From positions 2,046,001 to 2,110,000 of the forward strand of contig NZ_CP050265.1 in the NCBI RefSeq assembly GCF_011765465.1: 64,000 bases of DNA, given 5' to 3'. The translations under genes and the position numbers were made by a program. Positions 1 through 64,000 of this stretch are shown here, one piece after another. Each line of letters opens with the position of its first letter. Positions within the stretch are counted from its first letter, which is position 1. The notes beneath the pieces were generated by a model. The model was not told where the DNA came from. It did no database searches and saw nothing but the letters and a program-made list of their open reading frames with translations. This stretch comes from Erythrobacter sp. (GTDB taxonomy: Bacteria; Pseudomonadota; Alphaproteobacteria; Sphingomonadales; Sphingomonadaceae).

Positions 1-47
1 CGCGCCCTCGTTCAAGCGTTGGTCGGCCGAGTAACCGGCCGTCCGGA

Positions 48-1652
48 TCAGTCCTTCGAAGCCGCTTTCTTGGCCGGAGCCTTCTTGGCGGCGGCGGTCT
101 TCTTCGGCGCGGCCTTCTTGGCGGCGGGCTTGTCGCCCTCTTCCTTGGTGGCGGCTTTCTTCGCGGGCGCCTTCTTGGCCGGAGCCTTCTTCGCCGCCGG
201 CTTCTTCTCACCCTCGTCGTCGGCAGCCTTCTTGGTCGCGGCGGTCTTCTTGGGGGCAGCCTTCTTGGCAGGCGCCTTCTTCTTCGGCGTCGCCTTGGCC
301 TTTTCCTTTTCCGCCTCGACGTCCTCGTCCGCCTCGATCGCGGCCTGGAGTTCGTCCTGCGTGACTTCGCGCTCGGTCACTTCGGCCTTGTCGAAGAGGA
401 AATCGACGACCTTGTCCTCATAGAGCGGCGCGCGCAGCTGGGCGGCGGCCATCGGCTCCTGCTGGATGTACTGGACGAAGCGCTCGCGGTCCTCCTCGCG
501 GTACTGCGAAGCGGCCTGCTGGATCAGCATCGACATTTCCTGGCTGGTGATCTCGACGCCGTTCGCCTGCCCGATCTCGGACAGCAGCAGGCCGAGCCGC
601 ACACGGCGTTCGGCGATCGCCTTGTAGTCGTCCTTTTCTTCCTCGATCTGCTTCAGCGCGGCTTCGGGGTCTTCCTCCTTCGCGGCTTCCTGCTGAAGCT
701 GGGCCCAGATCTGCTCGAACTCGGCATCGACCATGCCCTGCGGCACGGGGAAGTCGTGCCCCGCGGCAAGCTGGTCGAGCAGGGCGCGCTTCATCTGCGT
801 GCGGGTGAGCCCGGCGGTCTGCTGTTCGAGCTGGCCGCGCATCAGTTCCTTGAGCTTGTCGAGGCTGTCGAGGCCGAGGTTCTTGGCGAAGTCGTCGTCG
901 ACCTTGGTCTCGCCTTCGACCTTCACCGCCTTCACGGTGACATCGAAGGTCGCCTCTTTCCCGGCGAGGTGTTCGGCCTGGTATTCCTCGGGGAAGGTGA
1001 CGGTGATCGTCTTTTCCTCGCCCTTCTTCACCCCGACGAGCTGTTCCTCGAAGCCGGGAATGAACGTGCCCGAACCGAGCACCAGCGGCGCGTCCTCGGC
1101 AGCGCCGCCTTCGAAGGGTTCGCCGTCGAGCTTGCCGACGAAATCGATCACGACCTGGTCGCCTTCGGCCGCCTTCTTGGTCTTGGCCGCGTCCTTGTAG
1201 CTCTTGTTCTGACCCGCGATGCCCTCGATCGCTTCCATCACCTGCTCGTCCGTGACCGGCACGACCAGCTTTTCGAGCTTGAGACCGTCGGTGCTTGGTG
1301 CCTCGATCTCGGGCAGGACTTCGAGTTCGACCGTAATCTCGGCGTCCTTGCCTTCGTCATAGCCTTCGCCGAGCGCGACCTGCGGCTGCATCGCCGGGCG
1401 CAGTTCCTCGGAGCGGATCAGCTGGTCGACCGAATCGCGGATCGTGTCGTTGACGACCTGCGCGTGCAGCTGCTCGCCGTGCATCTTCTTGACGAGATTG
1501 GCCGGCACCTTCCCCGGGCGGAAGCCGGGCATACGCACCTGCGGCGCGATCTTCTTGATCTCGGCGTCGATCCGGGCCGCGATGTCGGCGGCGGGAATCG
1601 TGATGACATAGCCGCGCTTGAGGCCTTCATTGGTGGTCTGCTTGGTCTGCAT
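48..1652 (-). CDS. tig: Trigger factor with long Lys/Ala-rich C-terminal tail
   Basis: Ribosome-associated chaperone and peptidyl-prolyl isomerase that binds nascent chains at the exit tunnel. The ribosome-docking signature GFRPGKVP is at about residues 43-50. It is followed by an FKBP-type domain near 160-245 (EGDQVVIDFVGKLDG) and the helical chaperone domain up to about 440. The protein is 534 residues, roughly 100 more than E. coli trigger factor (432). The excess is a C-terminal tail (about 448-534) of repeated KKAPAKKA and KKAAPKKTA units with short acidic breaks, resembling histone H1 or AlgP-type tails. The tail role is unknown; RNA, DNA or ribosome binding is inferred from its charge. 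A clpP gene often follows tig in this group and would lie outside the window. The start is the first ATG preceding the conserved N-domain. Confidence 0.96.
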   Translation of the reverse strand: MQTKQTTNEGLKRGYVITIPAADIAARIDAEIKKIAPQVRMPGFRPGKVPANLVKKMHGEQLHAQVVNDTIRDSVDQLIRSEELRPAMQPQVALGEGYDEGKDAEITVELEVLPEIEAPSTDGLKLEKLVVPVTDEQVMEAIEGIAGQNKSYKDAAKTKKAAEGDQVVIDFVGKLDGEPFEGGAAEDAPLVLGSGTFIPGFEEQLVGVKKGEEKTITVTFPEEYQAEHLAGKEATFDVTVKAVKVEGETKVDDDFAKNLGLDSLDKLKELMRGQLEQQTAGLTRTQMKRALLDQLAAGHDFPVPQGMVDAEFEQIWAQLQQEAAKEEDPEAALKQIEEEKDDYKAIAERRVRLGLLLSEIGQANGVEITSQEMSMLIQQAASQYREEDRERFVQYIQQEPMAAAQLRAPLYEDKVVDFLFDKAEVTEREVTQDELQAAIEADEDVEAEKEKAKATPKKKAPAKKAAPKKTAATKKAADDEGEKKPAAKKAPAKKAPAKKAATKEEGDKPAAKKAAPKKTAAAKKAPAKKAASKD

Positions 1653-1712
1653 GGGGTCGGTACGAAGCCTTCTAGATCAAAACGTGGATGTCGCGAGCCT
1701 CTCAGGCGCAAC

Positions 1713-1797
1713 TGGTGCGGGCGAAGGGACTCGAACCCCCACATCTTGCGATACCAGAACCTAAATCTGGCGCGTCTACCAGTTCCGCCACGCCCGC
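1713..1797 (-). tRNA. tRNA-Leu (anticodon UAG)
   Basis: Read on the minus strand this is an 85-nt cloverleaf of the class II type. The acceptor arm GCGGGCG (1791-1797) pairs with CGCCCGC (1717-1723). The anticodon stem CCAGA/TCTGG encloses the loop TTTAGGT, giving anticodon TAG, which reads CUA-type leucine codons. There is an extended variable arm and a T-arm with GTTCGAGTCC. The discriminator base is A and the 3' CCA is encoded (1713-1715). It lies just upstream of tig on the same strand. Confidence 0.95.
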
Positions 1798-1969
1798 GAG
1801 CCTGAACGAAGCCGCGCGGGAAACCGTCCGGTCCCCCGCGCGTATCAGCGCGCCTCTATATCCTGCCGCATAAAAGGGCAAGCTCTGGCTGATTTGCGTC
1901 CGGTCGGGCGTGCCGGGGCGGAACGATCGCGGCGCGGGGAGGATTGATTCGGCAAAGGAGGATGCCCCG

Positions 1970-2215
1970 ATGGCCGACGACAAGACCGCCCCCCACGACA
2001 ACCCGCGCGAACACCCGCGCGACTACGACACGCCCGAAACCCCCGAAGGCACGCCGCCGGTGATCCGCTCCGGGGAAAGCGGGACGGAGGAGGACACGGA
2101 CGACGAAGCGCGCGAGATGGTCGAGAAACGCCAGCGCGACCGCGAGGACCGCGAGGGCGCGGGCGAGGAGGAACTCGATTCGATGAAGCCCGAGACGCTC
2201 TTCCCGCCCGATTGA
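1970..2215 (+). CDS. Small acidic hypothetical protein
   Basis: An 81-residue, highly charged protein rich in Asp, Glu, Arg and Pro. It has no signal peptide, no membrane segment and no cysteine, and is probably largely disordered. The start is the ATG at 1970, preceded by the ribosome-binding sequence AAAGGAGG. An in-frame upstream ATG at 1910 lacks such a site. The middle (EEDTDDEAREMVEKRQRDRED) is predicted helical or coiled-coil-like. I do not recognise the family. It stands alone between tRNA-Leu (opposite strand) and the DUF3297 gene. The strong ribosome-binding site and the codon pattern support a real gene; the function is unknown. Confidence 0.7.
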   Translation: MADDKTAPHDNPREHPRDYDTPETPEGTPPVIRSGESGTEEDTDDEAREMVEKRQRDREDREGAGEEELDSMKPETLFPPD

Positions 2216-2282
2216 GCCCCTGCCGGTCGGAACCGTTTGCATATTGTCAGCGCCCGCCCGCGCGACTACGGGCGGCGCTGCC

Positions 2283-2591
2283 ATGACAGACGAAACCCCC
2301 GAAACCGGCGGCGAAGCCAGCCGCGACGTGCCGCCCGACCACCTCTCGGTCCACCCTGCGAGCCCGCATTTCGATGCCGAAGTGCTCCAGCGCGGCGTGG
2401 GCATCCGGTTCAAGGACCGGGTGCGCACCGATATCGAGGAATACTCGATCTCCGAAGGCTGGGTCCGCGTGCAGGCGGGCAAGACCGTCGATCGCAAGGG
2501 CAACCCGTTGACGATCAAGCTGACCGGCCCGGTCGAGGCATGGTTCGAGGATCTCGGCGAGGACCCGCCGGTCGCCCGCAAGGACCGCTGA
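2283..2591 (+). CDS. DUF3297 family protein
   Basis: A 102-residue protein matching the DUF3297 pattern: DHLSVHPASPHFD, then RGVGIRFKDRVRTDIEEYSISEGWVRV, summarised by its core GVGIRFK and EGWVRV segments, then AGKTVDRKGNPLTIKLTGPVE. The family is widespread in Proteobacteria and has no established function. It is usually about 80 residues, and here a 20-25 residue charged N-terminal extension precedes the core. The ATG at 2283 was chosen because upstream codons look unlike protein; an in-frame ATG lies at 2244. It is probably cytosolic, as no signal or membrane segment is seen. It lies 64 nt upstream of der on the same strand and could be co-transcribed with it. Confidence 0.85.
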   Translation: MTDETPETGGEASRDVPPDHLSVHPASPHFDAEVLQRGVGIRFKDRVRTDIEEYSISEGWVRVQAGKTVDRKGNPLTIKLTGPVEAWFEDLGEDPPVARKDR

Positions 2592-2655
2592 GCTGCCCCC
2601 GTCGCGCGCTCCACCTTGCCATTCCCCGGCCGAGCGGCCACTTGAGGCCGCAACT

Positions 2656-4062
2656 ATGAACGCGCCCGAAAAACCAACCGTCGTCATTATCGGCCGGCCC
2701 AATGTCGGCAAGTCCACCCTGTTCAACCGGTTGGTGGGCAAACGGCTCGCACTGGTCGACGACCAGCCGGGCGTGACGCGCGACCGCCGCATGGGCGATG
2801 CCGAGATCGCGGGGCTGCGCTTTACCGTGGTCGACACCGCCGGATGGGAGGACGAGGACGAACTCTCGCTCCCCGGAAGGATGCGCAAGCAGACCGAAGC
2901 GAGCCTCGAAGGCGCGGACGCGGCGATGTTCGTGGTGGACGCGCGCGCAGGCGTCACGCCGCTCGACGAGGAAATCGCCCGCTACCTGCGCGAACACGAC
3001 GTGCCCATCGTCCTCGTCGCCAACAAGGCGGAAGGGGCCGCCGGCGAGGCGGGCGTGCTCGAGGCCTATTCGCTGGGCCTCGGCGAACCCGCCGGGATTT
3101 CGGCCGAACACGGCGAGGGCATCGCCGACCTTTTCGGCGGCCTGTGGCCGATCATCGGCGCCAAGGCCGAGGCTGCCGAGGAAGCGACGGAAGAACCGGG
3201 CGAAGAGGACGAGGACGCGCCGCTCGGTCCGCTCAAACTCGCCATCGTCGGCAGGCCGAACGCGGGCAAGTCGACGCTCATCAACCGCCTGCTGGGCGAG
3301 GACCGGCTTCTGACTGGGCCGGAAGCGGGAATTACACGCGATTCGATTGCGATCGACTGGCGCTGGACCGACCCGAAGACAGGCGACATCCGCCAGGTCC
3401 GCCTGATCGACACGGCAGGAATGAGGAAGAAGCGCAACGTCACCGAGAAGCTCGAGAAGCTTTCGGTCGCCGACGCGCGCCGCGCCGTCGATTTCGCGGA
3501 GGTCGTGATCCTGCTGCTCGATGCGACCCAGGGCCTCGAACACCAGGACCTCAAGATCGCCTCCGCCGTGCTCGAGGAAGGCCGCGCGCTGATGGTCGCG
3601 ATCAACAAGTGGGACGTGGCCGAGGACGCCAGCCGCCTGTTCAACGGGGTGCGGCAGGCATTGGACGACGGGCTCGCGCAGGTGCGCGGGCTGCCGCTGC
3701 TGGCGGTGAGCGCCAAGACCGGCAAGGGGCTCGACGCGATGATCGGCGCGGCGTTCGAACTGCGCGACAGCTGGTCGAAACGCGTGCCGACCGCCGCGCT
3801 CAACCGCTGGTTCGACGACGCGCTCGCCGCCAATCCGCCGCCCGCACCCGGCGGCAAGCGGATCAAGCTGCGCTACATCACCCAGGCCGGGACGCGCCCG
3901 CCGCGCTTCGTCGTGTTCGGCACGCGATTGGATGCCCTGCCCAAGAGCTACGAGCGCTATCTCGTCAATTCGATCCGCGACAATCTCGGCTTCGAGGCGG
4001 TCCCGGTGCGGGTCAACCTGCGCTCCCCGAAAAATCCCTATGGCGGAGGCAAGGAGCGGTGA
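2656..4062 (+). CDS. der: Ribosome biogenesis GTPase Der
   Basis: Double-Era-like GTPase needed for 50S subunit assembly. Two tandem G domains are visible. The first P-loop GRPNVGKS is at residues 13-20 with DxxG in VVDTAGWE and NKAE. The second P-loop GRPNAGKS is near 199-206 with LIDTAGMRKK and NKWD. A C-terminal KH-like RNA-binding domain follows from about residue 355 (AANPPPAPGGKRIKLRYITQ region). The length of 468 is normal for the family. An acidic linker (EEATEEPGEEDEDA) joins the two G domains. The stop codon overlaps the GTG start of the DUF2721 gene (GTGA), indicating translational coupling. Confidence 0.97.
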   Translation: MNAPEKPTVVIIGRPNVGKSTLFNRLVGKRLALVDDQPGVTRDRRMGDAEIAGLRFTVVDTAGWEDEDELSLPGRMRKQTEASLEGADAAMFVVDARAGVTPLDEEIARYLREHDVPIVLVANKAEGAAGEAGVLEAYSLGLGEPAGISAEHGEGIADLFGGLWPIIGAKAEAAEEATEEPGEEDEDAPLGPLKLAIVGRPNAGKSTLINRLLGEDRLLTGPEAGITRDSIAIDWRWTDPKTGDIRQVRLIDTAGMRKKRNVTEKLEKLSVADARRAVDFAEVVILLLDATQGLEHQDLKIASAVLEEGRALMVAINKWDVAEDASRLFNGVRQALDDGLAQVRGLPLLAVSAKTGKGLDAMIGAAFELRDSWSKRVPTAALNRWFDDALAANPPPAPGGKRIKLRYITQAGTRPPRFVVFGTRLDALPKSYERYLVNSIRDNLGFEAVPVRVNLRSPKNPYGGGKER

Positions 4063-4538
4063 GCGCGCTCGACCTTCTCGCCAGCGCCCAGCCGTTCGCC
4101 TTCGACATTCTCGAGCGCACCGCATCGACCCCGCGGGTTCAGGCGGTGGTGCAGCAGAGTCTCGCGCCCGCCTTCCTGCTCGGCGCGATCGGGGCCATCA
4201 TGAACGTCATCATGAGCCGGATGATCTGGATCGCCGGGCGGATCGAGCGGATCGAGGAAACCGACGCCGAAGCGCGCGCGCCCCGCACCGCGCGCGAGCT
4301 CGCCTGGCTCGAGAGGCGGCGGCGTGCGGCGCAGCGGGCGATCAGCTTTGCAACGGCTGCGGCGGTCAATATCAGCCTCGTCATCGGGCTGGTCTTCATC
4401 TCGGCGTATATCACCGCGCAGATCGGCAGCCTGATCGCCTTTCTCTGGGTGCTGACCATGGTGCTGCTGGTGACGGGCCTGGTCCATTTCCTGCACGAGA
4501 CGAGGCTCGCCGCGCGGGGTTATGGGAGGGATGAATGA
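4059..4538 (+). CDS. DUF2721 family membrane protein
   Basis: A 159-residue inner-membrane protein that starts at a GTG overlapping the der stop (GTGA). Hydrophobic segments lie at about residues 38-55 (AFLLGAIGAIMNVIM), 101-123 (AVNISLVIGLVFISAYI) and 126-147 (IGSLIAFLWVLTMVLLVTG). A charged helix between them (RIERIEETDAEARAPRTARE) contains the family-typical R-Q/E-rich loop. This architecture matches DUF2721, whose function is unknown. Translational coupling to der suggests co-expression, not necessarily a shared function. The longer open frame running back through der is out of frame with real coding and was discarded. Confidence 0.85.
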   Translation: MSALDLLASAQPFAFDILERTASTPRVQAVVQQSLAPAFLLGAIGAIMNVIMSRMIWIAGRIERIEETDAEARAPRTARELAWLERRRRAAQRAISFATAAAVNISLVIGLVFISAYITAQIGSLIAFLWVLTMVLLVTGLVHFLHETRLAARGYGRDE

Positions 4539-4544
4539 ATAAGG

Positions 4545-5627
4545 TCAGGACTGCTTTTCTGCCCAGGCTCTAAAGGCTCGACTCTGAGTTTCCGTCCAGT
4601 CGAGGATCTTTTCGCCACGCTCGTCGGGATTGCCCTCAAACGAAGCGAAATCGGCGAAAATGAGGAACTCTTCCTCATCCCGATGCCAACCCTCCGGCGC
4701 ACCGGAACAGGCGCTTAGTAGGGACTCATCGGCGATGGTGACGAAAACCTTCGCTGCGTCAGTCACAGATAGGCCCATGCTGTCCTTCACGTCTTTCGCG
4801 AAGGTTCCAGTATCGGGAAACCAAACACCAGTGGATACGAAAGCACCGCAGTTCAGGACGATCCGGTTAGCCCAACGGCTTGCATATATCATGCCTGCAG
4901 AAAAATCAGGCGCAGCTACATAGGTTTTTTGACTAGCATAATCGCCGATACAAATAGCACGCGCGAGCATCTCGTTAGCGAGATCAAATATCTGGAGACC
5001 ATCGGCCATGAATAATTCTGCCGCCGCCATGGCACGGGTACTCGGGTAAGTGGCGTTCATTTGCTGCTCCTCCAGAAAATCGTCGAATGATCTAGCCAAG
5101 GCTTTCGCATGGCTATCGGCATCCAATCCTCTCGTCACTCGCCTCAACTCCCGAGCGACTTGCGACCAGCGCAGCGCAATGACATCGCACTCGGGAGGTT
5201 TTGTATAATGCGTGATGAAAGCGACCTTGGGTTCAAACTGAATGGATAAGGGTCGCTTGTCGCTGAGCGAATTCTGCCATTTCCGATAGGCCTCAATCTG
5301 TTCGATAGAAGCAGGACATCGGACCTTGTTCTCGCAGACCATCCAGGGCCAATCGCCCAGCCAAAATACCATGTCCGGACGACCTTGCTCGCCTGCATGG
5401 AACTGAGTCTGGATCCGAAGGCCATAATTCCGCATCGACGCAACGATCTGGTCAACATCCAATTCTGACAATAAGGCAAGGACTTCCGCAGCTTTTGGCG
5501 GTGCCACCTCGAAAAGTGCCCGCAATACCGCCGCCATGCACTCTGTCAGCCAATCTTCCAGAGGCTCGCGATCGCGCTTGTCATCCTCACGAATACGCGG
5601 ACGATAAGAATAAAGCTCGCTGAACAT
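4545..5627 (-). CDS. PD-(D/E)XK nuclease-like protein, probably acquired
   Basis: A 360-residue protein with a nuclease-like signature: Glu in EPLEDWL (about 21-27), then RPDMVFW with Asp85, then ENK with Glu99 and Lys101, then a downstream Gln109 in EQIEAYRKW. This E-D-ExK-Q order is that of PD-(D/E)XK superfamily nucleases, the group often annotated PDDEXK_4. The C-terminal half (about 180-360) is not recognised. The DNA is visibly poorer in GC than its neighbours and uses codons such as AAA, ATA and TTT. It sits alone on the minus strand, 6 bp after the DUF2721 stop. Recent transfer and a role in phage or plasmid defence are inferred; no partner methylase or helicase is present. Confidence 0.65.
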   Translation of the reverse strand: MFSELYSYRPRIREDDKRDREPLEDWLTECMAAVLRALFEVAPPKAAEVLALLSELDVDQIVASMRNYGLRIQTQFHAGEQGRPDMVFWLGDWPWMVCENKVRCPASIEQIEAYRKWQNSLSDKRPLSIQFEPKVAFITHYTKPPECDVIALRWSQVARELRRVTRGLDADSHAKALARSFDDFLEEQQMNATYPSTRAMAAAELFMADGLQIFDLANEMLARAICIGDYASQKTYVAAPDFSAGMIYASRWANRIVLNCGAFVSTGVWFPDTGTFAKDVKDSMGLSVTDAAKVFVTIADESLLSACSGAPEGWHRDEEEFLIFADFASFEGNPDERGEKILDWTETQSRAFRAWAEKQS

Positions 5628-5682
5628 TTGCTCCCACCCAAGGCTTTGGGTAAAATTTGATCAAACGGTATGCAAGCAGTGA

Positions 5683-5712
5683 GAAACGGGCGGAGCATTG
5701 CTGCCCCGCCCG
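5683..5712 (-). terminator. Probable intrinsic terminator of the gene at 5737-6201
   Basis: On the minus strand CGGGCGG (5706-5712) pairs with CCGCCCG (5687-5693) around a 12-nt loop, followed by GTTTCTC. The T-run is weak, so this is tentative. Confidence 0.45.
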
Positions 5713-5736
5713 CAGGTTGCCACCAAGCTTCGCAGC

Positions 5737-6201
5737 TTACATCTTCATCTTGAGCTCGCGCAGCATGTAGGTGCCCTGGATCTCGCGGATCTCATTGTAG
5801 AGCTCGCGCACCGTCTCCTGCGAGGCATCCATGTTCGCCTCGCCCCACGCTTTCATGAATTCCATGTAGCGCTCCTTGCTCGGGGTGAGGGAGTCGTCGT
5901 TGGTGAAGCGAATGGTCAGGACAAGGTTGAACTCGCCCTCGCCATAGGGGACGCCGTAGATGGCGTAGCCCTTGATGTAGCCCAGCTCCTTCTGGACCTC
6001 GTTGGCCTTCACCCAGGTCTGCTTGAGCCCTTCGAGATAGGTGTCGAGCTGGCCTTCCTCGACCTTCACCAGCGTCATTTCGATCACTTCCTCGGAGGGT
6101 TCGTAGTCTTCCCAGAGCTGCAATTGCGCCGCGGCCGGGGCAGCGGCGGCGAAGCTCAGCGTGGCAAGGCCCGCCGCGATCATCATGGTAAGCTTGTTCA
6201 T
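5737..6201 (-). CDS. Secreted hypothetical protein
   Basis: A 154-residue exported protein with a Sec signal peptide: MNKLTMM, a hydrophobic core, then AAAAPAAAQ with cleavage likely after AAAQ near residue 25. The mature part has alternating helix and strand character (EVIEMTLVKVEEGQLDTYLE and VLTIRFTNDDS), reminiscent of a dimeric alpha-beta barrel (ABM-like) fold, but I do not recognise a family. The ATG at 6201 is preferred because GGAG lies 6 nt upstream; in-frame ATGs at 6207 and 6213 lie within or before that site. Upstream DNA to bfr holds a terminator. A periplasmic role is likely; the function is unknown. Confidence 0.75.
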   Translation of the reverse strand: MNKLTMMIAAGLATLSFAAAAPAAAQLQLWEDYEPSEEVIEMTLVKVEEGQLDTYLEGLKQTWVKANEVQKELGYIKGYAIYGVPYGEGEFNLVLTIRFTNDDSLTPSKERYMEFMKAWGEANMDASQETVRELYNEIREIQGTYMLRELKMKM

Positions 6202-6381
6202 GTGCATCTCCATCCATCGGTATCAGGCCGCAGGCGCACACGCGCGGCGGCCGAAAGGGCGACCCGATCGATCGGAAGCAATTTGAAGTCCGAGAGGCGC
6301 GACCCCTGTTTATTCCCCACGCGCCTTTCGCTCCCGCGCCGGAGACTGCGCCCGCCTGGGCGCCGTGTCAAATCCGCGCAC

Positions 6382-6420
6382 GAAAAGGCCCGCCGCCGCT
6401 TGCGCGGGGCGGGCCTTTTC
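6382..6420 (-). terminator. Intrinsic terminator downstream of bfr
   Basis: A near-perfect hairpin with GAAAAGGCCCGCC (6382-6394) pairing with GGCGGGCCTTTTC (6408-6420). On the minus strand the stem is followed by a T-run, placing it 19 bp after the bfr stop. The symmetric A/T flanks could allow use in both directions. Confidence 0.85.
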
Positions 6421-6438
6421 CTGACTTTGCGCGGGGAG

Positions 6439-6939
6439 TTACTTGCCCGCGCCCGTTTCGCCCTCGCCCGCGGGCACGCTCTGGAGCTGGCAGTAGTTTT
6501 CGAGCCCCATCCGCTCGATCATGTCGAACTGGGTTTCGAGGAAGTCGACGTGCTCTTCCTCGTTGGCGAGAATGTCCTCGAAGATCTGGCCCGACGTGAA
6601 GTCCTTGACCTCCTGGCAATAGGCCGCGGCTTCGCGCAGGAGCGGGATCGCCTCGTGCTCCAGCGCGAGGTCGGCCTTGAGGATCTCTTCGACCGTCTCA
6701 CCCACCTTGAGCTTGTGGATCGCCTGGAAATTGGGGAGAGCGTTCAGGAACAGGATCCGCTCGGCCAGCCGGTCGGCGTGCTGCATTTCCTCGATCGATT
6801 CGTGACGCTCGTAATCTGCGAGCTTGGTCAGGCCCCAGTCGGCCAGCACGCGGTAATGCAGCCAGTATTGATTGATGGCGGTGAGTTCGTTGGTGAGCGC
6901 CTTGTTCAGGAACTCGACGACTTTCGGATCGCCCTTCAT
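6439..6939 (-). CDS. bfr: Bacterioferritin
   Basis: Haem-containing iron-storage protein of the ferritin superfamily that oxidises Fe(II) and stores it in a 24-subunit shell. All di-iron ferroxidase ligands are visible: Glu18, Glu51, His54, Glu94, Glu127 and His130. Met52, the axial haem ligand at the dimer interface, is also present (ESIEEMQHADRL). The length of 166 residues matches the family (about 158), with a short C-terminal extension rich in Gly and Glu. The ATG at 6939 follows AAGGGGA; the upstream in-frame ATG at 6969 would add residues outside the conserved fold. bfd lies upstream on the same strand, so storage and release genes are paired. Confidence 0.96.
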   Translation of the reverse strand: MKGDPKVVEFLNKALTNELTAINQYWLHYRVLADWGLTKLADYERHESIEEMQHADRLAERILFLNALPNFQAIHKLKVGETVEEILKADLALEHEAIPLLREAAAYCQEVKDFTSGQIFEDILANEEEHVDFLETQFDMIERMGLENYCQLQSVPAGEGETGAGK

Positions 6940-7097
6940 GGCGCTGATTCCCCTTGCAATTTGCCGCACGGGATGCGCGGCGCCCTGTTTGTGAAGGGGT
7001 TATATGGGGCGGGAAACCGCAGCTTTCAAGCCGCGGCCATCAGATTTCCGTTTTAAATCAGGGATTTGCAATCCACTCGCAATAGCGGCAAACCAGT

Positions 7098-7289
7098 TCA
7101 GATTGCGACTTTCTCGCAAGACGAAAGCGCGCGTTCCTGTTCGATGATCTTGCCCGCCTCGCCGAGGCACTGGCCGCAATTGGGACGCTTGCCCAGCGTT
7201 GCATAGGTCGCTTCGGCATCGCCCGCGTGACCGAGCGCGGCGCGGCGCAGGTCGTCTTCGCGGATCGCGTTGCAGATGCAGATATACAT
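7098..7289 (-). CDS. bfd: Bacterioferritin-associated ferredoxin
   Basis: A 63-residue [2Fe-2S] protein that binds bacterioferritin and delivers electrons to mobilise stored iron. The four cluster ligands are Cys4, Cys6, Cys38 and Cys41 in the patterns MYICICNAI and RPNCGQC, as expected for the BFD-like domain. The ATG at 7289 was chosen because AGGAGAGG precedes it and the protein begins at the conserved MYICICNAI; a longer frame from 7391 would add unrelated residues. A Fur-like sequence lies about 42 bp upstream. bfr follows on the same strand after 158 bp. Iron-limited induction is inferred from the box and from known Bfd biology. Confidence 0.95.
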   Translation of the reverse strand: MYICICNAIREDDLRRAALGHAGDAEATYATLGKRPNCGQCLGEAGKIIEQERALSSCEKVAI

Positions 7290-7330
7290 GCGAAGAACCT
7301 CTCCTGCGAGTCGTTTGCAGCACCAAGATA

Positions 7331-7347
7331 TGCGAGCGGTTCTCAAT
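7331..7347 (-). promoter_or_regulatory. Possible Fur-type iron box upstream of bfd
   Basis: The sequence TGCGAGCGGTTCTCAAT resembles the boxes at 31896, 33914 and 36246 in the haem locus, mainly in its outer halves. It lies 42-58 bp before the bfd start. The centre diverges, so confidence is modest. Confidence 0.4.
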
Positions 7348-7362
7348 AGCAAGGAAAAAGAT

Positions 7363-8667
7363 TCACCGCCTGAGCGCGAAGACCCGGCCATAGGTCAGGC
7401 AGCGCCACAGCCATTCGAGCGGGCCATAACGGAACCGCTCCAGCCACGGCTTCGACCACGCCAGCATCAGCGCCCATGTCAGTACCACCACGATGTAAAG
7501 CTGCGGGCGGCTGAGCTCCCCGAACAGGCCGAGCGCCCAACCGTGGAAGACGAACAGCATCAGGATTGAGGTGCCGAGGTAATTGGTGAAGGCCGCCCGC
7601 CCCGCCGCGCGGACGCGCTCGGCCAGCGGGCTGGTCCAGCGCGGCGAATATTCGACCATCAGCGCGGCAAGGCCCAGCACCATCATCAATTGCGGCAGCG
7701 GCGACCAGCCCACGAAGGCGGCGAGCGTCGAATAATAGCTGAAGCCCGCCTCGCGCACGAAAAGGCCGATCGCGAGATGCAACGCACCTCCCACGACCAC
7801 GCCCGTCCATCCCCAGAACCGCATCCCTCGCGAATCGAACGCGCCCGAGAAGAAACCGAAGCGATAGAGCGCGCAGCCGATGAGCATCAGCGGGATCGTC
7901 TCCAGCGCGAACAGGGTGAGATTGACCAATGGGTCCGCCCAGTGCTCGGCCGCGCGGTACGCGACGAGACCGGCATAGTCGCCGTCCTGCTTCAGCTGCG
8001 TGATGACCGCATCATCGGCGAGCGCCCCGGCCTTGGCCTGCATCATCTCCTCGCGAATCTCGGCGAGCTCGGCCTGCTCGCCCGCCGAGGTGTCGGTGAC
8101 GGCGTAGAGAAAGCTCATGTTCGCCGCGTAGAACAGCGCCCCGAGCACGAAGCCGATGATCCCGACGACAAGCTGCGTCTTCGCCCGCCACTTGAGGCAG
8201 GGCACGACGAAAAAGCCGAAGACGGCGTAATAGAACAGGATGTCGCCCGTCCAGATCAGGAAATAATGGACGAGGCCGAACAGCATCAGCACGAACAGCC
8301 GCCACATCTGGCGCCAGCGCGTGCCGCCGCGCTCCCACACGCGCTCCATGAAGAGGTAAAGCCCGGCGCCGAACAGCAGGGTGAACAGGCCGCGCATCTT
8401 GCCGTCGACGAGCACGAACTGGCCGATCCACATCCAGTCCGATGCCGCGCCGTGTTCGGTCAGGAAAGCCTCGGGGTACATATAGGCCGAAAACGGCTGT
8501 CCGAAGGCGACGATGTTGGCAGCGAGGATGCCCATGACCGCGATCCCGCGGATGAAATCGAGGCTCTCGATCCGCTCGGACACGCCGACCGGGACAAGGT
8601 GCTCGGCGCCCGCATCCGGCCCGCCGAGCGCGTCGGGCGTCGCGCCCGTCCCTGCGATACTGCTCAC
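7363..8667 (-). CDS. DUF418 domain membrane protein (YeiB-like)
   Basis: A 434-residue polytopic inner-membrane protein. The N-terminus carries the typical motif RIESLDFIRGIAVMGILAANI, seen here around residues 32-52, which is shared by DUF418 and acyltransferase-like membrane proteins. The C-terminal DUF418 region includes GRAAFTNYLGTSI (about 355) and PLEWLWRCLTYGRVF at the very end. About ten membrane helices are evident. The substrate is unknown; family members are suspected transporters or membrane acyl-modifying proteins. The central soluble stretch (about 195-240, EQAELAEIREEMMQA) is typical. It is not obviously tied to the neighbouring iron genes. Confidence 0.88.
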   Translation of the reverse strand: MSSIAGTGATPDALGGPDAGAEHLVPVGVSERIESLDFIRGIAVMGILAANIVAFGQPFSAYMYPEAFLTEHGAASDWMWIGQFVLVDGKMRGLFTLLFGAGLYLFMERVWERGGTRWRQMWRLFVLMLFGLVHYFLIWTGDILFYYAVFGFFVVPCLKWRAKTQLVVGIIGFVLGALFYAANMSFLYAVTDTSAGEQAELAEIREEMMQAKAGALADDAVITQLKQDGDYAGLVAYRAAEHWADPLVNLTLFALETIPLMLIGCALYRFGFFSGAFDSRGMRFWGWTGVVVGGALHLAIGLFVREAGFSYYSTLAAFVGWSPLPQLMMVLGLAALMVEYSPRWTSPLAERVRAAGRAAFTNYLGTSILMLFVFHGWALGLFGELSRPQLYIVVVLTWALMLAWSKPWLERFRYGPLEWLWRCLTYGRVFALRR

Positions 8668-8871
8668 CGGCTGATCCCCCTCGTGCCGCTTGCATCAAGG
8701 GCGCGATACTAGCAGCATGGAAGGGAAGCGGAAGCCCCGCCCATACCCCCGCCACCGGCACGTGCCAGAGCGGCCCGGCCATTGCGGAGAAAGGGATGAG
8801 GCGCGCCTACCGCGGTATTTGTTGACGCAGCGTCGCGTGCAGGCTGGCAGTGGGCCCAGGGGAGTGGGGAA

Positions 8872-9996
8872 TCAACCGCCCCGCCCGGCCTTGGGTGCAG
8901 CAACGATGCACGCCTGCCCCTCGCGCTTGAGCGCCGAGCAGGCTTGCTGCGCATCGGAACGGCTGGCGAAGCCGACCGCCTGCAGCTTGGTCACGCGGCC
9001 CGCCGGGACAAGCGCGCGGTCCGTCCCGGCCAGCGCGGGATTGCCGGAAAGCTTCGACCACAGCCGCTCGGCATTGCCGGGCACGCCGAACGCGCCGAGC
9101 TGGACGCGCCAGTCGCCGCGCGGACGGGCAGCTGTCTCGACCCGGACCGGGCGCTGCGGCTCGGCTTCGGCGACGCGAACGGGCGCAGGTGCGGGCGCGG
9201 CCACCGGCTCCGGCTGGGAGCGTGTGACAGGTTCAGGTGTAGCTGCGGGAGCGGAAGCGGGCTGGGCCTCGGCAGAAGCGACCATCGCCGGGCGGCTTTC
9301 CGGGCGCTTCGCGGGATCGGCATCCCCTGGCACGCCCCCTGCCGCGCCAAGATCGGCAGCGGCGAGCTGCGCCGCACGGCGGCGCGCCGCCTCCGCCTCG
9401 AGCGTCCGGGCGAGCGCCTGCGCTTCGCTTTTCTGGCCGTCGGGCACATAGCGGTCCATCTGGACCAGAGCATCGGTTGCCTGCGGAAGCCCCTGCGCGC
9501 GCGCCAGGGTCAGCAGCGCATAGGCGCGCACCCAGTCCTTCTCGGCGTAGTCGGCGTTGAAGTGGGCGAGCCCCAGCACGTATTGCGCCCGCGGATCGCC
9601 GCGATCGGCGGCATCGCGGATCATCGGCATCGCAGCCTCCTGTTCGCCCTGCTGGAACAGGAGCAGGCCATAATTGTCGGCCGCTTTCACATGGCCCTTC
9701 TCCGCCGCCCGGGCGTAGAATTCGCGCGCGCGGGCGATGTCGGCTTCGACTCCGCGCCCGAGGCGATAGGCTTGCGCGAGGTTGAACAGGGCGTCCGCAT
9801 CGCCGTTCGCCGCCGGGCCGCGCCATTCGGCGACCGCACGGTCATAATCGCCCGCGCTCCACGCATCGACCCCGTCCTTCACATCGGCAAGGCCGGGCGT
9901 CGCCACGAGTGCGAGCGCGGCGGCGAATACGCCGATCGCGGGACGGGCGGGGAAACCGGGCATTCGGCGGGCGGAGCGGTTCGTGTCCTGGCGCAT
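8872..9996 (-). CDS. Secreted Sel1-repeat and SPOR-domain protein
   Basis: A 374-residue exported protein with a signal peptide (hydrophobic core AIGVFAAALALVATPGLA, cleavage after about residue 37). Sel1/TPR-like repeats follow (about 45-165: ALFNLAQAYRLGRGVE, GHVKAADNYGLLLFQQGE, PRAQYVLGLAHFNAD). A Pro/Ala-rich linker leads to a C-terminal SPOR domain from about 293 (GDWRVQLGAFGVPGNAERLW) to the end. SPOR domains bind denuded septal peptidoglycan, so a periplasmic role at division sites is likely. The start at 9996 follows GAGGA at good spacing. It diverges from the parA gene across a 316-bp intergenic region, and a second SPOR protein lies beyond parA. Confidence 0.88.
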   Translation of the reverse strand: MRQDTNRSARRMPGFPARPAIGVFAAALALVATPGLADVKDGVDAWSAGDYDRAVAEWRGPAANGDADALFNLAQAYRLGRGVEADIARAREFYARAAEKGHVKAADNYGLLLFQQGEQEAAMPMIRDAADRGDPRAQYVLGLAHFNADYAEKDWVRAYALLTLARAQGLPQATDALVQMDRYVPDGQKSEAQALARTLEAEAARRRAAQLAAADLGAAGGVPGDADPAKRPESRPAMVASAEAQPASAPAATPEPVTRSQPEPVAAPAPAPVRVAEAEPQRPVRVETAARPRGDWRVQLGAFGVPGNAERLWSKLSGNPALAGTDRALVPAGRVTKLQAVGFASRSDAQQACSALKREGQACIVAAPKAGRGG

Positions 9997-10312
9997 TTCG
10001 TGTTCCTCGAACTTTCCCTCTGGTCGCGGCGGCTTTCCTTTCGGGCGGGACGCGCCGTGCGACCTTCGCGCTTCGCGGCGCGCCCGTCCATCGGGGAAAG
10101 CACCATAGTGAATGAAGCGTTAGGATTTCGTTGCCGACCCGCCTGCCATTGCCGGAACAGGCAGGCTTCTGATTAAGGAGCGAATTCGCATCGGCCCGAG
10201 CGCTGTGCAGCGGGTCCGGCATTAACTCAAAATTAGGGGTATCCTGCGAAGCCTCGTCTCATCCCGCCGCAAGACGCGGCATCACACGGTTGAATCCAGG
10301 GGGACTGAGGCG
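9997..10312. other. Intergenic region between divergent SPOR and parA genes
   Basis: These 316 bp hold no convincing gene. They must carry two divergent promoters. The stretch 10021-10095 is GC-rich with imperfect self-complementarity around CGCGCCG. The right half is AT-richer (for example GATTAAGGAG near 10173 and the TTAA element at 10222). No terminator is seen. Confidence 0.6.
10222..10236 (+). promoter_or_regulatory. Possible CtrA-type box upstream of parA
   Basis: The sequence TTAA-CTCAAAA-TTAG matches the alphaproteobacterial CtrA consensus TTAA-N7-TTAA with one mismatch. It lies about 77 bp before the TTG start of parA. The motif is short and may arise by chance. Confidence 0.3.
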
Positions 10313-11032
10313 TTGCGTGTACTCGCTTTGGCATCGCAGAAAGGCGGATCGGGGAAAACCACCCTGTCCGGACACCTTGCCGTCCAGGCCCAGCGCGCAG
10401 GCGCCGGCCCGGTCGTATTGATCGACATCGACCCGCAGGGCTCACTGGCCGACTGGTGGAACGAGCGCGAGGCGGAATATCCCGCCTTCGCCCAGACCAC
10501 CGTCTCGCGCCTCGCCAATGACCTGCAGGTGCTTCGCCAGCAGGGCTTCAAGCTGGCGGTGATCGACACCCCGCCCGCAATCACCATGGCGATCCAGTCG
10601 GTGATCGGGGTCGCGGAACTGATCGTCGTTCCGACCCGCCCGAGCCCGCACGACCTGCGCGCCGTCGGTGCCACGGTCGATCTGTGCGAACGCGCGGGCA
10701 AGCCGCTGGTCTTCGTGGTCAACGCCGCCACCCCCAAGGCGAAGATCACGTCGGAAGCCGCCGTCGCGCTCTCGCAGCACGGAACGGTCGCACCGATCAC
10801 GCTTCACCACCGCACCGATTTCGCCGCCTCGATGATCGACGGCCGGACGGTGATGGAAGTCGATCCCGAAAGCCGCAGCGCCGCGGAAATCACCGCGCTG
10901 TGGAAGTACATCAATGACCGGCTGGAGAAGAATTTCCGCCGCACCGTCTTCGCCGCCGCCCCCAACGGGCAGGTTCCGGCGAACGGCGTCCAGCGTCCTG
11001 CGGGCGGCTTCGGCCGCCGGGTCGCGCAGTAA
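10313..11032 (+). CDS. ParA family ATPase (orphan, ParA/MinD type)
   Basis: A 239-residue deviant-Walker ATPase of the ParA/MinD/McdA family. The signature QKGGSGKTT is at residues 9-17, the A' motif includes VLIDIDPQGSLADWW, and the Walker B equivalent is LAVIDTPPA. Such ATPases form gradients on the nucleoid or membrane to position cargo. The start is TTG at 10313, with AGGGGGA a few bases upstream; no ATG fits. It is not next to parB or rep genes, so it is unlikely to be the chromosomal or a plasmid ParA. A ribbon-helix-helix protein follows after 16 bp and a SPOR lipoprotein after that, suggesting an operon. The cargo is unknown; a division or envelope role is inferred from context. Confidence 0.9.
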   Translation: MRVLALASQKGGSGKTTLSGHLAVQAQRAGAGPVVLIDIDPQGSLADWWNEREAEYPAFAQTTVSRLANDLQVLRQQGFKLAVIDTPPAITMAIQSVIGVAELIVVPTRPSPHDLRAVGATVDLCERAGKPLVFVVNAATPKAKITSEAAVALSQHGTVAPITLHHRTDFAASMIDGRTVMEVDPESRSAAEITALWKYINDRLEKNFRRTVFAAAPNGQVPANGVQRPAGGFGRRVAQ

Positions 11033-11048
11033 GGAGCCGCACGAGGCC

Positions 11049-11705
11049 ATGTCCGAAGCCGGTTTCGCCTCGCTCGGCCCGACCCTGCTGGCGCGCAAGG
11101 GCGGCGCAAAGCCCGCCATGCGCCCGCAGCTCACCCCGCTCGCCCATAGCCCGGAGGAAATGGCCGCGCTCGCCGACGAACAGCTCGAGGATCTCGGCTG
11201 GAACGACATGGGTGATGATGGGGGCGAAGACGCGGCGAACGAGGCAGCCTCCGGCGCGGACATCGTCCCGATCCGTTCGGACAGCGCCGCCGATGCCGCG
11301 GAAGCCGCCGCTCGCAGCCCCGTCGTGCGCCGCCAGCAGAAGCAATTGCTCGACCGTGTTCTCGCCGATGCGGCGATGGACGGGTCCGAGGGCGAACTGG
11401 GCGAGGAGGAGGAAGACCTCTCCGCACGCTATTTCGACAATGACGAGAACGACGAACCGGTCGCAGCGGAAGAGTCTGCTCCCGCTCCCGCGCCTCGCGC
11501 AGCGACACGCAAGCCGGCCAAACGGCCTGCGGGCAAGCGCGCCGCCTTCACGCTGCGTCTCGACACCGAACGCCACCTCAAGCTGCGCCTTGCCGCAACC
11601 ATGCAGGGGGTCAGCGCCCAGGCTCTCGTGACCGAGGCGCTCGATGCCCTGCTCGCCGAGTTCGAGGAACTCGACGCGCTCGCCGCCCGGATGCGGCGCA
11701 ACTGA
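11049..11705 (+). CDS. Ribbon-helix-helix-like partner of ParA
   Basis: A 218-residue protein with a long acidic, Ala-rich N-terminal region (about 1-150; runs such as EGELGEEEEDL) and a basic linker (RAATRKPAKRPAGKR). A C-terminal domain of about 45 residues follows (AAFTLRLDTERHLKLRLAA, then VSAQALVTEALDALLAEFE). The beta-helix-helix pattern is that of Arc/MetJ/ParG-type proteins. ParG-like partners stimulate ParA ATPases through a disordered basic tail and bind DNA via the RHH fold, so this is the likely ParA partner. The ATG at 11049 was chosen over an upstream in-frame start inside parA. Family assignment rests on pattern only. Confidence 0.75.
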   Translation: MSEAGFASLGPTLLARKGGAKPAMRPQLTPLAHSPEEMAALADEQLEDLGWNDMGDDGGEDAANEAASGADIVPIRSDSAADAAEAAARSPVVRRQQKQLLDRVLADAAMDGSEGELGEEEEDLSARYFDNDENDEPVAAEESAPAPAPRAATRKPAKRPAGKRAAFTLRLDTERHLKLRLAATMQGVSAQALVTEALDALLAEFEELDALAARMRRN

Positions 11706-11770
11706 AACCGAACCTGAACCCGAAAACGAACCCAAGCGAACCGAACCACACGACCTACAGGGGAAACATC

Positions 11771-13327
11771 ATGGATCGCACCGCCTTCATCCGCACGAGT
11801 GGCCCTCGCGTCGGGCTGATCGTCTCCACCGCGCTCGCGAGCGCCGTGCTGGCGGGCTGCACCACGGCCGGCGCGCCGCCTGCCGCGACATCCTTTTCCA
11901 AGGCGCAGGTCGCGCTCGAGAAGGGTGACAGCGTCAAGGCGATTTCCCACGCCGAGGCCGCCGTCCTCGCCGAACCGCGCAATCCAGCCTTCCGCGCAAT
12001 GCTGGGCGCGGCCTATCTCGAGAACGGTCGCTTCGAAAGCGCGAAAACGAGCTTCGGCGATGCCCTTTCGCTCGGTCACGACGACCCGCGCACGGTGCTG
12101 AGCTTCGCGCTCGCTAGCATCGCGACGGGCGATTCGAAGACCGCAGTCGCCACGCTGCGCGAATGGGAAAACGCCATTCCGGGCGACGATCTCGGCCTTG
12201 CCTATGCGCTCGCCGGGCAGCCCGAGCGCGGCGTCCACGTGCTCACCAACGCGGTGCGCGCGGGCCTCGCCACGCCCAAGGCTCGCCAGAACCTCGCCTA
12301 TACCTACGCGCTCGCCGGGAACTGGCGCGCGGCGCGGGTCATGGCGGCCGAAGACGTGCCCGCCGACCAGCTCGACGCGCGCCTGTCCGAATGGGCCGCG
12401 ATGGCCGCTCCGGAAAACTACCGCGAGCGGGTCGCAAGCCTGCTGCGCGTGACGCCGGTCGCCGACAGCGGCCTGCCCGCGATGCTGGCGCTCGCCAATT
12501 TCCCGAGCCAGGAGCAGATGGTGGCCGAAGCCGCCGCGACGATCCCGGCTGCCGAAAAGCGGACCGAAGCGAGCGAGAGCGAGAAAGCGGCGTTCGCCAC
12601 GACCGGCGAAGAACGGCTTGAAAAGGTCGATCCGACCCCGGTTCGCGTGGCAGCCGCCGAGCCGGTGAAAGAGACCAAGGCCAAGCCCGAGATCAAGCCA
12701 AGGCCCGAAGCGAAACCCGCTCCGCGCGTCTCGGAAAAGGTCTCCGCCGCCGCCGTCGATGCCGAAAGCTCGGCCAAGACCGCGACCGTCAAGGACGAGG
12801 CCGCGCCCGCGAAGCCCGCTCCCGCCGCCAAGCCGGCGGCCGAGCCTGCCGCGCGCGTCGCCGCGGCGAGCGGCCCGCGCTTCGTCTCGAACCCGGTCGT
12901 GCAGAGCGCTCCCGCTTCCAAGCCCGCCGCAAAACCCGCGCCGACGCGCGTCGCGGCGAAATCCTCGCAGGCGCGCATGGCCGCGACCGAAGCGGCGAGC
13001 CAGCCCGCCCCGGCGAAGAAGCCGGGCGCCGACACCCACCTCGTCCAGCTCGGCAGCTGGGCCAGCCACGACATGGCGAAGGAAGGCTGGGTCAAGCTCA
13101 AGCGCAAGTTCCCGCAGCTCAAGGACCACGACGTCGTGATCACCGAGGCGCTGGTGAACGGAAAGACCTATTTCCGCGTCGCGGCGGCGGGCTTCGGCCT
13201 GTCGGACGCGCGCTCGATGTGCCGCACGGTCAAGTCGGGCGGCGGTGGCTGCTTCGCCTATGCCAAGACCAACCCGCCCGCCGGCGCGGTCGATCGCGGC
13301 GTGCGGATCGCGGCGCGCACCAAGTAA
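11771..13327 (+). CDS. TPR and SPOR-domain lipoprotein
   Basis: A 518-residue lipoprotein. The signal peptide ends in the lipobox LAGC (Cys at about residue 36). TPR-like repeats follow (about 45-190: AQVALEKGDSVKAISHAEAAV, AMLGAAYLENGRFESAKTSF, LGLAYALAGQPERGVHVL). A long Ala/Pro/Lys-rich linker (about 260-410, EVKP- and AAKPA-like) leads to a C-terminal SPOR domain (about 425-505: THLVQLGSWASHDMAKEGW). It would be anchored to the outer membrane or at the periplasmic face and would reach septal peptidoglycan. It follows the RHH gene by 65 bp and ends at an intrinsic terminator, so it probably closes a parA-RHH-SPOR operon. Codon use matches the neighbours. Confidence 0.9.
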   Translation: MDRTAFIRTSGPRVGLIVSTALASAVLAGCTTAGAPPAATSFSKAQVALEKGDSVKAISHAEAAVLAEPRNPAFRAMLGAAYLENGRFESAKTSFGDALSLGHDDPRTVLSFALASIATGDSKTAVATLREWENAIPGDDLGLAYALAGQPERGVHVLTNAVRAGLATPKARQNLAYTYALAGNWRAARVMAAEDVPADQLDARLSEWAAMAAPENYRERVASLLRVTPVADSGLPAMLALANFPSQEQMVAEAAATIPAAEKRTEASESEKAAFATTGEERLEKVDPTPVRVAAAEPVKETKAKPEIKPRPEAKPAPRVSEKVSAAAVDAESSAKTATVKDEAAPAKPAPAAKPAAEPAARVAAASGPRFVSNPVVQSAPASKPAAKPAPTRVAAKSSQARMAATEAASQPAPAKKPGADTHLVQLGSWASHDMAKEGWVKLKRKFPQLKDHDVVITEALVNGKTYFRVAAAGFGLSDARSMCRTVKSGGGGCFAYAKTNPPAGAVDRGVRIAARTK

Positions 13328-13353
13328 CCGCGAGCACGACTTTTCAGCGAGAC

Positions 13354-13390
13354 TGCCCCCGGGGGCCCCTGCGACTCCGGGGGCATTTTT
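13354..13390 (+). terminator. Intrinsic terminator of the parA-SPOR operon
   Basis: TGCCCCCGG (13354-13362) pairs with CCGGGGGCA (13377-13385), followed directly by TTTTT. It lies 26 bp after the SPOR lipoprotein stop. Confidence 0.85.
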
Positions 13391-13407
13391 CGCAGGCGCA
13401 GCAGGGC

Positions 13408-14646
13408 TTACGCCTTGCCGACGCGCACCCCGCCCTTGAACAGCGCTTTCACCCGGCCCTGCGCTCCCTGCCGGTCGAAGGGCGTGTTGTCGGCGGTCGC
13501 TTCCATCTTGCGCCGGTCGATCACCCAGGGCGCGTCCGGATCGACGATCGCGATGTCGGCTTCCAGCCCCGGCTCGAGCCGCCCAGCGGGCACGCCCAGC
13601 AGCCGTGCCGGGTTCGCCGCGAGCAGGTCGAAGGCGCGCTTCGTATCGATCACGCCGTCGCGCACCAGATTCAGCGTCATTGCGAGCAGGGTCTCGGCCC
13701 CGGCCACGCCCGGCGCGGCATCGGCGAAGGGCAGGCGCTTGTCCTCCGGCCCGCGCGGGTCGTGACCGCTCGCGATGACGTCAACCGTGCCGTCGGCAAT
13801 CGCGGCGCGCGCCGCCTCGCGGTCGGCCTCACTGCGCAGCGGGGGCGAAAGGCGGGTGAAGGTGCGGAAATCGGCCGTGGCGAGGTCGGACAGCATGAAA
13901 TGGGCAGGCGTTATCCCGCAGGTCACACCAGCGCCGCGCGCCTTGGCCTCGCGCACGAGGTCGAAACCGCGCGCAGTCGTCACCTGCCGGATATGGAGCC
14001 GCGCCCCGGCCATTCCGGCAAGCGCGATGTCGCGCGCGATGGCGAGCGCCTCGGCCTCGGCGGGCGCGGCGGGCAGGCCCAGCCGGGTTGCGATCTCGCC
14101 CGCGGTGGCGGCGGTCTCTCCGGCGAGGCCCGCATCTTCTGCATGGGTGACGACGACGAGTTCCAGCATCGCGGCATATTGCAGCAGCCGCAGCATCACC
14201 CCGCTGTCGTCGATCCAGCGTCGCCCGGTGGCGACGCCGCGCGCGCCCGCTTCCTTCATCAGCGCGAGTTCGGCCAGTTCGCTCGCCCCGAGCCCCCGCG
14301 TCGCGGCAGCGAGCGGGTGGACCCACAGGTCGGGCTTGCCGCTCTTGGCGATGTATCCGACCCTGCTCGGCAGGTCGAGCGGCGGTGACTGGTCGGGCAT
14401 CAGCGCGGCGCGGGTGATGCCTCCGAAGTGAAACGCGGGCTTGTCGACCGCGAACACGCCGCAATCGACGAGCCCGGGCGCGACAAGACTGCCGCGCGCC
14501 TCGATCACCTCGTCGCCGTCCTCAGGGGCGATATCCGGCCCGAGCGCCTCGATCAGCCCGTCCGAAAGCCGCAGGCCGCCTTCGACAATGCCCGAGGGGG
14601 TGACGAGCCGCCCGCCGGTGATGGTGATCGCGCGCGCCTGCTTCAC
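13408..14646 (-). CDS. Dihydroorotase-like protein, probably non-catalytic (PyrC'/PyrX type)
   Basis: A 412-residue amidohydrolase-fold protein starting at a GTG that overlaps the pyrB stop (GTGA). The overall class I dihydroorotase layout is present ([35 protein letters not shown]), but metal and catalytic residues are lost. The canonical DxHxHLREPG becomes D61-CGVFAVD, LHICHVST becomes LHIRQVTT, and the catalytic Asp in TDHAPH becomes SGHDPR. In Pseudomonas and relatives an inactive dihydroorotase overlapping pyrB is required to assemble active aspartate transcarbamoylase. The overlap and residue loss point to the same role here. An active dihydroorotase must be encoded elsewhere. Confidence 0.85.
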
Positions 14647-15668
14647 GCCTGCACCTCCCAGCCCTCGACCCCGCGCGCGGCGCGCGTCAGGATGTCGAGA
14701 CAGGCCATGCGGATCGCGACGCCCATCTCGACCTGCCGCGTGACGAGCGAGCGGCCCGCCATGTCGGCGACTTCGCTGTCGATCTCGACCCCGCGGTTCA
14801 TCGGGCCGGGATGCATGACGAGCATATCGGGCGAAGCGCGCTCCAGCCGCTGCGCCGTAAGGCCGTAAAGGTGGCGATATTCGCGCGCCGAGGGGATGAA
14901 CTGGCCCGCCATGCGCTCCGATTGCAGGCGCAGCATCATCACCACGTCGCATCCGGCGAGCGCGGCATCGAAATCGTGAAAGACCTCGGCCCCCATCGCT
15001 TCGATCTCCGCCGGCATCAGCGCAGGGGGCGCGCACAGGCGCACCGTCGCGCCCAGCGCCTGCAGGCACAGCAGCGAGGAGCGCGCGACGCGGCTGTGCA
15101 GGATATCGCCGCAGATCGTGACGGTGCGGCCCGTGAAATCCTCGTTCGTCTCGCCCCGCTCGGCCAATGCATGACGCAGCGCGAGCGCATCGAGCAGCGC
15201 CTGCGTCGGGTGTTCGTGGCTCCCGTCGCCCGCATTCAGCACCGGGCAGTCGACCTTGTCCGCGATCAACTGCGTCGCTCCGCTCGAACCATGCCGGATG
15301 ACGATCGCATCGGCGCGCATCGCATTGAGCGTGATCGCCGTGTCGATCAGCGTCTCGCCCTTTTTCAGGCTCGAAGTCGATGCCTGCATATTGACCACGT
15401 CCGCCCCCAGCCGCTTGCCCGCGATCTCGAAGGACAGCAGCGTGCGGGTCGAATTCTCGAAAAAGGCGTTGATGATGGTGAGGCCCGAGAGCAGGTCCGC
15501 GTGCTTCGAACGCTGGCGGTTGAGCTCGACCCATCGCTCGGCCTCGCTCAGGATGTAGAGAATCTCGTGCCGTTCGAGCTGGGCGATGCCGGTGAGGTCG
15601 CGGTGCGGGAACGCCGCCCGCCCCGCCGGAAAGCGGCCCGGTTGCGGTGAAGGCGGCGCATTGGTCAT
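14643..15668 (-). CDS. pyrB: Aspartate carbamoyltransferase catalytic subunit
   Basis: Catalyses carbamoyl phosphate plus aspartate to N-carbamoylaspartate, the committed step of pyrimidine synthesis. The carbamoyl-phosphate motif FENSTRT is at about residues 66-72, SSLKKGET follows, then [10 protein letters not shown], and the aspartate-binding MLRLQSER and HPGPMNRG. The length of 341 residues is slightly above E. coli PyrB (311) because of an N-terminal extension. The ATG at 15668 gives a start just ahead of the conserved HRDLTGI. An in-frame ATG at 15743 would add unconserved residues. The stop overlaps the GTG of the degenerate dihydroorotase, consistent with a heteromeric enzyme. No pyrI is nearby. 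Confidence 0.95.
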
Positions 15669-15859
15669 CGAGCCAACGCCCTTAGTCGAGCGCCATGCGC
15701 CGCTCAACCCATCAGCCGCGCGCTTTCCCATGGAAAGAGGCACGAGGGCGCACTAGGTAACGCAGGAACCTATCCGCAATGACCGGCCACGCAGTTTCGC
15801 CTCGCACCGCAGTGCGAGAATGGGCCGGAGCGGGAATGAACGTGAGCGAAGGGCCGCAT

Positions 15860-17746
15860 ATGAGTTTCGTGGGCAAGATCTGGAAAGTCCTGGTCGGGAT
15901 CAAGGACGGGCTCGTGCTCGCCTTCCTCCTGCTGTTCTTCATCGCCCTGTTCGGCCTGCTTTCGGCCAGTCCCAGCCCGGGGCAGGTTCGCGAAGGCGCG
16001 CTCACCATCGATCTCGACGGTTTCGTGGTCGAGGAGCGCTCGCCGGTCGATCCCTTCACCGCGATCCTTTCGGGCCAGGCGCCGGTGAAGGAATTCCAGG
16101 CCCGCGACCTCGTGCGCGCGCTCGACGCCGCTGCCACCGACGACCGGGTCAAGGCGGTGGTGTTCGACCTCACCCTGTTCGCGGGCGGCGGGCAGGTCCA
16201 CCTGCAGGAAATCGGCGAAGCGATCGAACGGGTCAAGCAGGCCGACAAGCCGGTCTTCACCTATGCCCTCGCCTATGGCGACGACCACCTCCAGCTCGCC
16301 TCCCACGCGAGCGAGGTGTGGGTCGACCCGATGGGCGGCGCGCTGGTCAGCGGTCCGGGCGGCTCGAACCTCTATTACGCCGACCTGCTCGAGCGCCTGA
16401 GCATCAACGCGCGCATCTATCGGGTGGGCGAATTCAAGTCGGCGGTCGAACCCTTCGAGCGCAATTCCATGTCGCCCGAAGCCCGCGAGAATCTCGAAGC
16501 GCTCTACGGCGCGCTTTGGGAAGAATGGCAGGCGAACGTAAAATCGGCCCGCCCCGCCGCCGAGATCGACCGCGTGACGAGCGATCCTGTCGCCTGGGTC
16601 GAGGCGTCGGCGGGCGACCTTGCCGATGCCGCGCTCGATGCGAAACTGGTCGACCGGATCGGCACCCGCGCCGAATTCGGCGCGCGCGTCGCAGAGGTGG
16701 CGGGCGCGGACCGCTGGAACGAGCGGCCCGGCGCCTATGCGAAAAGCGACTACGCCGCCTTCCTCGCCGACACCGCGCCCGACCAGCCGGGCAAGGCGAT
16801 CGGCGTGGTCACGGTCGCGGGCAATATCGTCGACGGCGATGCCGGGCCGGGCACGGCCGGCGGTGAGCGGATCGCCGACCTGCTCGACGAAGCAATGTCG
16901 GACGATCTTGCCGGGCTCGTCGTGCGGGTCAATTCGCCGGGCGGCTCGGCGCTCGCATCGGAGCGCATCCGCGTCGCCATCGAACGCTACCGCGAAAAGG
17001 GCGTGCCGGTGGCGGTCTCCTTCGGCAACGTTGCGGCGAGCGGGGGCTACTGGGTCGCCATGGCGGGCGACCGCATCTTCGCCCAGCCCGAGACGATCAC
17101 CGGTTCGATCGGGGTTTTCGCCGTCCTGCCGACTTTCGAGGAGGCGGCGCAGCGGATCGGGGTCAATGCCGACGGATTCCGCACCACGCCGCTGTCGGGC
17201 CAGCCCGACGTTATCGCCGGGCTCACGCCCGAGGTGGACACGATCCTGCAGGCATCCGTCAGCGACAGCTATCGCGATTTCATCACGCTGGTGGCGGCAA
17301 ATCGCGGGATGTCGCCCGAACGGGTCGACGCCATCGCGCAGGGGCGCGTGTGGGACGGCGGGACCGCGCGCCAGATCGGGCTCGTCGACCAATTCGGTGG
17401 GCTCGCCGACGCGCTACAATGGGTCGCGGCGCAGGCGAAACTCGACGAGGGGGACTGGCACCCGCGCTTTCTCGGCGAGACCGTGCCGCGCTACGATTCG
17501 CTCATCCGCCAGATCGTCACCGAGGCCGCCGCACCTGCGCCGCACGCTGCGGGCGGCGACCTTTTCGCCCAGGCCGCCCGCCAGCGCGAGGGCGTCCTGT
17601 CGCGCATCGCGGTGGATGTCGAGCGCCTGTCGGGAACGGTCGGCGTGCAGGCCTATTGCCTCGCCTGCCCCGATGATGCTCCGCCTGCCAAGACGCGCGC
17701 GTCGACAGGCTGGCTGGAGGCGCTCTCGCTGCTGTTCGCAAAGTGA
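15860..17746 (+). CDS. sppA: Signal peptide peptidase SppA, 67K type
   Basis: Inner-membrane serine protease that degrades cleaved signal peptides. The N-terminus has one membrane anchor (DGLVLAFLLLFFIALFGLL, about 14-33). Two tandem S49 domains follow. The catalytic Lys193 is in GEFKSAVEPF and the catalytic Ser394 is in NVAASGGYW, with the same roughly 200-residue spacing as the E. coli Lys/Ser dyad. The length of 628 fits the long-form family (618 in E. coli). The ATG at 15860 has AAGGG 7 nt upstream; earlier in-frame ATGs would prepend residues unlike a signal anchor. It diverges from pyrB and is followed by tRNA-Val. Confidence 0.95.
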   Translation: MSFVGKIWKVLVGIKDGLVLAFLLLFFIALFGLLSASPSPGQVREGALTIDLDGFVVEERSPVDPFTAILSGQAPVKEFQARDLVRALDAAATDDRVKAVVFDLTLFAGGGQVHLQEIGEAIERVKQADKPVFTYALAYGDDHLQLASHASEVWVDPMGGALVSGPGGSNLYYADLLERLSINARIYRVGEFKSAVEPFERNSMSPEARENLEALYGALWEEWQANVKSARPAAEIDRVTSDPVAWVEASAGDLADAALDAKLVDRIGTRAEFGARVAEVAGADRWNERPGAYAKSDYAAFLADTAPDQPGKAIGVVTVAGNIVDGDAGPGTAGGERIADLLDEAMSDDLAGLVVRVNSPGGSALASERIRVAIERYREKGVPVAVSFGNVAASGGYWVAMAGDRIFAQPETITGSIGVFAVLPTFEEAAQRIGVNADGFRTTPLSGQPDVIAGLTPEVDTILQASVSDSYRDFITLVAANRGMSPERVDAIAQGRVWDGGTARQIGLVDQFGGLADALQWVAAQAKLDEGDWHPRFLGETVPRYDSLIRQIVTEAAAPAPHAAGGDLFAQAARQREGVLSRIAVDVERLSGTVGVQAYCLACPDDAPPAKTRASTGWLEALSLLFAK

Positions 17747-17846
17747 CGGCGCGACCCCGCGTCGACCCGGCGCCGGCATCCACCAAACAGGTTGCCAAGC
17801 GGGCAAGCACGCAGTAAAGGCGCGCCCCTGTCCGAACACGACGGAC

Positions 17847-17921
17847 GGGCGCGTAGCTCAGTGGTAGAGCACACCCTTCACACGGGTGGGGTCGCAAGTT
17901 CAATCCTTGCCGCGCCCACCA
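17847..17921 (+). tRNA. tRNA-Val (anticodon CAC)
   Basis: A 75-nt cloverleaf. Acceptor GGGCGCG (17847-17853) pairs with CGCGCCC (17911-17917). The D-arm is GCTCAGTGGTAGAGC. The anticodon stem CACCC/GGGTG encloses TTCACAC, giving CAC for valine GUG codons. The T-arm contains GTTCAATCC. The 3' CCA is encoded at 17919-17921. Confidence 0.95.
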
Positions 17922-17936
17922 CTCCTGCGCACAGCT

Positions 17937-20900
17937 TTACGAAGTCGCCCCCGCCGTGTCGGCGTGCACCACCTCGACGTCCTCCGGGCGCTTGCCCTTG
18001 AGACGGCTTTTCACCGCGACCATCGTATCGGCATGGGCCTTTGCCAGAGCGGTCACGACCACCATCTGCACAAAAGTCGCGAACAGGATGCCGAAGGCAA
18101 CGCTCGCCGCCAGCGGCACGAGGAAGCGCGCCTGCACGCTCTGCGCCGCGATCAACGGGAGGATGCCGAAGAAGGTGGTCATCGAGGTCAGCAGGATCGG
18201 GCGCCAGCGGCTTTTCGCCGCCTCGACGATCGCGGTGCCCATGTCCTCGCCCTCGATCCGGCGTTCGTTCATGAAATCGACCAGCAGCAAGGCATCGTTG
18301 ATCACCACGCCCGCCAGCCCGACGATCCCGAACAGACTGAGGATCGTGAGGTCGAGCCCCAGCAGCAGATGCCCGAAGACCGCCCCCACCAGCCCCAACG
18401 GCACGGCGGAAAGTATCACCAGCGGCTGGGTATAGGATTTGAGCGGCACGGCGAGCAGGGCGTAGATCGCGAACAGGGCGAGCACGAGATTGCGCAGCAA
18501 GGCGGGCACGACCTCGCCCTGTTCGCGCTGTTCGCCGCCGAAGTTCCATTCGAGGCTAGGGATTTCCTGCCTGATTTGCGGCAGCACCTCATTGCCGAGC
18601 CGCGCGGTGACTTCCGACCCCGTCGTCACGCCCGGAAGGACGTCGGCGGTGACCGTGATGATCCGCTGCCCATTGCGCCGGTCGATAGTAGAGGGGGCCG
18701 CGCCGTATCCGATGTCCGCGACTTCGCCGAAAGGGATGCTCGCCGGGCTGCCGGGCGGGCGGATGCGGTAATCGGCGAGATCCTCGATCGCGTCGCGCTC
18801 GTCCTCGGGCAGGCGGACATAGACGCGCACTTCCTCGCGCCCGCGCTGGATCCGCACCGCCTCGGTCCCGAAGGTCGCCGCGCGGGCCTGCTGCGCGAGG
18901 TCCTGCCGGGTGAGGCCGAAATTGCGCGCCTGGGGCTTGAGTTCCAGTTCGAGTTCGCGCTGGCCCCGCGTCAGGTCGTCGCGGATTTCGACCACGCCGG
19001 GCTCTTCGGCAAGAGCGGCGCGCACGCGTTCGACCGCGCGCTGCAATTCGGCCTCGCTGCCCGCCGACAGCTCGGCCACGATGGGCGCGCCGACCGAAAC
19101 GAGGCTCGCCGAAAACGACAGGTTGCGCGCCCCCGCGACCTCGCCGACTTCCTCGCGCAGCTTTTCCTGGAAGGCGCGCGATGTGATCTCGCGCGTGTCG
19201 GGGTCGGACAGCTTGAAGCGGATCGTGGCGAGGCTCGGCTGGACGAAGGGCGTCGAGGCATTGCCCGGCCCCTGCCCCGCGGCGGGCGCTCGGCCGATGG
19301 TGGTGTAAGTCCCCTCGAGCAGCGGCGGCGGGTCATCCTCGCTGCTGCCCCCGCGCCCCTCCTCCAGCCTCTCGGCCACCCGACCGCCCGCCTCGCGCAC
19401 GTATTCGGCCACAGCGAGCGTCACCGGCGCGGGCGTGCCCTGCGGCATCTCGAGCTCGGCGGTGACGAACTGCCCTTCGATCTGGGGGAAGAAGACGAAC
19501 TTGATGTAGCCCGCCGAAAACAGCACGCCGACCACCGCGAACAGGCCGACCACGCCTGCCATCACCACCATGTAATGCGCCACGGCAAAGCGCACCGCCC
19601 GGTCGAGCGGCCCCTCGCGGAAGCGGGCGAGCTTGTCGTCGAACCATGCCCTGAGTCGACCATGCGCGCGCAGGATGCGGTTGTCGGGCTCACCCTCTCT
19701 CATGCCCGAGAGGTGGTGCGGCAGGATGAAGAGCGATTCCACGAGCGAGAGGCCCAGCGCGATGATCACGATGACGGGAATGGCGTAGAGGAACTTGCCG
19801 GTCGTGCCGGGCAGGAAGACCAGCAGCGAGAAGGCGGTCATCGTCGTCAGGATCGCGAATACGACCGGGCGCACCACCCGCTGCGCGCCCGCGATCGCGG
19901 CCTCTTCGCCGCTGCGGCCCCTCTCGCGCTCGGCATAGATGTTCTCGCCCACCACGACCGCGTCGTCGACCAGTATGCCGAGTGCGAGGATGAAGCCGAA
20001 CAGCGAGAGCTGGTTGATCGAAAGATCGGCCAACCCCATCACCGCGAAAGTCCCGACGAAGGAGACGACGATCCCGAAGGACACCCAGAACGCGACGCGC
20101 AGGTCGAGGAACAGCGCGAGCGTGACGACGACGAGGATCGCGCCCAGCACCGCACTCTCGATCAGCAGGGAGAGGCGGCTGCGCAGCTCGTTCGCCTCGT
20201 TCTGCCAGATGTCGACCGATACGCCCGGGGGCAGGCTCGCCTCGGCTTCGGCGATGTAGCTTTCGACCTCGGCCGCGATGTCGAGCGCCTGTTCGTCGCC
20301 GACGCGAAACACCTGCACCGCGGCCGCAGGCTCGCCGCGGTAGCGGGTGACGAGGCCGCTGTCGCGAAAGCCGTCGGTGACGGTGGCAATGTCGCCGAGC
20401 CGGACCTGCGCCCCATCGCGGTTGGCGAGCAGCACGATATCCTCGAAATCGACGCGCGAATAGTTCTGCTCCTCGACCCGCAGGAGGATGTCCTCGCCCT
20501 CGGTTTCGACATCGCCCGCCGGCAGGTCGACGCTGTTGGCCCCGATGCGCTGCGCGATCTCGGGCAGGGACAGGCCATAGGCGCGCAGGGCATCCTTGGA
20601 GACCTCGACCGAAATCTCGTCGTCGCGCACGCCCGACACCTGCACCAGCGAGATCGCCTCGCGCGCGGCGAGTTCGTCCTCGAAGCGATAGGCGATTTCC
20701 TTGAGGCTGGCGGGCGGCGCGTCGCCGTGGATGAGCAATTCGACGACCCGCTGACGATTGGTCAGCTCGCTCACCTGCGGCCGTTCGGCACGTTCGGGCA
20801 GGCTGGTGATGCGGTTCACCTCGGCCTGGATCTCGTCGACCTTCTGCGAGGCGGAAACGCCCTGTTTCAATTGCGCGGTGACTATGCCCAGCCCTTCGGC

Positions 20901-21155
20901 GGCGGTGGCGGTGATCTCGTCGACGCCCTCGACCGCTTCGATCTTCTCCTCGATCGGGCGAATGACCGATTCCTCGATCTCTCCCGGCGAAGCGCCTCGA
21001 TATTCGACCTCGACCTGCACCGCGCCGAGGGCGAATTCGGGAAAGACCTTGGTCGGCACCTGCTGGATGCTGATGGCGCCCGCGACGAGCAGGAGCAACA
21101 TCAGGAGGTTCGCCGCGACCCCGTTCCGCGCCATCCATGCTATCGGGCCCTTCAT
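17937..21155 (-). CDS. RND efflux transporter permease
   Basis: Proton-driven inner-membrane pump of the AcrB/MexB-like resistance-nodulation-division family, 1072 residues. It begins MKGPIAWMARN with the first membrane helix at about 14-33. Two large periplasmic loops and a repeated block of membrane helices follow. The conserved proton-relay motif ILVDDAVVVGEN is near residue 400, and the second-half counterpart GLAGVVINDALLLVDF is near 955. The start overlaps the adaptor stop by ATGA, so the operon order is outer-membrane factor, adaptor, pump. Substrates are unknown. An upstream frame extension to 21629 lies inside the adaptor gene and was discarded. No regulator gene is adjacent. Confidence 0.95.
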   Translation of the reverse strand: MKGPIAWMARNGVAANLLMLLLLVAGAISIQQVPTKVFPEFALGAVQVEVEYRGASPGEIEESVIRPIEEKIEAVEGVDEITATAAEGLGIVTAQLKQGVSASQKVDEIQAEVNRITSLPERAERPQVSELTNRQRVVELLIHGDAPPASLKEIAYRFEDELAAREAISLVQVSGVRDDEISVEVSKDALRAYGLSLPEIAQRIGANSVDLPAGDVETEGEDILLRVEEQNYSRVDFEDIVLLANRDGAQVRLGDIATVTDGFRDSGLVTRYRGEPAAAVQVFRVGDEQALDIAAEVESYIAEAEASLPPGVSVDIWQNEANELRSRLSLLIESAVLGAILVVVTLALFLDLRVAFWVSFGIVVSFVGTFAVMGLADLSINQLSLFGFILALGILVDDAVVVGENIYAERERGRSGEEAAIAGAQRVVRPVVFAILTTMTAFSLLVFLPGTTGKFLYAIPVIVIIALGLSLVESLFILPHHLSGMREGEPDNRILRAHGRLRAWFDDKLARFREGPLDRAVRFAVAHYMVVMAGVVGLFAVVGVLFSAGYIKFVFFPQIEGQFVTAELEMPQGTPAPVTLAVAEYVREAGGRVAERLEEGRGGSSEDDPPPLLEGTYTTIGRAPAAGQGPGNASTPFVQPSLATIRFKLSDPDTREITSRAFQEKLREEVGEVAGARNLSFSASLVSVGAPIVAELSAGSEAELQRAVERVRAALAEEPGVVEIRDDLTRGQRELELELKPQARNFGLTRQDLAQQARAATFGTEAVRIQRGREEVRVYVRLPEDERDAIEDLADYRIRPPGSPASIPFGEVADIGYGAAPSTIDRRNGQRIITVTADVLPGVTTGSEVTARLGNEVLPQIRQEIPSLEWNFGGEQREQGEVVPALLRNLVLALFAIYALLAVPLKSYTQPLVILSAVPLGLVGAVFGHLLLGLDLTILSLFGIVGLAGVVINDALLLVDFMNERRIEGEDMGTAIVEAAKSRWRPILLTSMTTFFGILPLIAAQSVQARFLVPLAASVAFGILFATFVQMVVVTALAKAHADTMVAVKSRLKGKRPEDVEVVHADTAGATS

Positions 21156-22531
21156 CCTTCGTCCCCGAAGGCCGACGGCTCGCCCCCGCTTTCGCTCGCA
21201 TCGAGCGCGGGGGTGGAACGGTCCTCGCCGGTTCTCACCTCCATGCCTTCGGTGGCCGAGGGAAGCTCGCCGGTGACGATCCGCTCGCCATCTTCGAGGC
21301 CCGGGGCGGTGACATAGGTCTGCGGCCCTTCGCGCGCGATCACGGTCACGGGAACGAAGGCGATCCGCCCGTCCCGCACCGCCCAGACGCGCCCGCCCGA
21401 ACGCAGCGCCTCGCGGGGAATGGCGAAATAGGTCTGCGGCGTCTCCCCGAGGAATTCGACATCGGCGAAGAAGCCGGGGAGGAGAGGGGGCGCCTCGCCT
21501 GCGGCTTCGGCGCCGGATAGGGCGCGCCCGCCTGCGACCGGATCGGATACGCGCACCACCACGTCGAGTGTGCGGGTCTGCGGGTCGATTGTCCCCTCGG
21601 CCCCTTCGACCACGGCGTCCCACGCCCACCGGGTTCCGCCGAAATCGACCCGCACGGTGGCGGGGGCGCCAGAGGATGTCCCGCCCATGACGGGCGCGAA
21701 GACGCGCGGGATGAGCGCCGCCTTACGCTGGGTGAGCGGGACGGCGACTTCGAGCGTGCCTGCATCGTAGAGTTCGGCCAATTGCTCACCCGGCTGGACG
21801 AATTGCCCCCGCTCGACCGATTTCGAGCGCACCACGCCGGTGAAGGGCGCGGTCAGCCGCGTGCGCGCGACATCGCGGCGAGCGGCAGCGAGCCGCGCCC
21901 GCGCCCCCGCCAGGGCCGCTTCGGCGGCATCGACCTGTCGTTCGCCCAGCGCCAGCGGCGAGGGATCTTCGGCGAGTTCGGCTGTGCCGTCATCTCCCGC
22001 TTCGCCCGGTCGCACGAAATCGCCCTCGATCGGATCGGGCCCGCGGGCAGAGCCTTCCTCCAGCCGCTCGCGCAGGCGGTCGAATTCCTCCGCGCGCGTC
22101 GCCCTCGCCTCCTCGGCCTGTGCGAGATCGACGCGCGCCTGCTCCAGCTCGGCGCGGGCCTGATCGGCGCGGGCGGCGTAATCGGCGCTTTCGATCCGCA
22201 CCAGCGTCTCGCCGCGGCGCACGCGCTCGCCTTCGCGCAAGGCGGGGCTGACCCAGGTCACCCGTCCGCCGACCTGCAGGGCAAGGCCGACCTCGCTCGC
22301 CGCACGTACATTGCCCTGACCGGTCACGCGGATCGGTTCGCTGCGCTGCTCTGCCCGGATAGTGCTGACGAGCGGTGGGCGGTCGGGCGGCTCCTCGCCC
22401 TGCTGCTGCGGGCGCAGCAGCCACAGCGCGGCGGCGATCCCCACGCCCGCCAGCAGCACGCCGAGCGCGATGAGCCGCCACTTGCGCTTGTCGGGAGCAT
22501 CGTCTTCCTCGCGGGCGTCGCCTTCAGCCAT
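21152..22531 (-). CDS. RND efflux periplasmic adaptor (membrane fusion protein)
   Basis: A 459-residue HlyD/AcrA-family adaptor that links the pump to the outer-membrane channel. One N-terminal membrane segment (RLIALGVLLAGVGIAAALWLL, about 18-39) is followed by a biotinyl-lipoyl-like half motif (VGGRVTWVSPALREGERVRRGETL). A long coiled-coil hairpin (about 110-210) carries a Gly/Asp-rich insert (PIEGDFVRPGEAGDDGTAE). Beta-barrel and membrane-proximal domains complete the protein. The ATG at 22531 is preferred, while a GTG at 22537 is also possible. Both lie inside the end of the outer-membrane factor gene. The insert makes the hairpin longer than usual. Confidence 0.92.
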   Translation of the reverse strand: MAEGDAREEDDAPDKRKWRLIALGVLLAGVGIAAALWLLRPQQQGEEPPDRPPLVSTIRAEQRSEPIRVTGQGNVRAASEVGLALQVGGRVTWVSPALREGERVRRGETLVRIESADYAARADQARAELEQARVDLAQAEEARATRAEEFDRLRERLEEGSARGPDPIEGDFVRPGEAGDDGTAELAEDPSPLALGERQVDAAEAALAGARARLAAARRDVARTRLTAPFTGVVRSKSVERGQFVQPGEQLAELYDAGTLEVAVPLTQRKAALIPRVFAPVMGGTSSGAPATVRVDFGGTRWAWDAVVEGAEGTIDPQTRTLDVVVRVSDPVAGGRALSGAEAAGEAPPLLPGFFADVEFLGETPQTYFAIPREALRSGGRVWAVRDGRIAFVPVTVIAREGPQTYVTAPGLEDGERIVTGELPSATEGMEVRTGEDRSTPALDASESGGEPSAFGDEG

Positions 22532-24047
22532 CGTCACCCGCCTTCGCCAGCCATTCGCGCTTCCACGCCCCGCCGAGCGAGCGGTGCACGCCGAGCCGCG
22601 CCTCGGCCACCGCGCGCTCGGCCTCGACCATCAGGCGGCGCGAGTTCAGCACGTTGAGCCGCGCGTCGAGCCAGTCGGAGTACGCGCCCGTCCCGCGTTC
22701 GAAGCGGCGCAGCTGGAGGTCGGCGGCCTGCCGCGCTCCGTCGAGGTCGGCGGCGATCAGACGCACCCGCTCGGCCGCCGCCGCGTGCCGGGCGAGCGCG
22801 GTTTCGACCTCGGCGAAGGCGTCGAGCACGGTGTTGCCATAGGCGACCGCGCGCTGGCGCATCTGCGCTTGGCTGATGTCGATCTGCGCGCCGATGCGCC
22901 CGGCATCGAAGATCGGCGCGGTCAATGCGCCGAGGAGGTTCACGAACCAGTTCTGCGGATCGAACGCGCCCGACGGCTCATTGCCTTCCAGCCCGCCGCT
23001 CGCGTTCAGGGTAAGCTGCGGAAGCCGCGCCGCTTCGGCCGCCGCCACGCCGTAACGCGCCGCGTCAAGCCGCGCGCGCGCCGCCGCGATGTCGGGCCGG
23101 GCTTCGAGCAGGCGCGCCGGCAGACCCGCGGGAACCGCCTCCATCGGTAGGGTGACAGTGAGTCGCCCGACACCTGCAAGGAATTCGTCGACCCTGCCCG
23201 GATAGTCCCCGATCAGCACCGCAAGCCGGGCCTTGGCACGGGTCAGCGCGGCTTCGAGCCGGGGGACGTTCGCCTCGGCCTCGCGGCGGCTTTCGCGCAA
23301 GCTGATGAGCTCGAAGGACGAGCCGATCCCGCGCAGGAAGGCGCGTTCGGCAAGGTCGACCCGCTCGCCGAGGATGTCGGCCTGCTGCTCGGAAAGGTCG
23401 CGCAACTGCTCGGTTTCGACGAGGTCGAAATAATTGCGCATGACCTCGCTAGCGATGCGGATGCGGACCGCCTGGAGTTCGGCGCGGGTCGCGCGATAGT
23501 TCGCGTCGGCCGCGCGGGCGCGGTTGGTGAGGCGGCCCCAGATGTCGGCTTCCCACGAGGCCTGCACCTGCGCTGTATAGGTCGAGAAGGAGAAGCGCTG
23601 CGGGCCGGTTTCGGGCGCTTGTCCGGGTGGTTCGCCGCCACCCTCGCCCGGCTGTCCTTCCCCGCCCCGACCCCGCGCCGCATTGCCGAGCGCCGCGCCG
23701 AGCCCGGTGGCGGGCTGGTTGGCGTAATTCGCCTCGGTCGAGGCGTTGACCTGCGGGAAAAGCGCGGCGCGTTCGCGGCGATAGCGCGCCTCGACCTCTT
23801 CGATCCGCGCGATAGCCTCGGCCACGTCGAGATTGGCGGCGAGCGCGCGTTCGACCAGCGCATCGAGCGCGGGGTCATCGTAGCTTCGCCACCAGCGCGC
23901 CGGCTCGTAGTCGCCGCGCGCGCCCGCCGTGCCATAGGCTTGGGGCAGCGCCTGCGCGGCGGGCGGGACCGGCGCCTGCGGGGGAGTGACGGCGCAGGCC
24001 GACAGACAGGCGGCGCCTGCGGCAAGGGAGACTGCGCCGCGCCTCAC
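22524..24047 (-). CDS. Outer-membrane efflux lipoprotein, NodT/OprM family
   Basis: A 507-residue TolC-like outer-membrane factor that forms the exit duct of the RND system. The signal peptide ends in the lipobox LSAC (Cys about residue 18), as in OprM-type lipoproteins. The conserved WWRSYDDPALDALVERAL segment and internal repeats (NLDVAEAIARIEEVEARYR in the first half; ARPDIAAARARLDAARYGVAAAE in the second) are typical. A Gly/Glu-rich loop (RGRGGEGQPGEGGGEPP) at about 131-147 is unusual and low-complexity. The start is GTG at 24047, overlapping a preceding TGA as GTGA. It is the first gene of the efflux operon; a structured leader lies just upstream. Confidence 0.92.
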   Translation of the reverse strand: MRRGAVSLAAGAACLSACAVTPPQAPVPPAAQALPQAYGTAGARGDYEPARWWRSYDDPALDALVERALAANLDVAEAIARIEEVEARYRRERAALFPQVNASTEANYANQPATGLGAALGNAARGRGGEGQPGEGGGEPPGQAPETGPQRFSFSTYTAQVQASWEADIWGRLTNRARAADANYRATRAELQAVRIRIASEVMRNYFDLVETEQLRDLSEQQADILGERVDLAERAFLRGIGSSFELISLRESRREAEANVPRLEAALTRAKARLAVLIGDYPGRVDEFLAGVGRLTVTLPMEAVPAGLPARLLEARPDIAAARARLDAARYGVAAAEAARLPQLTLNASGGLEGNEPSGAFDPQNWFVNLLGALTAPIFDAGRIGAQIDISQAQMRQRAVAYGNTVLDAFAEVETALARHAAAAERVRLIAADLDGARQAADLQLRRFERGTGAYSDWLDARLNVLNSRRLMVEAERAVAEARLGVHRSLGGAWKREWLAKAGDDG

Positions 24048-24060
24048 GATTCAATAAGGT

Positions 24061-24194
24061 CTGTAATCAGAGCGCGTTTCTCTGGATAGACGCGGCTATT
24101 TTGGTCACGGAAAGCCTGAATAGATGCTGCTCGATCCCCAAGAGGCACTCAAAGACTCCCGCTGCTCCATTCAGGCGTGACTTGCCGGTTACAG
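24061..24194 (-). ncRNA. Candidate structured RNA or leader upstream of the RND operon
   Basis: This non-coding stretch is clearly poorer in GC than its surroundings and has nested complementarity. GTCAC (24104-24108) and GCCTGAAT (24114-24121) pair with ATTCAGGC (24169-24176) and GTGAC (24177-24181), a 13-bp stem with a 5-nt bulge. Outside it CTGTAA (24061-24066) pairs with TTACAG (24189-24194). It ends 13 bp before the GTG start of the outer-membrane factor gene. It could be a leader of the efflux operon, an independent small RNA, or a decayed remnant. A 34-codon frame starting with GTG (24148 to 24044, minus strand) overlaps the operon start by GTGA and could be a leader peptide. Confidence 0.4.
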
Positions 24195-24262
24195 CGGTCC
24201 AACGGGAAAAGCCGCTCGATGGTTCCGGCTGGAAGGGCACATCAACGCAGCCTTCCTGCGGC

Positions 24263-24448
24263 TCAACGCTCGGTTTCGCCTTTGGCTTCTTCAGAATCCC
24301 CCGCGAGTTCGGCGTCGATCGCCTCGGCCTTTGCGGAAATTTCCTTCTCCGCCTCCTCGTAGCGCGTGTCGAAATCGGGCTCTTCCGCGCAGGCCCCCGA
24401 AAGGATGTACAAGCTCAACAAGCCGCAAAACCGGAGAGGGCGAAGCAT
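24263..24448 (-). CDS. Small lipoprotein coupled to tamB
   Basis: A 61-residue protein. Its signal peptide MLRPLRFCGLLSLYILSGAC ends in a lipobox (LSGAC, Cys20), and a 41-residue charged, helix-prone mature part follows (FDTRYEEAEKEISAKAEAID). The ATG overlaps the tamB stop as TGATG, so it is translationally coupled to tamB. I do not recognise a family. The mature part is acidic and probably forms a single amphipathic helix. Its position as the third gene of a tamA-tamB unit suggests an envelope role related to the TAM complex, which is inference. It is too short and too overlapped by the tamB frame to be noticed by length alone. Confidence 0.75.
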   Translation of the reverse strand: MLRPLRFCGLLSLYILSGACAEEPDFDTRYEEAEKEISAKAEAIDAELAGDSEEAKGETER

Positions 24449-27400
24449 CAGTAATCCTTCGAATACTGAACGTTGACATTGGTCGCGCCCGACCCGCCGG
24501 TCTGGCTCAGCACCGACAGGGTCCGGGTGAGGCTGATCTCGATCTGGGTCGCGGTGAAGCCGCGCGCGTCGGTGATGAATTCGACGTAGATGTCGTCGGT
24601 GATGTATTGCCCCGCCGCGACCGCCGTGCCGCGCCCGCTCGCCTCGTCCGAACCGAGAACGCGCAGCCGGTCGATCCCGGTCGCCGAACGCAGGCTGCCG
24701 AGGGGGTTGAACCCGCCGCCCGTCGAGCGCAGCGAATTGAGCGAGGCGGCAAGCTGCACCGCCTGGATCGCGGAGAGGTTGGCGATCGAGGAGCCGAACA
24801 GGATGCGGCTGAGCACTTCGTCCTGCGGCAGCGAGGGCGTGCTCTCGAAGGCGATCTGCGGCTCGAAGGCGCGCCCCGTGGCGCTGACGGTGACGGTCAC
24901 GTCCTCGATCCGCTCGCTCGCCGCGAGGTCGATCGTCGGGTTGATCTCGCGCCCGCCGACGAAGCCCAGCCGGCCCCGCTCGAGATCGAACGAGCGCCCC
25001 GCGAAACCCAGCGTCCCGCGCACGAGGTTGATCGTCCCCGAAACGCGCGGGTCGGCGCTGGTCCCTGCAAGCCTGAGGTCGGCGCTCCATTCGCTTTCGA
25101 GCCCCATGCCCGAGACGTAAAGCTCGTCGGGGGCTCGCAGCGCGACGTCGAGCCGCACCTTGCCGAACAGGCCCGGCCCGGTCGTCGCCGCCTCGTCGCC
25201 GGTGATGCGTTTCGGCCCGGCCTTTTCCTTGAAGCGCACGCCTTCGAGTTCGGGCACTTCGGCCGCGCCCTGCCGGACAATGCGGTAGCGCGTTTCGGGC
25301 AGGCGGATCTCGCCCGACAGCAGTGCCGTCTCACCCGCCGCCTTGGTCAACCGCAACTGGCCGGTGGCGCGGGCCGAGACCGAATCGCTGCGGGCAAGCC
25401 GGGCGTTGTCGAGCGTCGCGGTGAGGTCCATCGGGTAGCCGCTTTCGGACGACAGGCTGACGAAGCCTTGTGCCGAAACGCGCCCCTCCCCCGCGTCCGC
25501 TGCGAGCCGCTCGATCTCCAGCCGCGAGCCGTCGAACCGGGCCGCAATCGCCATGTCGGTGAGGCGCGTGCCGTAAAGCTGGTTCGAATATTGCAGCGAC
25601 TGCGCGCGCACGATGCCGGCCAGTTCGGGATTGTCGACCCGCCCGCCGAAATCGGCCGCGACGCCGATCGTGCCCTGAAGCGTCTGGTTGGGCTGGCCGG
25701 CGAAGGAGAACAGGGTCGCCGCCGGGCCGTTGTAGCGCAAGCCCCCTCCGAGCGGGGCTTCAAGCAGGCGCTCGGTCCACGGCCCCGCGCCGGGGCCGAG
25801 CGGGCGCAGCGAGGCGATCATGCGCCCGATCACCGCCCCCCGCCGCCTCGCGACGGCGCGCGCCTCCCCCCCGTCGGCGAGCAGCTTGCCGACGAAATTG
25901 ATCTCGATCGGCTCGCTCACCGCGGCGGCGGTCGCACGGCTGAAATCGGAAATCTTGAGGCGGGCATCGGCGCGCGGAAAGGCATCGGGCGCGCTTTGCG
26001 CGAAATCGAGGCTGCCGCTCGCCGTGCCGCCGAGGCCGAGGCCGGGGACGAAGGCATTAACCAGCGCAATGTCGAGTTCTTCGAGACGGCTCTGTACCAC
26101 CAGCCCCTCGCCATAGCGCCCGGCAAGCCGCAGGCTGCCATCGCCCACCGCGATGCGGGTGGGGAGGAGTTCGTATGTCCCTTCACCCTCTTGCGTGCCG
26201 GGCACGATCCGCGCGGGGCTTGTCGTGCGAAACCGAATGCCGCGCACGCGCCCGTTCAGCGCCGCGCGCCACAGGTCGGGTTTCAGTTCGGCATTGGCGG
26301 CGATGCGGAAAGGCGCGCCGCTCGTCCCCTCGGCGAGGATGCGCGCCGTGCCGGTCCCGCCCGCATAGTCGATCTTGGCCTTGGCGGCGTTGATGTTGAG
26401 CGCGCCGAAATTGGCCCGCGCAATGTCCGCCTCCCCGACGATGCGCGGACTGTCGTAGAGCACGATCCGCGCGTCGACGCGCGCCGCGCCGATCGACAGG
26501 TCGAGCGGGCCGCCGAGATCGGCATTTTCGGCGCGCAGGTTGACGAGCGCCTCCTGGTATTCGCCTTTCGCATCGAGCCGCACGATCCCGTCGATCCCGC
26601 GCCCGCTCGCATCGAGCCGCCCGACGAAAGGCCCCGCCGCGCTCTGTTCGAGCGAGCCCGACAGCGCGATCCCGGCGAAATCGGCGCGGGTTATGTCGAG
26701 CGTCAGCGTCTCGCCCGTGCCGAGCACGAAATCCCCTTCGATCGGGCCGTAGTCGGTGTCCCCGGTCGCGACGAGGCGATAGCCGTCTTCCGCGCCCTCG
26801 ATCTGTGCGTTGAGATTGGCAAGGCCCACGCCGAGGCCGGGTCTTTCGGCGGTGAGGACGGCATTGGGGTCGGCGATCGTCCCGTCGACCGCCAGCGCGA
26901 AGGGGCCGTAGGCCTCGCTCGTCCCGCCGAGGTCGAGCGCAATCCGCCCGTCGAGCGCGTAGAAGCCGCTGCCGCCGGTGACTTCGAGTTCGGGTGCGCG
27001 CAGCTCGAGATTCGACAGCCGCAGCCGCCCGTCCGAAGTGTAGGCGATATCGCTCGCCGCGACCGCCTCGCCGCCGAGAAAATCGCGCACGCCTTCGTTG
27101 AGGATACGCTGCGAGCGGGTGCGCACCCGCCCGCGCACCGCGAAATCGCCCGCGCTGCCCGCGGTCAGTTCGACATCCGCGCCGACGTCGAAAATGCCGA
27201 CGCTCTCGATCCGGTAATCGTCGATCCGTCCGTCGACCGAACCCGAATAGCGCCCTTCGGCAAGGTTCGCGAGCACGGTCCCGCGCGCGTCGATCCGGCG
27301 CGAGGTGAGGCGCAGGTTGTCGGCGAGCAGGCGGTCCCCTTCGAGCGCGAAGGCCCCGGTGAGACGCAGGTTGGCAAGCGGGCCTCCGGCGGCGGTGTCG

Positions 27401-28686
27401 ATCCCGGTGATGCGTCCCGCGCGCGCGTCGAGCGGGATGGTCAGCACCCCGTCCTCGCGCCGGGACACGCCCGAGGCGGCGAGGCCCATGAAGGTGACGC
27501 CCGCAATGCCGAGCCGGTCGGCGGTGACGCGATAATCCACGACCGGAGTGGCGAACGCCCCGTCGAGCACGAGGTCCGCGGCGATATTGCGCCCTGAAAA
27601 GGCATCGGTCAGCGCGGCGGGGCGAAGCAGACGGAAATCGAGCGCGAGTTCGTCGAAAGTGCTCGCCCCGATATCGACCCCGCCCTGCGCAGCGAGACGG
27701 AAGGCATCGCTCGCCAGCGTGCCCTCGATCGCGGCGAGCGAGCCTTCGAGATCAGCCGTGAGGTCGATCGCGACCTCGGGTGCGAGCAGACTGGCCGTGG
27801 TCCCGGCGAACAGGCGACCGGCGCGCGCCGTGCCCGCGATCCCGAAGGTGCCGTCGCGCGCGGTAAGGCCGAGCCGGGCAAGCTCCTCGCCCGCAAGGTC
27901 GGCGGTGAGCTCTCCGTCCCATTTCGCCCAGTCGCCTTCGCCCGAAAGCCGCGCCTCGAGCGGCTGCGACAGGCCCGCGAGCGCGGCGATCACGCCGTCC
28001 TCGGGGGCCGAAAGGTCGAGCGCGAGGTCGAGGCGGTTCTCCTCGGGCACGGCGTCGAGCGTCAGCGCGAGCCTGTCTCCCGCGCGCGCCGGGCCGGGCG
28101 CGCCTTCGACCGGCAGGGTCGCAAGGTCGGCGGAAACCTGCGCGCGGCCCGCCTCGACATGGGCCTCCCCCTTGAGCGTGAGGACCCGCCGCGTGCCCGT
28201 CACCGCCTCGCCGACCACGATACGGTCGATCACCAGCCGGTCGATGTCGATGTCGAAACCGGGCAGCAGCGGCGCGTCGTCCGGCGGGGTCTCGGCGAAT
28301 TCGGGCAGGCGCTCGATCACGACCTCGGGACTGGAGAGCGAGCGGATGTCGAGCCGATTGCCGATGAAGGCGAAGGGCCGCCAGTCGAGCGTCGCGCGCT
28401 CGGCGCTGGCGAAGACGCCCTGCGGGTCGCGCAATTCCAGATCGCGGATGACGAGATTGCCGTAGAGCGAGCCCTCGAGCCGCCCGATGCCGATTTCGAG
28501 GCCGTTCTCGAATTCGAGCCCTTCGACCTGGCGCTTGAGGAAATCCTTGCCCGGCGGGGTGTTGATCCCGATCAGCGCGAGCGCGACCAGCCCCGCCAGC
28601 ACGGCGAGCGCGATTGCCGACCAGCGCGCGATGCGCCTGGGCCACGAGCGGCGATCCTCATCCGGGGCAGCGGCTTCTTCGGCCAT
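24448..28686 (-). CDS. tamB: Translocation and assembly module protein TamB
   Basis: A 1412-residue AsmA/TamB-like protein that spans the periplasm. It works with TamA in outer-membrane protein assembly and, in recent models, anterograde phospholipid transport. One N-terminal membrane anchor (RWSAIALAVLAGLVALALIG, about 21-40) is followed by a long run of beta-strand repeats forming a hydrophobic groove. The C-terminal DUF490/TamB domain (about 1050-1412) contains ISGTINLVRGTLGF-like and EVLSRILFGSS motifs. The length is in the family range (1259 in E. coli). The start overlaps the tamA stop as TGATG. A large antisense open frame over this gene is only a codon-bias shadow. Confidence 0.95.
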   Translation of the reverse strand: MAEEAAAPDEDRRSWPRRIARWSAIALAVLAGLVALALIGINTPPGKDFLKRQVEGLEFENGLEIGIGRLEGSLYGNLVIRDLELRDPQGVFASAERATLDWRPFAFIGNRLDIRSLSSPEVVIERLPEFAETPPDDAPLLPGFDIDIDRLVIDRIVVGEAVTGTRRVLTLKGEAHVEAGRAQVSADLATLPVEGAPGPARAGDRLALTLDAVPEENRLDLALDLSAPEDGVIAALAGLSQPLEARLSGEGDWAKWDGELTADLAGEELARLGLTARDGTFGIAGTARAGRLFAGTTASLLAPEVAIDLTADLEGSLAAIEGTLASDAFRLAAQGGVDIGASTFDELALDFRLLRPAALTDAFSGRNIAADLVLDGAFATPVVDYRVTADRLGIAGVTFMGLAASGVSRREDGVLTIPLDARAGRITGIDTAAGGPLANLRLTGAFALEGDRLLADNLRLTSRRIDARGTVLANLAEGRYSGSVDGRIDDYRIESVGIFDVGADVELTAGSAGDFAVRGRVRTRSQRILNEGVRDFLGGEAVAASDIAYTSDGRLRLSNLELRAPELEVTGGSGFYALDGRIALDLGGTSEAYGPFALAVDGTIADPNAVLTAERPGLGVGLANLNAQIEGAEDGYRLVATGDTDYGPIEGDFVLGTGETLTLDITRADFAGIALSGSLEQSAAGPFVGRLDASGRGIDGIVRLDAKGEYQEALVNLRAENADLGGPLDLSIGAARVDARIVLYDSPRIVGEADIARANFGALNINAAKAKIDYAGGTGTARILAEGTSGAPFRIAANAELKPDLWRAALNGRVRGIRFRTTSPARIVPGTQEGEGTYELLPTRIAVGDGSLRLAGRYGEGLVVQSRLEELDIALVNAFVPGLGLGGTASGSLDFAQSAPDAFPRADARLKISDFSRATAAAVSEPIEINFVGKLLADGGEARAVARRRGAVIGRMIASLRPLGPGAGPWTERLLEAPLGGGLRYNGPAATLFSFAGQPNQTLQGTIGVAADFGGRVDNPELAGIVRAQSLQYSNQLYGTRLTDMAIAARFDGSRLEIERLAADAGEGRVSAQGFVSLSSESGYPMDLTATLDNARLARSDSVSARATGQLRLTKAAGETALLSGEIRLPETRYRIVRQGAAEVPELEGVRFKEKAGPKRITGDEAATTGPGLFGKVRLDVALRAPDELYVSGMGLESEWSADLRLAGTSADPRVSGTINLVRGTLGFAGRSFDLERGRLGFVGGREINPTIDLAASERIEDVTVTVSATGRAFEPQIAFESTPSLPQDEVLSRILFGSSIANLSAIQAVQLAASLNSLRSTGGGFNPLGSLRSATGIDRLRVLGSDEASGRGTAVAAGQYITDDIYVEFITDARGFTATQIEISLTRTLSVLSQTGGSGATNVNVQYSKDY

Positions 28687-31052
28687 CAGAACGCCTGCCC
28701 GATCGAGACATAGACCGCGAAGGAACTCTCGCCCGTGCGCCGGTCGATCGGCACGGCGACATCGACCCTTACGGGGCCGAAATTGGTGTAGTAGCGCCCG
28801 CCGATGCCGACGCCGAAACGGATGTCGTCGAATTGCGGCAGGCTTTCCTGGTAGACCTGCCCGGCATCGACGAAGGCCGCGATGCCGTAATCGCCGAAGC
28901 GGTAGCGCACTTCCGCCGCCGCCTCGAACAGGCTGCGCCCGCCGATAGGGCGAAAGACGAAGGGATCGGGCAGGTCTTCCGGGTCAGTGCCGGGCTCGAT
29001 CTCGCCGGGATCGGGGAAGTTCGGATTCACGACCCGCAGGCGCGGGCCGAGTTCCTGGAATCCGAACCCGCGCACCGACCCGCCGCCGCCCGCATAGAAC
29101 CGCCGCGAGGGCGCGAGACTGAAGCGGTCGATCCCCTGGATCGTACCGAGCCGCACGCGCCCGGCGAGCACCAGCGAATCCCCGGCCGGGTAATAGGCCG
29201 ACCCGTCGAACTGCGCGCGGACATAGGGGGTGAAGTCCTGCTCGAACGAGCCCTCCGGCTCGACCAGCGCGGTCAACCGGAACCCCTCGGTCGGGTCGAG
29301 CAGGCTGTCGGTCGTGTCATAGCCCAATTGCCCCGTCAGGCCGACGATCTTGAACAGCCGCCGCCGCAAAAGGAGCGAGCGGTCGTTGAAATCCTCCTCG
29401 CTCGATATGATCAGCCGCGCGCCATAGGCGTAGGTGATGCGCTTCTGCCAGATCGGGGTGGAATCGTAGCGCACGAGCGCGGCGATGCGGCCGGTGAGCG
29501 CCTGGAACGCTTCGAAATCGGACCGCAGGGCATCGGCGGTGATCTCGAAAGTGCGGTCGCGCCGCCCGGCATTGGACCGCCGGAAACTGGCGCCGACGGC
29601 CTGTTCCTGCGTCCCCGCGAGCGCGCGCACGGACAACGCGCCTTCGGGCGGGAAGAGGTTGCGGTGGGTCCAGCTGCCCTCGACGCTGAAGCCGCGGCCC
29701 GTGCCGAACCCGGCATTGCCCGCGATCGTGCGAGGCGGGCCGGCATCCTGTTCGACCCTGATGCGCGCATATTCGCGGCCCTCCCCAGCTTCCTCTCCGG
29801 TCGGCTGGGGATAGACCGCGACCGTGTCGAACAGGCCGGTCGCCACCAGCGCCTTCCTGAGATCGTTGAGCATCCGGCTGTCATAGGGCTCGCCCCGCTC
29901 GAACCGGGCTATTTCGGCGATGTGCTCCGCGCCGAAAGCGAGGTCGCCGCTGGTCTCGATCCCGCCGAAGACCGAGCGCGGGCCGGGATCGACCGGCAGG
30001 GTGTAAACCCCGCCGCCGGTGTCGCGGTCGAGCAGGATGTCGCGTGTTCCGATCTCGACGAAGGGATAGCCTTCCTGCGGCAGGCGCACCGCGACCCGCG
30101 CCTCGGCGGCCTGGACCTTCGTGGCGACGATCGGCGCGCCGACCTCGAGCGCGAGCGTCTCGCGGATCAGGTCCGGCGGCTCTATCGGCGGGGCATCGAT
30201 ATTGATCTCGGCGAAGCTGTAGCGCCGGCCGGGATCGATCTCGATCCGGGCGACGAGCGGGGATGCGTCGTCCTCCCCCTCGCCGCGCACCAGCCGGGTC
30301 CGCACCCGCGCACCGAACCAGCCCTGCGCAGCGAGCAGGCGCTTCGCCAGTTCCGCGTCCTCGGCGAGCCGGGCGTTGAGCTGCGCGATGTTGGCCGCGT
30401 CCCCGTCCCCCGCTTCGAGGGCGGACAATTCGAAGAAGCGGTCGCGCAGGTTCGCGGCGGTTTCCGCATCGGCCTCCTCCAGTCCGGCCAGCACGATTTC
30501 ATAAGGAATTTCGGCAGGCTCGGCAGGCGGTCCGCCGTCGTCCTCGAAGGTGACGGGTTCGAGCTCGAAGCTTTCGAGCGGCTGGAGCGGGTCGGTCAGC
30601 GCCCTGTCGCTTATCGGGGCGTCGCCGATCGCTTCGATGGGGTCGCCATCGGCAAGGTCCGCCTCGCCCAGCGGAGCGGGCTCGCTCGTGCCGCGCGGCG
30701 GCTCTGCCTGGGCGGGCGCACCGGCCATGCGGCGTTCGAATTCCTCGATCGTCTCGAGCGGTTCGTCGAACGCGGGGTCGTCTTCCGGCGCGAGATCGGG
30801 CACGCGGCGCTCGAATTCCTCCTCGGTGATGATCGGTTCGGGCTCGGGCAATTGCGCACCGGGCGGCGGCGGCGGAATCTCGATCGGCTCATCGCTTCCG
30901 ATCGTCGGTTCGGGCGCGGGATCGGCCTGCTGCGCGCAGGCCGGCGAGGCATCGAGCGCGAATCCTCCCGCAAGGGCAAGGGCGAAGCAGGACGCGCCCG
31001 CGAAGCGAGCCCACCGCCTTAGCCTGGCCTGCCGCGACCCTTCCGGGCTCAT
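28686..31052 (-). CDS. tamA: TamA, Omp85-family outer-membrane protein with acidic N-terminal extension
   Basis: Outer-membrane partner of TamB. The C-terminal half is an Omp85 beta-barrel (about 440-788; GFGTGRGFSVEGSWTHRN region, surface-antigen motif VRGFGFQELGPR, terminal phenylalanine). POTRA-like domains lie before it (about 210-430; SPLVARIEIDPGRRYSFAEIN). The protein is 788 residues against 577 in E. coli TamA. The excess is a Pro/Glu/Asp-rich region after the signal peptide (about 38-190) with repeated EEFERR blocks (twice). Such an extension would be periplasmic and disordered. The gene heads the tamA-tamB-lipoprotein unit; the promoter lies in 31053-31214. Confidence 0.93.
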   Translation of the reverse strand: MSPEGSRQARLRRWARFAGASCFALALAGGFALDASPACAQQADPAPEPTIGSDEPIEIPPPPPGAQLPEPEPIITEEEFERRVPDLAPEDDPAFDEPLETIEEFERRMAGAPAQAEPPRGTSEPAPLGEADLADGDPIEAIGDAPISDRALTDPLQPLESFELEPVTFEDDGGPPAEPAEIPYEIVLAGLEEADAETAANLRDRFFELSALEAGDGDAANIAQLNARLAEDAELAKRLLAAQGWFGARVRTRLVRGEGEDDASPLVARIEIDPGRRYSFAEINIDAPPIEPPDLIRETLALEVGAPIVATKVQAAEARVAVRLPQEGYPFVEIGTRDILLDRDTGGGVYTLPVDPGPRSVFGGIETSGDLAFGAEHIAEIARFERGEPYDSRMLNDLRKALVATGLFDTVAVYPQPTGEEAGEGREYARIRVEQDAGPPRTIAGNAGFGTGRGFSVEGSWTHRNLFPPEGALSVRALAGTQEQAVGASFRRSNAGRRDRTFEITADALRSDFEAFQALTGRIAALVRYDSTPIWQKRITYAYGARLIISSEEDFNDRSLLLRRRLFKIVGLTGQLGYDTTDSLLDPTEGFRLTALVEPEGSFEQDFTPYVRAQFDGSAYYPAGDSLVLAGRVRLGTIQGIDRFSLAPSRRFYAGGGGSVRGFGFQELGPRLRVVNPNFPDPGEIEPGTDPEDLPDPFVFRPIGGRSLFEAAAEVRYRFGDYGIAAFVDAGQVYQESLPQFDDIRFGVGIGGRYYTNFGPVRVDVAVPIDRRTGESSFAVYVSIGQAF

Positions 31053-31095
31053 TCCTCATGCCTCCCCTCGGCCTCGCGCCGTGTCCCGCATCGTC

Positions 31096-31128
31096 TGTCT
31101 TGCGCGGTGCAAATTCCACCGCAAGACA
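31096..31128. promoter_or_regulatory. Inverted repeat upstream of tamA
   Basis: TGTCTTGCG plus GGTG (31096-31108, one extra C between) pairs with CCACCGCAAGACA (31116-31128) around a 7-nt loop. It lies 44-76 bp before the tamA start and 87 bp after the piuC stop. No T-run follows on either strand, so a regulatory role is as likely as termination. Confidence 0.45.
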
Positions 31129-31214
31129 AATAAGCTGCGCGGGCATGAGGCGGTTCCGAGACGTGCTGTCCGCGCGACAAGGTGTGGCTGGCGTGCGTTG
31201 CGGCACGTCGCGGC

Positions 31215-31883
31215 TCAACGTCGGCCCCACATTCGCAGAAGGTTGGCTATGGTCTTGTCGAGAGTGAGCAATTCGGCGGACTGACGCGGCAGGCTGGCTC
31301 GCAGCGAAACACGCAGGTTCTCGAGGTCGAACAGCATCTCGCGCTGCGAAGGGTCGGCGATCCAGCTCTCGATCCAGCCGACGCAGGCGACCCGCGCGCC
31401 TTTCGTCACCGGACGGACTTCGTGGATGCTGGAGGAGGGATAGAGCACGAGTTCGCCCGCCTGCGGCTTGATCCACTGGGTCATTCCGGCGGCGTAGACG
31501 ACGAGCTCGCCGCCTTCGTAATCCTCGGGCGGTGACAGGAACAGGGTGAAGGAAATGTCGGTGCGCATCCGCTCCTCGCCCGTGCCCATCAGCGCGTTGT
31601 CGACATGGGCGCCGTAATGCCCGCCGTCCTCGGTCCGGCTGAGCAGCAGGCGCGAGAAGCGCCGCGGCTGGGCGGCGGCTTTCACCACCGGGTTGTCGGC
31701 GACGAGGCCCAGGAGGTCGCCATGCAGCGCCTCGCCCTCACGGCCCTTGAGCACGGCCTGCAGGTTGCGCTTGACCGCTTTCGCCGTCGCGCCCGCGGTC
31801 GCCCGCCCATCACGCCATTCGAGCCGCTCGATGCGGGCGGCGAGCGGGGCCGGGTCTTCGACGGCGCGGACAGTGAGGATCAT
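31215..31883 (-). CDS. piuC: Fe(II)/2-oxoglutarate PKHD-type hydroxylase (PiuC/YbiX family)
   Basis: A 222-residue non-haem iron dioxygenase. The facial triad is His93 and Asp95 (YGAHVDNAL) and His154 (SSSIHEVRPV), with the 2-oxoglutarate-binding Arg164 in KGAR. The C-terminal helical extension is typical of PiuC. Members of this family sit beside TonB siderophore or haem receptors and are iron-repressed; the substrate is not settled. A box matching others in this locus overlaps the promoter, ending 13 bp before the start (31896-31912). The gene diverges from the Gly/Glu-rich lipoprotein, and the two probably share this operator. Confidence 0.93.
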   Translation of the reverse strand: MILTVRAVEDPAPLAARIERLEWRDGRATAGATAKAVKRNLQAVLKGREGEALHGDLLGLVADNPVVKAAAQPRRFSRLLLSRTEDGGHYGAHVDNALMGTGEERMRTDISFTLFLSPPEDYEGGELVVYAAGMTQWIKPQAGELVLYPSSSIHEVRPVTKGARVACVGWIESWIADPSQREMLFDLENLRVSLRASLPRQSAELLTLDKTIANLLRMWGRR

Positions 31884-31895
31884 GGGCGCTTCAAC

Positions 31896-31912
31896 CTGAT
31901 AATGATTTGCAA
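31896..31912. promoter_or_regulatory. Fur-type iron box between piuC and the lipoprotein gene
   Basis: CTGATAATGATTTGCAA. Read on the minus strand (TTGCAAATCATTATCAG) it agrees with the boxes at 33914 and 36246 (shared pattern TTGC-R-AA-N6-TCA). It lies in the divergent promoter region, so one Fur dimer could control both genes. Confidence 0.7.
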
Positions 31913-31965
31913 AAGCCGCCCTTCGCGATAGAGCGCATCATCGGATTATCGCCAGAGGAGGCAAT

Positions 31966-32793
31966 ATGAAAGTCGAGCTTAAGACATGGGCGGGCCTCGG
32001 CCTTGCGACCGCGCTGGCGGGCGCGGGCCTGGCCGGGTGCGCCGGAGAGGGCGGCGAAGGCGGGGAAGGCGGCGAGGCCGCACAGACCGCCCCCGCAGGC
32101 GAAATGGGCGAAGGCGGCGAAGGAGAGGGCGGCGAAAGCGGCGAAGGCGAAGGAGGCGAGAGTGGCGAAGGAGAAGGCGGCGAAGGCGGCGAATCCGGCT
32201 CCGGCATCGGCGCGCTGCCCGTGCCGCAGCGGCTCGCCTTCATGTCGGGCCATGTCGCGGCCGGCATCGCGCTTTACCGCGCGGGCGAGGCCGAAGCCGC
32301 CGCGCCGCACCTGATGCACCCGGTGTCCGAAGGCTATGAGGCCGAACGCGCGGGGCTCGACCGTCTGGGCTTCGAGCCCGACACCTTCCGCAGCGTTTCG
32401 ACCGCGCTCGAACAGGGGAAACCCGCGGGCGAAGTCGAACCTCAGCTCGAAGCGGCGGAGGACAACCTCGCCGCGATGCGCGAGGCGGCAGGCGGCGACC
32501 CGGCCGAGGTGATCCGTTTCCTGATGGAAGTGACGAGCGAGGAATATGCCGCCGCGCTCTCGAACGGCAAGGTCAGCGATGCTGCGGAATACCAGGATGC
32601 CTGGGGCTTCGTCACCGTGGCGCGCGCGCTGGCCGACGACCTAGAAGGTGAGGCCGCGGGCAAGGTCGCCGCGACGCTGGACCGGATGCTCGGCCTGTGG
32701 CCCGAAGGCGCGCCGATCCCGCCGGCGTACCCCGCCCCGGCCGGGCAGGTGTCCGCCCTCGCCTCGCGCGTGCTGCTCGACCTGCCGCAATAG
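31966..32793 (+). CDS. Gly/Glu-rich lipoprotein with helical domain, iron-locus associated
   Basis: A 275-residue lipoprotein with lipobox LAGC (Cys at about residue 25) and a strong AGGAGG ribosome-binding site. Residues 27-82 are a low-complexity tract of GEGGE and GEGGESGEGE units. The rest (about 85-275) is all-helical (PQRLAFMSGHVAAGIALYRAG, EPQLEAAEDNLAAMREAAGG) and loosely resembles imelysin-type periplasmic iron-regulated proteins, though the GxHxxE motif is not seen. It shares a Fur-like box with piuC and ends at a bidirectional terminator. An envelope role in iron or haem uptake is inferred from context only. The Glu-rich tract might bind metal. Confidence 0.8.
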   Translation: MKVELKTWAGLGLATALAGAGLAGCAGEGGEGGEGGEAAQTAPAGEMGEGGEGEGGESGEGEGGESGEGEGGEGGESGSGIGALPVPQRLAFMSGHVAAGIALYRAGEAEAAAPHLMHPVSEGYEAERAGLDRLGFEPDTFRSVSTALEQGKPAGEVEPQLEAAEDNLAAMREAAGGDPAEVIRFLMEVTSEEYAAALSNGKVSDAAEYQDAWGFVTVARALADDLEGEAAGKVAATLDRMLGLWPEGAPIPPAYPAPAGQVSALASRVLLDLPQ

Positions 32794-32809
32794 GCCGGGC
32801 CGAAACGCG

Positions 32810-32850
32810 AAAAGGGCGGGATGCGGTGGAGTCCGCATCCCGCCCTTTTT
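32810..32850. terminator. Bidirectional intrinsic terminator
   Basis: AAAAGGGCGGGATGCGG (32810-32826) pairs perfectly with CCGCATCCCGCCCTTTT (32833-32849) around a 6-nt loop. It has T-runs on both strands, so it can end the lipoprotein gene (+) and the DUF6607 gene (-). Confidence 0.92.
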
Positions 32851-32873
32851 CGTGCGCATGGTGGCGCGGGAAG

Positions 32874-33881
32874 TCAGCCGCCGCTGCGCGCGGTGCCTTC
32901 CTCGATCAGCGCGACCGCCTTGGCGCTCGCTTCGTCGGAAGCCATTTCGCCCTTCTTGATCGCGTCCGCCATCTTGAGCAGGTCGCCCGCCATGGTCGTG
33001 CCGACTTCGGGGTTCTGCGGGATGCGGATGCCGCCGTTCTCCGCCGCGACCCGGTCCCAGGCATCGCGGATCGCTTCCCAGTAGTCCTTGGTCTTGGACC
33101 AGTATTCCTCGGCCGCGGCGACTTCGTAACCGTCATAACGCTCATAGGTGTTGAGCACGTATTCCTGCACCACCGGGACGAGTTCGCCCGAACCGTCCTC
33201 GGCGGGCATCATCTTGGTGTTGTCCTGCCAGTGGATCCAGCCCTCGGGCGTGATCTGGTGGCGGTTGATGCCGACATAGCGGTCGTAGATCGGGTCGCGC
33301 ACCGCATCGCGGCGAGCGAGCGGACGGGCGGTCCAGTTCGAACGCCAGCGCTTGACGCCGTGGGTCTCCTCCCACTGGCCCCAGCCGGCATAGCGCGGGC
33401 TGTCGTCGACCTGATAGACGGTCTGCGACCAGCGGCCATTGCGCATGGCCTCGGGCACTTCTTCCATTTCCCAGGTATCGCCGCCCTTGAAGACGAGGAT
33501 TTCCTCGGGCTCGTACTGCCAGTCCTGCCGCCAGTGCTTCACGACATAGGGCCCGTCCTTGGTGTCGACCACCAGGAGATGCTGGAGAACGATTTTCTCG
33601 CCCGTATCCTCGATCACCCGAACCGATTCGTAGCCGCTCGACACCTTGCGATCGAGCGGCTCGTAGCCTTCCATCCAAGGGGTCGATTCCTGCATATCGA
33701 AAACGACCGCGTAATCGCCCGCCATCGACAGGATGGTTTCGCGGTCGGCTTCGAACGCGGCCTTGTCGGCGGCTTCGCTGCGCACGATCGGGTCGTCGGC
33801 GAGCGCGGGCGCGGCGGGAACGGCGACAAGAGCGATGGCCGCAAGGCCGCTCGCAAGCATGGTCCGGGTGAGTCTTTGCAT
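32874..33881 (-). CDS. DUF6607 family exported protein
   Basis: A 335-residue protein with a Sec signal peptide (LTRTMLASGLAAIALVAVPAAPALA, cleavage near residue 26). The mature part is rich in Trp and Tyr (for example VKHWRQDWQYEPEEILVFKGG and GWGQWEETHGVKRWRSNW, each a short aromatic cluster), which fits the DUF6607 family. That family is usually found beside haem-type TonB receptors and its function is unknown. The ATG at 33881 has GGAG 8 nt upstream; an in-frame ATG at 33899 lacks one. It follows the haem receptor by 45 bp, and an iron box overlaps the receptor stop. Periplasmic haem handling is a reasonable inference. Confidence 0.85.
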   Translation of the reverse strand: MQRLTRTMLASGLAAIALVAVPAAPALADDPIVRSEAADKAAFEADRETILSMAGDYAVVFDMQESTPWMEGYEPLDRKVSSGYESVRVIEDTGEKIVLQHLLVVDTKDGPYVVKHWRQDWQYEPEEILVFKGGDTWEMEEVPEAMRNGRWSQTVYQVDDSPRYAGWGQWEETHGVKRWRSNWTARPLARRDAVRDPIYDRYVGINRHQITPEGWIHWQDNTKMMPAEDGSGELVPVVQEYVLNTYERYDGYEVAAAEEYWSKTKDYWEAIRDAWDRVAAENGGIRIPQNPEVGTTMAGDLLKMADAIKKGEMASDEASAKAVALIEEGTARSGG

Positions 33882-33913
33882 CGAAGGTCTCCGAGTCATG
33901 AGATAATGGTATA

Positions 33914-33930
33914 TTGCAAACGATAATCAG
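33914..33930. promoter_or_regulatory. Fur-type iron box before the DUF6607 gene
   Basis: TTGCAAACGATAATCAG overlaps the last codons of the haem receptor and lies 33-49 bp before the DUF6607 start. It matches the piuC box (TTGCAAATCATTATCAG) at 14 of 17 positions. It suggests a second iron-controlled promoter inside the locus. Confidence 0.65.
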
Positions 33931-36206
33931 AATTGGAAGCTTGCAGATAGGCTGAAATTGCGCCCCGGCCTCGTGAAGGCGCCCGCGATCCCCGAATCCG
34001 CCACCGAAAGCCCGCGCACGTCGGACCAGTAGATGTAACGCTCGTCGGTGAGGTTGAAGATACCCGCGCGCAGCTTGATCGCATCGGTCACTTCGACGAA
34101 GGCCGTCAGGTCGACGATCGTGAAGGCTTCGGGCCGGAACAGTTCGCCGCCGCCGGGGGCGGGCGGGGTGTCCTCGGCATCCTTGCGGGCATTGTGGGTG
34201 ACGATCAGCTCGCCCCCGAAGCGCCCTGCCGGATCGCGATAGCCCAGCCCCGCGACGAGGTTGTAGGGATCGATCGTGTCGAGCGGGGTGCGCGTCCCGT
34301 CGGGCGCGATCACGTCGCCCTTGGCATAGGCCATCGCGAAACGCCCGGTGATCCCGTTGTCGAGCTTGAGGTCCGCACGCGCTTCGAGCCCCTCGATCTC
34401 GACGCTGTCGAAATTGACGAACTGAAACACCGCCGGGTCCTGCGGGGTGAAGGACCCGCTGATGACCTGCTGGCTGATGAAATCGTCATAGTCGCCCTTG
34501 AACCCGACCACCTGCACCGAGAACACGTCCGCGGTGTAGCGCGCGCCGGCCTCGAAGCTTTCGCTGGTTTCGGGGCGCAAGTCGGGATTGGGCGCGGAGA
34601 TGTAGCCGCCGGCGGGAAACTGGAAGAAATTGTTCACCTGGCTCGGCGTCGGCGCGAGGAAGCCCTGCGCATAATTGCCGAAAAGCAGGAATTCGTCGGT
34701 CAGGTTCACCGTCACGCCGAGCTTGGGCGACAGGCGGCTGTCGCTCTGGCCTTCGGGCTGGAAGCCGACGAGCAGCGGGTCATCGGTCGGATCGAGGTCG
34801 TAGAAATCGAAGCGCAGCGCGGGGAACAGCTTCACCGCGCCGTCCGCGAAAGTGATCTCGTCCGAAAGGAACAGCCCGCCGAGCGTGAAATCGGTCACCG
34901 GGAAGGCGCGGGTCGGGAACGTCTCGCCACGCCCGGGGAAGGTGCCGTCACGCACGCCCTCCTGCCGGGTAAAGCTGACATCGCCGCCGAAAGCGACCTG
35001 GTGCCGCATCCCGCCCAGCGTGAACGAGCTCCGCGCCTCGCCGACCGCGCCATAGACCCGGTTCTCGAAAGTGTTGAGCCGCTCGCGATCGGGCGCGGGG
35101 ATGAAGCCGAGCTGTGTGCGTTCCTCGAAGGCGAACTGGCGATCTTCGGCATCCTGCCAATAGGCCGAAAGGAAGGCGTATTCGATCGCATCGTCCGCAT
35201 CGCCGTCATAGGTCCAGTCGAGCGAGGCGCGCACGCGCTCGTTCGTGTCGCGGGCATTGAGCGCGTCGACCGTCCAGACCGGCGCGGGGCCGAACAGGAA
35301 GGTCGGGCCGAGCGCGGTAAGAACCTCGGTGCGGACCTCGGCATCGAGATATTCGCCGGTCAGGCGGACGCGGTGCGTTCCGTTGTCCCAGACGAGCTTG
35401 CCGAGCACCGCATCGCTCCGCCCGATCTGCGGGTTCGGCTCGGTCCGCGTTTCACCGACGCCGCCGATCTCGCCCTGGTTTTCGAGCTCCTCGAAATCGC
35501 GGCTGGTATAGGCGATCATGGCGGACAGGTTGCCGCCGATCTTGCCCGCCATGGTCGCGGTCAGGGCGAATTCCTCGTCCTCGCTCGAATATTGCGAAGA
35601 GACGAAGCCGCCGAAATCGTCCGCGCCGATGAGGTCGACCGGGTCCGACGTCGTGAAACTGACCGCGCCGGCGAGCCCGTCGCTGCCGTATAGCGCCGAG
35701 GCGGGGCCGCGCAGGATCTCGACCGACTTGACGAGGCTGACATCGGCGAACCCGCCGCGCCCGGCATCCTGCGCGCCGAAGGCGAAGCCCTGGGGCGAGC
35801 GGATGCCGTCGACCTGGATCAGCACGCGGTTGCCCCCGATTCCGCGGATGACGAAATCCTCGTTGCGCGCGCGGCCCGTGGACCCGAAAGCCGCGCCGAA
35901 GCGTGCGGGCGCGCGGCGGACGGTGACGCCGGGCTCGAAGCGGACGAGATCCTTGATGTCGGTCGCCAGTTGGTCGGCGATCTCCTCGTCGGTGAAGACC
36001 GTGACGGTCGCGGGGACTTCCTGGATTTTGACCGGCGTGCGGGTCGCGGTGACGACGATCGTGGGATCGTCCTTGACCTGCGGAGCGGCTTCTTCGGCGG
36101 TGTCTTCGATTGCGGTGTCCGCGGATGCGGGCGCTGCGGCGAGCAGCGCGACCGCGAGCGCGGCGAGCGAGGTGGTTGCGGTTTGACGCTTCACATTCGA
36201 CCCCAT
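33927..36206 (-). CDS. TonB-dependent haem/haemoglobin-type receptor
   Basis: A 759-residue outer-membrane receptor. The signal peptide (ALAVALLAAAPASA) is followed by a TonB-box-like TIVVTATRTP at about residue 48. The plug domain (about 55-175, DLVRFEPGVTVRR and ILRGPASALYGSDGLAGAV) precedes a 22-strand barrel ending in SLSASFQF. The NPNL-like motif NPDLRPETS (about 545) and the plug signature match the haemoglobin/transferrin/lactoferrin receptor family. No ShuA-type FRAP box is obvious. It is preceded by an iron box and followed by DUF6607. The start ATG lacks a good ribosome-binding site, so a GTG four codons later is an alternative. Confidence 0.9.
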   Translation of the reverse strand: MGSNVKRQTATTSLAALAVALLAAAPASADTAIEDTAEEAAPQVKDDPTIVVTATRTPVKIQEVPATVTVFTDEEIADQLATDIKDLVRFEPGVTVRRAPARFGAAFGSTGRARNEDFVIRGIGGNRVLIQVDGIRSPQGFAFGAQDAGRGGFADVSLVKSVEILRGPASALYGSDGLAGAVSFTTSDPVDLIGADDFGGFVSSQYSSEDEEFALTATMAGKIGGNLSAMIAYTSRDFEELENQGEIGGVGETRTEPNPQIGRSDAVLGKLVWDNGTHRVRLTGEYLDAEVRTEVLTALGPTFLFGPAPVWTVDALNARDTNERVRASLDWTYDGDADDAIEYAFLSAYWQDAEDRQFAFEERTQLGFIPAPDRERLNTFENRVYGAVGEARSSFTLGGMRHQVAFGGDVSFTRQEGVRDGTFPGRGETFPTRAFPVTDFTLGGLFLSDEITFADGAVKLFPALRFDFYDLDPTDDPLLVGFQPEGQSDSRLSPKLGVTVNLTDEFLLFGNYAQGFLAPTPSQVNNFFQFPAGGYISAPNPDLRPETSESFEAGARYTADVFSVQVVGFKGDYDDFISQQVISGSFTPQDPAVFQFVNFDSVEIEGLEARADLKLDNGITGRFAMAYAKGDVIAPDGTRTPLDTIDPYNLVAGLGYRDPAGRFGGELIVTHNARKDAEDTPPAPGGGELFRPEAFTIVDLTAFVEVTDAIKLRAGIFNLTDERYIYWSDVRGLSVADSGIAGAFTRPGRNFSLSASFQF

Positions 36207-36245
36207 GTGACAGTGTTACAAGTGACGGCAGCCCGACTGCCCTTG

Positions 36246-36262
36246 TTGCGAATGAGAGTCAA
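36246..36262. promoter_or_regulatory. Fur-type iron box before the haem receptor
   Basis: TTGCGAATGAGAGTCAA lies 40-56 bp before the receptor start and agrees with the two other boxes of the locus in its outer bases. Confidence 0.6.
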
Positions 36263-36280
36263 TACCGATGCTAACGCTAG

Positions 36281-36295
36281 TGCGAATAATTCGCA
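36281..36295. promoter_or_regulatory. Perfect palindrome upstream of the haem receptor
   Basis: TGCGAATAATTCGCA is a 15-bp palindrome with a single central base, 75 bp before the start. It shares the TGCGAAT half-site with the iron box 20 bp away and may be a second Fur-family site. Confidence 0.5.
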
Positions 36296-36394
36296 TTTTT
36301 GTGGCGCGCTCACGCTCGGGCGCAGCACCGCGCCCGCCCTCGCCCTCGCCCTCGCCGGCCGGCGTGGCGACAGGGACAGCACTTGCAGGTGATG

Positions 36395-37060
36395 TCAGCG
36401 GCGTTCGATGCCCCGGGCGATGAGACGGTTGACCGCGGAGGCGATCTCTTCGGGATCGCCCGCCTCTCCATCCGCTTCGCCCCACACGACGTAGCGCAGG
36501 CCGACGAAGACGTTCATGCCCATGATCGCCCACGCCTCTAGCTCGCCGAGGTCTTCGCGCAGCTCGCCATTCGCCGACCCCGCCTCGAGCCGCGCCCGGA
36601 TGCGCCCGGCGATCGTCTCGTAATGGTCGCGATAGCTTTCCGGATCGACGAATTCGGCCTCGTCGATGATGCGGTAGATCTCCTTGTGCTCGCGCGCGAA
36701 AGCGAGGAAGGCGGCGAGCGCGGCGCGTTCGATCTCGAGCGCGCCCATGCCCTCCTTCAGGGCCGAGCGCGCCGAGGTGCGGACATTCTCGCTCATGTCC
36801 TGCACCAGCGCCCGGAACAGCGCATCCTTGCTGTCGAAATAGGTGTAGAAGCTTCCCAGCGCGACGCCCGCGCGGCGGGTGATCGAGCTCACCGAAGCTT
36901 CATGAAAGCCCTTTTCGCCGAATTCCACCGCCGAAGCGTCGAGCAGCTTGCGCAGGGTCTTGCGCCCGCGCTCGGTCCGCGGCGCCTTGCCCTCGGCCGC
37001 CGCGCCATCGACCCTGGCGCGCGTCCTTTCGCCCATTCCCGAGCCCTTAGAGCCTGCCAT
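36395..37060 (-). CDS. TetR/AcrR family transcriptional regulator
   Basis: A 221-residue repressor-type regulator. The N-terminal TetR helix-turn-helix lies at about 34-80 (TLRKLLDASAVEFGEKGF, then VSSITRRAGVALGSFYTYF). The C-terminal ligand domain (about 90-221) is all helical (AALAAFLAFAREHKEIYRII), of the AcrR C-terminal type seen in fatty-acid or acyl-CoA linked regulators. It diverges from the second TonB receptor, and a perfect inverted repeat lies between them. Local control of the receptor and autoregulation are inferred. A basic 30-residue N-terminal extension precedes the DNA-binding domain; an internal ATG at residue 9 is an alternative start. Confidence 0.9.
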   Translation of the reverse strand: MAGSKGSGMGERTRARVDGAAAEGKAPRTERGRKTLRKLLDASAVEFGEKGFHEASVSSITRRAGVALGSFYTYFDSKDALFRALVQDMSENVRTSARSALKEGMGALEIERAALAAFLAFAREHKEIYRIIDEAEFVDPESYRDHYETIAGRIRARLEAGSANGELREDLGELEAWAIMGMNVFVGLRYVVWGEADGEAGDPEEIASAVNRLIARGIERR

Positions 37061-37117
37061 GAACGTCTCCCGTCAGCGCATCGGTAGGCATGGCAGAGGA
37101 TTGTGACAAGGAAAAAC

Positions 37118-37140
37118 TTGAAAGTTGGTTCACCTTTCAA
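37118..37140. promoter_or_regulatory. Operator-like inverted repeat between tetR and TonB receptor
   Basis: TTGAAAG (37118-37124), 9-bp spacer, CTTTCAA (37134-37140), a perfect 7-bp inverted repeat. It sits in the divergent promoter region, 42 bp before the receptor start, and is the likely TetR binding site. Confidence 0.65.
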
Positions 37141-37181
37141 TATTGGGCGCATCAGGGACGAAAAAACCGGAGAGAGGGAAT

Positions 37182-39530
37182 ATGACGAATCACGTGTTTC
37201 GCAGCCGCGCGCTGCTGCTCGCGGGCTGTGCGGGCCTCGGGATTGTCGCCGCACCCGCCGCTGCGCAGGACACCGAGGCGGATGTCACGGCCGAAGAGCT
37301 AAGCGAGGACAGCGGCAACACGATCGTCGTCACCGCCCGCCGCCGCGAGGAGCGCCTGCTCGACGTGCCGATCTCGGTCACCGCGCTGAGCGGAGAGACG
37401 CTGCAGGAACAGGGCATCCTCGAGCTGACCCAGATCGGCCAGCAGGTTCCCAACATCACGCTCGAAGTGAGCCGCGGGACCAACACCACCCTCACCGCCT
37501 TCATTCGCGGCGTCGGGCAGCAGGACCCGGTCGCAGGCTTCGAGGCGGGCGTCGGGCTCTATATCGACGATGTCTATCTCAACCGCCCGCAGGCCGCCGT
37601 GCTCGACATCTACAACGTCGAGCGGATCGAGGTTCTGCGCGGGCCGCAGGGCACTCTGTACGGGCGCAACACGATCGGCGGGGCGATCAAGTATGTCACC
37701 GCCGAGCTGCCCGACGAGACGAGCCTGCAGATTCGCGGCGCCTATGGTTCCTATGACCAGGCCGACCTGATCGTCACCGCCTCCACGCCCATCACCGACA
37801 ACCTCAAGATCGGCGCGAGCGGCGCGCGGCTGTCGCGCGGCGGCTTCGGCGAAAACCTGACGCTCGGCACGGAGAACTACAACAAGGACGTGTGGGCCGC
37901 GCGCGGGACGATCGAGTTCGACAGCGGCCCGGTCTTCGTGCGCCTGTCGGGCGACTATGTGAAGGACAATTCGGAAGCCCGCCAGGGCCATCGCCTGATC
38001 CCCGGCCTGCTGACCGGAGCGCCCGTGCTCGACGACGTGTTCGACACGCGCGCGGGGCTCAATGTGGTCGACCAGGAAGTCGAAGCCTATGGCGGTGCGC
38101 TCAACATCGCGGTCGAGCTGTCCGATACGATCACGCTCAAGTCGATCACCGGCTACCGCGAGGACCAGTCGACCACCCCGATCGATTTCGACAGCCTTCC
38201 CGCCGCCGACCTCGACGTGCCGGCGATCTACGAGAACGACCAGTTCAGCCAGGAACTGCAGCTGCTCTACGAAGGCGACAGGCTGTCGGGCGTGGTGGGC
38301 TTCTACTACCTCAACGCCAACGCCTTCACCGCCTTCGACGTGGCGCTGTTCAACACCGGCGCGGCGATCGGCCTTCCGGGGCTGAACGCGCAGACGCTGG
38401 GCGATGTCGATACCGAGACCTGGTCGGTCTTCGCCGATTTCACCTATGACCTCACCGACACGATCAGCGTGTCGCTGGGCGGGCGCTACACCAATGACAA
38501 GCGCACCAGCCGGGTGCTGCGCACGACCTTCATCGGCGGGTTCTCCGACCTGTTCGACGGGGCGGGCGTGCCGATCGCGGTGACATCCGATTTCGAAGGC
38601 AGCGAGACGTTCGAGGACTTCAACCCGCGCGCCTCGATCAGCTGGCAGCCCAATCGCGATCACAACCTCTATTTCACCTATTCGCAGGGCTTCAAGGGCG
38701 GCGGTTTCGACCCGCGCGGGCAGACCACCGCAGCACCCGATCTCGACGGCGACGGGGACGTGGATTTCGACGACCAGTTCGAATTCCTGCGCTTCGCGCC
38801 CGAAACGGTCGACAGCTTCGAGCTGGGCTGGAAGGCCTCGCTGCTCGACAACCGGGTGAACATCTCGCTCGCCGGCTTCCTCAGCCAGTACAACGACGTG
38901 CAGATCCCGGGCTCGGTCGGCGTCGACACCAATGGCGACGGGGTCAACGACAGCTTCATCGGCATCACCTCGAACGCGGCGAGCGCCGACGTCAACGGGA
39001 TCGAGTTCGAAGGCAACGCGCTCGTCGGCAAGGATTTCGCAGGCGCGGGCAGCCGCTTCTCGGTCAACTGGTCGCTCGGCGTGCTCGATGCGCAGTTCAA
39101 CACCTTCATCGACGCCTTCGGAAACGATGTCGCGGACCAGCGGGTGTTCCAGAACACGCCCGACATCACCGGGCACATGGGCTTCAACCTCGGCATTCCC
39201 GCGGGCGACGGGATGTTCGACGTGATCGGCCTTGCCTCGCTGCGTTCGGATGCGAGCCAGTTCGAAGTGCCCAACCCGTTCCTCGACCAGGACGGCTTCG
39301 TGCTGGTCGATGCGAGCATCGTCTACACCGCGGATGACGGGTTCTATTCGATCGGCCTCCACGGCAAGAACCTGTTCGACAAGGAATATATCGTCGCGGG
39401 CTACAATTTCGTGAGCGGCGGCACGCCTCCGGGCACGCCTTTCACCCCGACGCTGGGGCTCGAAGGGACGCTGACCGGCTTCTACGGCGACCCGCGCCGG
39501 ATCTACGTCACCGCGCAGATCAATTTCTGA
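37182..39530 (+). CDS. TonB-dependent receptor, substrate unknown
   Basis: A 782-residue outer-membrane receptor. The signal peptide (LLLAGCAGLGIVAAPAAAQ) is followed by a TonB box TIVVTARRREE (about 48). The plug runs to about 180 (ITLEVSRGTNTTLTAFIRGV and IEVLRGPQGTLYGRNTIGGAI), and the barrel ends YVTAQINF. This matches the large sphingomonad/Caulobacter receptor group with the RRREE signature, whose substrates are mostly unknown. Two Asp-rich loops, DLDGDGDVDFDD (520-531) and DTNGDGVND (582-590), look like calcium-binding loops. The ATG at 37182 has GAGAGGG upstream. It is divergent from a TetR regulator and ends at an intrinsic terminator. Confidence 0.9.
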   Translation: MTNHVFRSRALLLAGCAGLGIVAAPAAAQDTEADVTAEELSEDSGNTIVVTARRREERLLDVPISVTALSGETLQEQGILELTQIGQQVPNITLEVSRGTNTTLTAFIRGVGQQDPVAGFEAGVGLYIDDVYLNRPQAAVLDIYNVERIEVLRGPQGTLYGRNTIGGAIKYVTAELPDETSLQIRGAYGSYDQADLIVTASTPITDNLKIGASGARLSRGGFGENLTLGTENYNKDVWAARGTIEFDSGPVFVRLSGDYVKDNSEARQGHRLIPGLLTGAPVLDDVFDTRAGLNVVDQEVEAYGGALNIAVELSDTITLKSITGYREDQSTTPIDFDSLPAADLDVPAIYENDQFSQELQLLYEGDRLSGVVGFYYLNANAFTAFDVALFNTGAAIGLPGLNAQTLGDVDTETWSVFADFTYDLTDTISVSLGGRYTNDKRTSRVLRTTFIGGFSDLFDGAGVPIAVTSDFEGSETFEDFNPRASISWQPNRDHNLYFTYSQGFKGGGFDPRGQTTAAPDLDGDGDVDFDDQFEFLRFAPETVDSFELGWKASLLDNRVNISLAGFLSQYNDVQIPGSVGVDTNGDGVNDSFIGITSNAASADVNGIEFEGNALVGKDFAGAGSRFSVNWSLGVLDAQFNTFIDAFGNDVADQRVFQNTPDITGHMGFNLGIPAGDGMFDVIGLASLRSDASQFEVPNPFLDQDGFVLVDASIVYTADDGFYSIGLHGKNLFDKEYIVAGYNFVSGGTPPGTPFTPTLGLEGTLTGFYGDPRRIYVTAQINF

Positions 39531-39557
39531 CCTCTCCCTTGGACGGGAGCTGACACG

Positions 39558-39597
39558 GAAAAGCCCGGAAGGCCATACGCGGTCTTCCGGGCTTTTC
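39558..39597. terminator. Bidirectional intrinsic terminator
   Basis: GAAAAGCCCGGAAG (39558-39571) pairs perfectly with CTTCCGGGCTTTTC (39584-39597). It separates the TonB receptor (+) from the small gene at 39618 (-) and has T-rich tails on both strands. Confidence 0.9.
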
Positions 39598-39617
39598 TAT
39601 GCGCACGTCGCGCCGGG

Positions 39618-39932
39618 TCAGTTGACCGCGGGCGGCCTGCCGTTGGTCTTCTTGATCGCGCCCCCGGGCGGGTTGTCGATCACCGTGCCGGTGTCGCTGT
39701 CCGACCCGTCGGTCGGCTTGGCCTTCTTCCCTGCCCCGCCTTCGTCCTTGCGATCGAAATACCGCTTGGCGAGATAGCCGCCCGCGCCCATCGCCAGCAT
39801 GGCCGGGATGCTGATGCGCTTGATGATGAAGGGAGCGGCGCGCGCGGCGACGACCCCGGTGGCCCCGCCGAGCACGGGATAGCGTTTCGCGAGTTTCGAG
39901 CCTGCGGCGGCCCCGATGAGTGATCTGAGCAT
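39618..39932 (-). CDS. Small hypothetical protein with hydrophobic segments
   Basis: A 104-residue protein with a very strong ribosome-binding site (AAGGAGGAG) before its ATG. Residues 18-40 (PVLGGATGVVAARAAPFIIKR) and 41-55 (ISIPAMLAMGAGGYL) are hydrophobic, so it may be membrane-associated. The C-terminal third is charged and then Pro/Asn/Gly-rich (DSDTGTVIDNPPGG). I do not recognise a named family. It diverges from serS, and a 12-bp palindrome lies in its upstream region. The function is unknown. Confidence 0.75.
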   Translation of the reverse strand: MLRSLIGAAAGSKLAKRYPVLGGATGVVAARAAPFIIKRISIPAMLAMGAGGYLAKRYFDRKDEGGAGKKAKPTDGSDSDTGTVIDNPPGGAIKKTNGRPPAVN

Positions 39933-39952
39933 CTGTCTCCTCCTTTACCCGA

Positions 39953-39964
39953 CCAACCGGTTGG
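39953..39964. promoter_or_regulatory. 12-bp perfect palindrome upstream of the gene at 39618
   Basis: CCAACCGGTTGG lies 21-32 bp before the start of the small gene at 39618-39932 and about 95 bp before serS. It is an operator candidate on symmetry alone. Confidence 0.3.
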
Positions 39965-40059
39965 CAACGCGCGCGGTTCCGCCGCTGGGGCGACCGGCAC
40001 GGCATTCCGTCGCAAAAAGCGGTTTTCTTGGGGGCCGCGAGCAGGCATAGGCGCTGCCC

Positions 40060-41499
40060 ATGCACGATATCCGCCTGATCAGGGACGATCCCGAGGGCTT
40101 CGATGCCGGCCTCGCCCGGCGCGGCGCGGAGCCGGTCGCTAAGACGCTCCTCGCGCTCGACGAGCAACGCCGCGCGCTCACCACCCGCCTGCAGGAAGCC
40201 CAGAGCCGCCGCAACGAAGCCTCCAAGGCGATCGGCAAGGCGATGGGACAGGGCAACACCGAAGAGGCCGAAAAGCTCAAGGCCGAGGTTGCCGAACTGA
40301 AGCAGGCCATGCCCGAAATGGAAGAGCGGCTGGCGAAGGTTTCGGCCGAACTCGACCACGCGCTTGCGATCATCCCGAACATCCCCGCCGCCGACGTGCC
40401 CGAAGGCGCTGACGAGGAAGACAATGTCGAGGTCTCCCGCTGGGGAACCCCGCGCGAATTCGACTTCGAGCCGAAGGAACACGCCGACATCGCGCCCGCG
40501 CTCGGCATGGAATTCGAGACCGGGGCCAAGCTGTCGGGCGCGCGCTTCACCTTCCTGCGAGGCGACATGGCGCGCCTGCACCGCGCGCTCGGCCAGTTCA
40601 TGCTCGACAGGCAGGTGGGCGAGAACGGCTACACCGAATGCAACCCGCCCGTGCTGGTCAAGGACGAGGCGATGTACGGGACCGACAAGCTGCCCAAGTT
40701 CGCCGAAGACAGCTTTCAGACCGCAATCGAGATCGACCACGCTAGCTTTAAGGCGCAACTAATCGAAATTGCATCAAAACAAGTTGCGGCAAAGCGATTG
40801 GGCGACGATGAATCTGAGATCGAGCTTCTTGATCGGCTAGCGGGTATGGCAGCCGATCAGGCTAAGGAATTGCGAAGCGGAGGCCGCCGCTGGCTAATAC
40901 CCACCGCCGAAGTCTCCCTCACCGCGAGCGTCATGGGCGACATCCTCGACGCCGATGCCCTGCCCATCCGCCTGACCGCGCTCACCCAGTGCTTCCGCTC
41001 CGAAGCGGGCGCGGCGGGGCGCGATACGCGGGGCTTCATCCGCCAGCACCAGTTCGAGAAATGCGAGCTCGTCAGCATCGTGAAGCCCGAGGAGTCCGAG
41101 GCCGAACATCAGCGGATGCTCGCCTGCGCCCAAGGCGTCCTCGAGGCGCTCGGCCTGCCCTATCGCACCATGCTCCTTTGCACCGGCGACATGGGCTTCG
41201 GCGCGCGCAAGACCTATGATCTCGAGGTATGGCTCCCCGGACAGGGCGCATGGCGCGAGATTTCGTCCTGCTCCAACACCGGCGATTTCCAGGCGCGGCG
41301 GATGAAGACCCGCTACCGTCCGGAAGGCGAGACGAAGAAGACCGAATTCGTCCATACCCTCAACGGGTCGGGCCTCGCCGTGGGCCGCACCCTCGTCGCG
41401 GTGATCGAGAACTACCAGGAAGCCGATGGCAGCGTGGCCATTCCCGAGGCACTCCACCCCTACATGGCCGGCACGACCCGGCTGGAGCCGAAATCCTGA
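40060..41499 (+). CDS. serS: Seryl-tRNA synthetase with an unusual internal insert
   Basis: Charges tRNA-Ser with serine. The N-terminal coiled-coil arm (about 30-105) that grips the tRNA long arm is intact. The class II core is complete: [14 protein letters not shown] (about 161-174), motif 2 with [24 protein letters not shown], and motif 3 [19 protein letters not shown]. The length is 479 against 430 in E. coli. The excess sits between LPKFAEDSF (211-219) and WLIPTAEV (278-285), where about 45-50 extra, helix-prone residues are inserted. The DNA of this segment (about 40738-40900) is much lower in GC and uses different codons, although the frame is kept. The stop overlaps surE as TGATG. Confidence 0.94.
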
Positions 41500-42263
41500 T
41501 GCGCATCCTTGTCACCAATGACGACGGCTACCATGCCCCCGGCCTTGCCGTGCTGGAGGAGATCGCCGGGCAGTTCTCCGACGACGTGTGGGTCTGCGCC
41601 CCGTCCGAGGAACAGTCGGGTGCGGGCCATTCGCTCACGCTAAACCACCCGGTGCGGCTGCAGAAATTCGCAGAGCGGCGCTATGCCGTGACCGGAACAC
41701 CGACCGACAGCGTGATGCTGGCCTTGCGCGAAGTGCTCGACACGCCGCCCGATATCATCCTGTCGGGGGTAAATCGCGGGGCCAATCTCGGCGACGACAT
41801 CACCTATTCGGGCACAGTTTCGGCCGCGATCGAAGGGGCGCTCGCAGGGGTGCGCTCGATCGCATTGAGCCAGGTCTACAACGGCGAGACGCACGGGACC
41901 GAGGAGGAATTCGCCGCCGCGCGCGAATGGGGACCGAAAGTGATCGCCCCGCTGCTCGACGCGCCGTTTGCCGAGCGCACGCTCGTCAATGTCAATTTCC
42001 CGCCCCGCCCGGCGGGCGAGGTGCGCGGCATCCGGGTCGCGCGGCAGGGCTTCCACGATTACAAGCGCGGCACGGTGGTCGAGGGGCGCGACCCGCGCGG
42101 CAAGCCCTATTTCTGGTTCGGGCTCGACCCGATCGAGCACACGCTCGACCATGGGACCGATCTAGAGGCGATCGACGACGGTTATGTCGCCGTCACCCCG
42201 CTCCAGCTCGACCTCACCCATTACCCGACCATCGGCGCGCTGGCCGACCGGTTCAGCGGATAG
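41499..42263 (+). CDS. surE: 5'/3'-nucleotidase SurE
   Basis: Metal-dependent nucleoside monophosphate phosphatase linked to stationary-phase survival. The N-terminal signature [16 protein letters not shown] carries the metal-binding Asp pair (Asp8, Asp9). Downstream are the family motifs GTPTDSV and SGVNRGANLGDDITYSGTV, the latter with the metal-binding Asn. The length of 254 matches the family. The ATG overlaps the serS stop (TGATG), so the two are translationally coupled. The earlier in-frame extension lies inside serS and is not coding. A potassium channel gene follows after 23 bp. Confidence 0.96.
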   Translation: MRILVTNDDGYHAPGLAVLEEIAGQFSDDVWVCAPSEEQSGAGHSLTLNHPVRLQKFAERRYAVTGTPTDSVMLALREVLDTPPDIILSGVNRGANLGDDITYSGTVSAAIEGALAGVRSIALSQVYNGETHGTEEEFAAAREWGPKVIAPLLDAPFAERTLVNVNFPPRPAGEVRGIRVARQGFHDYKRGTVVEGRDPRGKPYFWFGLDPIEHTLDHGTDLEAIDDGYVAVTPLQLDLTHYPTIGALADRFSG

Positions 42264-42286
42264 GCGCGCCGGGGGGCGGCAATATC

Positions 42287-43402
42287 GTGGCGGAGGAAAA
42301 GCCTCGCAAGCTGATGACCGACAGGTCGAAGTCCGAGCCCAAGGCGCGGGCGCGGCGGCGTTTCCAGCCCCTTCGCAGACAGGTAAAGCTGCCCGTCTGG
42401 GGCGATCTCGGCATAAGGCTCGGCCTTGCGCTTTTCCTGATACTCATCGTCATCGGAATCCACTGGTGGGATCGCGAAGGGCTGGTCGACAATTTCGACG
42501 GCCACGTGAGTTTTCTCGACGTCGTCTATTTCACGATGATCTCGATCACCACGACCGGCTTCGGCGACATCGCCCCGATCAGCGACCGCGCGCGGCTGAT
42601 CGAAGCGGTGATCGTCACCCCGGTGCGCTTTGCCGTCCTCTTCATCTTCGTCGGCACGGCCTATAATTTCATCATCAAGCGCAGCTGGGAGAAATGGCGC
42701 ATGGCCCGAATCCAGGAACAGTTGACCGGCCACGTCGTGGTGCTCGGCTATGGCGTTTCCGGCTCGCAGAGCGTCGAGGAACTGATCGCGCGCGGGACCG
42801 ATGCCAGCTGCATCGTCGTGGTCGACCCGAGCGAGGAGCGGCTGGCCGAGGCCGAAAAGCTGGGCGTGAACGTCATGGCCGCCGATGCGACCCGCGACGA
42901 GACGCTGAAGGCGGTGCGGATCGGCAATGCGCAGACCGTGCTGGTTTCCGCGGGACGCGACGACACCTCGATCCTGATCGTGCTGACCGTCCGCCACCTC
43001 GCGCCCAAGGTTCCGATCAGCGTGGTCGTGCGCGCGCAGGACAACGAAGTGCTCGCAAGGCAGGCGGGCGCGAACAACGTCATCAACCCGGTGCGCTTTA
43101 CCGGCCTGCTGCTGGCCGGCAGCGCCAAGGGCGCGCATATCTCGGACTACCTTGCCGACCTCGCCTCGGTTTCGGGCCGGGTCCAGCTGGTCGAGCGAGT
43201 GGTCGACGAGAAGGAATGCGGCCGTCCGATAACCGACCTCGACAGCGGGGGAACGGGCCTCAGGGTTTACCGTAATGGCCGCGCGATCGGCTATTGGGAA
43301 GAGGAATGCCAGAGCCTTCAGAAAGGCGACATCATCGTCGAGATCGTGCCGACCGAGAACGGCACGACCAAGGGCGACGGGCACGGCGACAACCGCGAAT
43401 AG
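42287..43402 (+). CDS. Two-helix potassium channel with RCK (TrkA-N) domain
   Basis: A 371-residue inner-membrane K+ channel. TM1 (GLALFLILIVIGIHW, about 45-60), a pore helix with the selectivity filter TTTGFGD (about 88-94), and TM2 (RLIEAVIVTPVRFAVLFIFVG) make a 2TM/1P channel. It is followed by an RCK/TrkA-N NAD-binding domain (GHVVVLGYGVSGSQSVEEL) and a TrkA-C-like C-terminus. This matches Kch/MthK-type gated channels. The filter has GFG, a common variant of GYG. The start is uncertain: the GTG at 42287 follows a G-rich stretch, while the ATG at 42314 lacks a well-spaced site. The gene lies downstream of surE and is probably co-transcribed. Confidence 0.9.
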   Translation: MAEEKPRKLMTDRSKSEPKARARRRFQPLRRQVKLPVWGDLGIRLGLALFLILIVIGIHWWDREGLVDNFDGHVSFLDVVYFTMISITTTGFGDIAPISDRARLIEAVIVTPVRFAVLFIFVGTAYNFIIKRSWEKWRMARIQEQLTGHVVVLGYGVSGSQSVEELIARGTDASCIVVVDPSEERLAEAEKLGVNVMAADATRDETLKAVRIGNAQTVLVSAGRDDTSILIVLTVRHLAPKVPISVVVRAQDNEVLARQAGANNVINPVRFTGLLLAGSAKGAHISDYLADLASVSGRVQLVERVVDEKECGRPITDLDSGGTGLRVYRNGRAIGYWEEECQSLQKGDIIVEIVPTENGTTKGDGHGDNRE

Positions 43403-43406
43403 CGCT

Positions 43407-43805
43407 TCAGCGCAGCAGCAGGAAGACGCCGCCCATCGCCGCCATGCCGACGAGGAAATGGCCCGCATCGATCGCGAAGAGCAGCCCGCTCCTGCGCTGG
43501 TAGAGGTAATTGATCCCCACCGCCGGGATCATCACGCCGACAGCAAAGCCCACCGCCATCATCATGACGACGTGCGGTGCCGGGTCGGTCCGCGCGACGA
43601 GGTGCCACAGCACCATCGCGACCAGCATCTCGAACAGGAAGGTGAGGGCGAAGATCACCGCCATGTTGCCCGTTCGCACGTCCGCGTCCGAAAGGCCGGC
43701 CGCGCGCTGCCATGCCTTTCCGAACAGCACGCCGTACCAGACCGCACCGACGGCGAAGAAGGCGGCGGTCCCGGCCAGCACCGGCCACAAGGCGAAATCG
43801 TTCAT
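43407..43805 (-). CDS. DUF1761 family membrane protein
   Basis: A 132-residue protein with four membrane helices (about 6-26 ALWPVLAGTAAFFAVGAVWYG, 48-70, 78-100 and 108-131). The motif GAVWYGVLFGKAWQ near residue 20-33 is characteristic of DUF1761. The function is unknown. The ATG at 43805 is the natural start; the long upstream extension of this frame runs antisense to rimO and is not coding. It converges with the K+ channel gene (4-bp gap) and diverges from rimO. Confidence 0.85.
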   Translation of the reverse strand: MNDFALWPVLAGTAAFFAVGAVWYGVLFGKAWQRAAGLSDADVRTGNMAVIFALTFLFEMLVAMVLWHLVARTDPAPHVVMMMAVGFAVGVMIPAVGINYLYQRRSGLLFAIDAGHFLVGMAAMGGVFLLLR

Positions 43806-43874
43806 GCCGTGAAACTCCGAAACAAAGCATCCTGCTAGCGCATAAGCCGCTTTGCGTGTAGAGGCGCGCGCCAA

Positions 43875-45263
43875 ATGGACACCGCCACCACTTCCCCTCC
43901 CCGGACGCTTCCCGACCAGAAACGCGTCGGCATGGTCTCGCTCGGCTGCCCCAAGGCGCTGGTCGATTCCGAGCGCATCCTCACCCGCCTGCGCGCCGAC
44001 GGCTACGCGATCAGCCCCGACTATGCGGGCGCGGACGTCGTGCTGGTCAACACCTGCGGCTTTCTCGACAGCGCGAAGGAAGAAAGCCTCGCGGCGATCG
44101 GTGAGGCGATTTCGGAAAACGGGCGGGTGATCGTCACCGGCTGCATGGGCGAGGAGGCCGATGCAATCCGCGCCGCTCATCCGCAGGTGCTGGCCGTGAC
44201 GGGCGCGCACCAGTACGAGCAGGTGGTCGAGGCGGTCCACACCCATGCGCCGCCGTCGCAAGGGCCGTTCGTCGACCTGATCCCCCAGCCGGACATCAAG
44301 CTGACCCCGCGCCACTACAGCTACCTGAAGATTTCCGAGGGCTGCAATCACTCCTGCGCCTTCTGCATCATCCCGCAGCTGCGCGGAAAGCTCGCCAGCC
44401 GCCGGATCGACGCGGTGCTGCGCGAGGCGGAAAAGCTGGTCGCGGCGGGGACGCGCGAACTGCTCGTCATCTCGCAGGACACCAGCGCCTACGGGGTCGA
44501 CATCCGCCACGAACCGCGCGCCTGGAAGGACCGCGAGGTGCGCGCGCACATGACCGATCTCGCCCGCGAACTCGGCCAGCTACGCACCGAAGAGGGCCGC
44601 GCGCCGTGGGTGCGGCTGCACTATGTCTACCCCTACCCCCATGTCGACCAGGTCATCCCGCTGATGGCCGAGGGGCTGCTGACCCCCTATCTCGACATCC
44701 CATTCCAGCACGCGAGCCCCAGGGTGCTCAAGCTGATGAAGCGCCCCGCCAACGAAGCCAAGGTGCTCGACCGGCTGAAGAGCTGGCGCGAGACCTGCCC
44801 CGACATCGCGGTGCGTTCCTCCTTCGTTGTCGGTTTCCCCGGCGAGACCGAGCAGGATTTCGCCTACCTGCTCGACTGGCTCGCCGAAGCGCGGCTCGAC
44901 CGGGTCGGTGCGTTCCGGTTCGAGCCGGTCGAAGGCGCGGCGGCCAATGCCCTGCCCGATCCCGTGCCCGAAGAGGTCAAGGAAGAACGCTACGCCCGCC
45001 TGATGGAGCTCACCGCCCGGATCAGCGCGGAAAAGCTCGCCGCCAAGGTCGGGCGCACGCTGCCCGTCATCATCGACGAGGTCGGCGAGCCCGATGAGGA
45101 CGGCGACGTGGGCGCGACGGGCCGCAGCGAGGCCGACGCGCCCGAGATCGACGGCGCGGTCCACCTGCGCGACGTTCCCCCGGACCTTCAGCCCGGCGCG
45201 ATCGTTGAGGTGACAATCGAGGATGCCGACGAACACGACCTGTTCGGGGTGATCGCCCCCTAG
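43875..45263 (+). CDS. rimO: Ribosomal protein S12 methylthiotransferase RimO
   Basis: Radical-SAM enzyme that methylthiolates the conserved Asp of ribosomal protein S12. The N-terminal methylthiotransferase domain has its cluster cysteines in [15 protein letters not shown] and TGCMGEE. The radical-SAM cluster is GCNHSCAFC (about 156-164). A C-terminal TRAM domain follows, with an acidic insert ([20 protein letters not shown]) before the last strands. The length of 462 is slightly longer than E. coli RimO (441). It is monocistronic by spacing. The frame starts MDTATTSPP with AGAGG upstream. Confidence 0.96.
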
Positions 45264-45376
45264 GAGGCGGGTCAAGAAAACGTTATCAACGCCGCATTGC
45301 CGCCCTCCCCGCGATTGGCTAGCATTGCACGAAAGGGCCCCGCGACAGGCGGCCCCTATCGAGCGGAGAGACCGAT

Positions 45377-46843
45377 TTGACCCAGTTCCACGCCGACCGG
45401 CTGCTTTTGTTCGGAGCGACCGGCGACCTTGCGCGACGCAAGCTGCTGCCCTCGCTGTGCGCGCTCGATGCGGACGGACTGCTGCCTGAAAGCCTTGCGA
45501 TCATCGGCACGGCCCGCAGCGAACTCGACGATGCGGGCTTCCGCGACATGGCCCGCAGCGCGCTGGAGGAGCACCTGCCGGCCGAACGGCGCGGAGGCAT
45601 GGCGGATTTCCTCAACCGCTTGCGCTACCAGCCGCTCGACGCCTCGACGCTGGAGGGCTTCGACGACCTTGCCGCCAAGGTCGGTCCGTTGGGCGAAGGG
45701 TCGGACACGGGCCTTGCGATCTTCCTGTCGACCGCGCCCAGCCTGTTCGGCCCGACCATCGCCGGGCTCCAGCACGCCGGGCTGACGGGCGAGAACGTGC
45801 GGATGTGCCTCGAAAAGCCGCTGGGCGACGATCTCGATTCGAGCCGCGCGATCAACGACGCGGTCGCGGAGGCTTTCCCCGAGGACCGCATCTTCCGCAT
45901 CGACCACTATCTCGGTAAGGAGACGGTGCAGAACCTCCTCGCCCTGCGCTTCGCCAACATCCTGTTCGAGCCGATCTGGAACGCCACCTATATCGACCAC
46001 GTCCAGATCACCGTCGCCGAAACCGTCGGGCTCGAGGGGCGGGTCGACTTCTACGACGGCGCGGGTGCGCTCAGGGACATGGTGCAGAACCATATGCTCC
46101 AGCTCCTCAGCCTAGTCGCGATGGAGCCGCCGACGGGCTTCGGCCCGACCGCGATCCGCGACGAGAAGGTCAAGGTCCTTCGCGCCCTTCGCCCCGCCAA
46201 GCCGGGCGAGACCGTCACCGGGCAATACCGCGCAGGCGCGATCGGCGGACAGGCCGTGCCCGGCTACGACGAAGAACTGGGCCGCGAGTCGGACACCGAG
46301 ACCTTCGTCGCGATCAAGGCCCACGTCGACAACTGGCGCTGGAAGGGCGTGCCGTTCTACCTGCGCACCGGTAAGCGGCTGCCCGAGCGCGTGACCGAAA
46401 TCCTCGTCCAGTTCCGCTGCGTCCCCCATTCGATCTTCGACGAGGCCGGGGCCGGCGGGATGGTGACGACCCATCCCAATGACCTGCTCATCGGGATCCA
46501 GCCGGAAGAGAACATCACCCTCACCCTGATGGCGAAAGTCCCGGGACTCGACGAGGACGGGGTGAGCCTGCGCGAAGTCCCGCTCGAAATCGCCATGCCC
46601 GACGCCTTCGTCGGGCAGCATCGCCGGATCGCCTACGAGCGCCTGCTGCTCGACCTCATCAAGGGCGACCAGACCCTGTTCGTGCGCCGCGACGAGGTCG
46701 AGGCTCAATGGCACTGGATCGACGCGATCCGCGCCGAATGGGCGGCGAGCGGCCTCGCGCCGCGCACCTACACCGCAGGAAGCTGGGGGCCGAGCGCGGC
46801 GATCGGCCTCGTCGAACGCGACGGAGTGAGCTGGCATGAGTAA
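45377..46843 (+). CDS. zwf: Glucose-6-phosphate 1-dehydrogenase
   Basis: Oxidises glucose-6-phosphate to 6-phosphogluconolactone with NAD(P)+, feeding the Entner-Doudoroff route. The dinucleotide-binding motif [15 protein letters not shown] is at about 12-26, and the substrate-binding signature RIDHYLGKE is near 173-181 with the catalytic His in the following region. The length of 488 matches the family. The start is TTG at 45377, preceded by GGAGAG; no ATG gives a complete N-terminus. The gene overlaps edd by 8 nt. No 6-phosphogluconolactonase gene follows, so it must be elsewhere or the lactone hydrolyses spontaneously. Confidence 0.96.
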
Positions 46844-48641
46844 GCTCGACGACACGATCCACCGGGTCACGCAGCGCGTGATCGAAAACTCGCGCGATTC
46901 GCGCTCCGCCTATCTCGAACTGATGAAGCGCGAGGCGGACCGCCGCCCGGACCATAAGGACATCGCCTGTTCCAACCTCGCCCACGCCTTTGCAGGCGCG
47001 ATGGAGGACCAGGAGGCGATGAAGAACCGCCGCGGACCGAACATCGGGATCGTGACGGCCTACAACGATATGCTATCGGCCCACGCGCCCTATTACCGCT
47101 ATCCCGAGCGCCTCAAGATCCACGCCCGCGAGGTCGGCGCGACCGCGCAGGTCGCGGGCGGCACGCCGGCCATGTGCGACGGCGTGACGCAGGGCGAGGA
47201 CGGGATGGAGCTCTCGCTTTTCAGCCGCGACACGATCGCCATGGCGACCGGCGTCGCGCTCTCTCACCAGATGTACGACGCCGTCGCCTGCCTCGGCATC
47301 TGCGACAAGATCGTGCCCGGCCTCATGATCGGCGCGCTGCGTTTCGGCCACCTGCCCGCGGTCTTCGTCCCCTCCGGCCCGATGCCCTCGGGCATCTCGA
47401 ACGCGCAGAAGCAGGAGACGCGGCAGAAATACGCCGCCGGAGAGATCGGGCGCGACGAACTGCTCGAAAGCGAGCTCGGAAGCTATCATTCGCCCGGCAC
47501 CTGCACCTTCTACGGCACGGCCAATTCGAACCAGATGATGATGGAGATGATGGGGCTCCACGTGCCCGGCGCGGCCTTCGTCCAGCCGGGGACGAAGCTG
47601 CGCCAAGCGCTCGACCGGGCGGCGGTGCATCGCCTCGCCGCGCTCGCCGGAACGACGGAGCGCACGCTCGCTCAGGTCGTCGACGAAAAGGCGATCGTCA
47701 ACGCCGTCATCGGCCTGCTTGCGACCGGGGGCTCGACCAACCACGCCATCCACATCCCCGCCATGGCGCGCGCGGCAGGCATCCGCATCGACTGGAGCGA
47801 CCTTGCCGAAATCAGCCGCGTCGTGCCGCTGATCGCGCGGGTCTATCCCAATGGCTCGGGCGACGTGAACCAGTTCCACGCGGCGGGCGGCATGGCCTAC
47901 GTGATCGGCGAATTGCTCGATGCAGGGCTCGCCCATGGCGACATCCTGACCGTGTGGGACGAGGGCTTTGCCGCCTATGCCAAGGAGCCCGTCTTCGAGG
48001 AGGGCTCGCTCGGCTGGGCGGGGATCGAGGCGACCCGCGACGACACCATGCTGCGCCCGGTCGCGGACCCGTTCCAGCCGGACGGCGGGATGCGCCTTCT
48101 GACCGGCAATCTCGGCCGGGCCTGTTTCAAGAGTTCCGCCGTCGAGCGCGAACGCTGGACGATCGAGGCGCCCGCGCGCGTGTTTGCCGACCAGTCCGAG
48201 GTTCTCGCCGCGTTCAAGGCCGGCGAACTCAACCGCGACGTGGTGGTGGTGGTCCGTTTCCAGGGCCCGCGCGCCAACGGGATGCCCGAACTCCACGCGC
48301 TCACCCCCTCGCTCGCCGTGCTGCAGAACCGCGGCCACCGCGTCGCGCTCGTCACCGACGGGCGGATGTCTGGGGCGAGCGGCAAGGTGCCCGCCGCGAT
48401 CCACCTCACCCCGGAGGCGAAGGGCGGCGGCCCGCTTGCGAAAGTGCGCGACGGCGACGTGATAAAGGTTTGTGCCGAGACCGGCGAACTGTCGGTCGCA
48501 GCCGACCTCGATACGCGCGAACCCGCCGCGGACCCGCCGACCCAATGGGGCGTCGGTCGCGAACTTTTCCGCATGATGCAGGCTCATGCCGACGGGGCGG
48601 AACAGGGCGCCTCGGCGATGCTGGCGCAGGCCGGGCTGTGA
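46836..48641 (+). CDS. edd: 6-phosphogluconate dehydratase
   Basis: Converts 6-phosphogluconate to KDPG, the first committed step of the Entner-Doudoroff pathway. It belongs to the IlvD/EDD family with an iron-sulfur cluster. Conserved segments include [19 protein letters not shown], the cluster Cys in [21 protein letters not shown] (given in parts: AMCDGVTQG), [11 protein letters not shown] and [11 protein letters not shown]. The length of 601 is as expected. The ATG lies within the end of zwf (8-nt overlap), and the stop overlaps the glk GTG (GTGA). The KDPG aldolase gene eda, often next to it, is absent. Confidence 0.96.
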
Positions 48642-49612
48642 CCGACACGACCGGGGAGATCGCGGTCGCCGACATAGGCGGAACTCACGCCCGCTTCGCC
48701 CGCGCGCGCGTCGATGCGGAGGGGCGCGCGAGCCTCGGCGAACCGGTCGTATTGCGCACCGGCGACTATCCGGACCTTCCCTCGGCTTGGCGCGCTTTTC
48801 TCGAACGCGAACCCGGCTTCACGCCCAACGGCGCGGCCTTCGCGCTGGCCGGGCCGGTGGGCGAAGGTCCGTTCAAGCTGACCAATGCCGACTGGCGTTT
48901 CGACCCCGACGCGCTCCCCTCCGAACTAGGCGTTGCGCACGTCACCCTGCTCAACGATTTCGCCGCAATCGCCCACGCGGTCGCGGGGCTCGGGGCGGGC
49001 GAGCTCGCCCATCTCGCCGGACCCGAGGAACCACTGCCCGAGCAGGGGACCGTCACCGTGATCGGCCCCGGTACCGGGCTCGGCATCGCCCATTTCCGGA
49101 TGCACGAAGGCCGCGCGCTGGTGCAGGCGACCGAGGGCTCGCATATAGACTTCGCGCCGGTCTGCCCGCTCGACGACGCGATCCTCGCCGCGCTGCGTGA
49201 ACGGCACGAGCGAGTCTCGGTCGAACGGGTCATCTCGGGCGAAGGCATCGTCCATATCCAGGCTGCGATCGCCGCGCGCGAGGGCCGCAGCCCTGCGCTC
49301 ACGGAAAGCCTCGACATCTGGACCGCGGGCATGGCGGGCGAGGACGATCTCGCCGCGCAGGCCGTCGCCCACTTCATCGCAACGCTCGGCCGGATCGCGG
49401 GCGACTATGCCCTCGCCCACGGAGCGAGTGCGGTGGTGATCGCGGGCGGGCTGGGCCAGCGCCTCCAACAACACCTGAGCGCCCCGGCGTTTCACGAAGC
49501 CTTCATCGCCAAGGGTCGCTACATCAAGTTGATGAAAGCCATACCCCTCTCGCTCGTGACGCATCCCCAGCCGGGATTGCTCGGAGCGGCGCTCGCGCAT
49601 CGTGTAGGATAG
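48638..49612 (+). CDS. glk: Glucokinase
   Basis: Phosphorylates glucose with ATP. It belongs to the bacterial Glk family (ROK-distinct). The ATP-binding [11 protein letters not shown] is at about 10-20, with FALAGPV, LLNDFAA (containing the catalytic Asp) and VIGPGTGLG. It carries the family-typical EGSHIDFAP segment. The length of 324 is normal. The GTG start overlaps the edd stop (GTGA), so zwf-edd-glk form a coupled operon that takes glucose to KDPG. The 3' end runs into a set of three 12-nt tandem repeats. Confidence 0.94.
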
Positions 49613-49638
49613 GCTGTAGGATTTCGTGTAGGATTTGG
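49603..49638 (+). repeat. Three tandem 12-nt repeats after glk
   Basis: TGTAGGAT occurs at 49603, 49615 and 49627, each followed by 4 variable bases, giving a strict 12-bp period. The first copy includes the last codons of glk. They lie about 100 bp before the L,D-transpeptidase start and could be a regulator binding array or a slippage product. Confidence 0.7.
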
Positions 49639-49739
49639 CCCGCGAGGCGCTTGTTAAGGATTATCCCTGCGCCGTCCCTGCATCGGACGCGGCGCGCGCA
49701 GCACTGGCGCGCGCGCGTTCAAGGCGGCATAAAGTGCCC

Positions 49740-50609
49740 ATGACGAAACTCGCCCCCCGCCTCGCCGTGTCCGGCCTCGCCGCCGCCCTCGCGTTCGGAG
49801 CGCTTTCTGCCGCAACGGGCCTCGTCGCCGCGCAGGAAAGCGACGCGCGCGCCTCGGCCGACCGCGCGGTGGAAGCCGCCGGCGAAGTGCGCGAAGCGCT
49901 CGGGGAAATCCGCGCGGTCGATCCAGACACGATGGGCCCCTCGCTGGTGGTCGATCCCTCGCTCCCGCAGCCCTATGGGGCCGATCTCGCCCCGGGCGAG
50001 CAGCCGCAGGCCGACCTCCCGCCGATCGCCGGGAACGAGGACCGTTCGCCGCGCGGCCCGGCGACGCGTATGGTGGCGAGCCCCGTGGTGCAGGCGCTCC
50101 CCGCACCCGAAGCGGCTCCCGCCGCCCCCGCTGCCTCGGACGATCCCTTCGTCATCAAGAGCATCCTGCCGATCGAGGGCACGATCCGCTATGGCGAATG
50201 GTTCTGGGACGACAGCGCCGCGCCCGCCGAAGGCCCGCTGGTCATCACCGTCGACCTCGACGCGCGCGTCATCAGCGCCTTTCGCGGCGGTCACGAAATC
50301 GGCACGGCGGTCGCCCTGCTCGGCACGAAGCGCCACCCGACCCCGCTCGGCACCTTCCCGATCCTGACCAAGGAAAAGGACAACATCTCCGAGAAATACA
50401 ACAACGCGCCGATGCCCTGGACGCTGCGGCTGACCTGGGACGGGATCGCCATCCACGGCTCGCCCGTCATCAACGGCTATGCCAGCCACGGCTGCATCGG
50501 CGTGCCCGACCCGTTCGCCAAGAAGCTGTTCGAAGCGGCGAAGCGCGGCGACAAGGTGGTGATCACGCGCGGGCGCTATGTCGGCGTGGGCGACAGGATC
50601 CTGTCCTAG
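49740..50609 (+). CDS. Periplasmic L,D-transpeptidase (YkuD domain)
   Basis: A 289-residue exported enzyme. The signal peptide has the core LAVSGLAAALAFGALSAATGLVAAQ (about 7-30). A Pro/Ala-rich linker (about 60-135) leads to the YkuD catalytic domain (about 155-289), with the active-site signature HGSPVINGYASHGCIGVP carrying the catalytic Cys. Such enzymes crosslink peptidoglycan or attach proteins to it. The ATG at 49740 begins a good signal peptide; an in-frame ATG at 49635 does not. The stop overlaps that of tilS on the other strand in the palindrome CTAG. Confidence 0.92.
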   Translation: MTKLAPRLAVSGLAAALAFGALSAATGLVAAQESDARASADRAVEAAGEVREALGEIRAVDPDTMGPSLVVDPSLPQPYGADLAPGEQPQADLPPIAGNEDRSPRGPATRMVASPVVQALPAPEAAPAAPAASDDPFVIKSILPIEGTIRYGEWFWDDSAAPAEGPLVITVDLDARVISAFRGGHEIGTAVALLGTKRHPTPLGTFPILTKEKDNISEKYNNAPMPWTLRLTWDGIAIHGSPVINGYASHGCIGVPDPFAKKLFEAAKRGDKVVITRGRYVGVGDRILS

Positions 50610-51610
50610 TGAACCCGGCGCGGCGGTTCCGGCCGGAAGCGCCAGACTCTCACCTCAAGCCCGATTTTCTCGAGCCTTTCGCTTCCCGGCACGGCGAGCA
50701 CCCCGCCGAGCGAGGCGTTCTCGAAGCGCCATAGCCGGTCGGCGGCGCGGCCCGCTTCGGCGCGGCTGACCTGCCCGCCGAGCTCGGCGACGATCCGGCG
50801 CACCGTCTCGACCTGGATCGCGCGCGGGACGTTGGCGTAATAGCGATAGGCGGGGCCGTCCGGGACGTCCTCGCGGTGCACCATCTCCTCGAAATCGAGC
50901 TGCGCGTACCATTCGATCGCGCGCCACGCCTCGGCCAGGTGGCCTGCGCTTTCGGCCAGCGCCTGCGGGTCGAGCCAGTCGTGCTGCGCGAGATGGCGGC
51001 GCACGCGGACCCGGTCGAACGCCTCGTCCTCGTTCGAGGGATCGCGCGCGGGCTCGATTCCCGCGGCGGCGACCACGGTTTCGAGGTCGCGCTTACGCCA
51101 TGACAAGAGCGGGCGGACCAGCAGGATCTCGCTGCCCGGAACATGGCCGTGGGCGCGCACCCCGGCGAGGCCCGCGAGCCCGCTCCCCCGGGCAAGGCGC
51201 ATGAGCAGCGTTTCGGCCTGGTCGTCGGCATGGTGCGCGGTGGCGAGCGCGCCGCAACCCTGCTCGCGCACCCAGCGGGCGAGCGCTTCGTATCTCGCCT
51301 CGCGCGCGCGCGACTGGAGATTGCCGCGCGGCACTTCGACGGCGAGCGCGGTGAAGGGAATGCCGCGTTCGGCGCACAGCGCCTCGACCATGGCGACTTC
51401 GCCCGCGGCCTCTGCGCGCAGGCCATGGTCGACGCTGGCGACCGCAATCCGCCCCGGCAGGGCGGCATGGGCAAGCAGCAGGAGTGCGAGGCTGTCCGGT
51501 CCGCCCGAGACGGCCAGACCGAGCGGCCCCTCGCGCTCCTCTTCCGGCCAGATCCGCGCGAGGTCCGCGTCGAAGCGGGCGATCAGGTCGGGATCGATAT
51601 TCCCGGCAAT
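50606..51610 (-). CDS. tilS: tRNA(Ile)-lysidine synthase, probable ATT start
   Basis: Modifies C34 of tRNA-Ile(CAU) to lysidine, an essential reaction. The N-type PP-loop SGGPDS is encoded at 51491-51508 (about residues 35-40), followed by DHGLRAEAA, HHADDQAETLLMRLARGSG and LLSWRKRDL. No ATG, GTG or TTG lies in frame between the upstream stop (TAG at 51653-51655) and the PP-loop. The first normal start, ATG 51391, would delete the ATP site. An in-frame ATT at 51610 is preceded by GGGGGAGA at good spacing and gives a natural N-terminus (xAGNIDPDLIARFDADLAR). So initiation at ATT, as known for infC, is proposed. The stop overlaps the L,D-transpeptidase stop. Confidence 0.88.
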   Translation of the reverse strand: MAGNIDPDLIARFDADLARIWPEEEREGPLGLAVSGGPDSLALLLLAHAALPGRIAVASVDHGLRAEAAGEVAMVEALCAERGIPFTALAVEVPRGNLQSRAREARYEALARWVREQGCGALATAHHADDQAETLLMRLARGSGLAGLAGVRAHGHVPGSEILLVRPLLSWRKRDLETVVAAAGIEPARDPSNEDEAFDRVRVRRHLAQHDWLDPQALAESAGHLAEAWRAIEWYAQLDFEEMVHREDVPDGPAYRYYANVPRAIQVETVRRIVAELGGQVSRAEAGRAADRLWRFENASLGGVLAVPGSERLEKIGLEVRVWRFRPEPPRRVH

Positions 51611-51652
51611 GGCGCGTCTCCCCCGAAATCCGGGCCGTCGCGGCGCGGCGGC

Positions 51653-52657
51653 CTATTCGCAGGTCACCTTGCGGCGGTTGCTTTCGTACTGGTCGGCGAG
51701 CCGCCCGGTCGCGATCGCGGGATAGGTCTCCCCGAATTCGGCGAGCGCGATGCAGGCGCGCCGCGTGTCGCCCATTTCGATCATGCTCTCCGCAAGGAAA
51801 AGCAGGCTGTCGGGCGCGCGCCGCGCGGTGCGGTCGGCCTGATAATTGCGCAGGAACCAGCGCGCCGCCTCTTCGGCCATGCCGTCGTCGAGGAAGGCGC
51901 GGCCCAGCAGGTTGCGCCCGAAAGTGATGAGCGGGTGGTCGGGGTAGCCTTCGACGAAGCTAGACAATTGCTGGCGCGCTTCGGGATAGAAGCCGGCGTC
52001 CCACAGTCGGAAGCCGTAGGTGTATTCGTCCTCGCCCGGATCGCCCGTGTCGGGCTTGGTGATGGCCTGCACCGCGGCGAGCCGTTCGGGGCTGGGGCCG
52101 GTCGTTTCGGCACTGGCTGTCGCCGAACCGCTGCTGACCGGTGCGGTTTCGATCCGCTGGTCGCCCTCTGCCGCATCCTCGTCCGTCATCGCGGCAAGAT
52201 TGCTGTCGGTCGCCGCGCTTTCGGCGGGCGCGGGCGTGCGGACGGTCGGCGCGGCCTCGAGCGCGGCGACGCGTTCGTCGAGACGGGACAGGGCGTTGGC
52301 GTTTTCTTCCGTGAGGGCGGTGAGGCGCTGCAATTGCAGCTCGAGTGCGTCGAGCCGGGCGAGGATGTCGGTGATCGCGCTGGTAGAGGGGCGGTCGGGC
52401 CGGCTTGCGGCCTGTTCGCCCCCGGTGATCTGCGGTTCGAAGAAGCGCCCGTCGCCGCCGGGAAAGACATTGCGCTGGAGCGCGCGGATCTCGGCCTCGA
52501 TCTTGCGAAGGCGCGCATCGGTGTTGTCCTGCGCCGCGGCCGGGGCCGGCAGGGTCGCGAGGATCGCGCCGGCGACGAGCACGCCGAACGCCTGCGGGAT
52601 GCGCCGGGCAAAGCGGCGAGGCGCGGGGGCGGCAGCTAGGGCGGGGGCGATTGTCAT
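51653..52657 (-). CDS. ybgF: Tol-Pal system protein YbgF/CpoB
   Basis: Periplasmic protein that coordinates outer-membrane constriction with septal peptidoglycan synthesis via Tol-Pal. The signal peptide (AFGVLVAGAILATLPAPAAAQ, about 23-43) is followed by a trimerising coiled coil (about 44-135: ARLRKIEAEIRALQRNVF, ITDILARLDALELQLQRL). An Ala/Thr/Ser-rich linker and C-terminal TPR repeats (about 205-334: EYTYGFRLWDAGFYPEARQQL) complete it. The length of 334 is longer than E. coli CpoB (263) because of the linker. In alphaproteobacteria ybgF is typically followed by tilS, as here; both are read in the same frame, separated by a single TAG and 42 bp. Confidence 0.92.
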   Translation of the reverse strand: MTIAPALAAAPAPRRFARRIPQAFGVLVAGAILATLPAPAAAQDNTDARLRKIEAEIRALQRNVFPGGDGRFFEPQITGGEQAASRPDRPSTSAITDILARLDALELQLQRLTALTEENANALSRLDERVAALEAAPTVRTPAPAESAATDSNLAAMTDEDAAEGDQRIETAPVSSGSATASAETTGPSPERLAAVQAITKPDTGDPGEDEYTYGFRLWDAGFYPEARQQLSSFVEGYPDHPLITFGRNLLGRAFLDDGMAEEAARWFLRNYQADRTARRAPDSLLFLAESMIEMGDTRRACIALAEFGETYPAIATGRLADQYESNRRKVTCE

Positions 52658-52849
52658 GGGTCTTGCGAGCTCCCTCTCTCGTCTCTTTCACATGGGTTCG
52701 CGCGCGGCCCGGCCGCGTCGGCGGGCATCACGCGCGCGCGTCCCTGCGGGAACGCGGATGAACACCATTCCAATCTGTGCCCGCTGCACGCCCTCAAGTC
52801 GAGGGGCGGGTGCTGCCAAAACGGTGGGAAATCGCAGCCCGCAGCGCGT

Positions 52850-53719
52850 TCAATTGGCCGAGGGACCATCCGCCTCGCCGCGCGCGAGCAGGGCGCGTGC
52901 CGAAACCGGTTCGCCGCCCATCGTCTGCGGCCCCTCGGCCAGCGGAGGCACCCTTCGGCCGCCGATGGTGATCGCAAAGGCATCGGGACGCCCGGTGTTT
53001 ATCAGCGGTTCGCGCGCATCGCCCGGCACGGTAAAGCTTTCGCCGCTTTCCATCTGCGCTTCGTAGAGCCGTTCGCCGCCGCGTTCGTAAAAGCGCACCC
53101 AGACACCGTCCTCGGTCGCGGTGAAGACCACTTCGCCCGAAGCGTCGGGTGCGGGGGCCGGGGCGGCATCGGTGTCGGCGGCGGCGACCTGCGGCGCGGG
53201 CTCGGTCGGCGCAGCGGGCGCGGTGTCCTCGCGGGTAAGCGGCGGCAAGTCCGCGCCCTGGCCGAAATAGGAACTGGACAAGGCAACCACCCCGATCACC
53301 AGCACGATCGCGGCGATCGCGCCGAACCAGGCCAGGCCGTTCGACGGCAGCTTGGCCGGGTCACCCGGCTCCATCGCGCCCGCCCCGTGATGGCGGCGCT
53401 CGCCTTCGTCCGACAATTCGGCGCGAACCTTGTCGGCGATCTCTTCCTCGTCCAGCCCGACAACGCGGGCGTAGTTGCGGGCAAAGCCGATGGCGTAGGT
53501 GCGCGAGGGCAGGGTTTCGAAATCGCCCGCCTCGATCACTTCGAGATGGTGCATCGGGATACGGGTTTCCGCGGCGATATGGGCGAGTTCGAGGCGCTTG
53601 CGCTCGCGCGCGGCGCGCAGGGTCGCCCCGGCCCCGACGGGCTCGCCGCCGAGATCCTCCTCGGGCGCGTCGGCGAGCGTTTCGTCGCCGAACCCGCCGG
53701 TCTGTGTGTCGCTGCTCAT
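52850..53719 (-). CDS. RodZ-like helix-turn-helix membrane protein
   Basis: A 289-residue bitopic protein. The N-terminal RodZ-type helix-turn-helix (about 27-95: LRAARERKRLELAHIAAETRIP, HLEVIEAGDFETLPSRTYAIGF) is followed by one membrane segment (about 135-155: GAIAAIVLVIGVVALSSSYF). A Pro/Ala linker and a C-terminal DUF4115-like beta domain (about 200-289: FTATEDGVWVRFYERGGERLYEA) follow. This matches the RodZ cytoskeleton-linker family that binds MreB. It is placed between ptsP and ybgF on the same strand. The ATG at 53719 is preferred; a GTG at 53731 is possible. The mre genes are not in the window, so the exact role is inferred. Confidence 0.85.
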   Translation of the reverse strand: MSSDTQTGGFGDETLADAPEEDLGGEPVGAGATLRAARERKRLELAHIAAETRIPMHHLEVIEAGDFETLPSRTYAIGFARNYARVVGLDEEEIADKVRAELSDEGERRHHGAGAMEPGDPAKLPSNGLAWFGAIAAIVLVIGVVALSSSYFGQGADLPPLTREDTAPAAPTEPAPQVAAADTDAAPAPAPDASGEVVFTATEDGVWVRFYERGGERLYEAQMESGESFTVPGDAREPLINTGRPDAFAITIGGRRVPPLAEGPQTMGGEPVSARALLARGEADGPSAN

Positions 53720-53873
53720 GACCCGATCCACGCTATTTGCGGTGTGTGCGCCGGTTTCTGCGCTGGTTTTTGCGTTGCATCATAACAATCGCTGTTGCCC
53801 GGCGCTGTCAAGGCGTCGCCCCCGGCAATCGCGCGGATTGCCGCAGGCGCGCGGCGGGCTGCCGTATGGCAGC

Positions 53874-56144
53874 TCAATCGGTTTCGATCTCGCGCGCGCT
53901 CGCCCAGGCGGACAATTCTGCCCGGATGTCGGTGGCCGGGTCGGCCAGCCAGGCGGTGAGCGCGGCGGAAAGCTCGTCGAGGTCGATCTTGCGCACCAGT
54001 TCCTTGATCGGGCCGACCGCCGCGGGCGTGATCGAGAGGCGGCGGAAGCCGATGCCGAGCAATGCCAGAGCTTCCAGCCTGCGCCCGCCCATCTCGCCGC
54101 ACACGCCGACATCGACGCCGCTGCCGACGCTCGACTGGATGACGCGCCGCAGGAACCGCAGGATCGACGGGGACAGCCAGTCGTAGCGCTGGGCGAGCTT
54201 GGGATTGGCGCGATCGGCGGCGAACAGGAACTGGGTGAGGTCGTTGGTGCCGACCGAAAGGAAGCTCAGTTTCGGCAGCAACAGGTCGAGCACCTCGGCC
54301 AATGCGGGCACTTCGAGCATTGCGCCGAAATGGATGCGTTCCGGCCCGAGCTTCTTCTTGGTGCGAAGGAAGGCGTGCTGTTCTTCGAAAACGGCCTTGG
54401 CGGCGTCGAATTCCCACACCTCGCTGACCATCGGGAACATGACGTAGAGCGCCCTGCCCCCCGCCGCTTCGAGCAACGCGCGCGCCTGCGCCTTCATCAG
54501 CCCCTCGCGTTCGAGCGCGAGCCGCAGCGCGCGCCAGCCCATCGCCGGATTCTCGTCGTTGCGCGCCACGTCCGAGGCGAGGTAGGGCACCGACTTGTCC
54601 CCGCCGATGTCGACCGTGCGGAAGATCACCGGCTTGTCCCCCGCCGCATCGAGCACGTCGCGGTAGAGCCGGGTCTGCCGCTCGCGCTGGGGGAGCGTCG
54701 CGGAGACGAGGAACTGAAACTCGGTGCGGAACAGGCCGACTCCGTCCGCGCCCGTCATGGCGAGATTGCTCATGTCGTCGCGCAGCCCGGCGTTCATCAT
54801 CACCTGGATGCGCGTCCCGCAGCGGGTGAAGGGTTCGACATCGCGCAGCGAAGCATAGGCCGCCTGGCGCTCCTTCGACTTGGCGAAGCGCGCGTGGAAG
54901 GCATCGGAGACCTGCTGCAGCGGGCGCACGATCGCGTTGCCCGCGGTCGCATCGAGCAGAACCTCGTCGCCTTCGCGGATCACCCCGCGCACGCCCTGCG
55001 CCCGGCCGAGCACCGGCACGCCCATCGCCCGCGCGACGATCACGACATGGGCGGTCAATGACCCTTCCTCCAGGATCACGCCCTTCAGCCGCCGCTTGTC
55101 GTATTCGAGCAGTTCGGCAGGGCCGAGATTACGCGCGATCAGAATCGTGTCGCGCCGAAGCCCCTGCGAGGCCGCCGTGCCCAATTGCCCCGCGACGATC
55201 CGGATCAGCCGGTTGGCGAGATCCTCCAGGTCGTGCATCCGGTCGGCGAGCAGCGGGTCGTCGATCTCGCGCATCCGCATACGGGTGTGCTGCTGGACGC
55301 GCTCGATCGCCGCTTCCGCCGTGAGGCCGGAATCGATCGCCTCGTTGATGCGGCGCGACCAGCCCTCGTCATAGGCGAACATCTTGTAGGTCTCGAGCAC
55401 CTCCTCGTGCTCGCCGCCGACGCCGAATTCGGCCTGGCCTGCAAGATTGTCGATCTGCTCGCGCATCTTGTCGAAGGCGCGGTAGACCCGCTGGCGCTCG
55501 GCCTCGATGTCCTCGGCCATGACCTGCGTGATCTGGACGCGCGGCTGGTGGTAGACCGCCTGCCCCGCGCCGAGCCCCTTGACCATGGGAAGCCCGGAGA
55601 CGTTGGCGGGCGCGGTCTGCTCCTCGGTCAGGCCGCGCGCTTCCTCCTCGTCGACCAGTTCGGCATTGGCGATCAGTTCGGACAGCACCATCGCGGTGGT
55701 CTGGAGCGCCTCGATCTCGACATCCTCGTAGCGGCGCGGATCGACGTGCTGGACGCACAACACGCCCACCGCGCGTTCGCGGTAGACGATCGGTACGCCG
55801 GCGAAGGAATGGAATTTGTCCTCGCCCGTCTCGGGGCGATAGAGAAAGTCGGGATGCGCCTTCGCCTCGGCGAGGTTCAATGTCTCGACATTGGCCGCGA
55901 TTGTGCCGGTCAGCCCCTCGCCCACCGCCATGCGGGTGACGTGGACCGCGCTCTGGTTGAGGCCGCGGGTGGCGAACAACTCGAGCATCCCCTCGCGCAA
56001 CAGGTAGATCGAGCAGACCTCGCTGGTGAGGCATTCGCCGATGATCTCGACCACGCGGTCGAGCTTGCCCTGCGCGTGAAGGCGCGAGGCCATGACCTCG
56101 GTCAGGCGGGTGAGGATCTGGCGGGCGGATGCGGCAGCGGTCAT
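53874..56144 (-). CDS. ptsP: Phosphoenolpyruvate-protein phosphotransferase PtsP (EI-Ntr)
   Basis: Enzyme I of the nitrogen phosphotransferase system, which passes phosphate from PEP to NPr and then EIIA-Ntr. The N-terminal GAF domain (about 18-165: LDRVVEIIGECLTSEVCSIYL) distinguishes it from sugar EI. The phospho-histidine site is in SLTAHVVIVARAMGVPVLG (His near 370). The C-terminal PEP-binding barrel has FRTEFQFL, GGDKSVPYL and the catalytic Cys in GVCGEMGGRRLEALAL. The length of 756 fits PtsP (748 in E. coli). No npr or ptsN gene is nearby. A GC-rich hairpin without a T-run (53858-53873) lies at its 3' end. Confidence 0.95.
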   Translation of the reverse strand: MTAAASARQILTRLTEVMASRLHAQGKLDRVVEIIGECLTSEVCSIYLLREGMLELFATRGLNQSAVHVTRMAVGEGLTGTIAANVETLNLAEAKAHPDFLYRPETGEDKFHSFAGVPIVYRERAVGVLCVQHVDPRRYEDVEIEALQTTAMVLSELIANAELVDEEEARGLTEEQTAPANVSGLPMVKGLGAGQAVYHQPRVQITQVMAEDIEAERQRVYRAFDKMREQIDNLAGQAEFGVGGEHEEVLETYKMFAYDEGWSRRINEAIDSGLTAEAAIERVQQHTRMRMREIDDPLLADRMHDLEDLANRLIRIVAGQLGTAASQGLRRDTILIARNLGPAELLEYDKRRLKGVILEEGSLTAHVVIVARAMGVPVLGRAQGVRGVIREGDEVLLDATAGNAIVRPLQQVSDAFHARFAKSKERQAAYASLRDVEPFTRCGTRIQVMMNAGLRDDMSNLAMTGADGVGLFRTEFQFLVSATLPQRERQTRLYRDVLDAAGDKPVIFRTVDIGGDKSVPYLASDVARNDENPAMGWRALRLALEREGLMKAQARALLEAAGGRALYVMFPMVSEVWEFDAAKAVFEEQHAFLRTKKKLGPERIHFGAMLEVPALAEVLDLLLPKLSFLSVGTNDLTQFLFAADRANPKLAQRYDWLSPSILRFLRRVIQSSVGSGVDVGVCGEMGGRRLEALALLGIGFRRLSITPAAVGPIKELVRKIDLDELSAALTAWLADPATDIRAELSAWASAREIETD

Positions 56145-56316
56145 GTGTCCCGCCCGGTCTACTGCGGAGCGCGCGCAAAAGCAAAGCGCCGCGTGAGCGC
56201 ATGGGCTCGCGCTGCTGGAGGCAGAGTCGAACCCGCCGGTCGCGCAGCCTCGCGGGCGCGCCGGATGCTTGTCGCCGGGTCAATCCGGCCGGATCAGGCT
56301 GACGGGAGCGCGCGCG

Positions 56317-56484
56317 TCAGCCGCGCGCGATCTCCTCCTTCAATCGGAGCTTCTGCTTCTTGAGGAACTGGACCTTTGCAGCATCGGGCGCGGGCCGGGC
56401 CATTTCGTCGCGCAGGCGGGCTTCGATGCCGGCGTGCTTGGACTGGAGTGCCTGGACGTGCGAGGTGGAAGCTGCAGTTGCCAT
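56317..56484 (-). CDS. DUF465 (YdcH family) small protein
   Basis: A 55-residue helical protein with the DUF465 pattern: SKHAGIEARLRDEMARPAPDAAKVQFLKKQKLRLKEEI, here seen as HAGIEARL, then LKKQKLRLKEEI. The ATG at 56484 has GGAGG 7-8 nt upstream; an ATG at 56502 lacks one. The family forms short antiparallel helical hairpins with no known function. A paralogue (56730-56939) lies divergently 245 bp away. Placement downstream of ptsP and near the DUF1465 gene is common in this group. Confidence 0.88.
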   Translation of the reverse strand: MATAASTSHVQALQSKHAGIEARLRDEMARPAPDAAKVQFLKKQKLRLKEEIARG

Positions 56485-56729
56485 AGTCGTTACCTCCTTC
56501 AAGCCGGGGGGCTGCCCCCGAAAGAAGCGACTCGGACCCTTGCGGCCGAGCCGCAGGTTTGAAGCAAACCACAGGTAAGCTATCTTGCAAAGTCGTTAGA
56601 ATGCGTGAATCGGCGTCTGCGCGGATGTGCGCGGTGAATCGTTAACGGGATCGGCACCTCGTTCAGGCCCATCGGCGCATGGCCGAAGGGTCTTCGGCGA
56701 CGGGTTCGGGGAACAGGCAGGCAGGCGGA

Positions 56730-56939
56730 ATGAACGAGGCGGAGCTGCGCAAGAAGCTCGAATTGCTGCGCACCGAACATCGCGATCTCGACGCGGCCAT
56801 CGCCGCGCTGACCGAGGCGGGGGAGCGAACGGGCTTCGTCGACCAGCTCCAGATCGCGCGCCTGAAAAAGCGCAAGCTGCGCCTCAAGGACCAGATCGCG
56901 ATCATCGAGGACGAATTGCTGCCCGATATTATTGCGTAG
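56730..56939 (+). CDS. DUF465 (YdcH family) small protein, second copy
   Basis: A 69-residue helical protein. MNEAELRKKLELLRTEHRDLD and QIARLKKRKLRLKDQIAIIED form the DUF465 helical hairpin, and the second helix closely parallels LKKQKLRLKEEI in the paralogue at 56317. The ATG at 56730 follows AGGCGGA; an in-frame ATG at 56679 would add unrelated residues. The stop is followed 9 bp later by the first of a series of tight hairpins. The function is unknown. Confidence 0.87.
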   Translation: MNEAELRKKLELLRTEHRDLDAAIAALTEAGERTGFVDQLQIARLKKRKLRLKDQIAIIEDELLPDIIA

Positions 56940-57288
56940 CTTTCTTTGCGATCGCCCATCCGGGCGATCGTCCTCGGTGCTATTGCTCGCTTCGCTCGCG
57001 CACCTGCGGGCGCGCGGTCGCGCTTGCGGCGGCTGCGCCGCCGATCAGCGCTCCCCGGCTCGATCTTCGATTTGCCCCCAAGAAGCGCAGGAACGGCCCG
57101 GAGGGCCGCAAGGGCGACTGCCCGCCCGCAGCGACGCGCCCGCAGGGCGCATGAGCGAGGATGTCGCGCGCCCGGATGGGCGCGCGCCAATAAAAACGTC
57201 CCGCACCGGGACACGTCGATCTTTTACCGGGAAAGTAACCATAGGATAATGGAGCTTCACGCCCCCGCGCCCTAACCCTGTGGGAGTC
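56940..57288. other. Hairpin-dense intergenic region before the DUF1465 gene
   Basis: These 349 bp contain no credible gene. They hold six tight hairpins with 3-4-nt loops: 56949-56970 (9-bp stem), 57028-57042 (6), 57094-57108 (6), 57136-57150 (6), 57165-57186 (9) and 57198-57212 (6). None has a clear T-run. The right end (57220-57260) is AT-richer and probably carries the promoter of the DUF1465 gene. This may be a cluster of REP-like elements or a structured untranslated region. Confidence 0.6.
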
Positions 57289-57762
57289 ATGGCCCGCACC
57301 AGCGATCTTTCCCGCCCGATCATCGAGGCACTCTACACCGAAGCCCTCGTCCTTGCCGACGAGGTGCGCGCGGTCTTCGCCTCCGGGACGCGGCCTGCCG
57401 AACCCGCCGACCCGATGAGCGGCGAAGGCGCGATGATCCGGCTCGCGCTCTCGACCGAGGGGCTCAAGACCACGACGCGAATGATGCACGTGCTCGCCTG
57501 GCTGCTCAATCAGCGCGCGTTCTTTTCGGGCGAGCTGTCCGCCAGCCAGGTGCGGCGTCACGGCACGCTCCCGCCCGACCGCGAAGCGGATGCCGAAGCG
57601 CTGGCCCGGCTCGAACCGGAAACCCGCGCGCTGATCGAGGAAACGGTCCAGCTGCACCGCCGAATCGCGCGGCTGGATGAAGCATGGCGGCAGGATTTCG
57701 CCATGCAGTCGCCCGCGCGCGCGTTCCAGCAGATGATCGGGCGCGAACTGGGGCGCGGCTAG
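57289..57762 (+). CDS. DUF1465 family protein
   Basis: A 157-residue cytosolic, mainly helical protein with the DUF1465 layout: PIIEALYTEALVLADEVRAVF at the N-terminus, then TTRMMHVLAWLLNQRAFFSGEL in the middle, then ALIEETVQLHRRIARLDEAWR near the C-terminus. The family is confined largely to alphaproteobacteria and is of unknown function. The ATG at 57289 is preferred, with GTG at 57280 as an alternative. It converges with glpK (4-bp gap). No membrane or signal segment is seen. Confidence 0.88.
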   Translation: MARTSDLSRPIIEALYTEALVLADEVRAVFASGTRPAEPADPMSGEGAMIRLALSTEGLKTTTRMMHVLAWLLNQRAFFSGELSASQVRRHGTLPPDREADAEALARLEPETRALIEETVQLHRRIARLDEAWRQDFAMQSPARAFQQMIGRELGRG

Positions 57763-57766
57763 GGCG

Positions 57767-59239
57767 TCAAGCGGCGGCGAGCGCCTTGCGCCAGCGAGCC
57801 AGCCGCTCCTCGCGCACGTCGTCCGGCATGACCGGTTCGAAGCGGGTGAGCTCGCCCTGCATCGCCTCGGCCGCCGCCGCGAGGTCGGGGTAGAGCCCCG
57901 CCCCGGTCGCCGCCAGCATCGCCGCGCCGAGTGCGGTCGTCTCGACGAAGCCGGGCCGTTCGACCGGCACGCCGAGCACGTCGGCGAGATCCTGCGCCAT
58001 CCAGTCGTTCGCCGCCATGCCGCCGTCGATGCGAAGGCTCGCCCAGGCGGTCCCGTCGGCGGCGAAGGCTTGCGCGAGGTCCCATGTCTGGTGCGCCATC
58101 GCTTCGAGCGCCGCGCGGGCGAGCTGTGCCTTGCCGCTGGCGAAGCTGAGCCCCGCTATCACCCCGCGCGCATCCGCCCGCCAATGCGGCGCGCCCAATC
58201 CGGCGAGCGCGGGCACGATCGTCACCCCGCCGCTGTCGGGGATCGACCGGGCGAGCGCCTCGGTCTCTTCGGCGACATCGACGATGCCGAGCGAATCCCT
58301 CAGCCACTGGACGAGGCTCCCCGCGACGAAGACCGAGCCTTCGATCGCGTAGGTCCGCTGGCCCTCAAGCTGGGTCAGCACGGTCGAGAGCAGGCGGTGC
58401 GTCGAACGCGGCACGGCGCCGCCCTGGTTGGTCAGGATGAAGGCCCCCGTCCCGTAGGTCGCCTTGGTCTCGCCCGGCGACAGGCAGGCCTGCCCGATGG
58501 TCGCCGCCTGCTGGTCGCCCGCGCAGCCGGTGATCGCGATCGGTCCGCCGAACAGGCGCGGGTCGGTCCGGCCGAGTTCACCCGCCATGTCGATGACTTC
58601 GGGCAGCGCGGCGCGGGGTACGCCGAAAAGCTCGCACAGCCCTTCGTCGAACTGCGCGCTTTCGAGGTCCATGAGCAGCGTGCGACTGGCATTGCTGGCA
58701 TCGGTCACATGGCGCTTGCCGCCGGTAAGCTTGAAGATGAGCCAGCTTTCGACCGTGCCGAAGGCGAGCGTCCCCGCCTCCGCTGCCGCCTTCACCGCGG
58801 GCACGTTATCGAGCATCCAGCGCATCTTGGTGCCCGCGAAATAGGGATCGAGGACAAGGCCGGTGCGTCGCTGGACCTCCGCCTCGTGGCCCGCTTCGCG
58901 CAGCTCCATGCACAAGGGCTCGGTCCGGCGGTCCTGCCACACGATCGCGCGGGTCAGCGGCTCGCCCGTCTCGCGGTCCCAAGCCACCACCGTCTCGCGC
59001 TGGTTGGTGATGCCGAGCCCCGCGATCATCGCCGCCCCGCCTGCCCTAGGCACGACCTCGCGCGCGCAGGCCAGCGTCTTGTCCCAGATCTCGGCCGCAT
59101 CGTGTTCGACCCAGCCGCCTTGCGGGTAATGCTGCGTCAGCTCGGCCTGGGCGCTCGCGACCATGACGCCGTCGCTGGCGAACAGCATGGCCCGCGTCGA
59201 AGTGGTCCCTTCGTCGAGCACGAGGATATAATCGCTCAT
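57767..59239 (-). CDS. glpK: Glycerol kinase
   Basis: Phosphorylates glycerol to sn-glycerol-3-phosphate with ATP. FGGY-family motifs are clear: N-terminal LDEGTTSTRAMLF (about 8-20), GITNQRET and VWQDRRTEP in the substrate site, ITGCAGDQQAA, and the C-terminal RIDGGMAANDWMAQ and ETTALGAAMLA. The length of 490 is normal (502 in E. coli). GGGGAGA precedes the ATG. No glpF, glpD or regulator gene is adjacent, so it stands alone, convergent with the DUF1465 gene. Confidence 0.96.
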   Translation of the reverse strand: MSDYILVLDEGTTSTRAMLFASDGVMVASAQAELTQHYPQGGWVEHDAAEIWDKTLACAREVVPRAGGAAMIAGLGITNQRETVVAWDRETGEPLTRAIVWQDRRTEPLCMELREAGHEAEVQRRTGLVLDPYFAGTKMRWMLDNVPAVKAAAEAGTLAFGTVESWLIFKLTGGKRHVTDASNASRTLLMDLESAQFDEGLCELFGVPRAALPEVIDMAGELGRTDPRLFGGPIAITGCAGDQQAATIGQACLSPGETKATYGTGAFILTNQGGAVPRSTHRLLSTVLTQLEGQRTYAIEGSVFVAGSLVQWLRDSLGIVDVAEETEALARSIPDSGGVTIVPALAGLGAPHWRADARGVIAGLSFASGKAQLARAALEAMAHQTWDLAQAFAADGTAWASLRIDGGMAANDWMAQDLADVLGVPVERPGFVETTALGAAMLAATGAGLYPDLAAAAEAMQGELTRFEPVMPDDVREERLARWRKALAAA

Positions 59240-59347
59240 CGTCTCCCCTTTTCCTGCGCCTCTCCCCTAAAGGCTGGCGCGACCCGAAGTCGAGGGGTGC
59301 GGCCGCGACCCTCGACAGGCGCGGCGCGCGCCGCCATATGCCCGGGC

Positions 59348-60238
59348 ATGGCAGAGATCCCTCCCAAGCCCTGGCCCACCGGCGAGGCCGAAGCGGTCGA
59401 ACCGCTGGTCCGCCGCGTGCTCGCCCCCAACCCCTCGCCCTATACCTACACCGGCACACAGACCTATGTCGTCGGCGAGGACGGCGGGCCGGACTGCGCG
59501 GTGATCGACCCCGGCCCGGCGGAGGAAGCGCATCTCGACGCGATCGAGCGCGCAATCGCGGGGCGCAGGGTCATCGCGATCATGTGCACCCACACCCACC
59601 GCGACCACTCGCCCGCCGCCGCCCCGCTGGCGGAGCGGACGGGCGCGCCGATCGTCGGCTGCGCGCCGCTGGTTCTGGAGGCCGACCTGCCGCGCTCGGA
59701 CGAGAGTTTCGACACCACCTATGCGCCCGACCGCGTGCTGGAGGACGGCGAGGCGATGAAGGGCACGGGCTGGACCCTCACCGCTGTCGCGACCCCCGGC
59801 CATACCTCGAACCACCTGTGCTTCGCGCTCGAGGAATCGGGCGCGCTGTTCACCGGCGACCATGTCATGGGCTGGTCCACTAGCGTCGTCGTCCCGCCCG
59901 ACGGCGACATGGGCGCCTATCTCGCCAGCCTCGAAAAACTGCTCGCGCGCGAGGACAGGGTCTACCACTCCGCCCACGGCGCAGCGATCACCAAGCCGCG
60001 CCAATTGGTGCGCGGGATGATCGGCCACCGCCGCCAGCGCGAGAACCAGATCCTGCGCCTGCTTGGGCAGGAGGCCCGCGCGGTCGGCGAGTTCATCCCG
60101 GCAATGTACAAGGGGCTCGACGAACGCCTCGTCCCCGCCGCCGAGATGAGCGTGACGGCGCACCTCCTTGACCTCGAAAAGCGCGGCCTCGTCGCGCGCG
60201 GCGAGGAAGCGGGCGTCGAAATCTGGCGCGGAGCCTAA
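59348..60238 (+). CDS. MBL-fold metallo-hydrolase (LACTB2-like)
   Basis: A 296-residue metallo-beta-lactamase-fold hydrolase. The zinc motif HTHRDH (82-87) is followed by the downstream ligands in ATPGHTSNH and FTGDHVMGW. The C-terminus is a winged-helix-like extension (about 225-296: RRQRENQILRLLGQEARAVGEF, VTAHLLDLEKRGLVARGEE), the arrangement found in LACTB2-type enzymes, some of which cleave RNA. The substrate is unknown. The long in-frame extension upstream runs antisense to glpK and is not coding. It is upstream of nadA by 72 bp. Confidence 0.9.
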   Translation: MAEIPPKPWPTGEAEAVEPLVRRVLAPNPSPYTYTGTQTYVVGEDGGPDCAVIDPGPAEEAHLDAIERAIAGRRVIAIMCTHTHRDHSPAAAPLAERTGAPIVGCAPLVLEADLPRSDESFDTTYAPDRVLEDGEAMKGTGWTLTAVATPGHTSNHLCFALEESGALFTGDHVMGWSTSVVVPPDGDMGAYLASLEKLLAREDRVYHSAHGAAITKPRQLVRGMIGHRRQRENQILRLLGQEARAVGEFIPAMYKGLDERLVPAAEMSVTAHLLDLEKRGLVARGEEAGVEIWRGA

Positions 60239-60310
60239 GCTCGCTTTTCGCTCGAAAATCGCGCGTCTGCGCCTATATCGGTCGCTAAAAGGAATAGCGG
60301 GGATCCCATC

Positions 60311-61339
60311 ATGAGCATCGAGACGAAACTTCCCACCGGCCAGGACCTGCTCGCCGAGATCGACCGGCTGCGCAAGGAACGTAACGCCGTCATCCTCGCG
60401 CATTACTACCAGACCGCCGACATCCAGGACATCGCGGACTTCGTCGGCGACAGCCTCGAATTGTCTCGCAAGGCGGCGGACACCGATGCCGACGTGATCG
60501 CGTTCTGCGGGGTCAAGTTCATGGCCGACACCGCCAAGATCCTCTCACCCGAAAAGACGGTGATCCTGCCCGACATGGACGCAGGTTGCAGCCTCGAAGA
60601 CAGCTGCCCGCCCGAAAAGTTCAAGGCTTTCCGCGAAGCCCACCCCGATCACATCGCGCTGACCTACATCAACTGTTCGACCGAGGTGAAGGCGCTCTCC
60701 GACATCATCGTCACCTCCTCCAGCGCGGAGACGATCCTCCAGCAGATCCCCAAGGACCAGCCGATCATCTTCGGCCCCGACCGGCACCTCGGCGGGTGGC
60801 TCAGCCGCAAGTTCGACCGCGAGATGCTGCTTTGGCCGGGTGTGTGCATCGTCCACGAAGCCTTCAGCGAGACCGAGCTCCTCAAGCTCAAGGAACAGCA
60901 CCCCGGCGCGCCCATCGCCGCGCACCCGGAATGCCCGCCGACAATCCTCGACCACGCCGACCATGTCGGATCGACGTCCTCGATCCTGAAATACGCGCAG
61001 GAATTCGAAGGCGACACGCTGATCGTCGCGACCGAGCCGCACATCATCCACCAGATGGAAAAGGCGCTCCCGGAAAAGAACTTCATCGGCGCGCCCGGCG
61101 CGGACGGCAACTGCGCCTGCAACATCTGCCCCTACATGGCCTTGAACACGATGGAGAAGCTCTACGTCGCCCTGCGCGACCTCGAACCACGTATCGAGAT
61201 CGACGAGGACATCCGCCTCAAAGCCAAGAAGAGCCTCGACCGGATGCTGGAGATGGCAAGCGGGACCGTGGGCAAGGGCGACCTCGGCAGAGTCGAGATC
61301 GAGGAAATGCCCAAGGGCGAGGTGCCCAGCGGGGATTAA
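60311..61339 (+). CDS. nadA: Quinolinate synthase A
   Basis: Condenses iminoaspartate with dihydroxyacetone phosphate to quinolinate in de novo NAD synthesis. The three [4Fe-4S] ligands fall in the expected motifs: AFCGVKFMADT (Cys66), AAHPECPP and CNICPYM. HYYQTADIQDIADFVGDSL is the N-terminal substrate loop. The length of 342 is normal (347 in E. coli). nadB and nadC are not in the window. The stop overlaps the DMT transporter stop on the other strand in TTAA. Confidence 0.96.
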   Translation: MSIETKLPTGQDLLAEIDRLRKERNAVILAHYYQTADIQDIADFVGDSLELSRKAADTDADVIAFCGVKFMADTAKILSPEKTVILPDMDAGCSLEDSCPPEKFKAFREAHPDHIALTYINCSTEVKALSDIIVTSSSAETILQQIPKDQPIIFGPDRHLGGWLSRKFDREMLLWPGVCIVHEAFSETELLKLKEQHPGAPIAAHPECPPTILDHADHVGSTSSILKYAQEFEGDTLIVATEPHIIHQMEKALPEKNFIGAPGADGNCACNICPYMALNTMEKLYVALRDLEPRIEIDEDIRLKAKKSLDRMLEMASGTVGKGDLGRVEIEEMPKGEVPSGD

Positions 61340-62268
61340 TCCCTTCTGGGAGCGGGGGCGACCTTACGCTGGCTCGCCCGCGCCACCGCAAGAGCGCTTC
61401 CCAACAGCACCATCCCCGCAACGTCGAGCGCGGTGAGCATCTCGCCGAACACGCTCCAGCCGATCAGCGCGGCGACCGCCGGCTGGGTCAGCAGGGCGAG
61501 GCCGATCACCAGCGGCGGGAAATGGCCGAGCGAATAGACCAGCAGGCCCTGTCCGACGAGCTGGCTCGATACGAACAGGATCAGGATCGGCGTCCAGTCG
61601 GTCGGCCAGACCGGTTCGCCCAGCGCCAGCGCCAGCGCGAGCAGGGTCGGGCAGGCGAACAGGCTCACCCAGACGAGCAGGCTCCACCCGCCGAAACCGC
61701 CCCGCGCCCCTTGCAGGTTGAGCAGATAGACCGCGTAGAGCAGCCCCGCGGCGAGGCAGAACAGGTCGCCCACGAAGGTTTGCTGCGAAATCTCGAGACT
61801 GCGCCCGAGCAATATCCCGGCCCCTGCGAGCGCGCAGAAAATGGCGAGCCATTCCGCCCCGCGCGGCAGGCTGCGCGCGGCGATGAAGCCCCAGAACAGC
61901 AGCACGATGCTGCCCGAATTGCCAAACAGGGTCGCGTTGGCGAGCCGTGTCATGCCGATGCCGGTGTGCCAGCTGGCAAGGTCCAAGGCGAAGGCGGTCG
62001 CCCCGATCGCCACCGCGACAAGCGTGCGGCGCGGCATCCCGCCGAGCCGCTGGCCCGCGACCCGCGCGAACACCGCGAGGAAGGGGAGCGCCAAGAGCAG
62101 CCGCCAGAACGCCGCCGAGACCGGCCCCGTGTCCGCCAGCCGCACCAGCCACGGCCCCGTCGCAAGCGCGACATTGCCCGCCAGCAGCGCCGCCAGCAGC
62201 ACCCACCCGCGCGCCCGCCCGAGCGCCTGCGGTGCAAGATTTTCTGTCCCGGCCCCCTCTTTTTCCAT
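61336..62268 (-). CDS. DMT-superfamily (EamA) transporter
   Basis: A 310-residue inner-membrane protein with ten hydrophobic segments arranged as two EamA repeats (about 20-150 and 165-300). The motifs PVSAAFWRLLLALPFLAV in the first repeat and TQPAVAALIGWSVFGEML in the second are typical of drug/metabolite transporters. The substrate cannot be told from sequence. It converges with nadA (4-nt stop overlap) and diverges from the Old Yellow Enzyme gene by 68 bp. Confidence 0.9.
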   Translation of the reverse strand: MEKEGAGTENLAPQALGRARGWVLLAALLAGNVALATGPWLVRLADTGPVSAAFWRLLLALPFLAVFARVAGQRLGGMPRRTLVAVAIGATAFALDLASWHTGIGMTRLANATLFGNSGSIVLLFWGFIAARSLPRGAEWLAIFCALAGAGILLGRSLEISQQTFVGDLFCLAAGLLYAVYLLNLQGARGGFGGWSLLVWVSLFACPTLLALALALGEPVWPTDWTPILILFVSSQLVGQGLLVYSLGHFPPLVIGLALLTQPAVAALIGWSVFGEMLTALDVAGMVLLGSALAVARASQRKVAPAPRRD

Positions 62269-62336
62269 GCTTGCGCCCTAGCTCCATCACCGCCAAGTGA
62301 ACAGCCAAGCGATACGCAACAGGAGGATTTCACGCG

Positions 62337-63452
62337 ATGCACGACGCCCTTTTCCAGCCGCTCACCATGGGCGCGCTCACGGCGAGGAACCGCATCTTCA
62401 TGGCCCCGCTCACCCGCGGGCGCGCGGCCGAGCCGATGTTCGTGCCGAACGAACTGATGGCGACCTATTACCGCCAGCGCGCGGGCGCGGGCATGATCCT
62501 GACCGAGGCGACCGGCATCAGCCGCGAAGGGCTCGGCTGGCCGAGCGCGCCCGGCATCTGGTCAGACGAACAGGTCGAGGGCTGGAAGCTCACCACCAAG
62601 GCCGTGCATGACGAAGGCGGGCTGATCGTCATGCAGTTGTGGCACATGGGCCGACTGGTCCACCCCTGGTTCCTCGACGGCGAACCGCCCGTCTCGGCAA
62701 GCGCGACACAGGCACCCGGACAGGCCCACACCCCGGTGGGCAAGCAGGACTACGCGCTTGCCCGAGAGCTTTCCAAGGAAGACATCGCCCGTGTCGTCGC
62801 CGACTATCGCCACGCCGCCGAAAACGCCAAGAAGGCGGGCTTCGACGGGGTCCAACTGCACGGCGCGAATGGCTATCTCGTCGACCAGTTCCTGCGCGAT
62901 TCCTCGAACCTTCGCACCGACGAATACGGCGGCAGCCCGGAAAACCGCACCCGCTTCATGCGCGAAGTTCTCGAAGCGCTGGTCGATGTCTGGGGCGCGG
63001 ACCGCGTCGGCATTCGCCTGTCGCCCAACGGCGAGACGCAAGGGGTCGACGACAGCGACCCGGCGGCGACCTTCGGCGCGGCGGCGAAGGTGTGCGAAGA
63101 GCTCGGCCTCGCCTTCGTCGAACTGCGCGAGCCCGGCCCCGACGGGACTTTCGGCGCGACCGACGTGCCCAAGCAGAACCCGGTCATCCGCGCGGCCTAT
63201 TCGGGCGCGCTGATTCTCAATTCGGACTACACCGCCGAAGCCGCCGAAGAAGCCGTCACCAGCGGCGTGTGCGACGCGGTGAGCTTCGGGCGGCCCTATA
63301 TCTCGAACCCCGACCTCGAGACCAGGATCGCGCGGGGCGCGCACTGGAACCCGAACAAGGACGTGCCCAAGAGCTGGTATTTCCCAATCCCCGAAGGCTA
63401 TGTCGATTACCCGACGCTCGCCGAAGAAGAGGCGGAAGGCGCGGCGGCCTAG
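62337..63452 (+). CDS. Alkene reductase, Old Yellow Enzyme family
   Basis: A 371-residue FMN-dependent ene-reductase of the NemA/XenB group. The N-terminal FMN site has IFMAPLTRGRA, the redox-tuning region WHMGRLVHP, the substrate motif HGANGYLVDQFL with the histidine/asparagine pair typical of OYEs, and the phosphate-binding VSFGRPYISNPDL near the C-terminus. NemA-like enzymes reduce electrophiles such as nitrate esters and enones. GGAGG lies 10 nt before the ATG. It is divergent from the DMT transporter, and the shared promoter region is short. Its stop overlaps that of the next gene in CTAG. Confidence 0.95.
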   Translation: MHDALFQPLTMGALTARNRIFMAPLTRGRAAEPMFVPNELMATYYRQRAGAGMILTEATGISREGLGWPSAPGIWSDEQVEGWKLTTKAVHDEGGLIVMQLWHMGRLVHPWFLDGEPPVSASATQAPGQAHTPVGKQDYALARELSKEDIARVVADYRHAAENAKKAGFDGVQLHGANGYLVDQFLRDSSNLRTDEYGGSPENRTRFMREVLEALVDVWGADRVGIRLSPNGETQGVDDSDPAATFGAAAKVCEELGLAFVELREPGPDGTFGATDVPKQNPVIRAAYSGALILNSDYTAEAAEEAVTSGVCDAVSFGRPYISNPDLETRIARGAHWNPNKDVPKSWYFPIPEGYVDYPTLAEEEAEGAAA

Positions 63453-63817
63453 TCCTCGACCGGCGGCGCGACCGGAAGTCCGGTCGCGGCCGGCGAGGGA
63501 GAAGGCTGCGGCGCGGGCACGGGCGCGGGTGCGGGGGTCTCATCCCCCTCCTGCGCCCCATCCGCTTCGACCGCATCGCCTTCATCCCCGCCCTCGGCCC
63601 GATCGCCTGGGCTCGTCTCGCGTTCCATCGGCGGGGATTGCGAGCGCAGCCGCTCGAGCGGGAGCATATCGTCGCTGATCGTCCCGCCGAGCACCTCGCC
63701 CGCTGCTTCGCCCCCCTGCGCGGTCTCGCGCGGGGCTTCGGCCTCCTCCTCGCAGGCCGACAAAAGCAGCAGCGCGCCCAGCGCCGGGGCTGCGAGTTTC
63801 GTGAAAGTCAGCGGCAT
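63449..63817 (-). CDS. Small Pro/Glu-rich lipoprotein
   Basis: A 122-residue lipoprotein. The signal peptide ([22 protein letters not shown]) has the lipobox LSAC with Cys22. The mature part starts with [14 protein letters not shown] and ends in a run of PAP/PSP units, so it is probably disordered and extends through the periplasm. I do not recognise the family. The ATG at 63817 overlaps the end of lipB by 10 nt, and its stop overlaps that of the Old Yellow Enzyme gene. An upstream in-frame start at 63952 lies inside lipB and is not used. Confidence 0.75.
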
Positions 63818-64000
63818 GAATTGCGTCCCGTGCGGTCCAAGGTGTCGAGGAAATCCTGCGCCCGAGCGATCAGCGCGGCGTCCCAGTCCTCGCGCGACAC
63901 CTCCTTGCCGAGCCGGGCGAGGCTCGTCACCCCGAATTCCTCGATCCCGCACGGCACGATGCCGGAAAAGTGCGAGAGGTCCGGGTCGAGATTGACCGAG
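63808..64000 (-). CDS. lipB: Octanoyltransferase LipB (C-terminal part, continues beyond window)
   Basis: Transfers octanoate from acyl carrier protein to lipoate-dependent enzymes. Only the last 63 residues are in the window: [18 protein letters not shown], then [14 protein letters not shown], ending DRTGRNSCR. The conserved Cys in VPCGI is the acyl-enzyme nucleophile of the family. The stop is TGA at 63808-63810, so lipB overlaps the start of the lipoprotein gene by 10 nt. The 5' part lies beyond position 64000. Confidence 0.9.

What the first reader, a model, noticed from the sequence alone, without database searches (positions are those of the whole stretch)
40723..40900. Low-GC, in-frame insert inside seryl-tRNA synthetase
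SerRS is about 45-50 residues too long, and all the excess lies between LPKFAEDSF and WLIPTAEV, directly before the serine-recognition loop. The DNA from about 40738 to 40900 is far lower in GC and uses codons (TTT, CTA, ATA, AAA) that flanking serS DNA avoids. The frame is kept and the insert is predicted helical. It resembles an inserted peptide element, such as the Rickettsia palindromic elements that enter genes in frame, or a recombined segment from a different serS.
Basis: seen in the sequence. Interest (0 to 1): 0.7.

Follow-up and report, generated by a model that had tools for sequence, protein, structure and literature searches.

The report
Swappable, hypervariable insert in seryl-tRNA synthetase
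An essential protein-making enzyme, seryl-tRNA synthetase, carries at one exact spot beside its active site a small helical add-on that differs greatly between related bacteria and appears to be swapped among them, as if the enzyme were dodging an unknown attacker.

Summary
The window's only SerRS (40060-41499) has 59 residues between LPKFAEDSF and LIPTAEV; its closest relatives, with about 88% identical flanking DNA, have 7 (net +52 aa). The insert gives the largest in-gene GC drop of 223 ORFs sampled from this genome.

Other Alphaproteobacteria use the same site: I collected 70 distinct in-frame inserts of 33-117 aa, in about 56 sequence families; 68 of 70 are lower in GC than their own gene. 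A screen of 247 other Pseudomonadota with a hit gave none above 24 aa. On the tree of the remaining SerRS, presence needs 35 changes for 41 insert-bearing sequences, no fewer than shuffled labels. Some families recur in distant hosts and keep their protein sequence while synonymous sites are near saturation. The inserts are not palindromic, match no known family convincingly, and the window's has no second copy. Two modelled inserts are helical appendages leading into the TxE loop.

Best reading: an exchangeable, functional cassette kept polymorphic by selection, most likely by a SerRS-directed antagonist (phage or toxin). The cassette is shown; the antagonist is inferred. 'Recombined serS segment' is supported; 'Rickettsia palindromic element' is not.

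The parts
40060..41499 (+). serS, seryl-tRNA synthetase, 479 aa, single copy
   Evidence: Pfam Seryl_tRNA_N and tRNA-synt_2b; one match in genome
40690..40716 (+). 5' anchor, LPKFAEDSF (residues 211-219), conserved in inserted and uninserted SerRS
40717..40890 (+). the hypervariable cassette (residues 220-277), replacing a 6-residue turn RTTDDR of the nearest relatives; low GC
40738..40797 (+). predicted helix 1 of the cassette (residues 227-246)
   Evidence: AlphaFold2
40816..40884 (+). predicted helix 2 of the cassette (residues 253-275)
   Evidence: AlphaFold2
40891..40914 (+). 3' anchor W-LIPTAEV (residues 278-285), containing the TxE substrate-recognition motif T282-A-E284; the codons of residues 279 and 280 (CTA ATA) share the odd codon use
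   Evidence: the name TxE is recalled
41499..42263 (+). surE, overlapping serS by one base; ordinary neighbour, no extra gene between it and serS in the window

Best explanation
The segment is one allele of an exchangeable, hypervariable protein cassette at the tip of the hairpin that leads into the TxE serine-recognition loop of SerRS. Shown: a single exact site; in-frame inserts of very many unrelated or barely related sequences (the two modelled are helical); scattered presence; recurrence of insert families in distant hosts; protein-level conservation inside the closest families; no copy outside SerRS in the few searches made. Inferred: alleles with and without cassette are exchanged by homologous recombination between the highly conserved flanks. 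Also inferred: the diversity is maintained because the appendage changes or shields the surface beside the active site against an antagonist that recognises SerRS (a phage protein, an injected or secreted toxin, or a SerRS inhibitor), while costs or frequency-dependent advantage keep the plain allele in the majority.
For: Scatter: 41 insert-bearing and 87 plain SerRS give 35 changes on the insert-free tree; shuffled mean 35.0, 273 of 500 shuffles as low; well-supported branches alone force 18. Insert-bearing genes and their nearest plain relatives are alike right up to the junction, at about the level of the rest of the gene. 70 distinct inserts form 10 clusters and 46 singletons at E<=1e-3; shuffled controls give no hit at E<=0.01. 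Families span hosts whose cores are only 58-73% identical: L189/L237 58.5%, L006/L166 66%, L046/L160 71%. In the closest families (6 of the 15 pairs computed) pN is 0.15-0.25 while pS is 0.70-1.01; core pS of the same pairs is 0.37-0.60. So these inserts are under protein constraint and look at least as old as the split of their hosts. 68 of 70 are lower in GC than their own core, and 53 of 70 lie below every same-length window of it. No core residue tracks insert presence after correction over 498 tests, i.e. it is modular. The profile of one family, searched in 298 genomes, had a single hit, a SerRS at the same site. Hint of conflict: phages of Alphaproteobacteria carry their own SerRS: seven Brevundimonas jumbo phages (three regions fetched), a Citromicrobium phage (PMC8953757, passages read), and IMG/VR contig L244 has one. 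The three phage sequences I read (L244, L245, L246) have no insert.
Against: No antagonist, partner gene or phenotype was found. In the window, and in 23 of 41 insert-bearing loci, surE follows serS within 30 nt, so a partner gene is not generally next door. dN/dS is below 1 inside families (up to about 0.5 in the most diverged pairs, with saturated synonymous sites), so there is no direct sign of positive selection at residues. Flanks of hosts that share an insert family are not consistently more alike than the rest of the gene, so no transfer tract was caught directly. The higher synonymous divergence of inserts may partly reflect the strong codon bias of the core. Two of 70 inserts are not lower in GC. 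Phage-borne SerRS may simply support translation, and the Citromicrobium phage of the paper was not among the 25 phage records that one search found.
Confidence: 0.45

Rival explanations
1. Tolerated insertion hotspot: the surface hairpin accepts almost any in-frame DNA, and foreign AT-rich pieces are captured and lost at random with no function.
For: Huge sequence diversity; low GC; no residue in the core compensates; other lineages carry modest 18-24 aa extensions at this hairpin.
Against: Protein-level constraint inside the closest families; the same families in hosts with 58-73% identical cores; two modelled inserts are well-formed helices. Among 132 distinct SerRS, nearly all Sphingomonadales, there are no half-decayed lengths: 6-7 or at least 46 residues. 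In the two profile searches no insert relative was found outside SerRS.
Confidence: 0.22
2. Lineage-specific interaction module: the helices bind a host partner (another translation factor, a regulator or nucleic acid), comparable to Insertion II of animal cytosolic SerRS, and diversify with that partner.
For: Human Insertion II (G254-N261) maps to the same gap (ranges) and is described as near the active site, with a negligible role in aminoacylation and contributing to DNA binding (PMC10817482, passages read).
Against: Absent from most close relatives (20 of 111 genomes of the genus with a SerRS hit carry it). Sister species differ in presence, so an essential partner role is unlikely.
Confidence: 0.2
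3. Selfish in-frame mobile element of the Rickettsia palindromic element kind.
For: In-frame, low GC, patchy; helical where modelled.
Against: No palindromes: mean folding z -0.37 over 70 inserts, longest inverted repeat 6.8 nt against 6.5 in shuffles. No second copy in this genome; the one valid profile hit is in SerRS; no detectable similarity between most inserts.
Confidence: 0.04
4. Ancient insert inherited vertically, diverged fast and lost many times.
For: Occurs across Alphaproteobacteria; many inserts share the start xT-hydrophobic and the end RRW.
Against: Losses would have to restore much the same short turn dozens of times. Presence is as scattered as shuffled labels. An insert family can be shared by distant cores while near relatives carry a different family or none.
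Confidence: 0.09

Closest known systems
Insertion II of human/animal cytosolic SerRS (G254-N261)
   Same: Same gap before the TxE motif: phmmer aligns window residues 271-470 to human chain residues 259-460.
   Different: Described as specific to higher eukaryotes and only 8 residues. Here the inserts are 33-117 aa, hypervariable, mostly low GC, and present or absent between sister species.
Rickettsia palindromic elements
   Same: Low-GC in-frame peptide-coding insert in a housekeeping gene.
   Different: Not palindromic, not repeated in the genome, and found at one site of one gene in the searches made.
Short hairpin extensions of bacterial SerRS at the same turn (18-24 aa in families f178, f208, f221)
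   Same: Same position.
   Different: Near-identical among relatives and within 0.09 of the GC of the gene, against a mean drop of 0.13 for the large inserts.
Polymorphic recognition regions kept diverse by conflict (restriction specificity domains, phage receptors, self-recognition loci; recalled)
   Same: Many divergent alleles at a fixed position between conserved flanks, shared across species.
   Different: Those are surface or defence proteins; this is an essential cytosolic aminoacyl-tRNA synthetase.

Membership tests
Seryl-tRNA synthetase (common bacterial type) | N-terminal coiled-coil domain and class II core with conserved motifs | tested here: met
   Pfam both domains; structure match to SerRS 6he3 Z 47.1, rmsd 2.1, 376 aligned; T282, E284, R313, R443 invariant in 57 rows
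Rickettsia palindromic element | palindromic DNA forming a long hairpin | tested here: not met
   70 inserts, mean z -0.37, 4 with z < -2; window insert z -0.59, longest inverted repeat 9 nt
Rickettsia palindromic element | many dispersed copies in the genome | tested here: not met
   own genome: one match, the serS insert itself
Rickettsia palindromic element | in-frame insertion in a coding gene | tested here: met
Intein | splice-junction residues (Cys/Ser start, His-Asn end; recalled) and a splicing domain | tested here: not met
   window insert starts QT and ends RRW; no Pfam family up to E 10
Known phage, defence or mobile protein family | match to Pfam, PHROGs or PADLOC model | tested here: inconclusive
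   37 of the inserts scanned; only weak hits of one member each, best E 0.0037 in Pfam, 0.0057 in PHROGs and PADLOC; none for the window insert
Animal SerRS Insertion II | same structural position | tested here: met
   aligned ranges
Animal SerRS Insertion II | conserved within its clade | tested here: not met
Polymorphism maintained by an antagonist | an identified antagonist or a phenotype of allele swap | not testable with these tools
   needs experiments

The most novel reading that the evidence does not exclude
SerRS is a hidden battleground in Alphaproteobacteria: the cassette is an exchangeable immunity module built into an essential translation enzyme. It protects the active-site rim from SerRS-targeting phage proteins or toxins; the phages in turn bring their own cassette-free SerRS. 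This would be a new class of defence element, carried as a hypervariable allele inside a housekeeping gene instead of as a defence gene.
Probability: 0.3. Interest if true: 0.92.

Novelty: new variant of a known kind. Interest (0 to 1): 0.75.

Why it matters
Aminoacyl-tRNA synthetases are among the most conserved parts of the cell, so a site in one of them that behaves like a recognition polymorphism is unexpected. It would point to an unknown selective agent that acts on SerRS, an enzyme also pursued as a drug target, and would give a simple genetic handle (swap the cassette) to find it. It also warns that SerRS, which has been used in concatenated phylogenies (e.g. PMC3568101, passage read), has an exchanged segment in this class.

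Tried and rejected
Homologues of the window insert in phage and plasmid records: none at E<=1. A 117-aa insert against plasmids and a 99-aa insert against phages: none at E<=0.1. A viral-contig match of 24 residues (L243) lies in the frame of none of the ORFs of 60 aa or more listed there and was dropped as chance. A profile hit in G621 has an internal stop and no SerRS was found at that locus; dropped. Two-match candidates outside Alphaproteobacteria (8 genomes) and 7 of family f178 proved to have 18-24 aa hairpins, not large inserts. The divergent SerRS of genera g33 and g45 and of some other alphaproteobacteria (6 of each kind fetched) did not yield the LPKF hairpin and was not counted. Residue covariation with insert presence: nothing after correction. 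An extra gene beside serS: surE lies within 30 nt in 23 of 41 insert-bearing and 76 of 91 plain loci; gaps of 90-143 nt in 14 and 13 loci are mostly REP-like palindromes by eye; one insert-bearing and two plain loci have gaps of 841-885 nt that I did not examine; in three insert-bearing loci surE was not found. Ten paper searches listed nothing that by title or abstract start describes these inserts; passages of four papers were read. The library holds open-licence PubMed Central papers only.

Limits of the counts: four partial plain rows were dropped from the tree (128 of 132 distinct rows used). Unresolved: G032 and G017 in the genus; G421 and G598 in the class. G655 has about 30 aa but was missed by my splitting pattern and is not among the 70, nor is L269, found later. 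Counts outside the genus rest on a two-match screen; single weak half-matches in the class (6 checked, all the divergent type) and in six non-alphaproteobacterial genomes (unchecked) could hide further inserts.

Full report
What is there. serS occupies 40060-41499 on the + strand and is the only SerRS match in this 3.3-Mb genome. Residues 220-278 lie between LPKFAEDSF and LIPTAEV. The two closest relatives in the core tree, G070 (93% identical core) and G026, have RTTDDRW and RTTDERW there, so the window has 52 extra residues. Flanking coding DNA is about 88-89% identical to G070 on both sides, without a break at the junctions. GC is 0.54 in the segment and 0.67 in the rest of the gene; GC3 is 0.53 and 0.86. 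Over 464 kb of the same genome, 223 ORFs called by my composition filter were scanned for their lowest internal 165-nt stretch: serS ranks first by GC drop and third by GC3 drop.

The same site elsewhere. A first set of 110 SerRS from fetched loci (some duplicates) held 31 with 46-99 residues at exactly this position and 79 with a short turn. In the genus, 111 of 114 genomes had a SerRS match. 20 carry a large insert by sequence, two are unresolved because the gene is broken (G032, G017), 32 were rechecked and are plain, and the rest were judged plain from adjoining half-matches, frame length or a single full central match. In an even draw of the order, 248 of 256 genomes matched; nine genomes outside the genus showed a split match and all nine carry an insert. 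In an even draw of the class, 376 of 385 matched; 21 genomes outside the order showed a weak split match, of which 18 carry inserts of 33-117 aa, one about 30 aa, and two could not be resolved. In an even draw of the phylum, 382 of 398 matched. Of 18 new alphaproteobacterial candidates, 11 carry inserts of 45 aa or more and 7 (one genus) only 21-22 aa. Of 8 weak split candidates among the 247 non-alphaproteobacterial genomes with a match, none exceeded 24 aa (the number 247 is my count of the rows; six weak single matches there were not examined). So the large inserts appear to be an alphaproteobacterial feature, within the limits of this screen.

Composition. Seventy distinct inserts of 30 aa or more have a median length of 57. 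68 of 70 are lower in GC than the rest of their gene (mean difference -0.13, Wilcoxon p 4e-13), and 53 of 70 are lower than every same-length window of their own core. Open frames were required to extract the sequences, but the genome searches read through stops and reported none in the inserted genes listed.

Sequence families. All-against-all comparison of the 70 inserts, ends trimmed, gives 18 pairs at E<=1e-3 and no shuffled control at E<=0.01. They form 10 clusters and 46 singletons. Clusters join hosts with cores from 92% down to 58% identical. Examples: L046/L053/L160 (cores 71-84%), L006/L008/L044/L166 (65-92% for the pairs compared), L189/L237 (58.5%). A profile of the first of these, searched in 298 genomes of the family, gave one hit, in a SerRS at the same site with a new allele of the cassette. 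A profile of the second, in 357 genomes of the class, gave one hit with a stop, not in a SerRS.

Selection. Fifteen insert pairs were compared with their cores. In the six closest the inserts show pN 0.15-0.25 against pS 0.70-1.01, while the cores of the same pairs have pS 0.37-0.60. These inserts are therefore constrained as proteins. Their alleles look at least as old as the split of their hosts, although part of the excess may come from weaker codon bias. The other nine pairs are more diverged (pN 0.31-0.53) with synonymous sites near or past saturation. There is no sign of residue-level positive selection.

Phylogeny. With the insert removed, a tree of 128 SerRS (41 with, 87 without) needs 35 changes of state; 500 shuffles average 35.0, and 273 are as low. 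Well-supported branches alone force 18 (quick method, SH-aLRT only). Closely related cores differ in state, e.g. L163 (67-residue insert) beside L107 and L105, and L040 beside L060. Flanks of insert-bearing genes resemble their plain sisters at about the level of the whole gene; hosts that share an insert family are not consistently more alike at the flanks than elsewhere. Any exchanged tract is therefore short or old. No core residue is associated with insert presence after Bonferroni correction over 498 tests.

Structure. AlphaFold2 places two helices in the window insert (227-246, 253-275; overall pLDDT 88.4; insert 74-83). The 99-residue insert of L036, not clustered with it, forms helices at 224-262, 271-291 and 294-310. 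The body matches solved SerRS (6he3, Z 47.1, rmsd 2.1, 376 aligned). The aligned ranges put human Insertion II (G254-N261) in the same gap; passages of PMC10817482 describe it as near the active site with a negligible role in aminoacylation.

What it is not. DNA of the 70 inserts is not palindromic (mean z -0.37), the window's insert has no second copy in the genome, and no protein family in Pfam, PHROGs or PADLOC matches convincingly in the 37 inserts scanned. surE adjoins serS within 30 nt in 23 of 41 insert-bearing and 76 of 91 plain loci; most other gaps are 90-143 nt.

Mechanism. Shown: a modular, hypervariable cassette at a single site, protein-constrained in its closest families, with scattered presence and families shared between distant hosts. 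Inferred: exchange by homologous recombination through the conserved flanks. Inferred with less certainty: maintenance by an antagonist of SerRS. The circumstantial hint is that seven of the 25 phage records with a match are Brevundimonas jumbo phages annotated with a SerRS (three regions fetched). In addition, the Citromicrobium phage RXM is reported to encode SerRS (PMC8953757, passages read; not among the 25 records), and an IMG/VR contig carries a cassette-free SerRS 49% identical to the window's. Of the other records, one of two Acinetobacter 'phage' records was inspected and looks like bacterial chromosome (rplU, rpmA, lolA beside serS); two Bacillus phage G records are weak matches, one annotated as histidyl-tRNA synthetase; the Listeria, Enterococcus, Staphylococcus and gut records carry no annotation and were not inspected.

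Verdict. The site deserves a full survey and a simple cassette-deletion experiment.

Noticed in passing
L002, L036, L046, L117 and others, between serS and surE (not in the window): REP-like palindromes (GTTCGCCCTGAGCTTGTCGAAGGGC..., CGTCATCCTGAACTTGTTTCAGGAT...) make up, by eye, most gaps of about 90-143 nt between serS and surE: 14 of 41 insert-bearing and 13 of 91 plain serS genes have such a gap. The Fisher test was run on 15/23 against 13/76, p 0.004, without tree correction, so it is approximate.
   Followed up: partly
L245, L246, L247 (Brevundimonas phages), L244 (IMG/VR contig, 2001-3266): Phages of Alphaproteobacteria carry their own SerRS; the three read (L244, L245, L246) have no insert. 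In the three Brevundimonas jumbo phages fetched, a gcrA gene follows directly or one small gene later.
   Followed up: partly
L248 (CAKLQH020000002.1): A 'phage' record looks like bacterial chromosome (rplU, rpmA, lolA, serS, cysG). Unannotated Listeria, Enterococcus and Staphylococcus 'phage' records with serS may be the same kind of contamination.
   Followed up: partly
L168-L173 (genera g33, g45); L206, L207, L209, L211, L212: Some Sphingomonadaceae genera and other alphaproteobacteria use a divergent SerRS type (26-35% identical N-terminal part) without the LPKF hairpin.
   Followed up: no
L213-L230: Other lineages (f208, f221, f178) have conserved 18-24 aa extensions at the same hairpin, within 0.09 of the GC of the gene.
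   Followed up: no
L039, L027, L089, downstream of serS: Gaps of 841-885 nt between serS and surE in one insert-bearing and two plain loci, long enough for a gene; not examined.
   Followed up: no
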